Source: Lagierella massiliensis (GTDB taxonomy: Bacteria; Bacillota; Clostridia; Tissierellales; Peptoniphilaceae). Taken from it: 64,000 nucleotides of DNA. Shown here one piece after another: positions 1 to 64,000 of the stretch. Numbering within the stretch: the stretch's first letter is position 1; each line of letters starts with the position of its first letter. Under the pieces are notes generated by a model that worked only from the letters and a program-made list of their open reading frames with translations, searched no databases and was not told where the DNA came from. The stretch is taken from positions 930,001 to 994,000 of the forward strand of contig NZ_CYUO01000005.1 in assembly GCF_001407835.1 (NCBI RefSeq). The letters run 5' to 3'. The translations under genes were made by a program, and so were the position numbers.

Positions 1-635
1 GATCCATTACCTAAATGTAGAGTTACTATATTAATATCTTTTTGATCTTTTCTCAATAATTCAGCAGTTCTTCTTGTAATATACTTATGACTTGTTCCAT
101 GGAAACCAAATTTTCTTAATCTATATTTTTCATAGTATTCATAAGGTATTCCATACATATAATTATATGCTGGCATTGTCATATGGAAAGCTGTATCAAA
201 TACTGCTACATTTGGTTTGCCAGGAAGTATTTTTTCACAAGCTTCAATTCCCATTAAGTTTGCTGGGTTGTGAAGCGGACCAAATTTAATATATTCTTTA
301 ATGATTGATTTTACATGGTCATCAATAAGTGTTGAGTCAACACATTCTTCTCCACCATGAAGTACTCTATGTCCAATTGCATTAATTTCATCAACGCTCT
401 TGATAGCTCCTTTTTCAGGATCAGTTAAGAAATCAAATACTAAAGTTAAAGCTTCAGTATGTGTAGGCATTGGAGCTTCTTTAGACATTTTTTTGTCTCC
501 AACTTCTTGAGATATCTTTGATCCTTCAATTCCAATTCTTTCAACTAAACCTTTTGCGATAACTTCTTCATTTTCCATATCAAATAATTGATACTTCAAT
601 GATGAACTACCACAATTTACTACTAATACTTTCAT
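1..635 (-). CDS. ackA: Acetate kinase, N-terminal part (gene runs off the left edge)
   Basis: Acetate kinase interconverts acetyl phosphate and acetate while making ATP, the substrate-level phosphorylation step of fermenters; it is cytosolic. About 211 residues are visible of a family that is usually near 400. The start reads MKVLVVNCGSSSLKYQLF, the ASKHA-fold phosphate-binding opening of acetate kinases, and further on are GHRVLHGG, VAVFDTAFH and FGFHGTSH, all family signatures. The ATG at 635 follows a strong AGGAGGG site. An extended -10 (TGATATAAT) lies upstream, so it probably has its own promoter although it follows plsY by only 57 bases. No pta is visible, but the downstream side is outside the window. 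Confidence 0.97.
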   Translation of the reverse strand, partial: MKVLVVNCGSSSLKYQLFDMENEEVIAKGLVERIGIEGSKISQEVGDKKMSKEAPMPTHTEALTLVFDFLTDPEKGAIKSVDEINAIGHRVLHGGEECVDSTLIDDHVKSIIKEYIKFGPLHNPANLMGIEACEKILPGKPNVAVFDTAFHMTMPAYNYMYGIPYEYYEKYRLRKFGFHGTSHKYITRRTAELLRKDQKDINIVTLHLGNG

Positions 636-676
636 ACACCCTCCTGAAATATTATTATTCACAATTTTACTAAACA

Positions 677-685
677 ATTATATCA
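677..685 (-). promoter_or_regulatory. Candidate extended -10 promoter of ackA
   Basis: On the minus strand the sequence TGATATAAT occurs about 45 bases before the ackA start, matching an extended -10 (TGnTATAAT). No good -35 hexamer is present at the right distance, as is allowed for extended -10 promoters. It sits in the 57-base gap after plsY. Confidence 0.45.
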
Positions 686-692
686 CAAATTA

Positions 693-1280
693 TTATTTTT
701 TGCCTAATTTAGACTCTTGTCCCATTCTAATTCTATGGATATTGGATCTATGTCTCCATATAGCTATAGCTCCTAAAATTATTAAAAGGGCCGCTACTTC
801 ATATTTTTTAGTAACAAGGTAATATATTCCTTTGATAACACTTGTACAAGCTGCTGCAATAGAACCCAAAGAAACCATCTTAGTTATTCCAACCACAATC
901 GAAAAAATTAATATTAAAGTTAGTGCAAATAAAGGACTTAAAGCTATAAATACTCCTAAAGAAGTAGCTATTCCCTTACCACCTTTTAAATTAAAGTAAA
1001 TGGGCCAGTTATGTCCACATACAGCACCAACTCCTCCAAGTAAAAGGCCTACATCTCCAAAAAGTTTATAGCCTATCATTGATGGCAAAAATCCCTTTAG
1101 TGTATCGAGTAATAATGTAGCTATTGCAAAGTTTTTACCAAAAGTTCGTAGTACATTGGTAGCTCCAGCGTTGCCTGAACCAAAGTCTCTTATATCTTCT
1201 TTGCGAAAAATCTTTCCAAGTATAATAGCCCAAGAAATAGATCCTACAAGATAGGATAATAAAAGGAAAATAAACTTCAT
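693..1280 (-). CDS. plsY: Glycerol-3-phosphate acyltransferase PlsY (acyl-phosphate dependent)
   Basis: PlsY transfers an acyl group from acyl phosphate to glycerol 3-phosphate, the first committed step of phospholipid synthesis, at the cytoplasmic membrane. The 195 residues match the family length, with about five hydrophobic segments. The family motifs are present: GSGNAGATN at residues 34-42 and GHNWPIYFNLKGGKGIATS around 89-107 (glycerol-phosphate and acyl-phosphate site). The start codon overlaps the der stop by one base (TAATG), so the two are translationally coupled, an arrangement common in Firmicutes. Confidence 0.96.
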   Translation of the reverse strand: MKFIFLLLSYLVGSISWAIILGKIFRKEDIRDFGSGNAGATNVLRTFGKNFAIATLLLDTLKGFLPSMIGYKLFGDVGLLLGGVGAVCGHNWPIYFNLKGGKGIATSLGVFIALSPLFALTLILIFSIVVGITKMVSLGSIAAACTSVIKGIYYLVTKKYEVAALLIILGAIAIWRHRSNIHRIRMGQESKLGKK

Positions 1281-2602
1281 TATCTACTCCTTGGTCCCCT
1301 TGGTTTTAAATCAAATAATATTGGGACCCCTTCAAATTTAAAATACTCTCTTATTTGATTTTCTAAATATCTTAAGTAAGAAAAATGCATTAGTTCTTTT
1401 TTATTTATATGAAAGACTATCTTTGGAGGTCTTGTAGAGACCTGAGATGCATAAAATATCTTTAATCTTTCTCCTTTATCTGTTGGTGGAGCACTATGAA
1501 GTACTGCTTCGTTTATGATTTCATTTAATGTCCCAGTACTGATTCTCATTGAGTAATTTTCATTTACCTTTTCAATCATTTGAAATAAATTATAAACCCT
1601 TAGATTATTTTTTACTGACATAAAAACTATCGGAACATAATTTATAAATCCAAGTCTTGTCCTAATTTCCTTTTCAAATTGTCTTTGAGTTGTTTCGTCC
1701 TTGTCTATTAAATCCCATTTGTTTACAGCAATAATCATTGCTTTTCCATTGTCATGAGCATATCCTATTATTTTAGAATCTTGTTCTGTGACTCCCTCAG
1801 CTGCATCAATCATTAAAACCGATATATCTGAATTGTCAATTGAAGAAAGTGTTCTCACAACACTGTACCTTTCAACTTCTTCATCAATATATCTCTTTCT
1901 TCTAAGACCTGCTGTATCAATAAGAATATAGTCATGCCCATTATATTTAAAATTTGAATCAATAGAATCTCTTGTAGTTCCAGCAATATTTGTAACTATC
2001 ATCCTTTCTTCACCAAGAAGCCTGTTAATTAGTGAAGATTTTCCTACATTTGGCTTTCCAATTATGGCAACTTTAGTAACATCGTCTTCAAATTCAGATG
2101 TCATTGGTTCAAAGTTTTTAACTATTTCATCTAAAAGATCTCCAATTCCTCGAGAGCCTTCAGCGCTAATTCCCATAACTGTAGGTATTCCAAATTCATA
2201 AAATTCATATATTAGATTATCATTTTTTCTGCTATCTATCTTATTAACTACTAATATTATCTCTTTATTTGTTCGTCTTAAAAGATTTAATACATCTCTA
2301 TCTTCTGGAGTAATACCAGTTTTTGCGTCTACAATAAACAAAATTATATCTGCTGTATCTATTGCTAAATCAACCTGATTAACTATTTGTTTAGAAAATA
2401 CGTCATCACTTTTTACTTCTATACCTCCAGTATCAACCAACGTGAAGTGTCTGTTTTGCCACTCTGCATCTTGATATAATCTATCTCTTGTTACTCCTGG
2501 ATCGTCTTGAGTTATAGCAACTCTCTTCCTAACAATTTTATTAAATAAAGTTGATTTTCCTACATTCGGTTTACCTACAACCGCTACTATAGGTTTTCTC
2601 AT
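1280..2602 (-). CDS. der: Ribosome-assembly GTPase Der (EngA)
   Basis: Der is an essential double-GTPase that helps mature the 50S ribosomal subunit. Two tandem G domains are visible: the first P-loop GKPNVGKS at residues 10-17 and a second identical one near 182-189, each followed by DTGG or DTAG, and NKID or NKWD motifs. A KH-like domain ends the 440-residue protein (PRGPRSR tail). I start at the ATG at 2602, giving MRKPIVAVVGKPNVGKS, because GAGGTGG sits just upstream; the open frame extends 12 codons further but without a ribosome site. It forms an operon with plsY. Confidence 0.96.
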   Translation of the reverse strand: MRKPIVAVVGKPNVGKSTLFNKIVRKRVAITQDDPGVTRDRLYQDAEWQNRHFTLVDTGGIEVKSDDVFSKQIVNQVDLAIDTADIILFIVDAKTGITPEDRDVLNLLRRTNKEIILVVNKIDSRKNDNLIYEFYEFGIPTVMGISAEGSRGIGDLLDEIVKNFEPMTSEFEDDVTKVAIIGKPNVGKSSLINRLLGEERMIVTNIAGTTRDSIDSNFKYNGHDYILIDTAGLRRKRYIDEEVERYSVVRTLSSIDNSDISVLMIDAAEGVTEQDSKIIGYAHDNGKAMIIAVNKWDLIDKDETTQRQFEKEIRTRLGFINYVPIVFMSVKNNLRVYNLFQMIEKVNENYSMRISTGTLNEIINEAVLHSAPPTDKGERLKIFYASQVSTRPPKIVFHINKKELMHFSYLRYLENQIREYFKFEGVPILFDLKPRGPRSR

Positions 2603-2668
2603 AGTTCCACCTCTTTTCATACAATATAATTTTATCATCTTTTTAGAAAATTAAAAAACATCTTCTCT

Positions 2669-2696
2669 ATTATACTGCATTTTAAAAAAGTTACAA
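2669..2696 (-). promoter_or_regulatory. Candidate sigma-A promoter of der-plsY
   Basis: Minus-strand hexamers TTGTAA (2691-2696) and TATAAT (2669-2674) are 16 bases apart, about 70 bases before the der start. The -35 lies in the T-run of the glyA terminator, so glyA termination and der initiation are packed together. Confidence 0.55.
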
Positions 2697-2722
2697 AAAT
2701 CCCTGAGATTTCTCCCAGGGAT
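2694..2722 (-). terminator. Rho-independent terminator after glyA
   Basis: Minus-strand hairpin with arms ATCCCTG and CAGGGAT (2699-2722) followed by TTTTT. It begins five bases after the glyA stop and closes the aspS-tcdA-rseC-glyA operon. Confidence 0.85.
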
Positions 2723-2727
2723 ATAAA

Positions 2728-3969
2728 TTATATATATAGTGGATATTCATTAGCCAAAGCTAATACATCTTTTTTAATTTCTTCAGGACTTCTTTCTTTC
2801 TTTAGTGTTTCTATTATTAATTGACCAATCTTTTTGAAAGCTTCTTCCTTCATTCCTCTTGTTGTACAAGCAGGTGTTCCAATTCTTATACCTGAAGTTA
2901 CAAATGGTGATTCAGGATCATTTGGAATTGTATTTTTATTTGTAGTTATATTAACTTCTGATAAAAGTGCTTCTGCTTCTTTACCTGTTAAGTTAAGTCC
3001 TCGTACATCAAGAAGTAGTAAGTGGTTATCTGTTCCTCCAGATACAAGTCTAATTCCACCTTCTTGTAATGTTTCACCAAGAACTTGTGCATTCTTTACA
3101 ACTTGTTTTATATAATCTTTGAAGTCATCTTGTAGTGCTTCTTTAAAACATACTGCCTTTGCTGCAATAACATGTTCTAATGGACCACCTTGTAGTCCTG
3201 GGAATACTGCTTTGTCGATTGCCTTTGCATGTTCTTCTTTACAAAGGATTACACCACCACGAGGTCCTCTTAAAGTCTTATGTGTAGTTGAAGTTACAAA
3301 GTCAGCATATGGTATTGGGCTTGGGTGTTCTCCAGCAGCTACAAGACCTGCAATATGTGCCATATCAACCATTAAATATGCTCCAACTTCATCTGCAATT
3401 TCTCTAAACTTCTTAAAGTCAATAATTCTTGGATATGCACTAGCACCTGCTACTATTAGTTTAGGTTTATGTTCTAATGCTTTTTGTCTAACTTCTTCAT
3501 AGTCTATAGTTTCAGTTTCAGAATTTAATCCATATTCAACAAAGTTGAAATAAAGTCCTGATATATTTACAGGTGATCCATGTGTTAAGTGTCCACCTTC
3601 TGAAAGTTTCATTCCTAAAACTGTATCTCCTGGTTTTAAGCAAGAAAGGTATACAGCTATATTTGCATTAGCACCTGAGTGAGGTTGAACGTTTGCATGG
3701 TCCGCACCAAAAAGTTTGCAAAGTCTTTTTCTTGCTAAGTCTTCTGAAACATCAACGAACTCGCAACCACCATAATATCTCTTTGAAGGATAACCTTCAG
3801 CATACTTATTATTTAATGTAGTTCCAAGTGCTTCCATGACAGGTTCAGAGATAAAGTTTTCCGAAGCGATAAGCTCCAAATGTTCTCTTTGTCTGTTGGT
3901 TTCATCTTCAATTACTTGATAGATTTCACTATCAAATTCTTTTAGAGTTGGTAATTCTCTTAAGCTCAT
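2728..3969 (-). CDS. glyA: Serine hydroxymethyltransferase
   Basis: GlyA is a PLP enzyme converting serine and tetrahydrofolate to glycine and methylene-tetrahydrofolate, the main source of one-carbon units. The 413 residues match the family. Visible signatures are [11 protein letters not shown] near 97-107 and the PLP-lysine motif [14 protein letters not shown] with the lysine at 231. The start has AGGAGG nine bases upstream. It is the last gene of an operon led by the Asp T-box and aspS, so aspartate-tRNA charging may influence one-carbon supply; that link is inferred from gene order and spacing. Confidence 0.97.
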
Positions 3970-3991
3970 CTTGAAATTCCTCCTAAAATGT

Positions 3992-4417
3992 TTAGTTAAT
4001 TTTTTTTATAGTTAGAATATTATTAGTATTCTTACTTACTTTTTTGTCTACTCCTCTTAAAATAAAAATAGAAATTGCTAAAAACAATAATCCAAACAAT
4101 AAACTCAAAAATTCACTGTTCTTTATATTGTACTTTCCAAGTATAATTGTAGCACATCCAACACCTGCGATAAAGGCTATTATCGGTATGATATATACTA
4201 TTGCAGAGTACTTTAACACAGTAGAACTGTCCATGTTAAGTTCTACTCTATCACCTTTATTAAATCTTCCATCATCTTTAACATTTATAATTAGAGGCTT
4301 ATCTTCTCCTGAGCATCCAGCACAGCTTTCACACTTTCCGCCACAGGCGCTCTCTCTAATTACAAGTATATCCAACATATTACTGTCTTTATTTATAACA
4401 AGACCGCTTTTCTTCAT
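3992..4417 (-). CDS. RseC/MucC-like membrane protein (SoxR-reducing family)
   Basis: This 141-residue protein has a cysteine cluster at residues 25, 29, 32 and 35 ([11 protein letters not shown]) followed by two hydrophobic segments near 70-90 and 100-120. That layout is typical of the RseC/MucC family, whose members in other bacteria act with Rnf-type electron-transport complexes to reduce SoxR or otherwise handle redox state. Here it sits between tcdA and glyA with no rnf genes nearby, so its partner is unknown. The cysteines could bind a metal or Fe-S cluster; this is inferred. The family call is good; the function is not established. Confidence 0.8.
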
Positions 4418-4421
4418 TTAA

Positions 4422-5129
4422 TCATTCCTTTATTAAATCTTTAATCACTTCTCCTGCAATTACAAGTCCACAGGCAGGTGGTACAAAACTTATACTTGAA
4501 GGAGAAATTTTACCTGTAGATTCATCAACAAATCTTTCCCCTGAAGGACTTTCTTTAGACCACACAACCTTTAACTTTTTTACATTTAAAGCTTTGAGCT
4601 CTCTTCGCATAATGCGAGCAACAGGACACATTTCAGTCCTATATATATCTGATACCCTAAATCCTGTTGGTTCAAGCTTATTTCCTGCGCCCATTGCAGA
4701 AATTAATTTCAAATCATAATCCCAAGCGTATTTTGCCAAAGCTATTTTACCCTTTAAAAAGTCTATACAATCTACAATATAATCATATTCCTTGAGATTA
4801 AAAATTTCAATATTTTCAGTTGTCAGCTTTTCTTTAATTGGATTTACATTTAACTCAGGATTTATTTCAAGTAGTCTATCCTTCATGACTTCTGTTTTAG
4901 CTTTTCCTACAGTTTTTGTTGTAGCAATAATTTGTCTGTTGATATTTGTAATATCTACATCGTCAAAGTCTACGATGGTTATATTGGAAACTCCTGCTCT
5001 CACGATCGACTCAGTACATATTCCTCCAACTCCTCCAAGACCAAAGACTATTACTTTGGCCTTGGAAAGTTTTTCTAAAGACTCAGTTCCGATTAGAAGT
5101 TCGGTCCTTTGAGTAAATTTATTTTTCAT
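4422..5129 (-). CDS. tcdA: tRNA threonylcarbamoyladenosine dehydratase (ThiF/E1-like)
   Basis: TcdA/CsdL uses ATP to cyclise t6A37 of tRNA into ct6A, tuning decoding of ANN codons. The 235-residue protein starts with the E1-like nucleotide fold, GLGGVGG at residues 30-36, then the VDFDDVDITNINRQ segment that defines this family, and contains the conserved SPSSISFVPP stretch near the C-terminus. It overlaps the end of aspS by 11 bases and is followed by the RseC-like gene four bases on, so it is co-transcribed under the Asp T-box. A general ThiF-type adenylyltransferase is the only realistic alternative. Confidence 0.9.
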   Translation of the reverse strand: MKNKFTQRTELLIGTESLEKLSKAKVIVFGLGGVGGICTESIVRAGVSNITIVDFDDVDITNINRQIIATTKTVGKAKTEVMKDRLLEINPELNVNPIKEKLTTENIEIFNLKEYDYIVDCIDFLKGKIALAKYAWDYDLKLISAMGAGNKLEPTGFRVSDIYRTEMCPVARIMRRELKALNVKKLKVVWSKESPSGERFVDESTGKISPSSISFVPPACGLVIAGEVIKDLIKE

Positions 5130-6900
5130 CTTTTCTTAATGATACATGAATTTCTTCTAATTGTTTTTCATCAACTAACGCAGGCGCGCCTGTTAATAAA
5201 TCTGTGGCAGATTGTGTCTTAGGAAAAGCTATAACATCTTTTATATTATTTGTTTCACAAATTTGCATTGCAAGTCTGTCAATTCCATATGCAATTCCAC
5301 CATGTGGAGGTGTACCGTATTTAAGTGCATCTACAAAGAATCCAAATTTTGCTTCGATTTCTTCGTCAGATAACTTAAGGGCCCTAAATACCCTTTCTTG
5401 AATTTCGGAATTATTTATTCTTATAGATCCTCCCGCAGCTTCTTCTCCATTAATAACAAGGTCATAGGCTTTAGATTTCATCTTTTCAGGAGCTGTTTCT
5501 AATAATTCTAAATCCTCTTCTTTAGGCATAGTAAATGGATGGTGTTTCGAAACCATTCTACCTTCTTCTTCAGAGTATTCAAACATTGGGAAGTCAACAA
5601 CCCAAGCCATCTTAAACTCTTTTGGATTCAATAGGCCAAGATTTGACGCAATATGTCTACGAAGAGCACCTAATGAATCAAATACAACTTCATCTTTATC
5701 TGCAACTATTAAGATTAGTGCATTGTCTTTAGCATCAAATGCATTTAAAATGTTTTGAAGCTCTTCTTCGCTTAAGAACTTTGCAATTGGAGAATTTACT
5801 TCACCATTATTTACCTTAATCCATGCAAGACCCTTAGCGCCATAGTCCTTAACAAATTTTTCTAAAGCATCTATTTTCTTTCTTGAATATTCACTTTGAT
5901 ACTCTCCAATATTTATACCCCTTACTGAATGTCCTTCTTTAACATTTCCTGAAAAAACTTTAAATTCTGCATCTTTTACAATTTCAGATATATCTGTAAG
6001 TTCAAAACCAAATCTAAGGTCCGGTTTATCTGATCCATATCTTGACATAGCTTCATCAAAAGGAATTCTTTTTAGAGGAATTTCTATATCTACTCCCTTA
6101 AGTTCTTTAAATACCTTTTGAACCATTCTCTCATTTATATCCATAACATCATCTTCATCAACAAATGACATTTCAATATCCATTTGAGTAAACTCTGGTT
6201 GTCTGTTTGCTCTAAGGTCCTCGTCTCTAAAACATCTTGCAAGCTGATAATATCTATCCATACCCGCAACCATTAAAAGTTGTTTCATTAACTGTGGACT
6301 TTGTGGCAATGCATAAAACTTATTTGGATTTACTCTTGAAGGAATAAGGTAATCCCTTGCTCCTTCTGGAGTTGGCTTTCCAAGGTAAGGAGTTTCTGTT
6401 TCAATAAACCCTTCACTGTCTAAAAAACTTCTCATAAGAGTTATAAGACGTGCCCTCTTAATTAAATTTGCTTGAATAGATTCTTTTCTAAGGTCTAAAA
6501 ATCTATACTTTAATCTCATTTCCTCTGAAACATTATCATCACTCTTAATGTAAATAGGTGGAGTTTGTGCCTTATCCAAGATTCTAAATTCGTTACATAA
6601 AATTTCTATGTCACCATTTGAAATATTTGGATTTATAGATTCTCTCTCTCTCACGCGACCCTTAGCTGCAACGACAAATTCTGATCTTACAGTCTTAGCC
6701 TTTTCAAAATAGTCTTTACAATCTTCATCATTAACAACAATTTGAACTATGCCAGATCTGTCCCTAACATCCATAAATATAATATGTCCAAGGTTTCTTT
6801 CCTTTGCAACCCAACCCATTACAATAACTTCTTTTCCAACTAATTCATTTGTAACATCTGCACACATGTTAGTTCTTTTAAAATTTTTAATATTATCCAT
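5119..6900 (-). CDS. aspS: Aspartyl-tRNA synthetase
   Basis: This class II synthetase charges tRNA-Asp. The 593 residues hold an N-terminal OB anticodon-binding fold (VGKEVIVMGWVAKERN), the class II core (FIETETPYLGKPTPEGARD, CFRDEDLRANRQPEFTQ), a bacterial GAD insertion, and motif 3 (GGIAYGIDRLAM). I start at the ATG at 6900, which follows AGGAGA at a normal distance; a TTG ten codons upstream has no site. Its expression is controlled by the Asp T-box just upstream. AsnRS is also encoded in the window, so this AspRS need not be non-discriminating. Confidence 0.97.
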   Translation of the reverse strand: MDNIKNFKRTNMCADVTNELVGKEVIVMGWVAKERNLGHIIFMDVRDRSGIVQIVVNDEDCKDYFEKAKTVRSEFVVAAKGRVRERESINPNISNGDIEILCNEFRILDKAQTPPIYIKSDDNVSEEMRLKYRFLDLRKESIQANLIKRARLITLMRSFLDSEGFIETETPYLGKPTPEGARDYLIPSRVNPNKFYALPQSPQLMKQLLMVAGMDRYYQLARCFRDEDLRANRQPEFTQMDIEMSFVDEDDVMDINERMVQKVFKELKGVDIEIPLKRIPFDEAMSRYGSDKPDLRFGFELTDISEIVKDAEFKVFSGNVKEGHSVRGINIGEYQSEYSRKKIDALEKFVKDYGAKGLAWIKVNNGEVNSPIAKFLSEEELQNILNAFDAKDNALILIVADKDEVVFDSLGALRRHIASNLGLLNPKEFKMAWVVDFPMFEYSEEEGRMVSKHHPFTMPKEEDLELLETAPEKMKSKAYDLVINGEEAAGGSIRINNSEIQERVFRALKLSDEEIEAKFGFFVDALKYGTPPHGGIAYGIDRLAMQICETNNIKDVIAFPKTQSATDLLTGAPALVDEKQLEEIHVSLRKDEK

Positions 6901-6928
6901 ATCTTCTCCTAAATTTAAAATTTTACAC

Positions 6929-7125
6929 AAAAAAACTCGTCACAAAGGGACGAGTTAACTCGCGGTACCACCCTAATTAGGTAAACCTCACTTAAAATTT
7001 ATAACGCAATTACCATAGCTCATAGGCGTCATCAAAAGTTAGAGCAAGTAGTTTTCACCAAACCCTACCTCTCTTTGTTACTCTTAGCTTTATCCTTCCT
7101 AATCAACGCTAATATTAACATGTTT
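6929..7125 (-). promoter_or_regulatory. T-box leader (Asp) of the aspS operon
   Basis: Minus-strand leader with the T-box sequence AGGGTGGTACCGCG (around 6961-6975), then a terminator hairpin ACTCGTC/GACGAGT followed by seven T (6929-6955). Upstream are AGAGAGG and GGTTTGGTGAAAAC, typical of the stem I distal region, and a candidate specifier GAC at 7028-7030 (Asp). Uncharged tRNA-Asp would stabilise the antiterminator and allow aspS-tcdA-rseC-glyA transcription. The specifier assignment is by position and codon identity and is not folded computationally. Confidence 0.93.
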
Positions 7126-7127
7126 TT

Positions 7128-7156
7128 ATTGTATATTATTTAATATCAAAGGTCAA
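7128..7156 (-). promoter_or_regulatory. Sigma-A promoter of the aspS T-box leader
   Basis: TTGACC (7151-7156) and TACAAT (7128-7133) on the minus strand, 17 bases apart, immediately before the T-box leader. The -35 is part of the right arm of a 13-bp inverted repeat that also spans the murJ stop. Confidence 0.75.
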
Positions 7157-7184
7157 ATGATTATCTTTTTGATTTGACCTTTGA
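7146..7184. repeat. 13-bp perfect inverted repeat at the murJ end / aspS promoter
   Basis: Arms TCAAAGGTCAAAT (7146-7158) and ATTTGACCTTTGA (7172-7184) are perfect reverse complements with a 13-base loop. It overlaps the last codons and stop of murJ, and one arm contains the aspS -35. It may act as a murJ transcription terminator or RNA-end stabiliser, although no T-run follows, or as an operator at the aspS promoter. Confidence 0.8.
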
Positions 7185-8687
7185 CTTTATTTGTCTAATT
7201 AAGTTTTCAGCTTCTTTAACTTTAAATACCATTACAAGTACTGCATATATTAAAGCCCCTACAACTATAGCTATAAACATTGCATTTCTATTTCCAAGAC
7301 TATTGACCAATGCATTATTTGTAAAATATACTGCTACACCCATAACTATAGAAGCTACTGATATTTTTAAAGTTTCTACCATCAAGTGTTTCATCTTAGA
7401 AAACTCACCAATTTTTTTCTTTAAATTGTGATAAAGAAGCAACGCTCCAAAATATGCGGCAGTTGTAGTGCCAAGTGCTAAACCATTAAGTCCCAAATAT
7501 CTTGAACTTCCTACAGATACAATTACGTTAACTAAAATCATCCACATTGTATTTTTTGTTGGTGTTTTAGTGTCTTTTAAACTATAGAAGGATTTAAATA
7601 GTATATCTCTAAGTGCTATTGCTACAAGCCCTGATGAATAAAGCATTAAAACAGGTGCAGTCAATGCTGTGTCTCCACTTGTGAAGTTTCCGCCTTCATA
7701 AATAAATTCTACTATTGGATGTGCAAGTATTATAAGTCCAACCATTGCAGGTATTACAAGAAAGAACATTGATGTAAAAGTATCTACTATAGCATCTTTA
7801 AAATCCCCTATCTTGTTTTGTCCAGCGAATTTACTTAATATTGGATACATTACCGTGCTCACAGACACTATAACAATTCCATTCACAAGTTCACTTAGTC
7901 TTGAGGCATATTCCATTACATTTATACCTCTTTCTCCCATAATTAGTGTAGCCAAATTTTTGTCTACAATGACATTAAGTTGATTTACTGAAACTCCAAT
8001 AATTATAGGAATGGCCATTATTAGCATAGATTTTATCTCAGGTTCTTTTGTATTTAAAATCTTTGTCCATTTATATCCTTTTTTCTTAACTGCTGGAATA
8101 TATGGTGCAAACTGTAAAGTTGATGCCACTGCAATTCCTATGGCAAGGTAGTACTTGTTTATATACTTACCAAGGTATAGTCCAAGAATTATAAATACAT
8201 TTAATATAAAACCTTGTAGCGCCGTTACAATAAACTCTCCATGACAATTTAAATAACCCCTATATACAGTTGCTATTCCAATCGGTATTAAGGACACCAT
8301 TGAAATACGCAAGAAGTTTGTAGTTAATACTCTTGCAGGCTCATTTAATTTAAACGCAAATATATAGGTTAATTGCCTTGCAAATATTTGACATAATATT
8401 ACAAGAACAATTGTTATGACTATAGTTATGTTAGCTAAATTACTTGTAAATCTATCTGCAAGCTCAACGCCTTTGTTCTCTTCCAATCTCTTATATGTAG
8501 GTATAAAACCTGTTGTTATACCTACTGCAATAAAACTGAACACTAAAACTGGAATTGACATTGCCAAGTTAAACGCAGCCGCTTCAATTCCCGTACCAAA
8601 AAGCCTTGAAAGAGTTGCAATTCTTACAGCACCCAATATTTTTGAAAGCACCGTTAAAACCATTAATATAATTGATATTCCTCTCAT
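7161..8687 (-). CDS. murJ: Lipid II flippase MurJ (MviN)
   Basis: MurJ moves lipid II across the cytoplasmic membrane for peptidoglycan assembly. The 508-residue protein is almost entirely hydrophobic with roughly 14 membrane segments, as expected for this MOP-superfamily exporter. The N-terminus (KILGAVRIATLSRLFG, then AAAFNLAMSIP) is characteristic of MurJ, as is the basic loop with RLEENKGVELADR. The ATG at 8687 follows GAGGGG; the frame extends six codons to a TTG without a site. It is a single-gene unit, divergent from the PucR-type regulator. Confidence 0.93.
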   Translation of the reverse strand: MRGISIILMVLTVLSKILGAVRIATLSRLFGTGIEAAAFNLAMSIPVLVFSFIAVGITTGFIPTYKRLEENKGVELADRFTSNLANITIVITIVLVILCQIFARQLTYIFAFKLNEPARVLTTNFLRISMVSLIPIGIATVYRGYLNCHGEFIVTALQGFILNVFIILGLYLGKYINKYYLAIGIAVASTLQFAPYIPAVKKKGYKWTKILNTKEPEIKSMLIMAIPIIIGVSVNQLNVIVDKNLATLIMGERGINVMEYASRLSELVNGIVIVSVSTVMYPILSKFAGQNKIGDFKDAIVDTFTSMFFLVIPAMVGLIILAHPIVEFIYEGGNFTSGDTALTAPVLMLYSSGLVAIALRDILFKSFYSLKDTKTPTKNTMWMILVNVIVSVGSSRYLGLNGLALGTTTAAYFGALLLYHNLKKKIGEFSKMKHLMVETLKISVASIVMGVAVYFTNNALVNSLGNRNAMFIAIVVGALIYAVLVMVFKVKEAENLIRQIKSKVKSKR

Positions 8688-8761
8688 AGTCCCCCTCTTT
8701 TCCAATTAGCTCTATAACTTTATCATAAACAGGAATTTCAATCAATATTTTAATATTTACT

Positions 8762-8789
8762 TTGAGATTTTCACGGTATTTGATATACT
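8762..8789 (+). promoter_or_regulatory. Candidate promoter of the PucR-type regulator
   Basis: TTGAGA (8762-8767) and TATACT (8784-8789) separated by 16 bases, 33 bases before the start of the gene at 8823. Confidence 0.55.
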
Positions 8790-8822
8790 CAAAGCAGATA
8801 AATATGAGGATAAGGTGAAAAA

Positions 8823-10178
8823 ATGCTCTTAAGTCAAATTATTGAAGTAAAAGAATTAAAAATAAATAATTCAAATATAATTTCAAACGAGGACATCTAT
8901 ACATGTTCAGTTATAAATTCATTTGTAAAAAATAATTTAAACATTGTAAATATTGTAAATGAGGAAGAAATTAGTAATTTAAATCCCACAAGTGGAAATT
9001 TTTTAATTGTTAATTCAAAGAATAAATTTCAAAGTAAAAATAACATCAATTACCTACACTCAGGTGTAGATAGCGCTGAAAATGCATTAAAGATATTGCA
9101 AAATTCAATTATCGAAAATCAAAATTTTTTAGAACAAATTTACTCAACCATTTATTTAGATAAGGGTATCGAATCTTTACTTAATGAGATTAGTTTAAAA
9201 TTTTCAGATTTGGTTTGTATTTTAGACAATAATAAAAAACTACTATATAATCCATTTGATTTTAATAAGGTCAGCGAACTCTATCCACTGAAATTTATTT
9301 CGTCAAATTCATCAAGATTATTTGCATACTTGGCATTTGAAAACACTCACGAAGAAGAAAAAGAAAGTATAAATAAACTTTGTAATATAATTTCCAACTA
9401 TGTTTATAATGAAGTTAAAAACCTTCAAACTTCTTTTGATAACTTTTATTTATGCCTAAAGAATTTATTAAAAGGCGATTTCTCAGATGAAGATTTTAAA
9501 ATACTAAAGGGACTTAACTGGAGTACAAATGATAATTATAAAATGTATGTCATTAAACTTGAATCCGGACTTTTTAAGTATAGGGATATGTTTATTCATG
9601 GAAATCGCTTTATACTCGACAACCCACAATATCTTTTTTCAATTTTAAATTCAAACTACCTTATACTTTTAATTAATAAGACAAGACTTAATGGAAACAA
9701 ATTGGAAGATGAAATATTAAATTACATTTCGAAGTATAATTTAAAGTATTATAGCCATGATTTAAAAAATAAATTATCTAACTTTAAAAAGGCATATGAC
9801 TTATCCAAATTTATTTTTGATAATGAAATAGCTGTTTCCTCTGACGGACAAGAAGAACTACACTTTTTAATAAAGCCTTTACTCGGACAAATGGATTTTT
9901 TAGAAATACTTATACCTGAAGTTTTAAAACCACTTCTTGAACATGATTTAGAAAAAAATTCAGAGTTTTTAAAAACATTATACCTTTATCTAATAGAAGA
10001 AAGATCTCTAATAAAAGTTGCGGAAATTATGGATATTCATAGAAATTCTGTAGTTTACAGAATAAATAGAATTTCAGAAATTGTAGATATTGATTTTGAA
10101 GACTCTAAAACGAGATACAATTTATTGATTGGAATTGAAATATTAAAGGAGTTATATCCAAAAATACTAGACCTGTAG
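8823..10178 (+). CDS. PucR/CdaR-type transcriptional regulator
   Basis: A 451-residue regulator, one of only two protein genes here on the plus strand. The last 65 residues carry the PucR C-terminal helix-turn-helix (RSLIKVAEIMDIHRNSVVYRI, roughly 390-415), as in CdaR, PucR and AdeR. The preceding part fits a GAF-like sensory region, but no ligand can be read from sequence. These proteins usually activate catabolic genes; here the neighbours (murJ and a TPR gene) are unrelated, so the target is unknown. An AAGGTGA site precedes the ATG, and a terminator overlaps the stop. Confidence 0.85.
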   Translation: MLLSQIIEVKELKINNSNIISNEDIYTCSVINSFVKNNLNIVNIVNEEEISNLNPTSGNFLIVNSKNKFQSKNNINYLHSGVDSAENALKILQNSIIENQNFLEQIYSTIYLDKGIESLLNEISLKFSDLVCILDNNKKLLYNPFDFNKVSELYPLKFISSNSSRLFAYLAFENTHEEEKESINKLCNIISNYVYNEVKNLQTSFDNFYLCLKNLLKGDFSDEDFKILKGLNWSTNDNYKMYVIKLESGLFKYRDMFIHGNRFILDNPQYLFSILNSNYLILLINKTRLNGNKLEDEILNYISKYNLKYYSHDLKNKLSNFKKAYDLSKFIFDNEIAVSSDGQEELHFLIKPLLGQMDFLEILIPEVLKPLLEHDLEKNSEFLKTLYLYLIEERSLIKVAEIMDIHRNSVVYRINRISEIVDIDFEDSKTRYNLLIGIEILKELYPKILDL

Positions 10179-10192
10179 GCCTAGTATTTTTT
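10164..10192. terminator. Bidirectional terminator between convergent genes
   Basis: ATACTAG (10164-10170) and CTAGTAT (10181-10187) form a hairpin across the PucR-type stop, followed by TTTTTT on the plus strand and by TTTT on the minus strand. It can stop both the regulator and the long pheS-to-TPR operon. Confidence 0.8.
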
Positions 10193-11285
10193 ATTTTGAG
10201 TTTTTTATTTTTTCTAATAAAATCATAGCGTTATTGAAGAGCTCTTCAGATATATCATAATAACTAACTACATTTTCCAAATCCTCTTTTGCCTTTTCAA
10301 CCTCACCAATGTTTAAATATATGATTGCTCTATTGAATTGTAATGGAGCATTATCCCCTATATTATTAAGAGCCATATTTATAAGACCAAGTGCTTCTAA
10401 TACAAGCCCTGCTTGACCAAGCACAAAACTATAATCTATAAAAAAATTAGGATCTTTTAAATCTTCATGTTCTTTATGAGCTTCTTTAAAAAGTTCTAAG
10501 GCTTTCTCTACCTCTCCCTTGTTATAATATGCCATTGCAAGATATTGCTCTTTTTTATAATTAAAAGTATCAACATCTTCCAAAATTTGAATAACTTCAT
10601 TGTAGTTTCCCTTTTGAAGTAATTGAAAAGCTTCTTCTATTTTAGAATTTGTTACAACTTCATGTAAAAGCGGTGCAACTTTTTCTCTAAGCTCTGCTTC
10701 AAATGGACTACACTTAGAAAATTCCAATGATTTTCGGAAATATAGTTCCGCCTTCAAAAAATTTTGTTCAAACATTTCAATAGTTCCAAACAGAAAGTAA
10801 TTATATGGAAAATCAGGATAGTTTTTTATATTTTTATTTAAAACTCTCTTTGACTCCTCTAAAAACATCGTCTCTAAAGTGTTATCAAAATAGTCTTTGA
10901 GTGCAGATGCGTATGCAAAAGATGAGGAGCTTTTTGGAAAGTTTTCGTATATAAATTTAAAAAATATCATGGCATTTTCATAATTAAGTTCTATCTCTTC
11001 AAATGCCATAGTCATTAAATAACTTTCAGTGTTTTCTATATTCCCAATCAAGAAATCCACATAGTCATCTTTATAAATAAAATCTTCATCTAATGCACAA
11101 ATATACATCATTCCTCTAACAAAATAGATCATATCTATCTCTTCTGTAAAGGTTTCGTTTTTTAATTCGTCCATAAAATCAGATTTTATTATTGGCAGCG
11201 GAAATCCGTATACACTTTTATCTTTAAGCTCCAAAAAATATATATTATCTGTCTTAGATTCAAAAAACTCTTTAATATTATTCAT
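10191..11285 (-). CDS. Tetratricopeptide-repeat protein, unknown function
   Basis: A 364-residue soluble protein with no signal peptide. The N-terminal 120 residues match no motif I know; the remainder contains at least four TPR-like helical pairs (for example ELYFRKSLEFS, QYLAMAYYNKGEVEKALELF and AIIYLNIGEVEKAKEDLENV). TPRs mediate protein-protein contacts, so a scaffold role is likely, partner unknown. It overlaps the upstream membrane-protein gene by eight bases and ends the long Phe T-box operon at a hairpin. Confidence 0.7.
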   Translation of the reverse strand: MNNIKEFFESKTDNIYFLELKDKSVYGFPLPIIKSDFMDELKNETFTEEIDMIYFVRGMMYICALDEDFIYKDDYVDFLIGNIENTESYLMTMAFEEIELNYENAMIFFKFIYENFPKSSSSFAYASALKDYFDNTLETMFLEESKRVLNKNIKNYPDFPYNYFLFGTIEMFEQNFLKAELYFRKSLEFSKCSPFEAELREKVAPLLHEVVTNSKIEEAFQLLQKGNYNEVIQILEDVDTFNYKKEQYLAMAYYNKGEVEKALELFKEAHKEHEDLKDPNFFIDYSFVLGQAGLVLEALGLINMALNNIGDNAPLQFNRAIIYLNIGEVEKAKEDLENVVSYYDISEELFNNAMILLEKIKNSK

Positions 11286-11994
11286 TAAAATTCCTCATAA
11301 ACTCTCTTTTTCTTCTTGATGACCCGTTTAATATTTCAAATAACATTCCTCGATATACTAAATATATTCCCATTATTAATATAACTACTACTGACTCTGC
11401 TATAGATTTAAGTTCGCTAAAATTCAATCCATTTAACATTGATACGCCATTGGAGTAAATGTAAATTAAAACAAGAATAATCAAATTTGGAAGTCCCCAG
11501 TTAAGGACATTGTCTTTTAAAAATTCCACACTTTTTATAATAGAATTATATCCATCATATTCTTCAAGATAGAGAGTTTCTGGAAGTGCATTTAAAACCA
11601 TCATAGCTAATATTGTAATAATAGAATAAAAATTCGCTGCAATTGGTCTTAATATTAACTGGGCAATATATATAACAAATCCAACTTGTATAATCTTAAG
11701 TGCAAATGGTTTAAAGTCATAATTTTGAAATACAATTGTGTTTTTTGTTTCTTTAACCCCAGTATATAAAATGGACATTAAAAAACCTATTATACAAACT
11801 TTAAAAATATAAACTAAAAGTCCTGAAATATATCCATTTAGTTTAAGCACGCCAAATAAAATATTTGTAATAATATTTGTAGCTATGATACCAATAGCTA
11901 AAATAACGGCACATAGCACAATATATCTTGGATTTTTAAAAGTGTTTTTTAAAGCATCTTTTTGAATCTGAATAAAATCATTTAAAATATCCAT
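11278..11994 (-). CDS. Integral membrane protein, unknown function
   Basis: A 238-residue protein with about six hydrophobic segments (for example residues 25-45, 55-80 and 100-130) and a basic C-terminus (SSRRKREFMRNF). I do not recognise a family. Its AGGAGGT ribosome site overlaps the stop of the radical SAM gene and its end overlaps the TPR gene, so the three form a tight unit. A channel or anchor for the TPR protein is possible but only guessed from position. Confidence 0.65.
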   Translation of the reverse strand: MDILNDFIQIQKDALKNTFKNPRYIVLCAVILAIGIIATNIITNILFGVLKLNGYISGLLVYIFKVCIIGFLMSILYTGVKETKNTIVFQNYDFKPFALKIIQVGFVIYIAQLILRPIAANFYSIITILAMMVLNALPETLYLEEYDGYNSIIKSVEFLKDNVLNWGLPNLIILVLIYIYSNGVSMLNGLNFSELKSIAESVVVILIMGIYLVYRGMLFEILNGSSRRKREFMRNFNE

Positions 11995-11995
11995 T

Positions 11996-13687
11996 CTACC
12001 TCCAACTTTCTGTAATATCGTAATGTTTTCTATCCTTAATCCTATAAATTAAAACTAAATCTTCTTTCTTGAAGTCACTTATAATTTGATAGTCATATTT
12101 TATAAAGATATAATTTTTAATCAGTTTTTTTGCAGGAACATCATGTTCAGATATTTTTTCTAAAACAACTTCATCCCTTAACAAATCATGTTCCCTTCCG
12201 CTTTCAATCTTTTTTGGATTTAAAAACCAAGGAACTTTTCCATTAGTTAGTATATAATCATGTGTCAAAATTTCATTTAGTAAATCAATCTCTTCAAATT
12301 TTTTTTCAATTAAAAAATCTTTTAGAATCTTATATAAGGAATCTCTTGATTGATTCACAAATAGATAGCCATTTTCTTCCCAATAATTTCCTATCTCTAT
12401 AAAAAATTCATAGTAATCACTGTAATAATTTTCAAAAAGATAATTTATTGTGTTCTTAAAATAGCCCTCGTTGTAATACTTATCGAGCATCTGTTCAATC
12501 TTCTTAACTTCTTGTAGCTCCATATAGCTAATCCACTTTGTGGAGATAACTTCAAAGGGCGATTTCTTATCATAAACTATTTCATATTGCTCTGCTTTGT
12601 TGAAAATTGGCGAACCTTTTAAAACCTTTAGAAAGCCTAATTGAAGTTTGTCTGGCCCAATGGATAAGATATCATTAAAAGACTTTCGTAAACTCTTTAA
12701 ATCTTCATATGGAAGTCCTGCAATCAAGTCAAGATGAAGATGTATATTTTGAAAAGACATTATCTCTTTACAAACATTTTTAATGGTTTCGAAGTCTCCA
12801 ACCCTTTTAATAGCCTTACAAGTTTCTTCGTTGGTGGATTGAACTCCTACTTCAAATTGAAATAGATCTTTTCTTGCATTTTTAAACAATTTCAAATAGT
12901 CTTCATCAATAAGTTGAGGATGTATCTCTAAGTGAAAAGTAGTAAAATTGTTGTCATTATCAATAATATATTTTAGTATTGTAAGACTTCTCTCTTTGTT
13001 GAAGTTAAATGTTCTGTCAATAAATTTAACAAGTGGAACATTTTCATCTAAAAATAATTTTATATCCTTTAAACATCTTTCAAGTGGATAAAATCTTACA
13101 CGTCCCGTAGATGAAGACAAACAAAATTCACAATTATAAGGGCAACCTCTGGAGGTTTCATAATAGACTATTTTCTTGTCTTTAATGTAATCTAAAGTGT
13201 ATTCTATTTCTGAATTTTGAAGATCTACCACCTGGTAAATATCATTGCCAACTACTTCCTCATCTAACATTGTAACTACACCTGCTGGCAAGTCATTTCT
13301 TTCACCATGAACATAGTCAAGTAGTTTTAAAAAGGACTCTTCACCCTCTCCACTCATAATATAATCAACATATGGATGTTCCTTTATTATTTCTTTTGAA
13401 TTAAAAGAAACTTCTGGACCTCCCATAAAAATAATTAGATTTGGATTGATTAATTTCAGTTTTTCGCAAATTTCTAATGTCATTTCCACATTCCAAATAT
13501 ATGTGGAGAATCCTACAATGTCGTACTTCCCTCTTATTATTTGAAATATTATCTCATCACTATTTTGATTTATAGTAAAGTCAATAGTATCGCATTTGTA
13601 CTTTGGATACACTGTGTCTTTTAAATATCTAATTGCTATGTTGCTGTGAATGTACTTTGTATTCAATGATGTTAAAAGTATTTTCAT
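11996..13687 (-). CDS. B12-binding-type radical SAM protein (DUF4080-like)
   Basis: A 563-residue protein with a Rossmann-like N-terminal domain (residues 1-130, GFSTYIWNVEMTLEICEKLK and FMGGPEVSF) as in cobalamin-binding radical SAM enzymes, then the radical SAM core with the cluster-binding motif GCPYNCEFC (Cys 182, 186, 189). The usual cobalamin ligand motif DxHxxG is not visible, so B12 binding is doubtful. The C-terminal third resembles DUF4080 proteins, whose substrate is unknown. It lies eight bases after mutS2 and just before the membrane and TPR genes. Confidence 0.82.
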   Translation of the reverse strand: MKILLTSLNTKYIHSNIAIRYLKDTVYPKYKCDTIDFTINQNSDEIIFQIIRGKYDIVGFSTYIWNVEMTLEICEKLKLINPNLIIFMGGPEVSFNSKEIIKEHPYVDYIMSGEGEESFLKLLDYVHGERNDLPAGVVTMLDEEVVGNDIYQVVDLQNSEIEYTLDYIKDKKIVYYETSRGCPYNCEFCLSSSTGRVRFYPLERCLKDIKLFLDENVPLVKFIDRTFNFNKERSLTILKYIIDNDNNFTTFHLEIHPQLIDEDYLKLFKNARKDLFQFEVGVQSTNEETCKAIKRVGDFETIKNVCKEIMSFQNIHLHLDLIAGLPYEDLKSLRKSFNDILSIGPDKLQLGFLKVLKGSPIFNKAEQYEIVYDKKSPFEVISTKWISYMELQEVKKIEQMLDKYYNEGYFKNTINYLFENYYSDYYEFFIEIGNYWEENGYLFVNQSRDSLYKILKDFLIEKKFEEIDLLNEILTHDYILTNGKVPWFLNPKKIESGREHDLLRDEVVLEKISEHDVPAKKLIKNYIFIKYDYQIISDFKKEDLVLIYRIKDRKHYDITESWR

Positions 13688-13695
13688 CTAATCAC

Positions 13696-16068
13696 CTATT
13701 TCAATTGTGCTATAGTAACACCTAATCCACCCTCATTAAACTCACCATCTCTGAACTTTTTAATGAACTTGTGCTTTCTAAGATATTCCTGTACTCCCTG
13801 CCTTAGTACTCCCGTACCCTTTCCATGTATAAGAGAAACTTCTTTTAATCCAACTATATATGCATCGTCTAAAAATTTATCAATTTCGAAGATTGCCTCT
13901 TCTATATTCTTACCCCTTAAATCAAGTTCACTTTTTACATTTGACCCTGATTTAGATTTTATAATGCTTTTAATATTATAATTTGACTTTTTCTCTTCTT
14001 CTGATTCAACAAGCTTTAAATTTTTTATATTAGCAGATATTTTCATAATTCCAACTTGAACCTGTAAATCGCCTTTTCTATCTGGCTCTGTAACAACTTC
14101 ACCAACTCCACCAATACCTAAAATCTCTACAGTATCTCCAAGCTTAATTTCCTTTTTATCTTTCTTTTTATTTTCTTTTAATATAGATTTTTCTTCAGCT
14201 TGCTTGTTTAAATGTGTATTGAATTTATTTTCAATTTCAACTGCTCTTGAAGCAATATTATCCTCATTGGACTTTGAAAGAAATTTCAATTCTTTTAGCA
14301 AGCTTGCAGATTCATTTTTAGCCTCGTTTATAATATTGTATGCTTCATCCTTTGCATCTTCTATAATTTTTTCTCTATCATTTTTCGATTTTTCTATTTC
14401 TAAGTTAAGTCTTTCTTTTAAACTGGCAACTTCTTCTTCAAATCTCTTTTGTCTTTGTCTACTTTCTTCTATTTCTTTTCTATCTGAGTCAATTTTGTTT
14501 AAAATGTCTTCAAAAGATAATTCTTCTTGTGGAATAATCTTCTTTGACTCTTCAATTATATCTTCTGAAAGCCCCAGTCTTCGAGAGATTTCAAAAGCAT
14601 TTGACTTTCCAGGAATACCTATTGTAAGTCTATATGTTGGACTTAGTGTCTTTACATCAAATTCTACACTTCCATTTTTTACTCCAGGTGTATTTAATGC
14701 AAATAGTTTTAATTGTGAGTAATGTGTTGTTGCGACAGTTCTAATATTTCTTTCAAGAAGTTTTTTTAGAATTGATATTGCAAGGGCAGCTCCTTCTGTT
14801 GGATCCGTCCCTGCTCCAAGCTCATCAAATAGAACAAGTGACTTATCATTCACTTTTGAAAGTATACCTACAATATTAGTCATATGTGATGAAAATGTAC
14901 TTAATGATTGTTCTATACTCTGTTCATCACCAATATCGCTAAATACTTCATCAAAAATTGCAACAGTTGTGTCCTCTTTACAAGGTATTAAAAGTCCTGA
15001 TTGGGTCATAACAGTCATAAGACCAAGAGTTTTTAAAGTAACAGTCTTTCCTCCTGTATTAGGTCCTGTAATTACAAGAGTATTGTAATCTTCTCCAAGA
15101 AAAATATTGATTGGCACAACCTTTTTCTTGTCAATCAGAGGATGTCTTGCACTTTTTAAATCTATAACACCATCAGAATTAATATTAGGTTTAATAGCAT
15201 TCATTTCAATACCAAGAGAGCCTTTTGCAAACACAAAATCCAAATGGGCCATATTTTTTTGATTAAATATAAAATCATCATAAATATTTAAGAGCAAATT
15301 TGAAAGTTCTTTAAGAATTCTCTTTATCTCTTCCTGTTCTTTAAGTTCTAAGGTTTTAATATCATTATTTATTTGAACCACCGAGATAGGTTCTATGAAA
15401 ACAGTTTGTCCTGAACCAGACTGGTCATGTACAATTCCCTGAACAGAGGACTTATTTTCAGATTTTACAGGGATTACATATCGACCATCTCTCATGGTAA
15501 CATATGCATCTTGAAGTAATTTTTGAGAACTTTGAGCTTTTAAAATTTGTGATAACTTTGTTCTGATTGATTCTGTTTTAGACTGAATTTCTCTTCTAAT
15601 ACGCTTTAAAGTAGGACTTGCGTTATCACTTATCTCTGTTTCAGAAATAATTGCAGAGCTAATTTCTCTTTCAATATTTGGATATGGCTTAAGAAGTGAA
15701 ATCAAATTTCCAATCCTTGGATACTTCTCCATGTTTTCTTCACTGTCATTAAAGTATTTTTTAGTTTCTTGTACTGACCTAAGCAACATGGCAGCATCTA
15801 ATAAATCTCTATTATCTAAAGTACCGCCTTTTTCAACATGCTTAAGCATAAGTCTAAAATCCTTAACTTCATAAATTGGGGCTCTCCCGTGGCCATATAG
15901 TAGAGATAAAGCTTCTTCGCTTTCAGAAAGATTACTATTTATAGAGTCCATGTCTGTTTCAGGTAAAAGTTCATCACACAACTTTTTACCCAGTGCAGAA
16001 CTTGCATGACTAATTAGTTTTTCCTTTATAGTATTAAATTCTAATATTTTTAAAGCCTTATTATTCAT
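13696..16068 (-). CDS. mutS2: MutS2: endonuclease and ribosome-rescue ATPase
   Basis: A 790-residue MutS2. These proteins suppress homologous recombination, and in Bacillus they also split collided ribosomes. The ABC-type ATPase shows the Walker A motif GPNTGGKT at 335-342, followed by Walker B (LVLFDELGAGTDPTEGAAL). A long coiled coil (about 520-620) precedes a KOW-like segment, and a C-terminal Smr nuclease domain (LDLRGKNIEEA, then LIHGKGTGVLR) covers the last 75 residues. Placement in an operon headed by pheST is consistent with a translation link. It abuts the U32 gene with no gap. Confidence 0.95.
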   Translation of the reverse strand: MNNKALKILEFNTIKEKLISHASSALGKKLCDELLPETDMDSINSNLSESEEALSLLYGHGRAPIYEVKDFRLMLKHVEKGGTLDNRDLLDAAMLLRSVQETKKYFNDSEENMEKYPRIGNLISLLKPYPNIEREISSAIISETEISDNASPTLKRIRREIQSKTESIRTKLSQILKAQSSQKLLQDAYVTMRDGRYVIPVKSENKSSVQGIVHDQSGSGQTVFIEPISVVQINNDIKTLELKEQEEIKRILKELSNLLLNIYDDFIFNQKNMAHLDFVFAKGSLGIEMNAIKPNINSDGVIDLKSARHPLIDKKKVVPINIFLGEDYNTLVITGPNTGGKTVTLKTLGLMTVMTQSGLLIPCKEDTTVAIFDEVFSDIGDEQSIEQSLSTFSSHMTNIVGILSKVNDKSLVLFDELGAGTDPTEGAALAISILKKLLERNIRTVATTHYSQLKLFALNTPGVKNGSVEFDVKTLSPTYRLTIGIPGKSNAFEISRRLGLSEDIIEESKKIIPQEELSFEDILNKIDSDRKEIEESRQRQKRFEEEVASLKERLNLEIEKSKNDREKIIEDAKDEAYNIINEAKNESASLLKELKFLSKSNEDNIASRAVEIENKFNTHLNKQAEEKSILKENKKKDKKEIKLGDTVEILGIGGVGEVVTEPDRKGDLQVQVGIMKISANIKNLKLVESEEEKKSNYNIKSIIKSKSGSNVKSELDLRGKNIEEAIFEIDKFLDDAYIVGLKEVSLIHGKGTGVLRQGVQEYLRKHKFIKKFRDGEFNEGGLGVTIAQLK

Positions 16069-18366
16069 CTATTCAATCCCCTTTTCGAAGTGTCCAAAAG
16101 TGTAATTTTTTAAATCAAATTTGTATTCTGAATTGTTTTTGCCATTAATCTTTTCAAAATATATCTTCGATAAATCTATTTTCTCCCCATCGTCAATGAC
16201 TCTAATATTTCCACCATTTCTAAACTCAATGTCGGATAAAAAATTATATCCTAAAAGATTTTTGCTATGATATACTTCGCTATAATCATTTATTCTTTTA
16301 ACTGGAAATATCTCATTATTTCTCCCTTGCATAAATCCAAAACTAAAATTACAATTAGTACATCCATTACTATCTTTACATCCTTTTATAACAGAAAATG
16401 GACAATGAACCATAATCATTGAAATTAGAGGGCCATGAACTATTATTTCAATATCATCATCCGTATATTTTAATAATTTATTCAATTCAGCTAAGTTCAA
16501 TTCTGTGGATAAAGTAGTTCTTTTTAATCCAAATTTTTTTAAAAATTTATAGGAATATATGTTTAAAACATTTAGTCCATAGTCTCCAATTATCTCTTTA
16601 TTTTTAAATTCTTCCTTGATATATTGAATATCCCCTAAATTATTAATTAAAAAACCTTTAAAATCTTTCTTTTTCAATTTTGTATTGAGATTTTCAAAGT
16701 CTTTTTCAAATTGAAGTCTTGGCATTTTATAAAACTTATCACTGGATAATTCATCAATGTTTTCAGTATAGATATCTCCATATTTATTATCGCTTTTATT
16801 TGAAAAACTATTTTCTTCAAGGTTTACACTAATGTATTTATTTTCAAATTCTTTTTCACTTATTTTATCTAAAGTTACATAATCTATATAATCTCTTTTA
16901 TTGAAGTTTGCAATCTCATCATCCAATTTTTCTACAATTTCGCGGCGCATTTCATTTAATGTTCTAACGGGAATAAAGATGTAATCGTCAATTAAAACTT
17001 CAATATTTTCTAATACATAGTCCGTATTTCCTAACTTTTCTAAAGAACGAACTATGTCATCCTTGCTTATAGGTACTTTTTTTGCTCTTTCGACTTTCTT
17101 TTCTGAAACTACCTCAAGAGATATGTCTTTATATCTTAAAAATAATTTAGCGGGTTCTGTTACTTTCCCTATAAATTTAAAATCTATTTTATTATTTAAC
17201 TCCAAGCTTTTAGAAATTATTTCATCTATAAGCTTAACAGAACTTGAACGTACTACTTTTGATGAAATCTTTAAGTCGTAGAAATATTTTTCAGAAACTC
17301 TTTCTCCCCTTTTTAAATTCCTTTTAAGAGTGTAAGGAATATTTTTATTCTTTTCTGTTTCTAAAATAAGAATATCACCTTTATAACATGGAATATTAAA
17401 TAAAATAGACTTCCTTCCTCTATCTTCAACTATCTCGCCAACTTCTAACCCCTTTTTACCAGATTGTCTATTTAGTTCTGTGTAGTTTTTACCAAAATCA
17501 TCAAATATTAGTCCTTTTGTATATCCTCTTAATGAAACTTCTTGTAATCTATTTTTATCATACGAATTGTTTTCTATTTTATTTTTGTAGGACTTTACCA
17601 CATTATAAACATATTCTGGCTTTTTCATCCTGCCTTCAATCTTAAAAGAATTTATACCTGCATCAAGTAAAGTTTCTACATCCTCAATAGTACATAAATC
17701 TTTTGGGCTTATAAAGGAGTCAAAGTCTTTTGTTATCTCATCTTTATTTCTATTTAAAAGCTTATAGTCCAGGCGACATGGCTGTGCACATCTTCCCCTG
17801 TTTCCACTTCTATTTCCAATATATGAGCTCATTAAACATTGCCCAGAGCAACCAACACAAAGAGAACCATGTACAAAAACTTCTACTTCAATATCTAAGT
17901 TTTTACAAATCCTTCTTATTTCATTTATTGGAGTCTCCCTTGCTAAAACAACTCTTTTAAACCCAAGACTTTGAAGAAGTTTAGCTCCATAGTAGTTATT
18001 GATGTTCATCTGTGTTGATGCATGTATTGGAAGATTTGGAAGATATTTTCTTATAAGATGGAGTAATCCCAAGTCTTGAATAATTACTCCATCCACATCC
18101 ATGTTGTATAAATCTGTAACAAAGTTTAATGCACCTTGTATTTCCTTATCATGAAAGAGTGTGTTTACAGTTGCATATACTTTAACACCCCTTTTATGAC
18201 AAAAAGTTATAACTTTTTTTAATTCCTCATTATCAAAATTCGTTGCATATGCCCTTGCTGAATATAAAAGCCCTCCAAGATATACTCCAGTAGCTCCCGC
18301 TTTTATTGCCGCTTCCAGCATCTCCATGTTCCCAACGGGAGCCAGTATTTCCGGATTATACTTCAT
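16069..18366 (-). CDS. Peptidase U32 family protein (RlhA-like, with C-terminal extension)
   Basis: A 765-residue U32 protein. The N-terminal TIM-barrel part contains ILAPVGNMEMLEAAIKAGATGVYLGG and the cysteine set CVGCSGQC...GRCAQPC (about 170-200), the Fe-S ligands of this family. E. coli RlhA of the same family hydroxylates C2501 of 23S rRNA; others modify tRNA or ubiquinone. The C-terminal half carries a second cysteine group (CPFSVIKGC, CTNC) within a DUF3656-like extension typical of long Firmicutes homologues. An RNA-modification role is inferred; it is unlikely to be a real protease. It overlaps zapA by one base. Confidence 0.85.
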   Translation of the reverse strand: MKYNPEILAPVGNMEMLEAAIKAGATGVYLGGLLYSARAYATNFDNEELKKVITFCHKRGVKVYATVNTLFHDKEIQGALNFVTDLYNMDVDGVIIQDLGLLHLIRKYLPNLPIHASTQMNINNYYGAKLLQSLGFKRVVLARETPINEIRRICKNLDIEVEVFVHGSLCVGCSGQCLMSSYIGNRSGNRGRCAQPCRLDYKLLNRNKDEITKDFDSFISPKDLCTIEDVETLLDAGINSFKIEGRMKKPEYVYNVVKSYKNKIENNSYDKNRLQEVSLRGYTKGLIFDDFGKNYTELNRQSGKKGLEVGEIVEDRGRKSILFNIPCYKGDILILETEKNKNIPYTLKRNLKRGERVSEKYFYDLKISSKVVRSSSVKLIDEIISKSLELNNKIDFKFIGKVTEPAKLFLRYKDISLEVVSEKKVERAKKVPISKDDIVRSLEKLGNTDYVLENIEVLIDDYIFIPVRTLNEMRREIVEKLDDEIANFNKRDYIDYVTLDKISEKEFENKYISVNLEENSFSNKSDNKYGDIYTENIDELSSDKFYKMPRLQFEKDFENLNTKLKKKDFKGFLINNLGDIQYIKEEFKNKEIIGDYGLNVLNIYSYKFLKKFGLKRTTLSTELNLAELNKLLKYTDDDIEIIVHGPLISMIMVHCPFSVIKGCKDSNGCTNCNFSFGFMQGRNNEIFPVKRINDYSEVYHSKNLLGYNFLSDIEFRNGGNIRVIDDGEKIDLSKIYFEKINGKNNSEYKFDLKNYTFGHFEKGIE

Positions 18367-18953
18367 TAATTACCATCCTTAATATCTTCTAATTCTAAAA
18401 TAACATTGTCAATTTTACTATTTATTTGCATATAAGATCTGTTTAAATTTGTATTTTCTTTAGTTAATACGTCATTTCTACTTTCTAATAAAGATTTTTC
18501 TCTCTTTGAATTTTCTAAATCTCTATTCAAGTTTTCAATTCTATTTTGAAATTCAAGTTTTATATCTTTATTTTTTAATTCTAAATTATTATTGAGTTTC
18601 TTTTCTTCATTATAAAGTTTTAAAACTTCATCGTATTTATCATTTATCTCTTTATATTTTTCATTGGTCGCTTTTTCAGATGATTTATAGTTTTCATTTT
18701 CAAATTTCAAACTAATTAAATCACTTTCTTGTTTCTCTATAAGATCTTTATTTTTATTTATTTCTTCAGCAAAATAAAGAAGTGCCAATGTGTAGACCAT
18801 ATCATTTGAAAGGGATGAATGATCTTTTCTTATACTTTTAATTCGTTCATTTATAAGATCTTCTAAAGCTTTTATATCATCTTGAGATTTGTCAGAAAGA
18901 AGATTATAGGATCTACCCATAATTTTTACACTATACTTTTCTTTTTCCCCCAT
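18366..18953 (-). CDS. zapA: Cell division protein ZapA
   Basis: ZapA bundles FtsZ filaments at the division site. The first 75 residues match ZapA (KYSVKIMGRSYNLLSDKSQDDIKALEDLIN, written here as its opening; then DMVYTLALLYFAEE), followed by a coiled coil of about 110 residues, longer than in E. coli ZapA. The position between pheT and the U32 gene is typical of clostridia-like genomes. FtsZ, its partner, is encoded elsewhere in the window at 29915-30985. Confidence 0.88.
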   Translation of the reverse strand: MGEKEKYSVKIMGRSYNLLSDKSQDDIKALEDLINERIKSIRKDHSSLSNDMVYTLALLYFAEEINKNKDLIEKQESDLISLKFENENYKSSEKATNEKYKEINDKYDEVLKLYNEEKKLNNNLELKNKDIKLEFQNRIENLNRDLENSKREKSLLESRNDVLTKENTNLNRSYMQINSKIDNVILELEDIKDGN

Positions 18954-18954
18954 C

Positions 18955-21330
18955 TTAACTCCTCAATTGTGCGTCAAATTTTTCTTCCAATTTAGAAATT
19001 ATATTCTTCATTATATCGCTTATCTCTTCTTCTCTTAATGTTCTATCCTTTGATTGGAATTTAAGTTTATAAGCTGAGCTCTTCTTATCCTTTTCTATAT
19101 TTCCACCCATATATACATCGAATAGTTCAACAGATTTTAAAAGATCTGATCCATTTTCAATCATAAACTTCTCTAAAACATCTGTTTCTAAATCTCTATC
19201 AATTACAATAGCAATATCTCTTTCAATGCTTGGGTACTTGATTATTTCTTCCATAATCTTATCTTTTACAATATGTGGCATAATATTATTTAAATCAAGT
19301 TCACCAATGTAAACTCTTGAATTAATGTCATAATTTTTAGCTAATTCAAAAGAGATTTCTCCTATTTCACCAACCTTTATATCATCTATATAAATCTTAG
19401 CGGCTCTTCCTGGATGAAATGTCTTATTGTCAGTTAACGCAACATAACTTACATTTTTTATTCCAAGTTCATTAAGCAACGTGTTTGTTACTTCTTTAAT
19501 AGAATAGAAATCAACATCTCCATACATTCCAAGACCAATTTTCTTTGTTTCTCCATAATTTCCTTTAGAATCCTTTAAAAATGTATTTGCAAGTTCATAT
19601 ACATTCATGCTTGGTATTTTATTTTTTGAGTTCTTTTCCAAAACATCTAAAATATTTGTAAGTGTAGTAGTTCTCATAACAGAGAAATCTTCTCCAAGCG
19701 GATTTAGAAGTTCTATTGATTTTTCAGGATTATAGGAAATTAAAGCTTTTTCATATGACTTCTTGCTTATAAATGAATATGTCATAATTTCAAACATACC
19801 ACATCCATAGAGTATCTCTTTAACTCTATCTTCTACTTGTCTTTTTTCGCTCTTTTTACCACTTAATAAATCTCCTCTTAGAGAGATTGGTGTGATATTG
19901 TGAAATCCATGTAATCTTCCAACTTCTTCAGCTATATCTTCCACTATGGAAATATCTGTTCTATAGAAAGGTATTTTTACATTGACATCATCACTATTTG
20001 AATTAACAACAAATTCTAAGTCATTAAGATATGAAATTATTTCATCTTTTGTAAGAGATGTTCCTAAAATTTCATTAATTTTTATATAATTGAAATCAAC
20101 TTCTATATTTTGACTTTCTTTTTTACCTATATCAAATTCACCTGATACAACTGTTCCTGAGTTTGTCAATTCAATTAAATTACAAACTCTATTAAGGGCT
20201 ATTTCCGCAAACTCTACAGGAACTCCCTTCTCAAATCTTGCTGAAGCCTCTGTTCTTAAATTTAACCTCTTAGATGTATTTCTTACAGAATCTGGAGAAA
20301 AACTTGCTGATTCTATAAAAATAGTCTTTGTATTATCTTTAACGTCCGAGTCAAGTCCTCCCATAACTCCTGCAATGGCAGCTGGTTCGTCTTTGTCATA
20401 GATTACTAAATCATCATCGGTCAAAGTTCTTTCTTCGTTATCCAATGTTGTAAATTTAATATCTTTTGATGGCTTCTTTATATGAATTTCTTTAGACTTT
20501 ATTGTGTCTAAATCGAAGGCATGTATTGGTTGACCAAGTTCAAGCAATACAAAGTTTGTAATATCTACAATGTTATTGATAGGTCTCATTCCTGACTGCA
20601 TAAGTCTATTTTTCATCCATTGTGGAGATTCCTTTATTACTATATCTTTAACCACTTTACCCATATATCTATAGCAATCATCTGACTCAATTACAACGTC
20701 TTTAAAGTAGTCTTTTATATCATCTTTTTCATTTTCAATTTTAAACTCTGAAACTTCAATTTTATCTTTAAATGTAGCTGCAACTTCCCTTGACATACCT
20801 ATTATTGATAGACAATCTGGCCTATTTGGAGTGATTTCAAATTCAATTATTGGCATAGTTAGTTCCAATGCTTCTGTTATTGTAGTACCTGGTATACCTT
20901 CTTCCAATATGATAATTCCATCTTGGGAGTTTTTTGGTACTAATGATTTTGAAAAACCAAGTTCTTCATAGGAACATAACATTCCTGGTGATTCAATACC
21001 CACAAGTTTAATTGGTTTTATTTCAAGTCCATTTGGAAGTTTTGCTCCCACTTGTGCAAAGGCAACATAGTCTCCTTCCTTCATGTTTTTAGCACCTGTA
21101 ATAACATCTATCTCTCCATTTCCGTAATCAAGCTTTACAATTGAAAGTTTATCAGCGTCAGGATGTTTTTCTATTTTTAATATCTTTGCAACTATTATTT
21201 TTTCAAGTCCAACACTCAAATCAATAACTGATTCAACATGTGAACCTGTAAGTGTAACTTTATCTGCAATCTCCTTGCTCCCTAAATCTATATTAAGATA
21301 ATCTTTCATCCAAATTAATGGTAATAACAT
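18955..21330 (-). CDS. pheT: Phenylalanyl-tRNA synthetase beta subunit
   Basis: The beta subunit of the heterotetrameric PheRS carries editing and tRNA-binding functions. The 791 residues show the N-terminal tRNA-binding OB domain (KHPDADKLSIVKLDYGNG, around 55-72), B3/B4 editing segments, the B5 domain, the inactive synthetase-like core, and a C-terminal FDX-ACB anticodon-binding domain (KYPSIERDIAIVIDRD). It lies nine bases downstream of pheS and is regulated with it by the Phe T-box. Confidence 0.97.
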   Translation of the reverse strand: MLLPLIWMKDYLNIDLGSKEIADKVTLTGSHVESVIDLSVGLEKIIVAKILKIEKHPDADKLSIVKLDYGNGEIDVITGAKNMKEGDYVAFAQVGAKLPNGLEIKPIKLVGIESPGMLCSYEELGFSKSLVPKNSQDGIIILEEGIPGTTITEALELTMPIIEFEITPNRPDCLSIIGMSREVAATFKDKIEVSEFKIENEKDDIKDYFKDVVIESDDCYRYMGKVVKDIVIKESPQWMKNRLMQSGMRPINNIVDITNFVLLELGQPIHAFDLDTIKSKEIHIKKPSKDIKFTTLDNEERTLTDDDLVIYDKDEPAAIAGVMGGLDSDVKDNTKTIFIESASFSPDSVRNTSKRLNLRTEASARFEKGVPVEFAEIALNRVCNLIELTNSGTVVSGEFDIGKKESQNIEVDFNYIKINEILGTSLTKDEIISYLNDLEFVVNSNSDDVNVKIPFYRTDISIVEDIAEEVGRLHGFHNITPISLRGDLLSGKKSEKRQVEDRVKEILYGCGMFEIMTYSFISKKSYEKALISYNPEKSIELLNPLGEDFSVMRTTTLTNILDVLEKNSKNKIPSMNVYELANTFLKDSKGNYGETKKIGLGMYGDVDFYSIKEVTNTLLNELGIKNVSYVALTDNKTFHPGRAAKIYIDDIKVGEIGEISFELAKNYDINSRVYIGELDLNNIMPHIVKDKIMEEIIKYPSIERDIAIVIDRDLETDVLEKFMIENGSDLLKSVELFDVYMGGNIEKDKKSSAYKLKFQSKDRTLREEEISDIMKNIISKLEEKFDAQLRS

Positions 21331-21339
21331 ATTTGCCTC

Positions 21340-22362
21340 CTAAAATTGTTGTAAAAATCTCTTGTCGTTATCATAAAGTAATCTTATATTATTTATTCCA
21401 TGCTTAATCATTGTTATTCTATCTATCCCCATTCCAAAGGCAAAGCCTGAGTAAATTTTTGGATCTATTCCGCAATTTCTAAGCACATTTGGATGAACCA
21501 TTCCACATCCTAAAAGTTCCATACTCCAGCCTGTGTAGTTACATGCCTCACATCCTTTACCGTGACAATTAAAACATGAAACGTCAACTTCTGCTGAAGG
21601 TTCAGTGAATGGGAAGTGATGTGGTCTAAATCTGGTTTCCATGTCTTCTCCAAAGAATTCTTTAATGAATACATTTAATGTATCAATAAGGTTTGCCATA
21701 GTAACTCCCTTATCTACCACAAGCCCTTCTATTTGATGAAACATTGGTGAGTGAGTATCATCAACTTCATCATATCTAAAGGTTCTTCCTGCAGAAACCA
21801 TTCTAATAGGAGGTTTTTGTGCTAACATTGTTCTAATTTGAACTGGTGATGTGTGAGTCCTAAGTAATGTATCTTCGTCAATATAAAATGTATCTGAAGT
21901 AGATCTTGAAGGGTGATTCATAGGTGAATTCAACTTATTGAAGTTATTTTCAACTGTTTCTATCTCTGGTCCTTCAATAATAGAAAATCCCATTCTTTGA
22001 AATAGATTTTCAAGCTCTTCCATTGTTTCATTAAGTGGATGCCTATGACCCATCTCAAATCTATTTATACTTCTTGTTATATCAATCTTTTCAGTTCTAA
22101 TTTTTATCTCGTTTAATTTTTCTTCTAATTCTATCTTCTTATCACTTATTCTATTTTCAATTTCAGCTCTAACTTCATTTGCATATTGCCCTATTATAGG
22201 TCTTTCTTCTTTTGAAAGTTTACCCATCTCACGTAAAATTAAGGTTAAGTCACCTTTCTTACCAAGAACTTTTACCCTTACCTGTTCTAAGTCTTCTAAC
22301 TTTTCTATGCTCTTTATACTGGAAAGAGCATTTTCTTTGATTAAATTAATTTTATCTTTCAT
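21340..22362 (-). CDS. pheS: Phenylalanyl-tRNA synthetase alpha subunit
   Basis: The alpha subunit holds the class II catalytic site that activates Phe. The 340-residue length is typical. An N-terminal coiled coil is followed by motif 2 (IRMVSAGRTFRYDEVDDTHSP, quoted to its start) and motif 3 (GFAFGMGIDRITMIKHGI). A Zn-like cysteine set, CFNCHGKGCEAC, lies near 250. Expression depends on the T-box immediately upstream; the ATG follows GGGAGG. Confidence 0.97.
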   Translation of the reverse strand: MKDKINLIKENALSSIKSIEKLEDLEQVRVKVLGKKGDLTLILREMGKLSKEERPIIGQYANEVRAEIENRISDKKIELEEKLNEIKIRTEKIDITRSINRFEMGHRHPLNETMEELENLFQRMGFSIIEGPEIETVENNFNKLNSPMNHPSRSTSDTFYIDEDTLLRTHTSPVQIRTMLAQKPPIRMVSAGRTFRYDEVDDTHSPMFHQIEGLVVDKGVTMANLIDTLNVFIKEFFGEDMETRFRPHHFPFTEPSAEVDVSCFNCHGKGCEACNYTGWSMELLGCGMVHPNVLRNCGIDPKIYSGFAFGMGIDRITMIKHGINNIRLLYDNDKRFLQQF

Positions 22363-22382
22363 AGTTCCTCCCTTATATTAAA

Positions 22383-22540
22383 AAAATCTCTCATCCCAAA
22401 CGGGACGAAAGATTCGCTATACCACCCAAAAGTAATTCTATTAACGTTAGAAACGCTTGGCATTACCCAAGAACTCCAGAGCGAAAAAAGTAAAACCAAT
22501 TACTATGTTCCACCAAATCCATAGTTCTCTGAAAAATTCG
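22383..22540 (-). promoter_or_regulatory. T-box leader (Phe) of the pheST operon
   Basis: Minus-strand leader with the T-box sequence GGGTGGTATAGCG (about 22414-22427) and a terminator hairpin ATCTTTCGTCCC/GGGATGAGAGAT followed by T-run (22381-22412). Upstream, CAGAGAACT and GGTGGAAC resemble the stem I distal elements, and a candidate specifier TTC (Phe) is at 22471-22473. It starts right at the stop of the SpoU gene and I see no clear promoter in between, so transcription may come through from ktrB-ktrA-spoU. Confidence 0.92.
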
Positions 22541-23314
22541 TTAAACTTCCTTCTCCTTCTTCGAATATATTAAGTTTAAATAGAACATCGATATGCTTGA
22601 AGCTATCGCCGCATTCAAGGAGTCTATGTTCTTACTGATTGGTATGATGACTTTTTTATGTGCCAAGTCAGATACTTCTTTACTTACTCCATGTGATTCG
22701 TTACCAATTATTATAGCATGCTTTGAAACTTTTGTCATAGAAGTAATGTCTATACTCTCTTCATTTAAAGTAGTCGCAAGAAGCATATGGGTCTTTCTTA
22801 AGCTTTCCAAAGTCTTTATATCAATCTGATTTACTGACACTCTAAAAATTGATCCCATTGTAGCCCTTAAAACTTTGCTGTTATATATATCTACACAATT
22901 TCCCAAAAGAAGAATATTTTTGTAGTTGAAGGCTTCAGCAGTTCTAATTATTGTTCCCATATTTCCAGGATCTCTAATTTCATCAAGTATCAACAAATTT
23001 TCATCAAATTTAGTTTCTTTCTTAATCTCTTTACAAACGAGAATAATACCTTCTGGGTTTTTCAAATCAGATATTTGTGTAAATACAGAATTTTTTACTC
23101 TCGTAACTTTTTTTTGTAATTCTTCATTTAAATCAAGATTTGCATTTTCATCCAAAATTATATTTTCAATTGATACTTTAGATTCAATTGCTTCTTGTGC
23201 CATCTTATAACCCTCAACTAAAAATAGTTTTGTTTTTTTTCTATTTTTATAAAGTTTAAGATTCTTAACTTTTTTTACAATATTATTGTTACTGCTTGTT
23301 ATTATACTATTCAT
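22541..23314 (-). CDS. SpoU/TrmH-family RNA 2'-O-methyltransferase
   Basis: A 257-residue SPOUT methyltransferase that probably methylates a ribose 2'-OH in rRNA or tRNA. An N-terminal substrate-binding segment (NLKLYKNRKKTKLFLVEG) precedes the SpoU core with its three motifs: DEIRDPGNMGTIIRTAEAF, IIIGNESHGVS and IPISKNIDSLNAAIASSI, which form the trefoil-knot SAM site. Genes of this type stand beside pheST in many Firmicutes. The exact nucleotide target cannot be read from sequence. It follows ktrA by one base. Confidence 0.92.
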   Translation of the reverse strand: MNSIITSSNNNIVKKVKNLKLYKNRKKTKLFLVEGYKMAQEAIESKVSIENIILDENANLDLNEELQKKVTRVKNSVFTQISDLKNPEGIILVCKEIKKETKFDENLLILDEIRDPGNMGTIIRTAEAFNYKNILLLGNCVDIYNSKVLRATMGSIFRVSVNQIDIKTLESLRKTHMLLATTLNEESIDITSMTKVSKHAIIIGNESHGVSKEVSDLAHKKVIIPISKNIDSLNAAIASSISMFYLNLIYSKKEKEV

Positions 23315-23315
23315 T

Positions 23316-23963
23316 TTAAATCTTCACCAAAGATTCAACATTATCTGTAGGTCCAAGTACGAGTAAAATATCTTTTTTATTAATAGTCTCTTGAGGACTT
23401 GGATTGATTATATCCTCTTCATCTCTTCTTATTGCTATGATTGTAAGATTATCGTCTTGTCTAATATCTAAATCAATGATTTTTTTATTGACCCAAGCTT
23501 CTGGTGCTTTAACTTCCATCATACTAAACTCGTTAGAAACTTCGATATAATCTAATATTGCATCTTTTACCATACTGTGAGCAAGCCTATAACCAGATTC
23601 TTTTTCTGGAATTATAACCTTATCTGCTCCTATTTTGTACATGACTTTAGCCTGAAAACTATCTCTTACTTTTACAACAACAGTAGGAACTCCAAGTTCT
23701 TTTGCTGTAGTTACTACCAAAACTGAAGCTTCAAAGTGAGAACTCATTCCCACTACTACCACATCAAAATTTTTTATACCTAACTCTTCAAGTACACCTT
23801 CTACAGTTACATTTGCCGTTACTGCATGAGTCACATAAGTGCTTAATTCATTAATTACATTTTCATCTTTATCTATAGCTAACACTTCTTGCTCTAATTC
23901 TGATAACTTAATTGCAAGTGCTTTTCCAAATCTACCACAACCTATTACTGCAAACTGTTTCAT
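23316..23963 (-). CDS. ktrA: K+ uptake regulatory subunit KtrA (TrkA family)
   Basis: KtrA is the cytosolic RCK ring that gates the KtrB potassium channel. The 215-residue protein has the nucleotide-binding RCK-N domain (GCGRFGKALA near residue 8, acidic end AIDKDE) and an RCK-C domain from about 135 to the end. The length matches single-unit KtrA rather than the double TrkA of enterobacteria. It lies seven bases after ktrB, forming the usual KtrAB pair. Confidence 0.93.
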   Translation of the reverse strand: MKQFAVIGCGRFGKALAIKLSELEQEVLAIDKDENVINELSTYVTHAVTANVTVEGVLEELGIKNFDVVVVGMSSHFEASVLVVTTAKELGVPTVVVKVRDSFQAKVMYKIGADKVIIPEKESGYRLAHSMVKDAILDYIEVSNEFSMMEVKAPEAWVNKKIIDLDIRQDDNLTIIAIRRDEEDIINPSPQETINKKDILLVLGPTDNVESLVKI

Positions 23964-23970
23964 ATTTCAC

Positions 23971-25335
23971 CTATCCTAATATAATAGTTCCATAAGCTTC
24001 TTTGTATAACTTTTGTTTTCTTCCCTTTGTAGCAAATATTATAGTCAATATTCCAACTCTTCCAAAAAACATAGTAATAATTATCAATACTTTAGAAAGT
24101 GGAGAAAGTATTCCCGTTATTCCTCTGGTTATACCTACAGTTCCCAAAGCTGAAATCACTTCATATAGTACATCTGAAGTTTTAAAAGGCTCCATAAACA
24201 CAATAATATTTCCAACCACAAGTATCCATAACATATATATTATAAAAGCAGAGATGGCTTTTTTTACTTGAGTAAATTTAATTGCCCTATTAAACATAAT
24301 TATATCATCATCACCACGAATTTCAGAAATCAAGACCATAAATATAAGTGCTACAGTAGTAAGCTTAACTCCTCCTCCTGTACTTGCAGGAGCAGCCCCT
24401 ATTATCATTGCAACCATTGACACAATTACAGAACTGTTGTGCATACCTGTTTGACTCATTGAAGAAAAACCAGCAGTTCTTAAAGTTACTGATTGGAAGA
24501 ATGAGTTTAAAAACTTATATCTTAATGGCAATGTTCCTAAAGTTAAATTATTACTATATTCAAAAAGAAAAATAATGATAGTAAATGCAACAAGTAATAT
24601 AGCAGTTGTGGTTAAAACAACTTTTGCATGCAAAGAGTAATGTTTAAAGTTTAATCTGTGCTTTGTAATATCCATATATACATTAAATCCAATTCCACCT
24701 ATTATAATTAATAACGCTATGGGAATCATAATCATCGGATTTGTTCTAACTCCAAGCAAACTCTCTTCTCCAATTAAATCAAAACCCGCATTACAAAAAG
24801 ATGATATGGAATGAAATATTGAAAACCAGATTCCCTTAAAGAAACCATAAATTGGTATAAAGCTAAAAGATAAAACCAAAGCTCCCAGTGATTCAATTAT
24901 AAGTGTAGATACCAGTACATACCTTATTAGTTTTACGAGTCCACTATAACTATTAGCTCCTACTTGTTCTCTAATTATCAGTCTTGATGACAATGTTATT
25001 CTCTTTCCAAGTAACATTGCAACTAAAGTTGAAAGTGTCATTACTCCAAGCCCGCCTATTTGAATGAGGATTATAATTATTAATTGTCCAAAAAAATTCC
25101 AATGAGTTGCTGTTACAACCGGTGTTAGTCCTGTAACGCATACTGCAGATGTTGAAACAAATAAACTATCCAAATATACAGTTGATTTTCCATTAGCAGA
25201 TGAAATTGGTAATGACAAAAGTATAGAACCCGCTAATATTATTATTAAAAATCCAAGAACAAGATATAGCGGTGGATTATTTTCTATCTTTTTATTTAAT
25301 CCGCTGATTTTTCCAAGTTTTTTTAAAAAATACAT
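23971..25335 (-). CDS. ktrB: K+/Na+ channel subunit KtrB (TrkH family)
   Basis: KtrB is the membrane pore of the Ktr potassium uptake system, working with KtrA. The 454 residues contain four membrane-pore-membrane repeats; visible pore or filter segments include VSTSAVCVTGLTP, SSFCNAGFDLIG, LRTAGFSSM and GTVGITRGITG, each holding the conserved filter glycine. It begins 41 bases after rplT behind a terminator, so it has its own start of transcription or depends on read-through. I see no riboswitch in the short gap. Confidence 0.93.
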   Translation of the reverse strand: MYFLKKLGKISGLNKKIENNPPLYLVLGFLIIILAGSILLSLPISSANGKSTVYLDSLFVSTSAVCVTGLTPVVTATHWNFFGQLIIIILIQIGGLGVMTLSTLVAMLLGKRITLSSRLIIREQVGANSYSGLVKLIRYVLVSTLIIESLGALVLSFSFIPIYGFFKGIWFSIFHSISSFCNAGFDLIGEESLLGVRTNPMIMIPIALLIIIGGIGFNVYMDITKHRLNFKHYSLHAKVVLTTTAILLVAFTIIIFLFEYSNNLTLGTLPLRYKFLNSFFQSVTLRTAGFSSMSQTGMHNSSVIVSMVAMIIGAAPASTGGGVKLTTVALIFMVLISEIRGDDDIIMFNRAIKFTQVKKAISAFIIYMLWILVVGNIIVFMEPFKTSDVLYEVISALGTVGITRGITGILSPLSKVLIIITMFFGRVGILTIIFATKGRKQKLYKEAYGTIILG

Positions 25336-25352
25336 AAAATCCCTCTAAACGC

Positions 25353-25375
25353 AAAAAAACCCCAACAATTTGGGA
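25353..25375 (-). terminator. Terminator after rplT
   Basis: Minus-strand hairpin CCCAA-ATTG-TTGGGG followed by seven T (25353-25359). It begins two bases after the rplT stop and separates the infC operon from ktrB. Confidence 0.85.
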
Positions 25376-25376
25376 T

Positions 25377-25727
25377 TTAAGCGTTTTTTGCAATCTCTAC
25401 AAGTTTTTCAAAAGCTTGAGGATCTTTAATTGCAAGATCAGATAACATCTTTCTGTTCATGTCTATTCCGTTTTGTTTTAATCCATACATAAACTTACTG
25501 TAACTAAGACCATGTTGTCTTGTTGCAGCGTTGATTCTTGCTATCCACATTTGTCTGAAATCTCTTTTCTTTCTCTTTCTTCCAACAAAAGCGTAAGCCA
25601 TTGATTTCATTACAGCTTGGTTTGCTGTTCTATATAATGTAGACTTAGAACCATAATAGCCCTTTGCAGATTTTAATACTTTTTTATGTTTTCTGTGGGT
25701 ATTTGTACCTCTTTTTACTCTAGCCAT
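25377..25727 (-). CDS. rplT: 50S ribosomal protein L20
   Basis: L20 is an early 23S rRNA-binding assembly protein. The 116 residues match the family throughout: [19 protein letters not shown] at the start, [19 protein letters not shown] in the middle and [13 protein letters not shown] near the end. In Firmicutes L20 also represses its own operon by binding the infC leader. It follows rpmI by 18 bases. Confidence 0.98.
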
Positions 25728-25745
25728 TGTATTTTACCTCCTAAT

Positions 25746-25937
25746 TTACGGAATCATATGATCAATTCTCTTTTGATCACCTTTGCTAACTAAAGCAGAT
25801 TTTCTTAAGTTTCTAATTCTCTTTTGAGATTTCTTTCCTGTTATATGACTTTTATAAGCTTTGTATCTTTTTAATTTTCCAGATGCAGTTCTTTTAAATC
25901 TCTTAGCAGAACCTCTGTGAGTTTTCATCTTTGGCAT
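25746..25937 (-). CDS. rpmI: 50S ribosomal protein L35
   Basis: L35 is a small basic protein of the large subunit. The 63-residue sequence starts [20 protein letters not shown] and is rich in Lys and Arg, as is standard for the family. It lies between infC and rplT, the conserved infC-rpmI-rplT order. Confidence 0.98.
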
Positions 25938-25947
25938 AATTTACCTC

Positions 25948-26463
25948 CTAATTATTCTCAGAATTTGGTGCAAGGAACATTATCATATTACGACCTTCCA
26001 TTACAGGTTTTTTATCAACAATTCCATTTTCAGCTGTTAATTCAACGAAACTATCAAGTACATCTTTACCTATAGAAGTATGTCCAAGCTCTCTTCCTCT
26101 AAATCTTACTGAAACTTTTACTCTATCACCCTTCTTTAGAAAGTTATTAGCTTGATTAGCTTTAACTTCCAAATCATGTGTATCAATATTAGGTGATAGC
26201 CTAAGTTCCTTTACGTTTATAACTTTTTGTTTTTTCTTTGCTTCCTTTTCTCTTTTGATGGCATCGTATCTGTACTTGCCATAATCAATAATCTTACAAA
26301 CTGGTGGCTTTGCATTAGGAGCAATATTTACTAAGTCTAAATTGGCTTCTCTTGCTTTATCAAGTGCTTCATTAATAGATACTATACCTATCTGTTCACC
26401 TTCCGCGTCAATCAGCCTTACTTCTTTTGCTCTAATGTCCTCGTTAATTTGTAATTCCTTAAT
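25948..26463 (-). CDS. infC: Translation initiation factor IF-3, with AUU start
   Basis: IF-3 prevents premature 70S formation and checks the start codon. The 171 residues contain the N-domain (VNIAPNAKPPVCKIIDYGK) and the linker and C-domain (KKKQKVINVKELRLSP). I start at ATT (26463), seven bases after GGAGG, giving IKELQINEDIRAKEVRLI. An in-frame ATG eight codons earlier lies directly at the end of the leader terminator T-run and has no ribosome site. AUU starts on infC are the known basis of IF-3 autocontrol, because IF-3 rejects non-standard starts. Confidence 0.93.
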   Translation of the reverse strand: MKELQINEDIRAKEVRLIDAEGEQIGIVSINEALDKAREANLDLVNIAPNAKPPVCKIIDYGKYRYDAIKREKEAKKKQKVINVKELRLSPNIDTHDLEVKANQANNFLKKGDRVKVSVRFRGRELGHTSIGKDVLDSFVELTAENGIVDKKPVMEGRNMIMFLAPNSENN

Positions 26464-26488
26464 GATTACACCTCCATAAAATTTCATT

Positions 26489-26593
26489 AAAAAAAGGCAG
26501 ATAGAAATATCCGCCTAAAAATAACAACTAAATTATTACCTTATGCACTCGATTGTGATAAGGTGAGAGCGGATAACTCTACTTTCACTAACA
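26489..26593 (-). promoter_or_regulatory. L20-type autoregulatory leader with attenuator, upstream of infC
   Basis: The leader contains a strong hairpin, ACCTTATCAC...GTGCATAAGGT (about 26537-26565), then a terminator GGCAGATA/TATCCGCC with seven T ending two bases before the ATG-like codon (26489-26515). An upstream segment TTATCCGC can pair with GCGGATA of the terminator, giving an antiterminator. This is the architecture of L20 leaders that stop infC-rpmI-rplT transcription when L20 is in excess. The class is inferred from gene order and layout, not from a covariance model. Confidence 0.8.
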
Positions 26594-26599
26594 TTGACT

Positions 26600-26628
26600 A
26601 TTATATTATTTAAAATTTGATTTGTCAA
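26600..26628 (-). promoter_or_regulatory. Consensus sigma-A promoter of infC-rpmI-rplT
   Basis: TTGACA (26623-26628) and TATAAT (26600-26605) with a 17-base spacer, exactly consensus in both hexamers and spacing. It lies in the gap after asnS, just before the attenuator leader. Confidence 0.9.
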
Positions 26629-26636
26629 ATAATTTT

Positions 26637-28022
26637 TTAAAATTCGCAGTGTCCTACAGTTCTTGGGAAAGGAAGTACGTCTCTGATGTTTGTCATTCCA
26701 GTTAAATACATAACCATTCTCTCAAATCCAATTCCAAAACCACCATGACGAACTGTTCCAAATCTTCTTAAGTCCATGTACCATTCATAATCTTTTGGAT
26801 TCAACCCTCCATCGATTATTTTTTGTTTAAGAACTTCAGGTCTATATTCCCTTTCACTTCCTCCAATTAACTCCCCAATTCCAGGAACAAGTAAATCTGT
26901 TGCAGCTACCGTTTTTCCATCGTCATTGAGCTTCATATAGAAAGCCTTAATGTCCTTTGGATAGTCTGTTATAAATACTGGGCCACCAACTACTTGTTCA
27001 GAAATATATCTTTCATGTTCAGTTTGTAAATCCATTCCCCATTCTACTGGATATTGGAATTCAATCTTTGAGTCTTTTAAAATTTCTATGGCTTCTGTAT
27101 AGGTCAGTGTTTTAAAATCACTGTTAACAACTTTTTCAAGTCTTTCTATTAGACCTTTTTGAATAAACTTATCAAAAAATTCCATCTCTTGTGGACAACT
27201 TTCTAAAACGTATTTGATAATGTACTTTATTACATCTTCTGCTAAGTTACAAACATCTTTAAGTTCTGCAAATGCTATTTCAGGTTCAATCATCCAAAAC
27301 TCTGCAGCATGTCTTGGAGTGTTTGAGTTTTCAGCTCTAAAAGTAGGTCCAAAAGTATAAACATTTCTATGAGACATTATAAAAGATTCAACTTGAAGTT
27401 GACCACTTACTGTTAAGTTGGTTTTTTTCCCAAAGAAATCTTCTTTAAAATCTATATCTCCATTTTCATCCTTAGGTAGATTGTCTAAATCAAGTGTAGA
27501 AACTTCAAACATCTCTCCCGCACCTTCAGCATCAGATCCAGTTATTATTGGAGTGTGAACATAAACAAATCCTCTATCGTTGAAGAATTTGTGGATAGCA
27601 TAGCTAAGTTCTGAACGAACTTTAAAAACTGCATTAAAAGTATTTGTTCTGGATCTTAAATGCAGGATAGTTCTTAAAAATTCAAAAGTATGTCTCTTCT
27701 TTTGAAGTGGGTAATCATCGTCAGATGCCCCTTCTACATATATGTTTTTTGCTTGAACTTCATAGGCCTGTTTAGCTTGTGGACTTTTAACCAATTTGCC
27801 TTTAACAATAATAGCTGAGCTTAATCCAAGTTTACTTATTTCTTCAAAATTTTCTACATCTTTATCTACAACTACCTGTACAGGTTTAAACTGAGTTCCG
27901 TCATTTAATTCAATAAATCCTAAGTTCTTTTGAAACCTTGAGTTTTTAATCCAACCTGCAATTTCTACTTCTTGGTCTATGAATTTTTCATAATCTCTTT
28001 CAATATCTCTAAGTAAAATCAA
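26637..28022 (-). CDS. asnS: Asparaginyl-tRNA synthetase, TTG start
   Basis: This class IIb synthetase charges tRNA-Asn directly. The 461 residues have the OB anticodon domain ([21 protein letters not shown], first part) and the catalytic core ([37 protein letters not shown]). The start is TTG at 28022, preceded by GGGAGG at six bases; no ATG is in reach. It begins one base after the rarA stop, so the two are coupled. Because AspRS is also present, Asn charging here does not require transamidation. Confidence 0.96.
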
Positions 28023-28023
28023 A

Positions 28024-29337
28024 TTATTCCTCCCTTAAAATTTTAAGTAATTCATATATCTTTTTTTCATAACCTATTTCTTTAGGATTATAATACTTTT
28101 TATTTTCAAAATTAATCGGCATATATCTCTGTTTAACGTATCCATCTTTATAATCATGAGGGTATTTATACCCAATTCCATGACCCAAGTCCTTTGCTCC
28201 ACTATAATGAGCATCTCTTAAATATCCAGGAATTTCCAAATTTGGATTAGTCTTAACATCTTCTATCGCTTCAAGTATAGCCATGTATGAGCTATTACTT
28301 TTAGGTGCAGTTGATAGATAAGTAACTCCTTGGGCAAGATTAAGTCTACATTCAGGAAGTCCAATTACTTCTACAGCTCTAAATACATCATTTGCTACAG
28401 TTAAGGCTCTTGGATCTGCATTACCTATGTCTTCTGAAGCAAATATTATCATTCTTCTTGCGATAAATTTTGGATCTTCACCAGACTCTAACATCTTTGC
28501 TAAATAGATTAACGCCGCATCAGGGTTTGAGCCTCTCATAGATTTTATAAATGCAGATATAGTGTCATAATGAATGTCTCCATCTCTATCATAACCTAAA
28601 TGATTTAAAAAGAAACTGTCTTTTATAATATCTTTTGTCAGTTTTATCTTTCCATCTACTTCTTTCGTTGAAAGAACTGCAACTTCCAAACTATTTAAGG
28701 CGTTTCTTACATCTCCATTTGAAAGTTTAGAAATATAATCGAGCTCATCTTCCCCAATCTCAATATTATACATAGAAAGTCCATCTTTGTGCTCAAGAGC
28801 CCTCTTTAAAGCTTTTTTTATATCAGCTGATGATAGATGTTTAAGCTCGACTATCTTTGTCCTTGATAAAAGCGCTCTATTTACTTCAAAAAATGGATTT
28901 TCAGTTGTTGCACCTATTAAAGTTATAAGACCCGACTCTACGTGAGGTAGTAGTGCATCCTGTTGAGATTTATTAAACCGATGAATCTCATCCACAAATA
29001 AAATCGTCTTCTTATTAAAGAAATTTTGATTATCTTGTGCGTTTTTTACAACTTCTTTAATATCTTTAACACCAGATGTTACAGCAGAGAGTTTCTCGAA
29101 TACTCTATTTGTAGATTTAGATATTACATATGCTAAAGTTGTTTTTCCAGTACCTGGTGGCCCATAGAGAATCAAAGAACCTATTCTATCTGTTTTTATT
29201 AACCTATCTAAAGGGCTATTTGGATAAATGACATGGTTTTGGCCATAAAAATCTTCAAGCTTTTCAGGTCTAACCCTTTCAGCCAAGGGTGCAGAATTTT
29301 TCATTTTTCTCTCTAAATCATATTCAAATAAGTCCAT
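28024..29337 (-). CDS. rarA: Replication-associated recombination protein A (MgsA/RarA)
   Basis: RarA is an AAA+ ATPase related to clamp-loader subunits that acts at stalled replication forks. The 437 residues include Walker A GPPGTGKT (59-66), Walker [15 protein letters not shown], the sensor motif [13 protein letters not shown], and the C-terminal tetramerisation domain ([17 protein letters not shown]), all standard. It is the first gene of a two-gene unit with asnS. Confidence 0.95.
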
Positions 29338-29431
29338 ATGTCCCCCTATTTTATTTATATTATCACAAAAACAGTTCTAATAACATACTATTTTTTTACT
29401 TCCATTACATTTTTATCCTTAGAAATGATTT

Positions 29432-29460
29432 AAAAAGAAAAAAGCCTCAATTAATGAGAC
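29432..29460 (-). terminator. Terminator after nrdR
   Basis: Minus-strand hairpin GTCTCA-TTAAT-TGAGGC (one G-U pair) followed by TTTTTTCTTTTT. It closes the ftsZ-nrdR unit two bases past the nrdR stop. Confidence 0.75.
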
Positions 29461-29461
29461 C

Positions 29462-29911
29462 TTAATCTTTGATTTCCTCCAACTCTTCATAAAAAGATTC
29501 AACACGTTGAAACTCTTTATAAACTGAAGCAAATCTTATATATGCAACTTTATCAATGCTTTTTAGCTTTTCCATAATTAATTCACCAATTTCAGAAGAT
29601 GGAATTTCTTTTTTATTTAAATGGTTTATTTCCAGTTCTATCTCTTTAGTTGCGTTTTCCAACACCTCTAAAGGAACCTTTCTTTTATAACATGATTTAA
29701 TCATTCCATTTAAAATTTTATTTCTATCAAAAGCTTCTCTCTCTTGATTTTTTTTAATTACAATAAGTGAGTTAATTTCATATTTTTCATATGTCGTAAA
29801 TCTTCTTTTGCAATCATTACATTCTCTCCTTCTTCTGATAGAGGTTTCGTTATCAACTTGTCTCGAATCTACAACTCTCGTATTAACAGAGTTGCAAAAA
29901 GGACATCTCAT
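29462..29911 (-). CDS. nrdR: Ribonucleotide reductase repressor NrdR
   Basis: NrdR represses ribonucleotide reductase genes by sensing ATP/dATP levels. The 149 residues start with a zinc ribbon (MRCPFCNSVNTRVVDSR...CNDC; Cys 3, 6, 31, 34) followed by an ATP-cone domain (LIVIKKNQEREAFDRNKIL). Its target nrd genes and their NrdR boxes are not in the window. It starts three bases after ftsZ ends, linking dNTP control to division by co-transcription. Confidence 0.96.
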   Translation of the reverse strand: MRCPFCNSVNTRVVDSRQVDNETSIRRRRECNDCKRRFTTYEKYEINSLIVIKKNQEREAFDRNKILNGMIKSCYKRKVPLEVLENATKEIELEINHLNKKEIPSSEIGELIMEKLKSIDKVAYIRFASVYKEFQRVESFYEELEEIKD

Positions 29912-29914
29912 ATC

Positions 29915-30985
29915 TTAAAAACCTCTTTTCTTTAAGAAAGAAGGTATTTCTATATCATCAAGTTCATTTGATTCTTTAGAATCGCTTTTTTCTTCCTTTT
30001 CGTCACTACTAATGCTATTAGTAAAGTTTTCTTTATTAAAACCAGTCGCAATAACAGTTATCTTTATATCATCTTTTAAAGTTTCGTCAATTCCTGCACC
30101 AAATATTATATTTGCGTCTGGATCTACAGCTTCTCTTATAAGTTCAGAAGCCTCGTTTACTTCAAATATACCTAAATCAGATCCAGTTACATTTATAAGA
30201 ACTGCCTTTGCTCCATCAATTGAAGTTTCAAGAAGTGGACTCTTAACCGCAAGTCTTGCAGCTTCAACTGCTCTGTTTTCACCAGTAGCAACTCCAATAC
30301 CCATGTGAGCAATACCTTGGTCGTGCATAATTGCTTTAACGTCAGCAAAGTCAAGATTGATTAGATTAGGCACAGCTATTAAATCTGATATACCTTTAAT
30401 ACCATTAAGTAATACTTCATCAGCCATAGCAAAAGCTTCCTTCATAGTAGTTCTCTTTTCAGCGATTTGAAGTAATCTATCATTAGGAATAGTAACAAGT
30501 GTATCTACTTTGTCTTTTAAAGCTTCAATCCCTTGTTCAGCTTGAAGTTGTCTTTTTCTTCCTTCAAAGGCGAATGGTTTTGTAACAACACCTACAGTTA
30601 GTATTCCAAGTTCCTTAGCTATTTCTGCTACAATTGGAGCAGCACCTGTACCAGTACCTCCGCCCATGCCTGCAGTAATAAATACCATGTCAGCACCTTG
30701 AAGCATTTCAACAATTTCGTTTCTGCTTTCTTCTGCCGCTTTTTGTCCAATAGATGGATTAGCCCCTGCTCCAAGTCCCTTTGTAAGCTTTTCACCAATT
30801 TGTAATTTATTTTCAATCTCACTTGCCATAAGAATTTGTTTATCAGTGTTCATTGCGATAAGTTCAACGCCAGTAAGACCTGTTTCAAGCATTCTCATTA
30901 AAGCGTTATTACCGCCTCCACCAACACCAACCACTTTTATATTCGCCATTGAATTGTCATTTGCAATTTCCATTTCAAAACTCAT
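29915..30985 (-). CDS. ftsZ: Cell division protein FtsZ
   Basis: FtsZ is the tubulin-like GTPase that forms the Z-ring. The 356 residues contain the nucleotide-binding GVGGGGNNA (20-28), the tubulin signature GGGTGTG at 108-114, the T7 synergy loop region ([11 protein letters not shown]), a short acidic linker, and the conserved C-terminal peptide [12 protein letters not shown] that binds FtsA, SepF or ZapA-type partners. No ftsA is present near it. It has a consensus promoter and is transcribed apart from the murG-divIB cluster. Confidence 0.98.
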
Positions 30986-31026
30986 TTGTTCATCCTCCCA
31001 AAAATATTATTCATCTCTTAACTATT

Positions 31027-31054
31027 ATTATATATGACCAAAATTAAATGTCAA
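31027..31054 (-). promoter_or_regulatory. Consensus sigma-A promoter of ftsZ
   Basis: TTGACA (31049-31054) and TATAAT (31027-31032), 16 bases apart on the minus strand, 42 bases before the ftsZ start. Both hexamers are perfect consensus. Confidence 0.88.
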
Positions 31055-31203
31055 AATCAGAACCCGCATTTTCAGATGTTTTAAGACATTGGTGATTTTT
31101 TTGTATTCTAAGTACATTTATTTTATTAACATAATTTATATGTTAGTTTTTCAATGTTTTTATTTATGATATGAGTTTAGTTGTAAAGATTTGTCTTTTA
31201 ATT

Positions 31204-31244
31204 CAAAAAAATAAATGGAATTGACAAGAATTTTAATTCCATTA
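31204..31244 (-). terminator. Terminator after divIB
   Basis: Hairpin arms AATGGAATT and AATTCCATT (31214-31243) on the minus strand with a T-rich run behind it (31204-31212). It lies about 65 bases after the divIB stop. Confidence 0.7.
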
Positions 31245-31308
31245 TTTTAAATCATTATTCCTATTTGTTCACTTTGTTTGTCTTGATAATACAACCCGAT
31301 TAGACTCT

Positions 31309-32019
31309 CTAATTCGCTATAACTACAGGTTTGTTAACATTTAAAACTTTTATCTCTTTTATCTTTATACCCTTAGTATTGTTCTCTGAAATAATTTTAG
31401 AAATAATCTCAAATTTTCTTTCTATTTGTCTTTTATCTCCAAAATAAGCATTTATACCTTCAATCTCAATGAACATATTTTTTTTATCAATTAAGTTTAG
31501 TTTTGAAAAATCGATACTATATTTTTCAATACTATCAAATATCTCTTTAATTGTAGCATCATTAAATATACTTGTATTTACTATTAGGTCTGTATTGACT
31601 CCAATAATCTCAGGTAAATTTTCGATATCTCCCTTGGTATCACTGATATTCCCTAATGTATCTATAAAGACAATTTCTTTATTTTTATTTACAATGTAAG
31701 CAATATTTGACTTTTCTAAAATATCAACTTTTACCTTGTTAGGAAATTCTTTTTTTATATCAACTTCTACTATCTTATCATTTTTAGATACATTTTTCTT
31801 TGCTTCTTTAATACTTGCTAAAAAATAATTTTTACCATATATTTTAGAGTCATTTTTAAAGTCTTCCAATGTATATATTTTATTGCCATCTATTTTAATA
31901 CTTGTTAAGTTAAAATAAGGATGATTTAGTAAAAAATAAGCCACAATAGATATCACTGCAATTATGATAAAAATTGTCCATATTAGTGCAAAGTTATTTC
32001 TATTTTTGTTATTTTCCAT
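31309..32019 (-). CDS. divIB: Cell division protein DivIB/FtsQ
   Basis: DivIB is a bitopic divisome protein linking cytoplasmic and septal wall machinery. The 236-residue protein has a short basic cytoplasmic start, one membrane span (about 12-30) and a POTRA domain (HPYFNLTSIKIDGNKIYTL, about 28-46), then a beta domain. It is shorter than B. subtilis DivIB but matches FtsQ/DivIB of anaerobic cocci. It overlaps murG by 11 bases and ends the mraY-led unit. Confidence 0.88.
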   Translation of the reverse strand: MENNKNRNNFALIWTIFIIIAVISIVAYFLLNHPYFNLTSIKIDGNKIYTLEDFKNDSKIYGKNYFLASIKEAKKNVSKNDKIVEVDIKKEFPNKVKVDILEKSNIAYIVNKNKEIVFIDTLGNISDTKGDIENLPEIIGVNTDLIVNTSIFNDATIKEIFDSIEKYSIDFSKLNLIDKKNMFIEIEGINAYFGDKRQIERKFEIISKIISENNTKGIKIKEIKVLNVNKPVVIAN

Positions 32020-33112
32020 TATTTCCTACTTTTACTATTTCCTGTACTATTTCGTATCCTGCATTTGGAGTTTCAAATTCTTTCGCTCTTTTACCCATTT
32101 GATTTAATCTATTGTCATCATTTAAAAGTTCCACTATCTTCTTTTTCAAATGATCAACATCTAAATCTTTTTCTTCTATCATCAGAGCTGCACCTTTGTT
32201 TTTAAATTCCAATGCATTGTACACTTGATGGTTTTCTGTAGTATATGCTTTTGGAACTAATATTGAAGGCATTCCCAAATAAGAAAGTTCAGCTAATGTA
32301 ATTGCTCCAGAGCTTGTTATAACAAGGTCCGAAATAGCATAAGCCTCTTGAATGTTATCTAAATATGGATATACTTTTACATTAGGTAAAACTTTCATAT
32401 CTTTAACAAAACTATCATAGTTGTTTTTTCCTGTTACAAAAAACAAATTGAAATCATCCTGTTTCAAATTTTCATTAATCATTTCTTTAAATACTTGATT
32501 TAATTTACCTGATCCATTGGATCCACCAAAAACTAAAATATTTTTATTGTTATTTTTAAACCCCATATGAAACATTGCTTCTTCTCTTATTTCATCTATG
32601 TTTAAAAATTTATTTCTAATTGGATTTCCTGTGATTATTCCGTTTTCCTGATTTTTAAAATATTTTAAACTCTCTTTAAATGTTACAAAATATTTATCTG
32701 CATATCTTGACAATATTTTATTAGTAACTCCAGGATATGAATTTTGTTCATGAAAGAAAACTTTTTTTCTTAATTTATGTGCCGCATATAAAACTGGCCC
32801 TGTAACAAATCCTCCTGTTCCTATAACAAAATCAGGATTGAATTCTTTAATTATTTTTTTTGATTCACTAATTCCCTTTATCGTATCTCCCCCAGTCCGA
32901 AAAATCTTTTTTATTGACTTTCTTGAAAGAGGAGATGCAGTAATTCCTTTAAATATATATCCTTGATTAGGTACAAGAATTGACTCTAAGCTATTTTTTC
33001 TTCCAATATATAAAACTTCTGTATCGGGATAAAGCTTTATAAACTCTTCAATTATGGCTATAGCTGGATATATATGCCCTCCAGTACCTCCACCACTTAC
33101 TATAATTCTCAT
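32009..33112 (-). CDS. murG: Undecaprenyl-PP-MurNAc-pentapeptide GlcNAc transferase MurG
   Basis: MurG adds GlcNAc to lipid I to make lipid II at the inner face of the membrane. The 367-residue GT-B enzyme has the glycine loop SGGGTGGHIYPA (5-16), the second G-loop FGGSNGSGKLN, and the UDP-GlcNAc binding segment SSGAITLAELSYLGMPSILVP, all diagnostic. It follows ftsW by one base. Confidence 0.96.
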   Translation of the reverse strand: MRIIVSGGGTGGHIYPAIAIIEEFIKLYPDTEVLYIGRKNSLESILVPNQGYIFKGITASPLSRKSIKKIFRTGGDTIKGISESKKIIKEFNPDFVIGTGGFVTGPVLYAAHKLRKKVFFHEQNSYPGVTNKILSRYADKYFVTFKESLKYFKNQENGIITGNPIRNKFLNIDEIREEAMFHMGFKNNNKNILVFGGSNGSGKLNQVFKEMINENLKQDDFNLFFVTGKNNYDSFVKDMKVLPNVKVYPYLDNIQEAYAISDLVITSSGAITLAELSYLGMPSILVPKAYTTENHQVYNALEFKNKGAALMIEEKDLDVDHLKKKIVELLNDDNRLNQMGKRAKEFETPNAGYEIVQEIVKVGNNGK

Positions 33113-33113
33113 A

Positions 33114-34232
33114 TTACCTCCTATCTGCCTGTTTTGAAATCCCTAAAACTATTCCCATCATAAATAAAAAAACCATTAAGGATGTACCTCCATAAGAAAT
33201 AAATGGTAAAGTCAATCCTGTAGGAGGAATAATTCCAAGGGCAACCGATATATTTATGAACGCCTGCAAGCCTATTAATAACATAATTGATATAACCAAA
33301 AGTTTTGCAAAACTGTCTTTCAATTTAAATGCCATCTTCATGCCACAATATATAAGATATAGGTATAGTAAAATGACCATTATACTTCCTAAAAAGCCTA
33401 ACTCTTCTGCAATAACAGCAAATATAAAGTCATTGTGCGCCTCTGATAAATAGCTAAACTTATGTCTGGATTTACCAAGTCCTACACCAAAAATTCCACC
33501 ATATGACACTGCAAATAAAGATTGAGCAAGCTGCCAACCTTTGTTTGAAAAGTCTTTTAACGGATCTAACCAAGCCTCTATTCTTGAAGAACGACTGTAG
33601 GCACTTTTCGAAAATACTATTCCTAAAACACCAGACGCTCCCAATATTCCAAGCCCAATAGCAGATTGAATAAGATTTACTCCCCCAACTATAAAGGTAC
33701 ATATTATTACTGCACCAATTACCATTGTTGTTGATAAATCAGGTTGTAAAAAAACTAATGTACATGATATTCCAAGAAATAAAAACATTGCTAAAAATCC
33801 ATTTAATATACTATTTAGCTTCTTTTTATTTCTGTCTATATATTTACAAACTGCCAAAATTGTTCCAAGCTTCAAAAAATCTGAAGGCATTATTGTTACT
33901 GGTCCTATATCGAGCCACCTTTTTGCATTATATGTTTCAAGATCTCCAAAAATTAAAACGATAACTGATAGGATTATGGATAAAATATAGAACACATATC
34001 CATATTTTTTGAAAATTTTATAGTCTATGTTTGAAGTAATAATCATAACCACAATTCCAACAAGTGAAAAGAGCAAATTCTTATTTATGAAAAAATAGGG
34101 ATTCAATCCTTTTCTAACTGCATATGGCCAACTGGAACTAAATACCATGATATTACCTACAATAAGTAATAGTATAGTAGCTATAAAAATATTATAATCT
34201 ATCTTTGTCCTTTGCTTTGGCTTCTTAACCAT
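33114..34232 (-). CDS. ftsW: Septal SEDS glycosyltransferase FtsW
   Basis: FtsW polymerises lipid II at the septum together with a class B PBP. The 372 residues have about ten membrane segments and the SEDS signatures FGDLETYNAKRWLDIGP and QPDLSTTMVI, with the conserved loop SLFAVSYGGIFGVGLGKSR and the C-terminal PFISYGGTSLM. The partner PBP is encoded upstream at 37346-39592. The start overlaps the end of murD. Confidence 0.94.
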   Translation of the reverse strand: MVKKPKQRTKIDYNIFIATILLLIVGNIMVFSSSWPYAVRKGLNPYFFINKNLLFSLVGIVVMIITSNIDYKIFKKYGYVFYILSIILSVIVLIFGDLETYNAKRWLDIGPVTIMPSDFLKLGTILAVCKYIDRNKKKLNSILNGFLAMFLFLGISCTLVFLQPDLSTTMVIGAVIICTFIVGGVNLIQSAIGLGILGASGVLGIVFSKSAYSRSSRIEAWLDPLKDFSNKGWQLAQSLFAVSYGGIFGVGLGKSRHKFSYLSEAHNDFIFAVIAEELGFLGSIMVILLYLYLIYCGMKMAFKLKDSFAKLLVISIMLLIGLQAFINISVALGIIPPTGLTLPFISYGGTSLMVFLFMMGIVLGISKQADRR

Positions 34233-35549
34233 CTAATCACCTAAATTATTGACTAACTCTTTAAATTCATTTCCTCTATCTTCAAAATTTTTATACATGC
34301 CCCATGATGCACATGCTGGAGAAAGTAAAACAACATCTCCTTTTTTACTCGATTTATAGGATAATTTTACTGCTTCTTCCATATTATTTACTATGGTTAT
34401 ATCTTTTACCCACTTAGCCTCTTTTTTCATTTGTTCAGCAGTTTGCCCCATAAGTATAAGTTTTTTGATTTTTTGCCCATATTGTTTAAACATCTCTTCA
34501 AAAGATACTTTCTTATCATATCCGCCAGCAATTAAAATAATCGGATTTTCAAAAGATGATAATGCTTTAATAGTTGAATCCACATTTGTTCCTTTAGAAT
34601 CGTTGTAAAACTTAACTTCATTAAATTCTCTAACAAATTCTATTCTATGTTCTACAGCATTGAAACTATAGCATGCCCTTTCTATATCATCATCAGATAC
34701 ATTCAAAGTATTCGCTATTGCTGTTGCTATAAGAACATTTTGTATGTTGTGTAGCCCTGGAATTCTAAGTTTCCGAGTATCTATTATCTTTTTTTCATTA
34801 TGATATATATATGGTTTATCATAATAAAATGATGCTTCTTTTTCTGTAAGAGAAATAGGTATAATTTCAGAATTTATTTTATCTTTTAATTTCACTAAAT
34901 TTTTGTCATCGATATTTAAAATAAGTTTATCTGTTTCCTTTTGATTTATAAAAATATTTTGTTTAGATTTGAAGTAAGCACCAAAACTACCATGCCAGTC
35001 AGAGTGATCTGGTGAAATGTTTGTAAAGGCTGCAACTTTTGTCCTGAAAGTAGTTGTTGAGTCAAGTTGGAAGCTTGAACTTTCTATAACAAAATATTCT
35101 ATTTCAGGATGTGAATAGATCTCCCATAGCATTCCAACTCCAATATTCCCTATGGCTCTGGATGATTTTCCACTTTCGTTTAATATGTGGTTTACAAGCA
35201 TTGTAGTTGTAGTTTTCCCATTGGTTCCTGTAATTGCTATTAAATTTTTGTCTCCAAATAATCTATACGCCATTTCCAAATCTGAAACAACTTCTATCCC
35301 TTTTTGTAAAAGTTTTTGAATCAACTCGTTATGAGGAGGTATTCCCGGACTTTTTATACAGATAATATCTTTTGAAGTAATATCATCTAAGTCAAATAAT
35401 AAAGTATATTTTAAATTTTTAAGTTCTTCAGGTTCATTCTCTCTATCTTTTATTTTGCTATCATATCCATAGACATTAAAGCCCAACTTGCTTAATGTCT
35501 TTACTGTAGAAATTCCTGTTATACCTAATCCTATTACTAAATAATCCAT
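34233..35549 (-). CDS. murD: UDP-N-acetylmuramoylalanine-D-glutamate ligase
   Basis: MurD adds D-glutamate to UDP-MurNAc-L-Ala using ATP. The 438 residues begin with the Rossmann segment (VIGLGITGISTVKTLSKLG), followed by the ATP loop GTNGKTTTT near 113 and the motif SPACASWGMYKNFEDRG at the C-terminus, typical of MurD. murE, murF and murC, which often flank it, are not in the window. Confidence 0.96.
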   Translation of the reverse strand: MDYLVIGLGITGISTVKTLSKLGFNVYGYDSKIKDRENEPEELKNLKYTLLFDLDDITSKDIICIKSPGIPPHNELIQKLLQKGIEVVSDLEMAYRLFGDKNLIAITGTNGKTTTTMLVNHILNESGKSSRAIGNIGVGMLWEIYSHPEIEYFVIESSSFQLDSTTTFRTKVAAFTNISPDHSDWHGSFGAYFKSKQNIFINQKETDKLILNIDDKNLVKLKDKINSEIIPISLTEKEASFYYDKPYIYHNEKKIIDTRKLRIPGLHNIQNVLIATAIANTLNVSDDDIERACYSFNAVEHRIEFVREFNEVKFYNDSKGTNVDSTIKALSSFENPIILIAGGYDKKVSFEEMFKQYGQKIKKLILMGQTAEQMKKEAKWVKDITIVNNMEEAVKLSYKSSKKGDVVLLSPACASWGMYKNFEDRGNEFKELVNNLGD

Positions 35550-35550
35550 C

Positions 35551-36516
35551 TTATCTCCCTAATCCAAATACTGTTAGTATCGAAAATACTATTGATAACG
35601 CTGTAAAAGCTGCAACAATTTTAGGTTCCTTATATCCCTTTAATTCATAGTGATGATGGATTGGGGACATTAAAAATACTCTTTTTTTATTTCTGGTTTT
35701 ATAGCTTATTACTTGAATTATTACAGACATCGTTTCAATAACATAAACTCCTCCAAGTATCACAAGGTAAAGAGGTGCGTTTAATATTAATGCCATCATA
35801 ACTAAGGCCCCACCTATTGCCATAGATCCAGTATCTCCCATAAATACCGATGCAGGGTTCGAATTATATATTAAAAACCCAATCAATGAACCAACAAATA
35901 TTGTTGAGAACACTGTCATTGATGAGTCTTTTAAAACTCCTATTATTGCAAGTGCCATAAATACCGGAATCGAAACAGAGGTTGCAAGACCATCAAGACC
36001 ATCTGTGATATTTGTTGCATTAACAGTTCCAATCATTATAAATGTAAGTATTGGGTATGTTAAAATTCCTAAGTTTAATTCTTTAGTTGTAAAAGGAATC
36101 TTAATCATTGAAATAGGTCTTGCTGATACCTTTGATGCTAAATATATTAATCCAAAACTCATAATTATTTGAAAAATTATCTTTTGAATTTCAGTTAATC
36201 CCAATGACCTTTTCATTACAAGTTTAAAAAAATCATCTACAAAACCAACAAGTCCAAATCCAAGCATACTTACAATTATAAGTATATTCTCATGAGTGTA
36301 CCCTTTAAATATAAATAACGTTATTAGGGTTGATATAATAAATATTATCCCACCCATTGTAGGCGTTCCTTGCTTTAACAAATGAGCTTTAGGCCCGTCA
36401 TCTCTTATACTCTGTCCTATTTTTGCTCTAACTAAAATTTTAATAATATACTTTCCAATTGCGATTGATATCAACATACTAACCAAAAGCATTGTAAGTA
36501 GTCTAAATATATCCAT
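35551..36516 (-). CDS. mraY: Phospho-MurNAc-pentapeptide transferase MraY
   Basis: MraY moves phospho-MurNAc-pentapeptide onto undecaprenyl phosphate, giving lipid I. The 321 residues form about ten membrane spans and carry the catalytic motifs TPTMGGIIF, GFVDDFFK (the DDD-like aspartates) and NATNITDGLDGLA, plus the C-terminal MSPIHHHYELKG histidine motif. It has its own promoter between the Crp-type gene and the start. Confidence 0.96.
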   Translation of the reverse strand: MDIFRLLTMLLVSMLISIAIGKYIIKILVRAKIGQSIRDDGPKAHLLKQGTPTMGGIIFIISTLITLFIFKGYTHENILIIVSMLGFGLVGFVDDFFKLVMKRSLGLTEIQKIIFQIIMSFGLIYLASKVSARPISMIKIPFTTKELNLGILTYPILTFIMIGTVNATNITDGLDGLATSVSIPVFMALAIIGVLKDSSMTVFSTIFVGSLIGFLIYNSNPASVFMGDTGSMAIGGALVMMALILNAPLYLVILGGVYVIETMSVIIQVISYKTRNKKRVFLMSPIHHHYELKGYKEPKIVAAFTALSIVFSILTVFGLGR

Positions 36517-36542
36517 ATTTTTTCTCCTTTACTCATCTTAAT

Positions 36543-36571
36543 ATTATATCCTAAAGAAGGTCTAATGTTAA
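36543..36571 (-). promoter_or_regulatory. Sigma-A promoter of mraY-murD-ftsW-murG-divIB
   Basis: TTAACA (36566-36571) and TATAAT (36543-36548), 17 bases apart, 27 bases before the mraY start. The -35 abuts the stop of the Crp-type gene, so the second wall-synthesis block can be transcribed independently of the first. Confidence 0.82.
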
Positions 36572-37252
36572 CTAAATAGTAAGTTCCGTCAAACCTTTTA
36601 AATCTATAATCTCTATTTCACCTTTTGGACATAATTTTATTAAACCCAAGTCTTCAAAGTGACTGAGTTTTCGAATCATAGTTTCCCTTGCTACTCCTGA
36701 AAAACTTCCAAGTTCCATCCTGTTCATATTGTGTTTTATCAATATTTCCCCAGAATCTTTTTTTACTCCATATCTATTTGCAAGGTCTATCAGCCCCTTT
36801 GCAACTTTCATATCCCCATTCATTACGGAGAGTCTATCAATTAACTCTTCACTTTTCCTTATTCTAAGATATGACTGAATTAGTATCGACTTTAGAAAAA
36901 GTTCATTATGCATTAGTACATTTAAAAAATCTTCCTTAGAAATTTTTAAAATTTCACATTTTGTAAGCGCTATCCCATTGTATAGATATGATTCGGATGT
37001 GATTAAATTAAGTCCACCAACAAAATCTTCATCTTTATATACATATAAAATCTGTTCCCTTCCATCAGACAAGTTCATTGATATTTTCATTGAACCGCTT
37101 TTTATGATGTACATATACAAAGCCCTATCTCCCGGGCGAAATATATATTCACCTTTATTTACGTCCACAAGTTTAACAGAATTAGATAATCTCTTTTTAT
37201 CTTCTTTTGATAAGTCCTTAAAAAGTTTTGTTTCTTTAATTATATCTTTCAT
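36572..37252 (-). CDS. Crp/Fnr-family transcriptional regulator
   Basis: A 226-residue regulator with an N-terminal cyclic-nucleotide-type beta barrel (GEYIFRPGDRALYMYIIKSG, about 33-52), a dimerisation helix and a C-terminal winged helix (MELGSFSGVARETMIRKLSHF, about 184-204). It lacks the N-terminal cysteine cluster of O2-sensing FNR proteins, and the cAMP-contact pattern is not obvious, so the signal is unknown. It stands between pbpB and mraY, splitting the wall cluster, with a terminator upstream and mraY promoter downstream. Whether it controls that promoter is open. Confidence 0.85.
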   Translation of the reverse strand: MKDIIKETKLFKDLSKEDKKRLSNSVKLVDVNKGEYIFRPGDRALYMYIIKSGSMKISMNLSDGREQILYVYKDEDFVGGLNLITSESYLYNGIALTKCEILKISKEDFLNVLMHNELFLKSILIQSYLRIRKSEELIDRLSVMNGDMKVAKGLIDLANRYGVKKDSGEILIKHNMNRMELGSFSGVARETMIRKLSHFEDLGLIKLCPKGEIEIIDLKGLTELTI

Positions 37253-37298
37253 TTTTCCTCCAAATATAATTATATATTAAAGACTTTAAATAATAAAA

Positions 37299-37322
37299 TA
37301 AGGCAGAGCATATGCTCCACCT
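37299..37322 (-). terminator. Terminator after pbpB
   Basis: Minus-strand hairpin GGTGGAGCA/TGCTCTGCC (nine pairs, one G-U) followed by ATTTTATTATTT. It separates mraZ-rsmH-ftsL-pbpB from the Crp-type gene. A second smaller hairpin (GAGTGATACTC) lies just before it, next to the pbpB stop. Confidence 0.75.
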
Positions 37323-37345
37323 TAAGAGTAAAGAGTATCACTCTG

Positions 37346-39592
37346 TCAATTATTATTTTGATTATCTTCCACATCTTCTTGGTCATCTTGCTCTTCATTA
37401 TCTTCTACATCATTATTGTTATCTTTATCATCATCTTTCTTTAAAGGCTCATATATAAGCTCTAAAGTGTCTTTTTGTCTTAAGAAATCATCAGCAGGTG
37501 GATTAGTCTTTATAATTCTCGTCTTTTTAGAGTCACCTGTATGAATTATCTTTAGATTTGTATCCTTTAATATCGATAAAGCTTCATTTTTATATTTACC
37601 AACTAAATCTGGTACTTTTACTGTTGATTCTCCAGAATCATCAGCTACGAGAGTTATAACCTTAGTATGATTAATTTTTGTTCCTGGGTCTATAGATTGA
37701 CTCTTTATTATAATACCATCATTATCAGATGTGTTAACTATTTCAATTTTAATTCCCTTAGCATTTGCCTTATTAACTGCATTTCTTAAAGTTTCACCTG
37801 TGAAGTCAGGAACTTCAACATCAGTAATGTCTGTTTCTTTGTTCACTTTATTTAAATTCTTAAGCTTTGCAATTTCATCGTTAATTTTTTTTGTAATTTC
37901 TCCTGCAACTGCATTCCCAGAGTTCATTCCAGTTGGCTCGTCTACTACAACAAGAACAGAATATTTTGGATCTTCCATAGGAAAAGCTGCATAAAAAGAT
38001 GCTATTGTCTTTTCAGATGTATATACGCCATCTTCAAGCTTTATAGTTGTACCTGACTTGCCTCCTACAGTATATTGAGAAGATTTTACCGCGTTAGCTC
38101 CTCCATTCTCAACATTATTTATCATAAGTTGCTTCATTCTATCGCTTGTGCTTTTAGATATAACCTGCCTCTTAACAAGTTCTTTATCATCTTCAATCTT
38201 TTTGTCTCCAACTTTATTTAAAACTCTTGGTGTAATTACATATCCACCATTTACAATTGCGTTTGCTGCAGTTATAACCTGTATTGGTGTTGCAGAAATT
38301 CCATGTCCATAAGACATCGTACAAAGTTGAGCTATATTCATACTTGAAGCTGAATCAGGTATAAGCCCCTTTTGTTCTCCAACCAGATCTATTCCTGTTA
38401 ATTCTCCAAATCCAAATGACTTTAGATATTGATGCATCTTAGCATATCCTATCTGTTCCGACATTTGAGCAAAGGATGGGTTACATGAATTTGCGAGAGC
38501 TTCCTCCATTGTTTGTTTCCCATGGGGATCATACCAGCTTACACATTTTATGGTAACTCCACTTGCAATATTGTAAAACCCTTTACATTCATAATTTGAG
38601 TTCTCATCAAACACTCCTTCTTCTAACCCAATTGCAGATGTTACCAACTTATAGACAGAACCTGGTTCATAAATATCACTTATACATTTATTTCTCCAAA
38701 TATCATAATATTTATTTAACCTTTCTTTTTCACTCAAACTTTCTAATTCTTTCTTTTCTTCTTTGTTTCTTCCCTGTCTTGGATTATTTGAATTAAATCT
38801 TGGATAATTTTCCATTGCGATGATCCTATTAGTCATAGGATCTGTAACAATAACAGATATAGACTTTGGTTTGTATTTTTCATTTGCTTCTTTTAAAATA
38901 TTACTAACTAAAGCAGAAATTCCTTGGTCTATATTTAATGTAATATCCTTTCCTATATCTGACTTGAACTCTTTATTTTCCTCAAAAGAAATAATACTTC
39001 CATTTCGTGAACCAGAGAAGATATTAAGACCATATTTACCTCTTAGATAATTATCATAATAACTCTCAACTCCATAAAGACCATTTCCATCGCTATTCGT
39101 AAAACCTAAAACATAAGAAAGCGTTGACCCTTCAGGATAATATCTTCTATTCTCAACAGTCAGACTTAAAGAGTTTTCATCCAATTCTCTAATTTTTTTT
39201 ACTTGTTCAGAAGTCAAATTTTCTTTAACCCTAATAATATCTTCACTATTTAAAACTTCATCAATTTCACTACTATCCATTCCAAGTATTGTAGAAAAGC
39301 CCTGAATTAGTTTGTTTTTTGAATTTTCTTTTAAATCCTTTGGAAAAAAATAAAGACAATTAACTTTTACATTCCTCGCAATTATATTTCCTGAAGAATC
39401 AAATATCTTACCTCTTTGTGCAGGTATTTTAACGACTTTCAATCTCTGTTGTGCCGCTCTCATCTTATACTTTGAATTATAAAGATATATCATTCTACCC
39501 GCAAAAATAAACACCATTATTATACTAAGTAAGAATATAGCTATTGTCCTATTTTTAAATTTTCTATCAAAATTAAATTTTCTATTTTTCAT
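37346..39592 (-). CDS. Class B penicillin-binding protein with PASTA domains (FtsI/SpoVD type)
   Basis: A septal transpeptidase that crosslinks peptidoglycan, partner of FtsW. The 748 residues hold a membrane anchor (about 14-34), a PBP dimerisation domain, and a transpeptidase domain with SVYK (Ser312, Lys315), SCN (369-371) and KSGT (512-515). Two PASTA domains follow (about 595-655 and 660-715), probably binding wall or lipid II. A 30-residue C-terminal tail made almost only of Asp, Glu, Asn and Gln ends the protein. The start overlaps ftsL by 11 bases. Confidence 0.94.
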   Translation of the reverse strand: MKNRKFNFDRKFKNRTIAIFLLSIIMVFIFAGRMIYLYNSKYKMRAAQQRLKVVKIPAQRGKIFDSSGNIIARNVKVNCLYFFPKDLKENSKNKLIQGFSTILGMDSSEIDEVLNSEDIIRVKENLTSEQVKKIRELDENSLSLTVENRRYYPEGSTLSYVLGFTNSDGNGLYGVESYYDNYLRGKYGLNIFSGSRNGSIISFEENKEFKSDIGKDITLNIDQGISALVSNILKEANEKYKPKSISVIVTDPMTNRIIAMENYPRFNSNNPRQGRNKEEKKELESLSEKERLNKYYDIWRNKCISDIYEPGSVYKLVTSAIGLEEGVFDENSNYECKGFYNIASGVTIKCVSWYDPHGKQTMEEALANSCNPSFAQMSEQIGYAKMHQYLKSFGFGELTGIDLVGEQKGLIPDSASSMNIAQLCTMSYGHGISATPIQVITAANAIVNGGYVITPRVLNKVGDKKIEDDKELVKRQVISKSTSDRMKQLMINNVENGGANAVKSSQYTVGGKSGTTIKLEDGVYTSEKTIASFYAAFPMEDPKYSVLVVVDEPTGMNSGNAVAGEITKKINDEIAKLKNLNKVNKETDITDVEVPDFTGETLRNAVNKANAKGIKIEIVNTSDNDGIIIKSQSIDPGTKINHTKVITLVADDSGESTVKVPDLVGKYKNEALSILKDTNLKIIHTGDSKKTRIIKTNPPADDFLRQKDTLELIYEPLKKDDDKDNNNDVEDNEEQDDQEDVEDNQNNN

Positions 39593-40031
39593 TGTTATTA
39601 ACAGCCAAGGAAGTTTTATTTTTATTATCTACCTTATTATCCTTAGATATATAAAAAAATTGATCCTCATTAGGATAAACCATTCCCAATTTATACTTGG
39701 CTATTTCTTCAATCCTTTCAGCAGATGAGTATTTATCAATTTCCATACTATAATAATCTCTGGTAGCTTCTAAGTCTTCTATCTCAGATTTGATATTTGA
39801 TATCTTTCCAGTAAGAACAGTGGAAGTTACATAGGTATATAGCAAGCAAATAGATAGAACTATATTAAGAGCACCAAGAAAGACCAAAGACTTTTTATTT
39901 GTTCTTTCTCTAACTTTAGTTCTATTCTTGACTTTAATATATCTTCGTTCTTTTTTCAAGACCCTTGGCCTTACATTTATATCTGAATTATACTCTTCAG
40001 GATATAAATAATCATAATTTCTTGCTTCCAT
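39582..40031 (-). CDS. ftsL: Septum-formation protein, FtsL-like
   Basis: FtsL is a small bitopic protein that bridges DivIB and DivIC in the divisome. This 149-residue protein has a long basic cytoplasmic part (about 1-48, with VKNRTKVRERTNKKS), one membrane span (about 50-70), then a coiled-coil (KIEDLEATRDYYSMEIDKY-like region) and a C-terminal KYKLGMVYPNEDQ-type segment. Sequence similarity is weak in this family; position between rsmH and the PBP gives the assignment. Confidence 0.8.
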   Translation of the reverse strand: MEARNYDYLYPEEYNSDINVRPRVLKKERRYIKVKNRTKVRERTNKKSLVFLGALNIVLSICLLYTYVTSTVLTGKISNIKSEIEDLEATRDYYSMEIDKYSSAERIEEIAKYKLGMVYPNEDQFFYISKDNKVDNKNKTSLAVNNNEK

Positions 40032-40966
40032 TATATCTTCTCCACAACTCTTAGTTTAGAACTTTTAGACCTGGAATTTGTTTCCATTTCTTTTTCACTT
40101 GGCGTTATTGGTTTTCTTGTGATTAGCTTTACTTCCCTTTTCTTATTACATACACATACGGGAAGTTCCGGAGGACAAATGCAATCTGTATTTAAATCTT
40201 TGAAAATTTCTTTAACTATTCTGTCCTCTAAAGAGTGGAAAGTTATAACACATAATCTCCCACCCTTATTTAGTCTTTTTACAATTTTAGGAAGTACGTA
40301 TTCAAGCACCCCAAGTTCGTCATTAACTTCAATACGAAGAGCTTGAAACACCCTCTTAGCATAATGTCCCTTTGAATTTCTTCTAACCTCTGCAGGGACA
40401 GCCCTATCAATTATCTCAACAAGATCAAAAGTAGATTCAATTTCCTTTTCCCTTCTTGCTTCTACAATGAATTGTGCAATTCTCTTAGACCATTTCTCCT
40501 CGCCATATTTAAAAAATATATCAGATAAATCTTCTTGAGAATAATGATTTACAATAAATTTAGCTGTAAGTTCCCTTGTTCTATCCATTCTCATATCCAA
40601 AGGCGCATCCTCCATGTAACTAAATCCCCTTGAAGCTTCGTCAATTTGGTAAGAAGAAACCCCTATGTCCATAAGAACTCCATCAACCCTATCTATTTGA
40701 AGTTCATTTAAAATCTCTTCAAAATATTTAAAATTTGACTTAATAAAAATTATCTTATCCAAGTAGTCATTTAGTTTTTTCTTAGCAGCTTCAATAGCAT
40801 CAATATCTTGATCAATGCAAATCAATTTACCCTTGTCCAATTTTTTTGCTATTTCAAGAGAATGACTACCCCCACCTAAAGTACAGTCGACATAAACCTT
40901 ATCCTTATCTATTCTCAAATTTTCAATTGTTTCATTTAATAATACTGGTATATGTTTGAATTCCAT
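40031..40966 (-). CDS. rsmH: 16S rRNA (cytosine-1402-N4) methyltransferase
   Basis: RsmH methylates N4 of C1402 in the P site of 16S rRNA, fine-tuning start-codon selection. The 311 residues include the SAM-binding start DCTLGGGSHSLEIA (28-41), DGVLMDIGVSSYQID, the insert MRMDRT, and the conserved C-terminal FHSLEDRIVK. It lies nine bases after mraZ, in the standard mraZ-rsmH-ftsL-pbp order. Confidence 0.97.
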   Translation of the reverse strand: MEFKHIPVLLNETIENLRIDKDKVYVDCTLGGGSHSLEIAKKLDKGKLICIDQDIDAIEAAKKKLNDYLDKIIFIKSNFKYFEEILNELQIDRVDGVLMDIGVSSYQIDEASRGFSYMEDAPLDMRMDRTRELTAKFIVNHYSQEDLSDIFFKYGEEKWSKRIAQFIVEARREKEIESTFDLVEIIDRAVPAEVRRNSKGHYAKRVFQALRIEVNDELGVLEYVLPKIVKRLNKGGRLCVITFHSLEDRIVKEIFKDLNTDCICPPELPVCVCNKKREVKLITRKPITPSEKEMETNSRSKSSKLRVVEKI

Positions 40967-40975
40967 TTAAAACCT

Positions 40976-41413
40976 CTAAAAATCTATATCTAAATCCGCC
41001 ATGCTCTCTGTCAACATGTCATAGTTAAAATCTTCATCATCATTGTAAGATTGCCATCTATCCTTGTCCCAGATTTCAACCCTCGATGATACACCTATAA
41101 CAATAGCTTCCTTGTTTAACGATGCATATTCTCTTAAATTTCCAGGCAAAAGCACTCTTCCCATCTTATCCAGAGATACATCAATCGCACCTGCATAAAA
41201 TAATCTCGCTATACCCCTTGCATCTTTTCTCGAAAGTCGAAGTCCCTTTATCTTCTTGTCCATTTCAATCCATTCCTCTTCAGGAAAAACAAATAGACAG
41301 CCATCCATTCCCTTTGTAATGTAAAAAGTGTTCCCAAGTTCTTCACGAAACTTTGAAGGCATAGTTATACGTCCTTTAGTATCCAAGTTATGCTGATATT
41401 CACCTATGAACAT
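40976..41413 (-). CDS. mraZ: Transcriptional regulator MraZ
   Basis: MraZ is a SpoVT/AbrB-like DNA-binding protein that represses its own operon. The 145-residue protein has two AbrB-like halves, the first with HNLDTKGRITMPSKFRE (8-24) and the second with VSLDKMGRVLLPGNLREYA (about 79-97); both carry the DxxGR(I/V)xxP pattern. Upstream sit three AGTGG-type boxes matching known MraZ sites. The start follows AAGG within GGGGGAAGG. Confidence 0.97.
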   Translation of the reverse strand: MFIGEYQHNLDTKGRITMPSKFREELGNTFYITKGMDGCLFVFPEEEWIEMDKKIKGLRLSRKDARGIARLFYAGAIDVSLDKMGRVLLPGNLREYASLNKEAIVIGVSSRVEIWDKDRWQSYNDDEDFNYDMLTESMADLDIDF

Positions 41414-41431
41414 ATTCCTTCCCCCTAAAAA

Positions 41432-41463
41432 TTAAACACTTTTACCCACTTTCTGCCACTTAA
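41432..41463 (-). promoter_or_regulatory. MraZ operator: three direct AGTGG-type boxes, 10 bp apart
   Basis: On the minus strand the boxes AGTGG, AGTGG and AGTGT occur at 41456-41460, 41446-41450 and 41436-41440, exactly 10 bases from start to start. They match the AAAGTG(G/T) repeats known for MraZ in mollicutes and the TGGG-type boxes in E. coli. They lie just downstream of the -10, in a place where MraZ would block transcription of its own operon. Confidence 0.87.
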
Positions 41464-41467
41464 TATT

Positions 41468-41496
41468 ATAATACCCTATATTACTGATAATCTCAA
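41468..41496 (-). promoter_or_regulatory. Candidate promoter of mraZ-rsmH-ftsL-pbpB
   Basis: TTGAGA (41491-41496) and TATTAT (41468-41473) with 17 bases between them, on the minus strand. TATAAT overlaps the -10 by three bases but would give a 20-base spacer. The predicted start site lies at the edge of the MraZ boxes. Confidence 0.65.
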
Positions 41497-41632
41497 TAGT
41501 TTTTAAAGAAATATCTCAATAATTTCGATAAAATAATCAGTTTCAAAGCTGAAAAAACCAAAATTAATTAAAAAATCATTAAAATGTGGGAAATTGTGTT
41601 TGTATTTTAATTGATTTTTGTAAAAGAAAAAT

Positions 41633-41662
41633 AAAAAAGAGACTGGCTTAAATTCCAATCTC
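41633..41662 (-). terminator. Terminator downstream of the IS200 relic
   Basis: Minus-strand hairpin GAGATTGG/CCAGTCTC (one G-U) followed by TTTTTT. It may be the original end of the modABC transcript, later separated from modC by the insertion element. Confidence 0.75.
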
Positions 41663-41690
41663 TCAATTTAAAACATAAATATATAATTTA

Positions 41691-41858
41691 TTATTTTGAC
41701 ATAAAATAATTGCTAATGATGTTGTTAAAACAGTTAAAGCTCTTCCTATAGGAAATATTACCAAACTACATTTTTTTATATTTCGGTGGAAATACAACAT
41801 GATATTTACAATTCCATTTAGTATGTGATAAACTATGAGTGTCATTTAACGATGTCAT
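41691..41858 (-). pseudogene. Truncated IS200/IS605-family transposase tnpA
   Basis: From the ATG at 41858, preceded by AAGGAGG, the frame reads MTSLNDTHSLSHTKWNCKYH then VVFPPKYKKM and a TAG stop (41766-41768). This is the unmistakable N-terminus of Y1 (HUH) transposases of the IS200 group. Beyond the stop, FGNISYRKSF may be degraded homology for about 24 codons, after which the match is lost. The catalytic HUH histidines and the tyrosine are missing, so it is dead. An overlapping frame encodes a meaningless 60-residue product. Confidence 0.88.
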
Positions 41859-41985
41859 TAAATACCTCCTTGATTTTTTATTTTGCAGTTTAAAGACCGC
41901 AAACTTTTTATATCACTGAGGTATTTTAGTTTGGTTATCATCGCTAAAGCTATACTGAACCCCCAGTCTAACTGGGTGGTTATTA
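41691..41985 (-). mobile_element. Decayed IS200/IS605 element, left end preserved
   Basis: Upstream of tnpA is a typical IS200-type left end: a perfect hairpin CCCAGT-CTA-ACTGGG (41962-41976) within ACCACCCAGTTAGACTGGGG, a GCTTTAGCGATGATAACC stretch, and a second hairpin TTTGCGGT/ACTGCAAA near 41883-41904 shortly before the ribosome site. The right two-thirds of the element, including the right end, is missing. The outer boundaries are approximate. Confidence 0.78.
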
Positions 41986-41989
41986 TACA

Positions 41990-42015
41990 AAAAAATAACA
42001 GCCGTCTAAGCTGTT
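41990..42015 (-). terminator. Terminator overlapping the end of modC
   Basis: Minus-strand hairpin AACAGC/GCTGTT (41997-42015) followed by ATTTTTTTG. The stem includes the last codons and stop of modC. Confidence 0.75.
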
Positions 42016-42626
42016 ATTCTACCTTTATCAATATGAATAATTTTATCTGCTAATATTTTAGCCTCATCATTATCATGGGTAATAATTAAGACTGGAATAT
42101 CTAAACTCTTTATCAATTCTCCAAAGCTCGGATATAATTTTTCTTTTAATTCTGTATCAAGAGCACTAAAAGGTTCATCCATTAGTAAAACTTCAGGCTT
42201 TGTAACTAAAGTTCTTAAAAGAGCAACTCTTTGTTTTTCTCCTCCCGATATATCAGAAGGATATCTCTTTAATAAGTCTGTTAAGTTTAAAACGTCTAAC
42301 AAAATATCGTAAAGCTCATTATCCTTCATGGCAAATTTTATATTTTTTTCAACATTCAAGTGTGGAAAGAGTCCATAATTTTGAAACATATATCCAACAT
42401 TTCTATTTCTCGATGGAAGATAAATTTTTTTATTTGATGATTCTAAAATAACATCTCCATTAGCTATCTCAGACCTGTCTGCTTTAACAAGCCCAGCAAT
42501 TATATTTAATATTGTTGTCTTTCCACTTCCTGAGGCACCTTGAATCGCCAAAACTTCTTTCCCGATATTAAATTTTATATCTAACTTGAACAATTCCAAC
42601 TCTTTTTCAATATCTACAGAAAGCAT
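42006..42626 (-). CDS. modC: Molybdate ABC transporter ATPase ModC (short form)
   Basis: ModC powers molybdate (or tungstate) import. The 206-residue ATPase has Walker A GASGSGKTT (about 30-38), the signature SGGEKQRVALLRT and Walker B LLMDEPFSALD. It stops after the core and lacks the C-terminal MOP/TOBE domain that usually makes ModC about 350 residues. I start at the ATG of TGATG overlapping the modB stop, with GAGGAAGG upstream; an ATG nine codons earlier is possible. It is the last gene of the nitroreductase-TPR-modABC operon. Confidence 0.88.
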   Translation of the reverse strand: MLSVDIEKELELFKLDIKFNIGKEVLAIQGASGSGKTTILNIIAGLVKADRSEIANGDVILESSNKKIYLPSRNRNVGYMFQNYGLFPHLNVEKNIKFAMKDNELYDILLDVLNLTDLLKRYPSDISGGEKQRVALLRTLVTKPEVLLMDEPFSALDTELKEKLYPSFGELIKSLDIPVLIITHDNDEAKILADKIIHIDKGRITA

Positions 42627-43300
42627 CAGTTTACCTTCCTCTTCTTTATCCATTTGTTCAGCATATAAATATTTATAAAGCTAAAGCCTATGACGATTGC
42701 CATGAGCAGATTGGCCTTTTGTCTATTATTTGACTCAACCGCGTAAAAAATAGCAAGTGGTATCGTTTCAGTTTTACCCGGAATATTTCCAGCAACCATT
42801 AAAGTTGCACCAAATTCTCCTATTGCCCTCGAAAAACTAAGTACAATTCCACTTACAATTCCGGGAAGAGCTAAAGGTATTGTCACCTTTGTAAAAATTT
42901 CAAACTCTGACTTACCTAAAGTTCTTGCCACGTTTTCATAAACTGGATCGGTACTTAGAAAAGATGATTTTATACTCTGATACATAAGTGGTAGTGAAAC
43001 AACCACCGCTGCAATACATCCAGCTACCCATGTGAATATTACATTTATATCAAATGCATTATAAAGTATTTTTCCTATTGGTCCCTTCCTACTAAATAAT
43101 AGTAATAGAATGTAACCCATTATAGTTGGTGGCAGTGTCATTGGTAAAGTTAGTATAACTTCCAATGCATCCTTAAACAAAAATTCGTGCTTAGTGAATA
43201 CATACGCCAATATCAAACCTAAAATAAGAGTTATTAAAGTTGAAATTAACGCTATTTTTAATGATAAGAGTATTGGCGCAATGATTTCAGCTTTATTCAT
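42626..43300 (-). CDS. modB: Molybdate ABC transporter permease ModB
   Basis: ModB forms the membrane channel. The 224-residue protein has about five or six spans and the permease EAA-type loop (VARTLGKSEFEIFTKVTIPLALPGI) that docks onto ModC. TLPMTLPPTIMGY and SRAIGEFGATLMVAGNIPG are the segments most typical of ModB. It overlaps modA by eight bases and modC by one. Confidence 0.93.
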   Translation of the reverse strand: MNKAEIIAPILLSLKIALISTLITLILGLILAYVFTKHEFLFKDALEVILTLPMTLPPTIMGYILLLLFSRKGPIGKILYNAFDINVIFTWVAGCIAAVVVSLPLMYQSIKSSFLSTDPVYENVARTLGKSEFEIFTKVTIPLALPGIVSGIVLSFSRAIGEFGATLMVAGNIPGKTETIPLAIFYAVESNNRQKANLLMAIVIGFSFINIYMLNKWIKKRKVN

Positions 43301-44126
43301 TTACTTCAAATCCATATTTTGTAAGTATATCTTTAGCTTCGCTTTCTTTTAAGAAATCTAAAAACTTTTGTGCAAGTTCTTGATTCTTTGTAGATTTTAC
43401 AATTCCAGCAGGATAAACTATCGGATCATGTACATCGTCTTTAACTTCTTCAGCTATTTCAACATTGTCGTCTATAACAGCGTCTGATTTATATACAAAT
43501 CCTGCTTCACATTCTCCTGTAGATACATAGGCAAGAACAGCTCTTACATCCTTTGCAAAAACAAATTTTTCTTGTCCGCTTTCCCAAAGATTCAAATTTT
43601 CTAAACTTTGTTTCGCATATTGACCTGCCGGAACCACATCTGGTTGACCAATGGCAATCTTATTTGAATTTTCAACAAAATTTTCCATGTTGATATCTAC
43701 ATTAGCTTCTTTGTTCTTAACTAAGACAAGTTTATTCTTTAAAAGTGGGAAAATAGAATCCTTAACCATCAAATCCTTTTCGTCAACTGCATTCATCTTT
43801 GATTCGCTTGCTGAGATAAATACATCTATTCCACCATCTTCTTCAATTTGTTTTTGAAGTGTTCCACTTGCCGCATAGGTAAAATTCAATGTGCAGTTTT
43901 CTTTTTCTTCAAATATTGGTTTAATTTCGTTCATTGCATCAGTTAAACTCGCTGCAGCACCTACTAAAATTTCTCCCCCTGAAGTTTTTTCAGTTTCCTT
44001 TGAAGCTGTATCTTCAACTTGTGCATTGTTTGTTTCTTTAACATCTTCCTTTTTGTTACATGAAACTGCAAATGTTAAAATTGATAAACATAATGTGAAA
44101 ATAAGTAATTTTTTGATATTTTTCAT
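43293..44126 (-). CDS. modA: Molybdate-binding lipoprotein ModA
   Basis: ModA captures molybdate or tungstate outside the membrane and delivers it to ModB. The 277 residues start with a lipoprotein signal (lipobox LTFAVSC, Cys23) and a 30-residue linker, then the binding domain: GAAASLTDAMNEIKPIFEE, FTYAASGTLQKQIEEDGGIDVFISAS-type segments and GQPDVVPAGQYAKQSLENL, which hold the oxyanion ligands. AGGAG precedes the start, three bases after the TPR gene. Confidence 0.95.
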   Translation of the reverse strand: MKNIKKLLIFTLCLSILTFAVSCNKKEDVKETNNAQVEDTASKETEKTSGGEILVGAAASLTDAMNEIKPIFEEKENCTLNFTYAASGTLQKQIEEDGGIDVFISASESKMNAVDEKDLMVKDSIFPLLKNKLVLVKNKEANVDINMENFVENSNKIAIGQPDVVPAGQYAKQSLENLNLWESGQEKFVFAKDVRAVLAYVSTGECEAGFVYKSDAVIDDNVEIAEEVKDDVHDPIVYPAGIVKSTKNQELAQKFLDFLKESEAKDILTKYGFEVNE

Positions 44127-44129
44127 ATT

Positions 44130-45059
44130 TTAAATTCTCCTACTGTTAATTATTTTTAAATATCTTTCATCTTTCCTGTAGTCATCAAAATCATGGTCTA
44201 CTTTTAAATAATCCATTAACTTCGGGTTTTCTATAACCGCATTTTCTAAATCACTAAAGCTTTTCTTCTCATCTCCAATCTTTAAATGTATACAAGCTCT
44301 GTTGTAATAAAGATTATATTTCTTTTCTGCATTTAAAATTCCATCTGTAAGTATATCAATACTTTCCATCAACCTATTTCTCTTGATGTAAAAAGCAGAT
44401 ATATTTAAATATATATCTTGGTACTCAGGATTTAATTCAAGAGCCTTATAATAATATTTTAAAGCCTTATCCTCTACATCTAACCTATCATATGCAATTC
44501 CAAGATTAAATGTAGATCTGAAATACTCTGGATTTATCTCTACTGACATCTTAAAATATTTAAGTGCATCTTCGTAGTCCTTTTGCAACTCATAAATACT
44601 TCCTAAATTATTGTATGCCATATAATCCGTTGGGAATTTTTTTATCGTCTTTTTATAATAGCAAATAGCTTTTTTTGTATATCCATTTCTATCATATAAA
44701 TCGGCTAAAAAGAAATAACCTTCTCTAAAATTTTCGTCTATTGATATGGACTTCTTATAATACTTTTCAGCCTGGTAAAACTCATTTAAAAAGTCATACA
44801 TAACACCTATACCATAATAGGCCTGTAGAATTTCTCCAAATCTCTCAATTATGACATTATATACTTTTATGGCATTATAATAATTTTCCAGTTCAAAGTA
44901 TATTTGAGCCTTATCGAGATAGATTTCTATATATTTTTCTTCAGTATTATCAAATCTTAGAGCCTTATTGAGTAGTTCAACAGATTTTTTGTATTCGCCA
45001 TTTAAATAGAAATTTTGCGCTAATTTAATGTAATTATCGCTTCTTCTATACTTGTTCAT
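44130..45059 (-). CDS. TPR protein co-transcribed with modABC
   Basis: A 309-residue protein with no signal peptide, built almost wholly of about eight TPR units of 34 residues (for example AYYGIGVMYDFLNEFYQAEKYY, AYNNLGSIYELQKDYEDALKYF). It is similar in architecture to, but not a copy of, the TPR gene at 10191. It stands between a nitroreductase and modA with spacings of three bases on each side, so co-expression is nearly certain. Its role in molybdate supply is unknown. Confidence 0.75.
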   Translation of the reverse strand: MNKYRRSDNYIKLAQNFYLNGEYKKSVELLNKALRFDNTEEKYIEIYLDKAQIYFELENYYNAIKVYNVIIERFGEILQAYYGIGVMYDFLNEFYQAEKYYKKSISIDENFREGYFFLADLYDRNGYTKKAICYYKKTIKKFPTDYMAYNNLGSIYELQKDYEDALKYFKMSVEINPEYFRSTFNLGIAYDRLDVEDKALKYYYKALELNPEYQDIYLNISAFYIKRNRLMESIDILTDGILNAEKKYNLYYNRACIHLKIGDEKKSFSDLENAVIENPKLMDYLKVDHDFDDYRKDERYLKIINSRRI

Positions 45060-45062
45060 ATT

Positions 45063-45857
45063 TTAGAAATTAGTACGTCCAATATACTTGAAATTAGTTT
45101 CAACTTCTGGTGCATTATCTAAATACCATACCGCATCTATACTTGAAAGCTCTGCCATCTTCACATAATAGTACATTACAATACCTGAATCTGTATAGTT
45201 TGCATCCCCTTGGAAGTCTTCAATGTATAGATAAATATTTTCGCCTTTTATTAAAAATCTCCATGGTTGGCTGTTGTATGCTGATGGAGCATTTTTAATG
45301 TAGTAGAAAATTTCATCAAGCCCATAGCTATAAAGTTGTTCAACTGTACATGGTGTATCAAAATCATTAAAGTAAACAAAGTCTTCAATACCATGTCTTG
45401 CAGAATACTCTTCTAATTCAAAAGTAGGTTTGCTTTCAGGATATCCAAAAGCAAGTATAAAATCTATTTTGTCTTGAGTTCCAAAAGTCTTTGCCTTTAT
45501 TTCATCGTCTATTGAGAATAGTGTAATCCAACAAGTTCCAAGTCCTAATTGAGAAAGTTCTCCTACAATCTCTTCTAAATGATAAGCACCATAAATCAAA
45601 GACTCTTTGTCTTTAACCTTATAATTCATAGTGATATAATTAGGTGACTTAATCATAACGCCAGCATATCCACCTACGCCTTCAAGACAGTCATATATGG
45701 AACTTCCATATAACTTGTATTCTACATTATGTTTCAATGCCTTCTCGTTTTCAGCTTTTAAAAGATTTTTAACCTTTTCTAACACTTGTGAAGAAACTTC
45801 CCTATCTTCATACTTCCTACATGATTTTCTTTTTTCTAAAAATTCTTTTAAGTCCAT
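45063..45857 (-). CDS. Nitroreductase-family protein
   Basis: A 264-residue FMN-type protein. The opening FLEKRKSCRKYEDREVSSQVLEK is the nitroreductase FMN-phosphate motif (RKSCRKY near 10-16), and SAYNSQPWRFLI near 195 is the second conserved segment. The two-part layout resembles the TM1586-type nitroreductase family rather than NfsB. Substrate unknown; FMN binding is inferred. It heads the operon with the TPR gene and modABC, and is divergent from the helicase. Confidence 0.85.
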   Translation of the reverse strand: MDLKEFLEKRKSCRKYEDREVSSQVLEKVKNLLKAENEKALKHNVEYKLYGSSIYDCLEGVGGYAGVMIKSPNYITMNYKVKDKESLIYGAYHLEEIVGELSQLGLGTCWITLFSIDDEIKAKTFGTQDKIDFILAFGYPESKPTFELEEYSARHGIEDFVYFNDFDTPCTVEQLYSYGLDEIFYYIKNAPSAYNSQPWRFLIKGENIYLYIEDFQGDANYTDSGIVMYYYVKMAELSSIDAVWYLDNAPEVETNFKYIGRTNF

Positions 45858-45906
45858 AATTCCTCCGTTTTATATTTTTTCTGTTATAATCAACTCAGGT
45901 GATTAA
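45858..45906. promoter_or_regulatory. Divergent intergenic region with overlapping -10 elements
   Basis: The 49 bases between the nitroreductase and the helicase contain GTTATAATCAAC at about 45885-45896: TATAAT on the plus strand and TATAAC on the minus strand overlap. Divergent promoters sharing the same few bases would compete. The matching -35 hexamers are weak and lie within the coding regions, so this is tentative. Confidence 0.4.
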
Positions 45907-47706
45907 ATGAAGATATCTACTCAGCAAAAAATTGCTATTGAGCACAATCAAGGTCCAGCTCTTGTACTTGCAGTACCTGGTTCTGGTAAAACCACTGTGC
46001 TACTAAATAGAATCGTTTACTTAAATAATACCTTTAAAATTAAGGATAATCAAATATTAAATCTAACTTTTTCTAAAACTCAGGCTTTAGATATGGAAAG
46101 TAGATTTTTTAAGTTAAATTCATCTCTAAAACCAAAATTTTCTACTATACATGCTTTTTGTTATAGCATTATAAGATTTTATGCAAAAGAGAAAAAATTA
46201 AATTTTAGACTTATTGAGGGAAGCCACGAATTTAATAAATATGCTGTTGTTAATAGAATCTCAGCTCAGAATCATAATAAGTATCTTAGTAAAGAAGACT
46301 TAGACACCTTCTTTACTAACTATTCTTTTGCTAAGAATAATTTATTAAATTATGACTTTCAAAACAACAGTTTTTTTAAAGAAATCGCATTGGAATACGA
46401 TTCTTTTAAAGAAGCAAATCATTTTATAGATTTTGATGAAATGCTTACATTTGCCTATAAAATCTTATTATCTGAAGAAAAAGTTTTAAATTCAGTTAGA
46501 AGATTTTATAAGTATATTCAACTGGATGAAGGGCAAGATGCCTCATTAATCCAATTTAAAATACTTGAAAAAATTGCCAAACCAAATAATAATCTATTTA
46601 TTGTGGCAGATGATGATCAATCCATATATGCCTTTAGAGGTGCAAATCCTCAATACCTACTTAACATACAAAATATATACCCTGATATCAGCCTGATGTA
46701 TCTAAACATTAACTATAGATCTTCCAATGATATTGTACGACTTTCTGACTTCCTTATCCAGAAAAATAAAAAAAGATATTTAAAAGAAGTTAAGTCCAAT
46801 AGTAATCAAAATCTTCCAATAACATTGGCAAAGGTCAAAAATCTAAATGTTCAAAATAATTATATACTAAATTACATCTTTAAGGATATTAAAAAAGGAG
46901 AAACCCTTGGTATATTGTTCAGAAACAATATAAACGCAATCCCAGTTATAAATCTATTAGACGAAAATAAAATTCATTATACAAAGAGACTAAACTTTAA
47001 ATCAGATATTTTAAATGAAATTTTACTTGATTTGATTGACATAATAGAACTTTCTATTGATAAAAATAATATGGATGTATTTAAGAGAATCTATTACAAA
47101 CTAAATCTATACCTTAGAAAAGATTACGTATATTCAATAATTCCCGATAACTCTGAAGGTGTTATTAAAACAATTCTTTTAGACTGTTCACTACCATCCT
47201 ATCAAAAAGACATATTGGTAGATTTTTCAAATTCTTTAAATAGAATAAGGAGATTTAATTTAAAGGGAAAGCTTGAAGAAATATTTTTTAATACTGGATA
47301 TTTAGACTATTTAAAAAGACACTATGAAAATTTTTCCATAGATCTTGTTCAAGAAATTTTACTAAATCTTTCAGAAAATCATGAAGATTTATATGAAATA
47401 AAAACTTTTATTGAAAATATAAGCAGTAAGAACTTAATTGGCCATGGTAGTGAAAACCCAATATATGTATCGACAGTACACCAATCAAAGGGGCTGGAGT
47501 ATGACCATGTAATCATAACCGACTTAGTTGATGGCGAATTTCCAATATATGATGAGAGGGTTGTTGACAGTGAAGAAGAAAGAAGACTTTTTTATGTGGC
47601 CATAACAAGAGCTAAGAAACATTTAACTCTATTGGTGCCTAAAAAAAGAATGCATAAGAAGGTTAATCCTTCTGTCTTTATAAGAGAGATAAAAAACGCA
47701 AAATAA
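45907..47706 (+). CDS. UvrD/PcrA-like superfamily 1 DNA helicase, short form
   Basis: A 599-residue 3'-5' helicase, shorter than PcrA/UvrD (about 720-750). All motifs are visible: Walker A VPGSGKTT (23-30), DEGQD as motif II, ADDDQSIYAFRGA as motif III, NINYRSS as IV, STVHQSKGLEYDHVI as V and FYVAITRAKK as VI. The shortfall is probably in the 2B domain. Its role in repair is inferred; a separate pcrA may exist elsewhere. AGGTGAT precedes the start. It lies on the opposite strand to its neighbours. Confidence 0.9.
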   Translation: MKISTQQKIAIEHNQGPALVLAVPGSGKTTVLLNRIVYLNNTFKIKDNQILNLTFSKTQALDMESRFFKLNSSLKPKFSTIHAFCYSIIRFYAKEKKLNFRLIEGSHEFNKYAVVNRISAQNHNKYLSKEDLDTFFTNYSFAKNNLLNYDFQNNSFFKEIALEYDSFKEANHFIDFDEMLTFAYKILLSEEKVLNSVRRFYKYIQLDEGQDASLIQFKILEKIAKPNNNLFIVADDDQSIYAFRGANPQYLLNIQNIYPDISLMYLNINYRSSNDIVRLSDFLIQKNKKRYLKEVKSNSNQNLPITLAKVKNLNVQNNYILNYIFKDIKKGETLGILFRNNINAIPVINLLDENKIHYTKRLNFKSDILNEILLDLIDIIELSIDKNNMDVFKRIYYKLNLYLRKDYVYSIIPDNSEGVIKTILLDCSLPSYQKDILVDFSNSLNRIRRFNLKGKLEEIFFNTGYLDYLKRHYENFSIDLVQEILLNLSENHEDLYEIKTFIENISSKNLIGHGSENPIYVSTVHQSKGLEYDHVIITDLVDGEFPIYDERVVDSEEERRLFYVAITRAKKHLTLLVPKKRMHKKVNPSVFIREIKNAK

Positions 47707-47733
47707 AAAGGGTTAGATTTTTCTATCCCTTTT
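47706..47733. terminator. Bidirectional terminator between helicase and membrane protein
   Basis: Arms AAAAGGG (47706-47712) and CCCTTTT (47727-47733) with inner AGA/TCT pairing. The A- and T-rich outer stems serve as U-tracts in both directions between two convergent genes; the stem covers the stop of the 109-residue membrane protein. Confidence 0.72.
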
Positions 47734-48052
47734 GCTCTCTTCTCTTTCTCTTTTTTACAAAGAATATGTCTAAAAACCATGCGGTACATAATGATACTAT
47801 TCCACTTGCAAGGGACAGTACAAAATATTCCAGCATAGACAACGCCACTGGATCCGTTAGATTTGTTATTGCCACTATAAATGTAACCATCGCCACCGCA
47901 AGTAATAAAAGTCCAAAAAGATATTTTACAATTCCCTCTCGTTTTATAAAAAAGAAAACAATAATTACAATGAGCATTGCAAAAACACAAAACATTGGAA
48001 CCTTTACTACTTTATCCATATTGTCATTTACCATTTCTAAAATTGATCTCAT
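47723..48052 (-). CDS. Small integral membrane protein, unknown function
   Basis: A 109-residue protein with three hydrophobic segments (about 19-37, 44-64 and 72-98) and a strongly basic C-terminus (KKRKRREQKG). No family is recognised. The start has GGAGAT upstream and a good promoter (TATAAT with extended TG), which supports it as a real gene. It stands alone, convergent with the helicase. Confidence 0.65.
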   Translation of the reverse strand: MRSILEMVNDNMDKVVKVPMFCVFAMLIVIIVFFFIKREGIVKYLFGLLLLAVAMVTFIVAITNLTDPVALSMLEYFVLSLASGIVSLCTAWFLDIFFVKKRKRREQKG

Positions 48053-48078
48053 AATATCTCCTTTGCTCTATTAGAGTT

Positions 48079-48106
48079 ATTATATCATGAAAATATGTTG
48101 CTGTAA
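48079..48106 (-). promoter_or_regulatory. Promoter of the small membrane protein gene
   Basis: TTACAG (48101-48106) and an extended -10 TGATATAAT (TATAAT at 48079-48084) with a 16-base spacer on the minus strand. The same region, read on the plus strand, must also carry the start signal of tRNA-Arg. Confidence 0.55.
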
Positions 48107-48139
48107 TTATTTTTGCTCTATGATAGAATAATTTTGTAC

Positions 48140-48215
48140 GCACCAGTAGCTCAAAGGATAGAGCATCGGTTTCCGGAACCGTGTGTTGGGGGTTCGAATC
48201 CTCTCTGGTGCGCCA
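48140..48215 (+). tRNA. tRNA-Arg (anticodon CCG)
   Basis: A 76-base cloverleaf with the CCA end encoded: acceptor GCACCAG/CTGGTGC, D arm GCTC...GAGC, anticodon loop TTCCGGA (anticodon CCG, reading CGG), T arm closing on TTCGAAT and discriminator G. The anticodon stem shows a T-T opposition at its outer pair (27-43) and the T stem has two G-U pairs. It lies on the plus strand, four bases from the 3' end of hslO. Confidence 0.96.
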
Positions 48216-48218
48216 TTT

Positions 48219-49100
48219 TTATTTTAGATTATCATAGATTTCCTTTACTTCATCCTTTGAAAATTCATACATCTTATTGCAGTAACTGCACTTTATTTCA
48301 ACTTTTCCTTCTTCTTCAATAATCTCTTTTACTTCTTCATTACCAAGGGAGATTATTAATTTTTCAATCTTTTCACGATTGCATGAACATTTATATCTTC
48401 TCTCGTCAATTCCAACTAACTTTGGATTAAACTCTTTAAAGTATTTTTCAATAACTTCTTGAGGAGTCTCTTTTGAAGCAAAGATGGAACTTATTGGAGG
48501 AAAGTTTTTTAAAGCTTTTTCAAGCATATCCAAATCTTCATCATCGTAATTAGGAAGAGCTTGAATAAATAATCCACCTGCAGATTTTACGGTATAATCG
48601 ACATCAACAAGTACACCTAAACTTACAACTGTAGGCATTTGATATGATGAATAAAAATATTTTGCAAAATCTTCAGCAATTTCTCCATTTACAAGTTCAG
48701 TATATCCATTATAAGGCTCTCCAAATCCAAGATCCCTTGTTACAACCAAATTTCCATTATGCCCTACAAAACCTCCGACATCAAGCTTTGGTTTTCCCTC
48801 AATTGAAGGTATATCAATCTCTGGATTTTGGATATAGGATCTTATATCTCCTCTGTAATTTATTTCAGATACCAGTAGTCCTGCTGGACCATCTCCTTGA
48901 ATTTTTAAAATTATTCTCTCTTTTTCGTTTTTAATTTCTGATCCCATTAATGATGCCATTGTTGAAAGTCTTCCAAGAGCTGCTGTTGCTGTGGTTGAAG
49001 TATTATGAACTTGTCTCATCTCTTCTACAAGGTCAGTTGAGTCTATTATAAAAAAACTTAATGTTTCCTTCTCATTTAAATATCTATATAATTGAACCAT
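48219..49100 (-). CDS. hslO: Redox-regulated chaperone Hsp33
   Basis: Hsp33 is a holdase activated by oxidation of its zinc-binding cysteines. The 293 residues carry the N-terminal domain (QVHNTSTTATAALGRLSTMASLMG, early part) and the C-terminal CSC...CSYC switch (about 236-272). It gives an anaerobe protection during oxidative stress. The gene stands alone, ending next to tRNA-Arg. Confidence 0.96.
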   Translation of the reverse strand: MVQLYRYLNEKETLSFFIIDSTDLVEEMRQVHNTSTTATAALGRLSTMASLMGSEIKNEKERIILKIQGDGPAGLLVSEINYRGDIRSYIQNPEIDIPSIEGKPKLDVGGFVGHNGNLVVTRDLGFGEPYNGYTELVNGEIAEDFAKYFYSSYQMPTVVSLGVLVDVDYTVKSAGGLFIQALPNYDDEDLDMLEKALKNFPPISSIFASKETPQEVIEKYFKEFNPKLVGIDERRYKCSCNREKIEKLIISLGNEEVKEIIEEEGKVEIKCSYCNKMYEFSKDEVKEIYDNLK

Positions 49101-49183
49101 TCTATCATCCTTATTATTTTATTTACAAGCCCAAAGCTTATCACTAAATATTTTTATAATATCAATTAGTTAATTTAAGAAAT

Positions 49184-49206
49184 GCAAAAGCCCCTTTACA
49201 GGGGCT
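49184..49206 (-). terminator. Terminator after cspA
   Basis: Minus-strand hairpin AGCCCC-TGTAAA-GGGGCT followed by TTTT. It lies 27 bases past the cspA stop. Confidence 0.82.
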
Positions 49207-49232
49207 AAGTCATACTTCTAAAAAAATTTATA

Positions 49233-49436
49233 TTATAATTTTACTACATTAGAAGCTTGAGGACCTTTAGTTCCTTCAACTATTTCGAATTCAACTTCTT
49301 GTCCTTCGTCTAAAGTTCTGAATTCACCGTTATCTTCTAAAGCGGTATAGTGAACGAAAACGTCTTCGCCTTCTTCTGTAGAAATAAATCCAAATCCTTT
49401 AGTTGCATTAAACCATTTTACTTTACCTTTTGCCAT
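49233..49436 (-). CDS. cspA: Cold-shock protein
   Basis: A 67-residue single-stranded nucleic acid chaperone with the RNP1 motif KGFGFI (13-18) and RNP2 VFVHY (26-30). It matches the Csp family along its full length. A long AT-rich leader of about 50-60 bases lies between the candidate promoter and the start, as for many csp genes with leader-controlled translation. Which of the paralogues it is cannot be told; the symbol is used in the general sense. Confidence 0.95.
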
Positions 49437-49497
49437 TTTGTTCCTCCAAAAAATTTAACCAATAAATAACTAACAGCTTTATTTACTGTACTTTATT

Positions 49498-49526
49498 AAT
49501 ATATCATATATCTTTTTATATAGCAA
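49498..49526 (-). promoter_or_regulatory. Candidate promoter of cspA
   Basis: TTGCTA (49521-49526) and TATATT (49498-49503) with a 17-base spacer on the minus strand, about 60 bases before the start. Several other AT-rich hexamers nearby make this a moderate call. Confidence 0.45.
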
Positions 49527-49602
49527 GAATTGTCTTGTTTTTGACAGATATTAAGTTTTAAATATCAAGTGCCATTGTATTTATTACTTTATAAAATTTT
49601 TA

Positions 49603-50355
49603 TTATTTAGACTTCTTTTCTTTATTTACATGATATGTAATAGCAATAACAGATGCAGAAATAGCTATTTTTAAAAGAAGTAAAACTATAAACTGCCATG
49701 ACAGTGGATTCAAAATTACATCTCCAAGTAAGGTATTTGTAATTACACCAATAGTACATCCAAGAAGTGATGACGTTATATATTTTAGATAATTCGTTCT
49801 ACAAGCTCCAAAGTAAAAACTTAATACATCACATGGAAACCATCCAATAAGTCTAATTATAAAACTTGCTAAAAATTCATTTCGCTCTTGTATTTCGATT
49901 ACTTTATCTATTTTAGGATATTTATTTTTAATATAATCCATTTCATCAGATCCTGACCATCTTCCTAATACAAATGGTATTGTAAGGGTTATTGCAAGTC
50001 CCAAGTAACTTATAATAACAGCTTTTATCGGAGAAAATAAAATTCCACTTGCAACATAAAGTGATGGCAATGGTATTACAATGGTTAAACTTTTAATTGC
50101 AAATAAAAGCATAAGCGATGTTATGGATTTCTTTGGATTCCCCTGTGCATTTTCTGTAATTGAATCCACACTAAAATTTCCACTTCGTGTAAGTAAGATT
50201 ACAATTATCGCTAATACAAAACAGACTATAGCAACTATCTGAATCTTTCTTATTCTCTTCGAAACTTTTTCATCTGACTCATTTAATACAACTTCTTCGT
50301 TTTTTTCAAATATTTTATCTTTATAATAAACCATTTTTCTTTTAAAATTGCCCAT
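49603..50355 (-). CDS. TVP38/TMEM64 (DedA-like) membrane protein
   Basis: A 250-residue membrane protein with a basic cytosolic N-terminus and about six hydrophobic segments. The conserved segments of the TVP38/DedA superfamily are visible: PLPSLYVASGILFSP, FVLGRWSG and FIIRLIGWFPCDVLSFYFGA. Members are linked to lipid scrambling or flipping of undecaprenyl phosphate; the substrate here is not known. The ATG at 50355 follows GGAGG. It lies 29 bases after the patatin gene, probably one unit. Confidence 0.83.
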   Translation of the reverse strand: MGNFKRKMVYYKDKIFEKNEEVVLNESDEKVSKRIRKIQIVAIVCFVLAIIVILLTRSGNFSVDSITENAQGNPKKSITSLMLLFAIKSLTIVIPLPSLYVASGILFSPIKAVIISYLGLAITLTIPFVLGRWSGSDEMDYIKNKYPKIDKVIEIQERNEFLASFIIRLIGWFPCDVLSFYFGACRTNYLKYITSSLLGCTIGVITNTLLGDVILNPLSWQFIVLLLLKIAISASVIAITYHVNKEKKSK

Positions 50356-50384
50356 AACTTCCTCCAACCCTTTATTAATTATAT

Positions 50385-51236
50385 TTAGTATCTCTCTAAA
50401 TTCTGTACAGTTAACAATTTTTTTGCATCCTTTTTCCCCATTTCATATAATTTTTCAAGTTTTTCATGATCTTGCGTAAGGGTTTTTAAATCTGATATAT
50501 CTTTTGGAGCTACTATAATTACTTTATTCTTCTTTTCAAGTTCAATAGCTTCCATTAGCGAATTATTGTAAACCCTTGCCCTATTTTTTAGAGCTTCTTC
50601 CGATTTTGGATATTGTCTTTTTAAAAATCTTGCCAATTTTTTATCCCTTTTAGACTTTCTAAAGTAATTCTTTGGTCTTGTAAGGATTATAATCACTTTG
50701 TCACATCCAGCTTCAAAAGCTTTTCTAAATGGAATTGGATCACTTAGTCCTCCGTCAAAATATGGAGTTTTATTAATAAAATATGGCTTACATATAACTG
50801 GTACACAACAAGAGGCTTTAATAGGATCGTAATGGTCTTGTGAAAGATCTTGCTTATTGAAATATACAGGTTTTCCAGTATTTGCATTGGTGGTAACGAT
50901 TTCAAATTCCATATCACTTTCAATCACTTTTTCATAGTCAAGAGGATATTCTCCATTCTCTTTACTAAGAGTGTAATAAATATAATCAAGGTCTATGTAA
51001 GAACCCTTTTTTATAAAATTTTTCATACTCATATACTCTTTCCTAAAGGCATACTCATTATAAAATACAAAATTTCTTCCCATTTGATTTGCGAGATAAG
51101 ATGCTCCATTTGCAGACCCTGCAGAGACTCCAATAAAATAGTCTCCTACAATCCCTTCTTCCATCAAATAGTCGAAGACACCTGCCCCATAAATTCCTCT
51201 TGTTCCTCCACCCACATCAACAAATCCTAATTTCAT
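50385..51236 (-). CDS. Patatin-like phospholipase
   Basis: A 283-residue serine hydrolase. The oxyanion-hole glycine stretch GGGTRGIYGAGVFDYL (9-24), the nucleophile elbow GVSAG (Ser38) and the aspartate motif DGGLSDPIP (about 160-168) give the Ser-Asp dyad of patatins; the length and layout match the YjjU-type bacterial group. It presumably acts on lipid esters at the membrane. With the TVP38 gene downstream, a shared role in lipids is suggested by position. Confidence 0.88.
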   Translation of the reverse strand: MKLGFVDVGGGTRGIYGAGVFDYLMEEGIVGDYFIGVSAGSANGASYLANQMGRNFVFYNEYAFRKEYMSMKNFIKKGSYIDLDYIYYTLSKENGEYPLDYEKVIESDMEFEIVTTNANTGKPVYFNKQDLSQDHYDPIKASCCVPVICKPYFINKTPYFDGGLSDPIPFRKAFEAGCDKVIIILTRPKNYFRKSKRDKKLARFLKRQYPKSEEALKNRARVYNNSLMEAIELEKKNKVIIVAPKDISDLKTLTQDHEKLEKLYEMGKKDAKKLLTVQNLERY

Positions 51237-51303
51237 ATTATCATTCCTATCATAGTTATATCCAGTAAAATAAATTCAGTTTTTAGTACTATATGTAATT
51301 TAA

Positions 51304-51331
51304 TTATATAACATTATTTATTATTTTCAAT
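51304..51331 (-). promoter_or_regulatory. Promoter of the patatin-TVP38 pair
   Basis: TTGAAA (51326-51331) and TATAAT (51304-51309) with a 16-base spacer on the minus strand, 68 bases before the patatin start. Confidence 0.68.
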
Positions 51332-51363
51332 TAAGTAAATGCTATTAACAAATTTTTTCAAAT

Positions 51364-51398
51364 TAAAAAGACACCTAAGCGTCTCCACCTAAGTGTCT
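51364..51398 (-). terminator. Terminator of the valS operon
   Basis: Minus-strand hairpin AGACACTTAG...CTTAGGTGTCT followed by TTTTT. It lies about 13 bases after the methyltransferase stop. Confidence 0.82.
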
Positions 51399-51410
51399 CT
51401 TTAAAATTTT

Positions 51411-52136
51411 TTATTTTTGACAAACTATAAGTATTCTTTGAGTAAATTCTTCTATCTCTTCTCCTGTATCAAAATCTTTAATAATAATATTTTTAAATCC
51501 TATTTCAGCGAGCATCTCTTTTAAGATTTTAGGAGAATAATATTTTTGATGTTGATACTCAGTAATCCTATTATACCTTCCGTCTTCTTCTACAAAGAAG
51601 TCAAGAGTCATATCAACTTCTTTACTTTCATAATCGTATTCGTTTTGCCATGTGTAAAAAATATTTTTGTACTCGTACACATAGCTATTGTCTCCAAGAA
51701 CATTTTCTATTTTGTCCAAAGAGTTTATATCAAAAGAAAAATATGATCCATATTTCAAGGAGTTATAAACATTTTCAAAACTTTTCTTCACAGTACCATA
51801 ATCTTTTAAATAGTTTATAGTGTCCAATGTTGAAAATGCAAAATCAAAATACTCATTCACTTCCAAATCTTCTATACCAATGTTTAGGTACTTTATATTT
51901 GAGTGTTCAATTAGCTTATTGGAAGCAATTTCTAACATCTCTACGCTTGGGTCCAGTCCAAAATACTCTTTTGAATTTTCTATAAAGTACTTTGTCATAT
52001 TTCCCGTTCCAATTCCTATTTCAAGGATGCTCATGTTCTCTTTAAAATCTACATTTTGTTTTATTATTTCACTATAGTTTTCATAGTCTATGTCAAAAAC
52101 AAGTCTGTCATAGACATTTGAAAATTCATTATACAT
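51411..52136 (-). CDS. Class I SAM-dependent methyltransferase
   Basis: A 241-residue methyltransferase with motif I ILEIGIGTGNMTKYF (about 35-49) and the acidic end FGLDPSVEMLEIA. Later motifs (FDFAFSTLDTINYLKD) fit small-molecule methyltransferases of the YqeM/UbiE-like type. The substrate is not known. It overlaps hpt by eight bases and is the last gene of the Val T-box operon. Confidence 0.83.
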   Translation of the reverse strand: MYNEFSNVYDRLVFDIDYENYSEIIKQNVDFKENMSILEIGIGTGNMTKYFIENSKEYFGLDPSVEMLEIASNKLIEHSNIKYLNIGIEDLEVNEYFDFAFSTLDTINYLKDYGTVKKSFENVYNSLKYGSYFSFDINSLDKIENVLGDNSYVYEYKNIFYTWQNEYDYESKEVDMTLDFFVEEDGRYNRITEYQHQKYYSPKILKEMLAEIGFKNIIIKDFDTGEEIEEFTQRILIVCQK

Positions 52137-52671
52137 CTATATCTTCCCAACTGAAAATATATGGTATATTTCTGTAATTTTTGCCATAATTTAGTCCATA
52201 TCCAACTATGAACACGTCTTCAATTTCAAATCCTCTAAATTCTGGTTTTATATGAACTTGTCTTCTGCTTGGCTTATCAAGTAGAACACATACATTAAGA
52301 GACTTTGGATTTCTTTTACCAAATAGCTCTTTTAAATTCTTAAGTGTATGACCAGAGTCCATAATATCATCAACAATTAAAACATTTTTACCTTCGATGT
52401 CTTCTCTAATGTCACTTATTATATTTACCTGTCCTGAGCTTTCCTCTCTTGACTCATATGATGAAGTTATTGCAAAGTCAACCACAACTGGAATCTCAAG
52501 TTCTCTTATAAGATCTGCTGCAAAAACAAATCCTCCCCTTAAAACAGGGATTATTATAACCTCTTCACCATTGTAATGTTGTGATATTTCTCTTCCCAGC
52601 TCTTTAACTCTCTTTGATATTTCTTCACGACTAAAAAGTACAACTTCTTTTTTGTTTTCCATATTACTCAT
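52129..52671 (-). CDS. hpt: Hypoxanthine phosphoribosyltransferase
   Basis: Hpt salvages hypoxanthine and guanine to IMP and GMP using PRPP. The 180 residues contain the PRPP-binding motif VLIVDDIMDSGHTLKNL (about 98-114), VPVLRGGF-type loop I (IIPVLRGGFVFAADL) and the YGLNYGKNYRNIPYI C-terminal lid. It overlaps folC by eight bases. Confidence 0.95.
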   Translation of the reverse strand: MSNMENKKEVVLFSREEISKRVKELGREISQHYNGEEVIIIPVLRGGFVFAADLIRELEIPVVVDFAITSSYESREESSGQVNIISDIREDIEGKNVLIVDDIMDSGHTLKNLKELFGKRNPKSLNVCVLLDKPSRRQVHIKPEFRGFEIEDVFIVGYGLNYGKNYRNIPYIFSWEDIDV

Positions 52672-53917
52672 CCTTTAAATGTTTTTTAAATTCTCCGATT
52701 AAATAAAGGGAACCGGTTATGATAATTTTTTCTCCTGGTAAAATTTCATCTCTAATAAAGCTACAAGCCTCTTCAATGCTATTTGTTATTACGATTTCTT
52801 TATTATACTCTCCCAGCTTCTTAGCAAACTCTTTTGGCTCCATTGCCCTTTCATAATCAATTTTAGTAATTATAACTCTCTTTGAAAATTTTATTATATC
52901 TTCCAGATGGTCGATAATATTTTTATCCTTCATGGATCCAATAACGAGATTAAAATCTTTTAGGTTAAGCCTTTCAACATTTTCTCTTAAAGCTCTTAAA
53001 CCTTCAAAGTTATGAGCTCCGTCCACTATTATAAGTGAATTCTTTTTCAAAACTTCCATTCTACCTTCAAAGTAAAGCTCTTTGACTGCAGATTTGATTT
53101 TTTGAACATCTGGGTTTTTAATTATTTCATTAAGTGCTAAAATAGCGAGGCAAATATTTGATATTTGGTAAGTTCCTAAAACCTTTGTTTCAAAGTCTAT
53201 ACCCATATACTCAAACTTTGAACCGCTATATGAAATTTCTTTTGCAATATAATCTGTATTTTTCAAAAATTTTAGTTCTGCATTTTTATTTTTTGCTTCC
53301 TTTAAAATAACTTCATCTACAGAGTCTTCGTGCTCAAATGAAATCACTTTGCCATTTTCTTTTATTATTCCAGCCTTGTGGTAGGCAATCTCTTCCAAAG
53401 TATTTCCAAGCCTATCCTGATGGTCGAAGTCAATTGTAGTAATAATACTTAGTAGATTCGAGTCAAAGATATTTGTAATATCAAATCTTCCACCAATGCC
53501 AGTTTCAACTACAAAATAGTCAGGCCTTTCATTATCAAATACCTTTAGGGCAAGGAGAAATGAAACTTCAAAATAATTTAAACTCTTTAGGTCTTCGGTT
53601 TCTATTTTTTCTAAAATTTCTTCAACATTTTTGATTAAAACCTCTTCTGAAATTGGTTTTGAATCTATTTTTATTCTCTCCTCGTACTTTTCTAAATGAG
53701 GAGATGAAAAATGCATTACTTTATGACCCTGCTCTTTTAAAAGAGTTGATAAAAAAGTTCCAACTGAGCCCTTGCCATTTGTACCGGCGATTTGAATTAT
53801 TTTACTTTCATCTATGTTAAGTTTGAGCTTTCTAAGGACTCTTTTAAAATTAGAAGAGTCCTCACTATGCCCATAATTAACATTTTCTATTAAATCAAGA
53901 GCTTGTTTATATTCCAT
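52664..53917 (-). CDS. folC: Folylpolyglutamate synthase / dihydrofolate synthase
   Basis: FolC attaches glutamates to folates and, in bifunctional forms, makes dihydrofolate. The 417 residues show the Mur-ligase fold: IQIAGTNGKGSVGTFL-type P-loop (about 42-56, AGTNGKGS), HFSSPHLEKYEERI, ETGIGGRFDITNIF and the C-terminal VDGAHNFEG. It overlaps valS by 11 bases, a common Firmicutes pairing. In this operon it sits with hpt, giving a nucleotide and one-carbon theme. Confidence 0.95.
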   Translation of the reverse strand: MEYKQALDLIENVNYGHSEDSSNFKRVLRKLKLNIDESKIIQIAGTNGKGSVGTFLSTLLKEQGHKVMHFSSPHLEKYEERIKIDSKPISEEVLIKNVEEILEKIETEDLKSLNYFEVSFLLALKVFDNERPDYFVVETGIGGRFDITNIFDSNLLSIITTIDFDHQDRLGNTLEEIAYHKAGIIKENGKVISFEHEDSVDEVILKEAKNKNAELKFLKNTDYIAKEISYSGSKFEYMGIDFETKVLGTYQISNICLAILALNEIIKNPDVQKIKSAVKELYFEGRMEVLKKNSLIIVDGAHNFEGLRALRENVERLNLKDFNLVIGSMKDKNIIDHLEDIIKFSKRVIITKIDYERAMEPKEFAKKLGEYNKEIVITNSIEEACSFIRDEILPGEKIIITGSLYLIGEFKKHLKDE

Positions 53918-56561
53918 TTACCTTTTCTTTCACCTTTTGTAGTGCTGTGTCAACTTCTTCTTTCATTGAAATATACTTTTCAAGTTTTTCTCTCTCTTCT
54001 GAAACAACTTTTTCTGGAGCTTTGTCCACAAAGTTTTTGTTAGAAAGCTTTCCTTCTGCCCTCTTAATTTCTCCTGCAAGTCTGTCTTGTTCCTTTGTAA
54101 GTCTGTCAAGTTCTTTGCTATAGTCTATGAGTTCATCAAGAGGTATAAAGCCCTTAAAACCATTTTGTACTATGGATATAGAGTCTTCTGAAGTCAAATC
54201 TTTGTCTGCAAAATGAGTCTCAGAAACTGAAGCAACTGTCTTAAAGTGATGAGCAATATTTTCAAGTTTTGTTTTAATTTCGTCATTTTCAACTAAAATA
54301 AACAAATCTGCCTTCTTGCTTGGTGCAATATCAAGCTCTGCCCTTGCATTTCTAATTGCCTTTGTAGTTTCAATTAATATTTCTATCTCTTCAACCTCTT
54401 CTTCAAAGTTATATGAACTATCATATTCAGGCCAAGTTTCATTTATTAACATATCATTTTTATTCGGCATAATTGAGTAAATCTCCTCTGTGATATATGG
54501 CATAAATGGATGAAGTAGTTTTATAACATTGCCTAACACATGGATTAAGGTTGACTGCGCTGCCACTTCAGACTCTTCGTTGCCACCTTCATATAGTCTT
54601 GGCTTTACAAGTTCAATATACCAGTCACAGAATTCATTCCAAATAAAATCATATATCTTATCAGCAGCAAGACCTATTTCGTACTTATCTATATTTTGAT
54701 CAACATTTTTAATCAAACTATTTAATTCAGATATTATCCACTTATCTTCAACTTCTAACTTAACATCTTTAATATCTTTTATCTTTTCTTCTTTTAGATT
54801 CATAAAGATAAATCTTGTTGCATTCCAAAGTTTGTTTGCGAAGTTTCTATTAGCTTCTACCCTCTCCATGTAAAATCTCATGTCATTTCCTGGAGAGTTA
54901 CCAGTTACAAGGGTAAATCTAAGGGCGTCTGCTCCATAGTTGTCGATAACTTCTAATGGGTCAATACCATTGTTCAGCGACTTAGACATCTTTCTTCCTT
55001 GAGAGTCACGAATAAGTCCAGTAAAGTATACATCTTTAAAAGGTAGCTCTCCCATGTTGTATATTGATGAAAATACCATTCTAATAACCCAGAAGAAAAT
55101 TATGTCATATCCTGTTACAAGTACATTTGTCGGGAAGAAATATTCTAAATCTTCAGTCTCTTGTGGCCAACCTAAAGTTGAGAAAGGCCATAGTGCAGAT
55201 GAAAACCAAGTGTCTAATGTGTCTGGATCTTGAACAACATTTGCACTTCCGCACTTTGGACAAGTATCAACATGTTCTTTGGATACAATCACTTCTCCAC
55301 AGTCTTTACAATAATAAACTGGGATTCTGTGGCCCCACCAAAGTTGTCTTGAAATACACCAGTCTCTTGTATTTGTAAGCCAGTTTTCATAGGTTTTACC
55401 AAGTCTACTTGGAATTAGGTTAAGCTTTCCATCTTCATAGGCCTCAAGAGCTTCCTTGGCAAATTTTCCCATTTTAACAAACCATTGTTTTGATACAACA
55501 GGTTCAATAACTGTTCCACATCTTTCACAGTGTCCTACTGCGTGATTATGGTCTTCTATCTTTTCAATTAGACCAAGTTTTTCCAAGTCCTTAATCATTT
55601 CTTTTCTTGCTTCAATTCTCTCCATTCCAGAGTATTTTCCGTAGCCTTCAGATATATGTCCTGTTTCATCTATTACGATACATTGCCCAAGATTATGTCG
55701 TTCACCAACTTCAAAGTCGTTAGGGTCGTGGGATGGAGTAATTTTTACCATACCTGTACCAAATTCCATTTCTACATATTCGTCTGCGATTATAGGAATC
55801 TCTCTTTCTACAAGAGGCAATAATATTTTTTTCCCAACAATATCTTTATATCTTCCATCTTCAGGATTAACAGCAACAGCCAAGTCACCAAGCATTGTTT
55901 CAGGTCTTGTAGTGGCAATTACTATATAGTCATCTTCATCCTTAAAAGGATACTTTATATGCCAAAGCTTTCCGTCTTCATCAACATGTTCAACTTCTGC
56001 GTCAGATATAGCTGTACCACATGACACACACCAGTTTACAATACGGTCACCTCTATATATAAGACCTTCCTTATACATCTTTATAAATACTTCTAAAACC
56101 GCATCTGAAAGATGTTCGTCAAGTGTAAAGGCCTCTCTTGACCAGTCACATGAAACTCCAAGCTTTTGAAGTTGTTTTTTTATATTTCCACCATAAATTT
56201 CAGTCCAGTCCCAAGCCTCTTCTAAAAACTTTTCTCTTCCTAAATCCTTTTTACTTTTTCCTTCAGATTCAATCTTTTGAACAACCTTCATTTCAGTTGA
56301 AATACTTGCGTGGTCTGTTCCTGGTATCCAAAGGGCACTATAGCCTTGCATTCTCTTTCTTCTTATAAGAATATCTTGTAATGTATTGTTTAGTGCATGT
56401 CCCAAGTGTAGTACACCAGTAACATTTGGTGGTGGCATAACAATTGTAAAAGGCTTTTTATCCTTATCCACTTCTGCTCTAAAATATCCATTATCCTTCC
56501 ATGTTTTGTAAATTTTTTCTTCAAATGATTTGGGATCATAAGTTTTTTCTAAATTTTTCAT
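53907..56561 (-). CDS. valS: Valyl-tRNA synthetase
   Basis: This class I synthetase charges tRNA-Val. The 884 residues include the HIGH-type motif PPPNVTGVLHLGHALNN (about 43-59), a CP1 editing domain with TTRPETMLGD, the KMSKS motif (GRKMSKSLNN, about 520-530), zinc-like cysteine pairs (CKDCGEVI; CPKCGSAN), and a C-terminal coiled coil that clamps tRNA. Its T-box leader lies upstream. Confidence 0.97.
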   Translation of the reverse strand: MKNLEKTYDPKSFEEKIYKTWKDNGYFRAEVDKDKKPFTIVMPPPNVTGVLHLGHALNNTLQDILIRRKRMQGYSALWIPGTDHASISTEMKVVQKIESEGKSKKDLGREKFLEEAWDWTEIYGGNIKKQLQKLGVSCDWSREAFTLDEHLSDAVLEVFIKMYKEGLIYRGDRIVNWCVSCGTAISDAEVEHVDEDGKLWHIKYPFKDEDDYIVIATTRPETMLGDLAVAVNPEDGRYKDIVGKKILLPLVEREIPIIADEYVEMEFGTGMVKITPSHDPNDFEVGERHNLGQCIVIDETGHISEGYGKYSGMERIEARKEMIKDLEKLGLIEKIEDHNHAVGHCERCGTVIEPVVSKQWFVKMGKFAKEALEAYEDGKLNLIPSRLGKTYENWLTNTRDWCISRQLWWGHRIPVYYCKDCGEVIVSKEHVDTCPKCGSANVVQDPDTLDTWFSSALWPFSTLGWPQETEDLEYFFPTNVLVTGYDIIFFWVIRMVFSSIYNMGELPFKDVYFTGLIRDSQGRKMSKSLNNGIDPLEVIDNYGADALRFTLVTGNSPGNDMRFYMERVEANRNFANKLWNATRFIFMNLKEEKIKDIKDVKLEVEDKWIISELNSLIKNVDQNIDKYEIGLAADKIYDFIWNEFCDWYIELVKPRLYEGGNEESEVAAQSTLIHVLGNVIKLLHPFMPYITEEIYSIMPNKNDMLINETWPEYDSSYNFEEEVEEIEILIETTKAIRNARAELDIAPSKKADLFILVENDEIKTKLENIAHHFKTVASVSETHFADKDLTSEDSISIVQNGFKGFIPLDELIDYSKELDRLTKEQDRLAGEIKRAEGKLSNKNFVDKAPEKVVSEEREKLEKYISMKEEVDTALQKVKEKVNGI

Positions 56562-56607
56562 TTTTCTCCCCTTCTTCTCAATTTCTTTTATTGTCTATGA
56601 TTATAAT

Positions 56608-56805
56608 AAAAAAACCTTCCATCCACTTAGGACGAAAGGTTCCGTGTTACCACCTAATTTTCATTATTCAATGACACTCAAATGATTATAAAGTAATCAA
56701 CTTTACTCCAAAGCAACCTTCAATTATAACATTTAGAAGATTTCACCAAACTCTTCCTCTCTGAAAAATATTTTTAATTTACTCCTCTTCTTCAACGTAA
56801 ATATC
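56608..56805 (-). promoter_or_regulatory. T-box leader (Val) of the valS operon
   Basis: Minus-strand leader with T-box sequence AGGTGGTAACACGG (about 56641-56655) and terminator hairpin AACCTTTCGTCC/GGATGGAAGGTT followed by seven T (56608-56640). Stem I elements CAGAGAGG and GTTTGGTGAA precede a candidate specifier GTT (Val) at 56715-56717; the spacing from GGTGAA matches that in the Asp leader. A GTA a few bases on is a weaker alternative. Confidence 0.92.
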
Positions 56806-56817
56806 AAATTTATAGAA

Positions 56818-56846
56818 ATATTATCATATTTTAATGGAAATATCAA
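56818..56846 (-). promoter_or_regulatory. Promoter of the valS T-box leader
   Basis: TTGATA (56841-56846) and TAATAT (56818-56823) with a 17-base spacer on the minus strand. The -35 overlaps the stop of the upstream MBL-fold hydrolase gene. Confidence 0.7.
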
Positions 56847-57451
56847 ATTAAAAATTGATTGTATTTCTTTTCATCTCCAATGGTACTGCTTGAGTTATGT
56901 CCTGGATAAACTATCAAGTCATCATCCAATAATTTTATTTTTTCAAGTGAATTTTTCATATCTTCAGAACTACTTGTAGGAAGGTCTGTTCTTCCTATGG
57001 AGTTTCTAAACAAGGTATCGCCTGTAAAAAGATTTTCCCCAATTTTAATACATTGACTTCCTATGGTGTGACCTGGTGTATATATAAATTCTATTTTGTG
57101 TTCGTTAAAATAAGCTTCTGTATCTTCATTTACATAAAAATCCGCCTCTAAACTTATATCTCCATACATTGTAGAACTTAAATTCAAATTTGGATTAAGC
57201 AATAATTCTTTTTCTTTTTCGTGGGCATAGATAGGTGTGTTGTACTTAGCTCTAAGTTTTTCACAAGAGGCTATATGATCTCCGTGGCCATGAGTTAAAA
57301 GAATCTTTTCAAGTTTTAAATCCCTGTTTTCAATCAGATCCACAAGTGCATCAAATTCATATCCTGGGTCAATAATAATTGCACCATCACCTTCGATTAG
57401 AATATAAATATTTTCTATAAGTCTTCTTGTTTCAATCTTTAATACTTCCAT
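56843..57451 (-). CDS. MBL-fold metallohydrolase (glyoxalase II-like)
   Basis: A 202-residue metallo-beta-lactamase-fold enzyme. The metal motif THGHGDH (His54, His56, Asp58, His59), YTPGHTIGSQCI and the GDTLFRNSIGRTDL segment are diagnostic for the glyoxalase-II-like group. The exact substrate cannot be told; thioester hydrolysis is usual. I start at the ATG at 57451, five bases after AGGAG, which overlaps the dtd stop. Confidence 0.9.
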   Translation of the reverse strand: MEVLKIETRRLIENIYILIEGDGAIIIDPGYEFDALVDLIENRDLKLEKILLTHGHGDHIASCEKLRAKYNTPIYAHEKEKELLLNPNLNLSSTMYGDISLEADFYVNEDTEAYFNEHKIEFIYTPGHTIGSQCIKIGENLFTGDTLFRNSIGRTDLPTSSSEDMKNSLEKIKLLDDDLIVYPGHNSSSTIGDEKKYNQFLI

Positions 57452-57459
57452 ATTCACTC

Positions 57460-57912
57460 CTAATATATTTTGCTACTGTCCAGTTGAATTGTAACAGGTC
57501 CGTCATTAATAAGCTCCACCTGCATGTCTGCAGCAAACTCCCCAGTTTCAACCTTTAGACCAGTTGCTTCCCTTAATTCTTTAACAAACTCTTCATAGTA
57601 TTCATTTGCTTTCTCATGTTTGGCAGATTCTATAAAGCTTGGTCTATTTCCACGTCTTGCATCACCGTAGAGGGTAAACTGGGATACAACCAAAAATTCT
57701 CCACCAATGTCTTGAATGGAGAGGTTCATCTTACCTTCTTCATCTTCAAACACACGAAGCTTTGAAACTTTTTTGAGAATATAGTCCATATCCTCTTTTG
57801 TATCCTCTTCATGGACCGCAAGAAGAATTAAAAACCCCTTGGAAATTTCGGAAATTTTCTCCTCTTCTACAGTTACAGAAGCTCTTTTTACTCTTTGTAT
57901 AACTGCTCTCAT
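57460..57912 (-). CDS. dtd: D-aminoacyl-tRNA deacylase
   Basis: Dtd removes D-amino acids, and glycine mis-attached to tRNA-Ala, from tRNA. The 150 residues have the catalytic motif SQFTLYGD (about 77-84) and the cross-subunit motif NDGPVT near 136-141 (NxGPVT form). It overlaps the relA/spoT stop by one base, a conserved Firmicutes neighbour pair. Confidence 0.96.
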
Positions 57913-60065
57913 TATGCTGTCACCCTATAAACATCCAATGTTCCCTTTATACTTCTAAGTGCTTGTAGAATGTCCTTCACCTGTTGAGTGTGACTTACTT
58001 CCACAATTATATTTATAGTATATGTCTTATCCTTGTTCTTTATAACATTCATTCCCTTTGTATCTGTACCAAGTTCTGATATCTTAGATGTCAAATTCGC
58101 CAAGTATCCAAATCTATCAAATGCAATAATCTGAATTTCAACATTATAAGTTGACTCATCATCAGCATCCCAATACACATCTATAAGTCTATTTGGATCT
58201 ATGTTTGATATATTGGAGCAATCTTTTCTATGAACTGAAACTCCTCTACCTCTTGTAATATATCCTACAATTTCGTCACCTGGAACAGGGTTACAACACT
58301 TTGCAATCTTGATTTGAATATTATCTACACCTTTAAGCACTATTCCATGTTCTGAACTTTCAGGAACATTTCTTAATTCTATCTCTGGCTTCTCTTCTTC
58401 AGCTTCTTCAGTTTTATAATATTCTCTATGAAGTTCTTTTAATTTAGGAAGTATCTGTGTTAATGGTGTAGTTCCAAATCCTATTGATGCATACATATCA
58501 TCAAGAGAATTAAATTTCATCCTCTCCATTACATTAATAAGCCAATCTTCTTTTAGAATTTCATTAAAAGTATAACCTTGCTTTCTAACTTCTTTTTCAA
58601 GCATATCTCTACCTTTAATGATATTGCTGTCTCTTTCTTTCTTTTTGAAATACTGTTTAATCTTTTGTCTTGCTTGAGATGTTTTTACAATCTTAAGCCA
58701 GTCCATGCTCGGTCCCGACGAAGTTGTTGAGGTTAAGATCTCTACAATATTTCCAGTCTTTAATTTATATGTCAAAGGTACAATTCTTCCATCTACTTTA
58801 GCACCAACACATTTATTTCCAACTGCAGAGTGGACTCTATAGGCAAAATCTATTGGTGTAGAACCTTCTCTAAGTTCAATTACATCTCCCTTTGGAGAGA
58901 ATACAAAGACTTCATCAGAAGTGAAGTTCTCTTTAAAGGAATTAATAAACTCCCTTGAGTCAGACATGTCCTTTTGCCATTCCATAAGTTCTCTAATCCA
59001 AGCAAGTTTTTCATCAAGAGAAGATTTCTTCCCACTTGTTCCTTCCTTGTACTTCCAATGGGCTGCGATACCATATTCTGCAGTCCTATGCATTTCATAG
59101 GTTCTAATCTGCACTTCAAATATCTCTCCACGAGGACCAATAACAGTGGTGTGAAGCGATTGATATAGATTTGGTTTAGGCATAGCTATATAGTCTTTAA
59201 ATCTACCTGGAATAGGCTTCCACAGAGTATGCACCGCACCAAGAACTCCATAGCAATTCTTAATACTATCAGTTATTACCCTTACTGCAGACAAGTCAAA
59301 GATTTCTTCAAAAGCTTTGCCCTGTTGATACATCTTACGATATATACTGTAGATACTTTTAGGTCTTCCACTTATCTCTCCAGTGATTCCAAGTTCTTCC
59401 ATTGCCAAATTCAAAACAGAAATTATATCTTGAATAAAGGATTCTCTTTCTCTTCGTTTTAGTTTTACCTTTTCAACCAAATCATAATATATTTTTGGTT
59501 CTAAGTACCTTAAACTCAAATCTTCCAGTTCCCATTTAACAGTACTAATACCAAGCCTATGAGCTAATGGGGCATAGATTTCTAAAGTTTCTGTCGCCTT
59601 TTCTATTTGCTTTGTTCTCTCCATGTATTCAAGAGTTCTCATATTATGAAGTCTATCCGCTAATTTCACAATTATAACTCTGATATCTTTAGACATCGCC
59701 AAGACCATTTTACGAAGATTTTCAGCTTGGTTTTCTTGTTTGGACTTATAATATATTTTATTAAGCTTTGTTACACCTTCAACCAAAAGTGTAATCTCTT
59801 CGCCAAATATTTCAGACAGTTCTTCGTTCGTTATTGCAGTATCTTCAATTACATCATGTAAAAGTCCTGCAACAATTGTCTCGTCATCCATATTTAAATC
59901 CGCTAATATATTTGCAACTGCAACCGGATGTATAAAATAAGGTTCTCCTGAACTTCTAAACTGACCTTCATGTAATTTTTCAGCCAGATCATATGCTCTT
60001 GTTATAAGTTCTTTATCTACATCTGGATTATAAGATTCTATTTTTTGAAGCAAATCATCAAGCAT
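57912..60065 (-). CDS. relA: Bifunctional (p)ppGpp synthetase/hydrolase (Rel)
   Basis: Rel makes and degrades (p)ppGpp, the stringent-response alarmone, sensing stalled ribosomes. From the start at 60065 (717 residues) it has an HD hydrolase domain (FIHP and LLHDVIEDT intact, about 45-76), the synthetase domain with [19 protein letters not shown], a TGS domain, a helical and zinc-finger part ([17 protein letters not shown]) and a C-terminal ACT domain. All four HD residues appear present, so both activities are likely. An earlier ATG (60098) lies about where transcription should start, and GGAG supports the later one. Confidence 0.93.
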
Positions 60066-60099
60066 TTTACACATCTCCATCGCATTAAATAATACCATA

Positions 60100-60128
60100 A
60101 TATTATCATATTTTTATTTAATATTCAA
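60100..60128 (-). promoter_or_regulatory. Promoter of relA-dtd-MBL hydrolase
   Basis: TTGAAT (60123-60128) and TAATAT (60100-60105) with a 17-base spacer on the minus strand. The predicted transcript start, near 60093, excludes the upstream ATG at 60098. Confidence 0.65.
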
Positions 60129-60129
60129 T

Positions 60130-61860
60130 TTAACGAAGATCTAAGATTCTTACTTGAAGATTCTTATTTCCCATAAATTCATTTATGTCAGGATAGTAGA
60201 TTATATCTATAAAAGGATTTTTATTATTTGCCTTTGAAGAAACATAATCGTATATAACTTTTATCTTTTCCTTGTTTGAAAACATAATACCATCAAGCTT
60301 TCTTCCCTTGGCCTTCAGTTGAAGTTTTAAAGTGTTTTCATTTTTGCCAAGAATTTTCATATCAAGCACTTCAATATTTCTATCTCCAAAAACAGGCTTT
60401 GGATTACCTGCTCCATAAGGTTCCAATTTGTTAATAAGCTCCACAATTTCAAATGTTATCTTGTCAATATAGAGCTGACTGTCAATGTACTTTTTAGGAA
60501 TCAAGTCTTCTTGTGTAAGTTTTGAAGACTCTAATAGACTTGAATAGAACAACTCAAAGTTCTCTTCATATATTGAAAGACCACATGCCATTGGGTGTCC
60601 ACCAAAGGACTTTAGCATCTCTTTATATGGAAATATATTTTTATACATATCGTACTCTGAAATGCTTCTTCCAGAGCCCTTTAATACTCCTTCGTCACTT
60701 GCTGAAGTAAATACTATTGTTGGTCTGTTATAAAACTCTTTAACACGTCCTGCAATTATACCTGCCAGGGACTCATGAATCGACTTTTCACACACTAAGA
60801 TGATGTCTTTTTTATAAAGCTCCTCGCTTTCTACCTTTCCCATAACAAGCTTTACTCCATCTTCTGTCAAAGCTTTTCTCTCGTTGTTTAACTCTACAAG
60901 CCTCTTTGCAAGTTCATCAATTCTTTCAAGATTTTCTTCCAAGAATAATTCTATGCCAAGGGTTGCAGTGTCAAGTCTTCCTGCCGCATTAATACATGGA
61001 CCAAGTATAAATCCTATCTTATATACATCAATGCTCTCTTGTTCAAGCTTTGTCTCTCTAATAAGTGCTTTTATACCATAGTTATTTGTCTTGTGAATTT
61101 TTTTAAGTCCTTCCATTACAAAAAATCTATTTTCATCTAAAAGTTCTACAATATCCGCAACAGTACCCATAGCAACATATTCAAGAAGGTCCATTAAGTA
61201 GTCCAAATCCCCATCTATTTTTAAGTAGAGTGCATGCATCAACTTAAATGCAACACCTGCACCACAGAGCTTTTTAAATGGATAGTTACAATCACTTCTG
61301 TTTGGATTTAATACTGCATTTGCTTCTGGAAGTATATCCATACCATTTTCATCTTTTGTCACTTGATGGTGATCTGTTACGATTATATCCATTCCGAGTT
61401 CTCTTGCAAATTTCACTGGTTCAAAGGAACTTATACCATTGTCACAGGTTATAATTAAATCAACCCCATCTTCCTTGGCATTTTCTACAATTCTCTTTGA
61501 AATTCCATAGCCATCTTCAATTCTATGGGGTATTGCATAGGATAAATTTTCAGTAAATAATAATAATCCATCCATTAATGTCATAGTAGAAGAGTTCCCA
61601 TCTTGGTCATAATCTCCAACTATTCTTATATGTTTATTTAAATCTATTGCTTCAATTAATATCTCAACAGCTTTGTCCATATCCTTCATCAAAAAAGGAT
61701 CATGCATTGAGTTTTCATAAGTTGGATCTAAATACTTTGGTATATCTTCATAGCAAACATTTCTATTTGCAATAATTTTTGCGAGAACTTCATTTATATT
61801 AAAATCTTTTGCAATTTTTTTATATTCCTTATTTGCTGCCTTAATTAACCACTTATTCAT
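60130..61860 (-). CDS. recJ: Single-stranded-DNA-specific exonuclease RecJ
   Basis: RecJ is a 5'-3' ssDNA exonuclease used in recombination and repair. The 576-residue protein holds the DHH domain (VGDYDQDGNSSTMTL about 78-92, and VTDHHQV near 160), the DHHA1 domain (GGHPMACGLSI) and an OB fold at the end. It begins five bases after a terminator and its GGTGG site lies close to the T-run, so it may depend on partial read-through from yajC. Confidence 0.94.
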   Translation of the reverse strand: MNKWLIKAANKEYKKIAKDFNINEVLAKIIANRNVCYEDIPKYLDPTYENSMHDPFLMKDMDKAVEILIEAIDLNKHIRIVGDYDQDGNSSTMTLMDGLLLFTENLSYAIPHRIEDGYGISKRIVENAKEDGVDLIITCDNGISSFEPVKFARELGMDIIVTDHHQVTKDENGMDILPEANAVLNPNRSDCNYPFKKLCGAGVAFKLMHALYLKIDGDLDYLMDLLEYVAMGTVADIVELLDENRFFVMEGLKKIHKTNNYGIKALIRETKLEQESIDVYKIGFILGPCINAAGRLDTATLGIELFLEENLERIDELAKRLVELNNERKALTEDGVKLVMGKVESEELYKKDIILVCEKSIHESLAGIIAGRVKEFYNRPTIVFTSASDEGVLKGSGRSISEYDMYKNIFPYKEMLKSFGGHPMACGLSIYEENFELFYSSLLESSKLTQEDLIPKKYIDSQLYIDKITFEIVELINKLEPYGAGNPKPVFGDRNIEVLDMKILGKNENTLKLQLKAKGRKLDGIMFSNKEKIKVIYDYVSSKANNKNPFIDIIYYPDINEFMGNKNLQVRILDLR

Positions 61861-61868
61861 TTTCCACC

Positions 61869-61905
61869 AAAAAAAGATAAGTTATTTTAAAAATATCTTA
61901 TCTTT
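61869..61905 (-). terminator. Terminator between yajC and recJ
   Basis: Minus-strand hairpin AAAGATAAG/CTTATCTTT (61873-61905) followed by T. It lies between the yajC stop and the recJ ribosome site, about 10 bases from the latter. Confidence 0.72.
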
Positions 61906-61915
61906 CCCTTTTTAT

Positions 61916-62236
61916 TTATTTAACTTCTTCTTTTTCTTCTTCAGTTTCATTTTTAACATTAGCATCGCTTGTAATAACAGTACCTATTGCAGATTTTACA
62001 AACTCTAATTTAGTCTTTGAGTTTGAACTTTCAATTACTACAAAATCATCTCCGATTTTAATTATTTTACCTTTGATTCCACCGATTGTAATGATATTGT
62101 CTCCTACTTTAAGATTTTCTCTCATCTTATTAACTTCTTTTTCCCTCTTTTGAGTAGGTCTAATCATAAAAAAGTACATCGCTGCAAAGACAATTACCAT
62201 AAATCCTATTGAGCTAATTATTTGTTGTTGTGGCAT
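61916..62236 (-). CDS. yajC: Preprotein translocase accessory protein YajC
   Basis: YajC is a small SecDF-associated membrane protein. The 106 residues have one N-terminal span (about 7-25, MVIVFAAMYFFMIRPTQKREK) and a cytosolic beta-domain (LKVGDNIITIGGIKGKI), followed by an acidic tail of Glu-Lys repeats. It follows tgt by 11 bases in the standard queA-tgt-yajC order; secD and secF are not next to it, and recJ follows instead. Confidence 0.94.
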   Translation of the reverse strand: MPQQQIISSIGFMVIVFAAMYFFMIRPTQKREKEVNKMRENLKVGDNIITIGGIKGKIIKIGDDFVVIESSNSKTKLEFVKSAIGTVITSDANVKNETEEEKEEVK

Positions 62237-62247
62237 ATTCTCCTCCT

Positions 62248-64000
<1,753 letters not shown>

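Follow-up and report, generated by a model that had tools for sequence, protein, structure and literature searches.

A probable orphan of a pyruvate formate-lyase-linked CRP subfamily between pbpB and mraY of Lagierella massiliensis

The 64,000-nucleotide stretch of Lagierella massiliensis DNA analysed here (the window) carries a gene for a CRP/FNR-family regulator of 226 residues in the midst of its cell-wall and division cluster. The regulator descends from a CRP subfamily that is linked to pyruvate formate-lyase (pfl) in this family of anaerobes, and we consider it quite probable that it is a conserved orphan of that subfamily, probably acquired laterally, and a mere hitch-hiker as far as wall synthesis is concerned. 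The reading draws on computed domains, synteny, motif, promoter spacing, co-occurrence, the lack of a pflB match, tree conflict and purifying selection, and on what we infer, namely activation, lateral transfer, the absence of a role in wall synthesis and read-through.

The regulator and the transcription boundary it occupies

The window belongs to a genome (G000) of 1.83 Mb that is 99.75% complete. On the minus strand of the window the gene order is mraZ, mraW, ftsL, pbpB, regulator, mraY, murD, ftsW, murG, ftsQ and ftsZ; the names pbpB, ftsL, mraY, murD and ftsQ were confirmed by HMM, whilst mraZ, mraW, ftsW, murG and ftsZ are presumed from conserved order. The regulator ORF (36572..37252, minus) is flanked upstream by pbpB, encoding a SpoVD-like transpeptidase with PASTA domains (37346..39592, minus; HMM and Pfam), and downstream by mraY (35551..36516, minus; HMM and ORF list).

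Pfam identifies an N-terminal cNMP-type effector domain (cNMP_binding, PF00027, 3e-22) and a C-terminal Crp-type helix-turn-helix domain (HTH_Crp_2, PF13545, 9e-12), both above gathering scores, and the predicted structure and its PDB matches likewise place the protein in the CRP/FNR superfamily. The predicted structure (mean pLDDT 88.9, pTM 0.61) backs the fold and does not indicate the ligand, with TM-scores by query length of 0.45-0.64 among the 50 Foldseek PDB matches listed. GlxR and mycobacterial CRP are the best solved relatives (phmmer E 1e-17 to 4e-16, top Foldseek ranks); both bind cAMP, and they are ~23-24% identical to the window regulator in structural alignments. The counterpart in the congener Mediannikoviicoccus vaginalis Marseille-Q5883 (G002) is 85% identical.

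The initial annotation of a Crp/Fnr-family gene without FNR cysteines between pbpB and mraY is borne out. Only two cysteines are present (residues 99 and 208), neither of them conserved across the subfamily; the N-terminal cysteines that ligate the 4Fe-4S cluster of FNR proper are missing, the RE at the recognition positions is not of the FNR type, and the protein scores 52 bits against the NCBIfam Fnr model (cut-off 228). Its score against the CRP equivalog model is 66 bits (cut-off 266). In cAMP-responsive CRP, a Glu and an Arg of the phosphate-binding cassette contact cAMP. The regulator, aligned to GlxR, instead has Gly80 and Tyr89 at these two positions, and in 36 regulator rows position 80 is Gly or Ala and position 89 is Tyr, with N82, Y89 and Y91 invariant (36/36), a difference from E. 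coli CRP. From the cysteine content and from Gly80 and Tyr89, control by an FNR-type cluster or by cAMP was judged unlikely, and cAMP is an unlikely ligand of this protein. The recognition helix, on the other hand, retains R189, E190 and R194 (equivalents of R180, E181 and R185), which are invariant in alignment A1 and characteristic of TGTGA-type specificity; the fold and domains, the R-E-x-x-x-R residues and the TGTGA-type half site are all common to E. coli CRP and the window subfamily.

The terminator reported ahead of the regulator is confirmed by pattern and RNA fold. The intrinsic terminator after pbpB (37299..37324, minus) consists of a stem (37324-37299) with a T-rich tail, and its fold has -16 kcal/mol (z -5.1; 0/200 shuffles equally stable); M. 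vaginalis keeps it at -18.9 kcal/mol. A weak candidate promoter of the regulator itself, TTTAAA-16-TATATT (37263..37290, minus), matches the consensus at 9/12 positions and belongs to a class no more frequent than chance. The near-consensus mraY promoter, TTAACA-17-TATAAT, likewise stands as first described: it spans 36571-36543 with its -35 at 36566..36571 and its -10 at 36543..36548 (both minus), agrees with the consensus at 11/12 positions, and its -35 begins at 36571, immediately past the regulator's TAG stop (36574-36572). The stretch is AT-rich and the pattern alone is at chance level (29 promoter-like sites in the surrounding 5 kb against 27.8 expected, with a second 11/12 site inside mraY); the promoter is supported because it is conserved in the congener, which has the same two hexamers 17 nt apart and several altered spacer bases. 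No terminator-like site was found on the minus strand between the regulator and mraY, so read-through from one into the other would be expected.

In the window, the ORFs left over from mraZ to ftsZ include no candidate for ftsA, murE, murF or murC, as had been remarked, although for murE and murF this absence at the junction is normal for the family. pbpB directly precedes mraY at 15 of 17 loci outside the genus, with gaps of 24-190 bp between tblastn ends, and the other two loci (L106, L107) have no pbpB ahead of mraY; the absence of murE and murF from the junction is a separate matter from the insertion. Elsewhere in the window, a T-box leader (56625-56804, minus) lies upstream of an 884-residue ORF (53907..56561). 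Genus g22 has a pair of DUF881 genes and a single DUF1290 gene separating ftsQ from ftsZ (L113:1770-3518), where no such ORFs were found in the window or in L103.

The proposed comparison of the locus across the family set the position of the regulator apart. Relatives of the regulator occur as one copy per genome in 44 of 130 family genomes (E <= 1e-30), and adjoin mraY in two of these, the window genome and M. vaginalis. In 41 of the other 42, mraY lies on a different contig or no closer than 33 kb, and the last (G013) has no mraY match. Among cell-wall loci of other genera, the 17 that were read all lack the regulator (0/17), and in a third congener (G001, 65% complete) neither gene of the junction was found. 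Absence from this place in near relatives, which the initial annotation had held would tell against it, is thus true outside the genus, while the one complete-enough congener has the regulator there.

The sister genus g19 (G020, G119 and G120) shows what the boundary may have looked like before. All three of its genomes have the same gap without the regulator, yet a GGC...GCC hairpin sequence there precedes TATAAT and TGAGTAAAGGAG ahead of mraY (3/3), a leader whose counterpart in the window is TATAATATTAAGATGAGTAAAGGAG. The hairpin folds with -14.4 kcal/mol in G119 (z -5.4) and -16.7 in G020 (z -6.5), and the pattern search calls a terminator in G020 only. Because both the hairpin and the mraY -10 and leader are present without the regulator, the latter appears to have entered an existing transcription boundary. 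No promoter pattern was reported at the g19 pbpB-mraY gap, where TTAACA is unmatched at that strength, and the -35 half of the mraY promoter may have arrived with the insertion. Of the promoter previously called new, then, the -35 hexamer has no match in the sister genus, whereas the -10, the leader and the hairpin after pbpB pre-exist there.

A subfamily linked to pyruvate formate-lyase

The regulator and pfl tend to occur together. Of the 44 genomes that carry the regulator, 32 have pflB, as do 3 of the 86 that lack it, a strong PflB match being defined as a best E below 1e-200 (35 genomes; 15 further genomes have weak matches only) and the query matching TIGR01255 at 1174 bits. In 11 of 20 regulator neighbourhoods read, pflB and pflA lie directly before the regulator, and in three of these 11 PflA and the regulator form a single ORF of 501-506 residues; in the remaining 9/20, pfl is not adjacent. 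When the fused protein was used as query against 249 genomes of the order, 39 matched (E <= 1e-70), and among them were nine stop-free, one-frame PflA-regulator fusions, all in Peptoniphilaceae and spread over five genera. These are the single ORFs L098:5430-6944 (plus), L097:6227-7732 (minus) and L095:5518-7038 (plus), and those of G127, G128, G109, G018, G030 and G118. In all three fusions scanned, Pfam recognises a single chain with radical SAM, Fe-S, cNMP and HTH domains. In another family of the order (G049, L244), pflA lies beside a regulator relative unfused, with two stops between or within them. In the open-access PMC literature we found neither a pfl-linked CRP regulator nor a PflA-CRP fusion described. 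By sequence the window regulator is kin to those that adjoin pflA or are joined to it in one ORF.

The palindrome GTGA-N6-TCAC occurs in 28 of 30 stretches upstream of pflB (28 of 450 nt and two shorter), and before pflB in three of five genomes added, the exceptions being G011 and G099. In total the site precedes pflB in 31/35 genomes. Where the regulator is present the tally is 31/32, G127 being the sole one that lacks the site, and where the regulator is missing it is 0/3 (G011, G019, G099; Fisher p 0.0006, a value that ignores genome kinship). By comparison, 290,610 bases of 18 cell-wall loci contain two exact sites. In 25/28 stretches the distance from the site centre to the start of a hexamer that matches TATAAT in at least five of six positions is exactly 29 nt, with no more than three at any other distance. 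Class II activator sites are centred at about -41.5 from the transcription start, with the -10 element at -12 to -7; a -10 that starts 29 nt from the site centre therefore puts the palindrome at about -41.5, as in class II promoters of CRP. The subfamily's usual task in the family would thus be to activate pflB-pflA, using a GTGATTnnAATCAC site whose centre is near this position. The site also precedes pflB in genomes that encode the regulator at another place (such as G022, G129-G133, G027, G119 and G120), which favours action in trans. Outside the family, two genomes of the order have the palindrome ~100 nt before a relative of the regulator (L018:1393, L019:1389), which would fit autoregulation.

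FNR, which belongs to the same superfamily as the window regulator, has pfl among its targets in E. coli, and E. coli CRP governs a global carbon regulon, whereas the partner genes of the window subfamily are pflBA. The assignment of the site to the subfamily agrees with the rule, given in PMC1274295, that links R-E-x-x-x-R recognition residues to a TGTGA-type site. In the same source, the site predicted for HcpR of Desulfovibrio, wTGTGAnnnnnnTCACAw, and for related CRP/FNR regulators of anaerobes is nearly the same as the subfamily's, although the main targets of HcpR are hcp and frdX and the conserved neighbour here is pflBA.

Twelve of the 44 regulator genomes, G000 and G002 included, have no PflB match (none at E <= 1e-30 in these two), and the window genome accordingly shows no pflB with a palindrome before it. 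In two other genera of this kind the palindrome recurs elsewhere. Among 11 metN genes from the 12 pfl-less genomes, it precedes metN in g16 (3/3) and in g22 (4/4 having metN), and is absent before metN in G000, G002, G020 and G149. All seven site-bearing leaders (L213-L219) carry a SAM riboswitch with the palindrome just before it. In g16 a TATAAT lies at the class II distance from the palindrome; in g22 the palindrome abuts a TTGACA -35 (4/4), an arrangement for which repression would be as likely as activation. The metN gene of G149 has a T-box leader (L223:2571-2801, minus), not a SAM riboswitch. One of 11 formate/nitrite transporter genes examined, in G105 (g22), is preceded by GTGATCATAGTCAC and a TATAAT at class II distance (L186:1501-1542 and 1574-2347).

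Targets in the window genus and the question of wall synthesis

It had been suggested that the regulator couples wall-precursor synthesis to an intracellular signal or else is a hitch-hiker. Direct control of mraY and the later genes in response to a metabolite would now have to run through a site other than the subfamily's, and we regard it as improbable. The exact palindrome is absent from the window, and in the window as a whole matches with two or three mismatches do not exceed chance (39 found and 45.7 expected for GTGATTNNAATCAC with up to three mismatches; 235 and 274.8, respectively, for TGTGANNNNNNTCACA), so that the binding site looked for at the mraY promoter did not materialise. 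The R-E-x-x-x-R residues that contact DNA are unchanged, which leads one to expect the subfamily's site, and the mraY promoter boxes are near enough to consensus that an activator is unneeded. In favour of such control are a 6-bp palindrome, GTTAAC, the only inverted repeat at the -35, which it covers in both congeners, the lack of a terminator between regulator and mraY, and a dN/dS of the regulator like that of its neighbours; the junction is kept in both congeners, which is also what functional coupling would give. Control of mraY via the subfamily's palindrome was ruled out on sequence. With the regulator beside mraY in 2/44 genomes and no site, signal coupling is unsupported and the hitch-hiker option is favoured. 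The mraY gene would then lie outside the regulator's control through the subfamily's site, and the sole cis effect to be expected would be read-through.

As a probable hitch-hiker at this locus, the regulator most likely acts in trans on a few promoters. The window genome has four exact GTGA-N6-TCAC sites against 17 for the backward control, and the DNA specificity of its regulator may have shifted. Three of the four lie within ORFs. The fourth and sole intergenic site, GTGAACGTGTTCAC (L150:1470-1556), sits just past a TATAAT-like box and before the gene for an Opp-like ABC permease, a repressor-like placement; the permease locus has no DNA match in G002, an empty result of low weight. One degenerate site pattern gave 60 hits in G000 (48 backward) and 65 in G002 (72 backward), and another, on both strands, gave 16 (31 backward) and 12 (41 backward), respectively; no target list is given for G000 because these counts resemble the backward controls. 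In G000 and G002, neither metN nor the genes for formate/nitrite transporters have the palindrome in the 400 nt read before them.

Origin, selection and meaning

The trees of the cluster and of the regulator disagree. In a FastTree tree of 19 genomes, based on a concatenation of five cell-wall proteins, the window genus (g1) groups with g19 (support 1.0). In the tree of 36 regulators, the window genus falls in a seven-row group with g22 (99/98), with the inner order unsettled, and g19 in the opposite ten-row group (100/99). Constraining the regulators of g1 and g19 together is rejected (p-AU 0.0003, for a grouping picked after viewing the tree). Lateral acquisition is the simplest reading, in which a copy kin to another genus's genes would have been inserted between the terminator after pbpB and the -10 and leader of mraY. 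The conflict could instead reflect an old duplication, in which an ancestor had two copies, the window genus and g19 kept different ones and the regulator moved by rearrangement. Both sides of the regulator tree are deep, and no remains of mobile elements were noticed in the short flanks read, which speaks for this; the single copy in each of the 44 genomes (E <= 1e-30), by contrast, would require many paired losses, and we hold a duplication to be possible and considerably less probable than acquisition of the gene from outside.

Between G000 and G002 the regulator has a dN/dS of 0.044, against 0.037-0.128 for ten neighbours, at a dS of 1.76 that is near saturation. It looks like a working gene under purifying selection. 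That the gene is a decaying remnant, which lost its target along with pfl and is drifting from use, would accord with the missing pflB match and with motif-bearing targets not being identified in G000; it sits poorly with a gene intact in both congeners, its low dN/dS (near-saturated dS included) and a conserved recognition helix, and we give it little credence.

The PFL-activating enzyme is SAM- and Fe-S-dependent. The tether to PflA in five genera, the predicted activation of pflBA and the site before SAM-riboswitch-bearing metN in two pfl-less genera suggest, as a conjecture to which we give a low probability, that the subfamily responds to the status of glycyl-radical and SAM metabolism. 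The PflA-Crp fusion might then be an activase and a transcription factor in one, gated by the enzyme domain or the state of its substrate, and the window protein might sense the same signal on its own and serve a rewired regulon.

For the organism, these results remove a tempting and unsupported claim, that the first membrane step of wall synthesis is under signal control. For the family, the relatives of the regulator, that is the pfl-linked CRP subfamily and its PflA fusions, are more interesting than the insertion itself. They provide a little-studied family of anaerobes with a concrete predicted regulon, in which a CRP-type protein would activate pyruvate formate-lyase from a defined site at a defined spacing, together with natural PflA-regulator fusions and a regulator that persists where the enzyme is absent.
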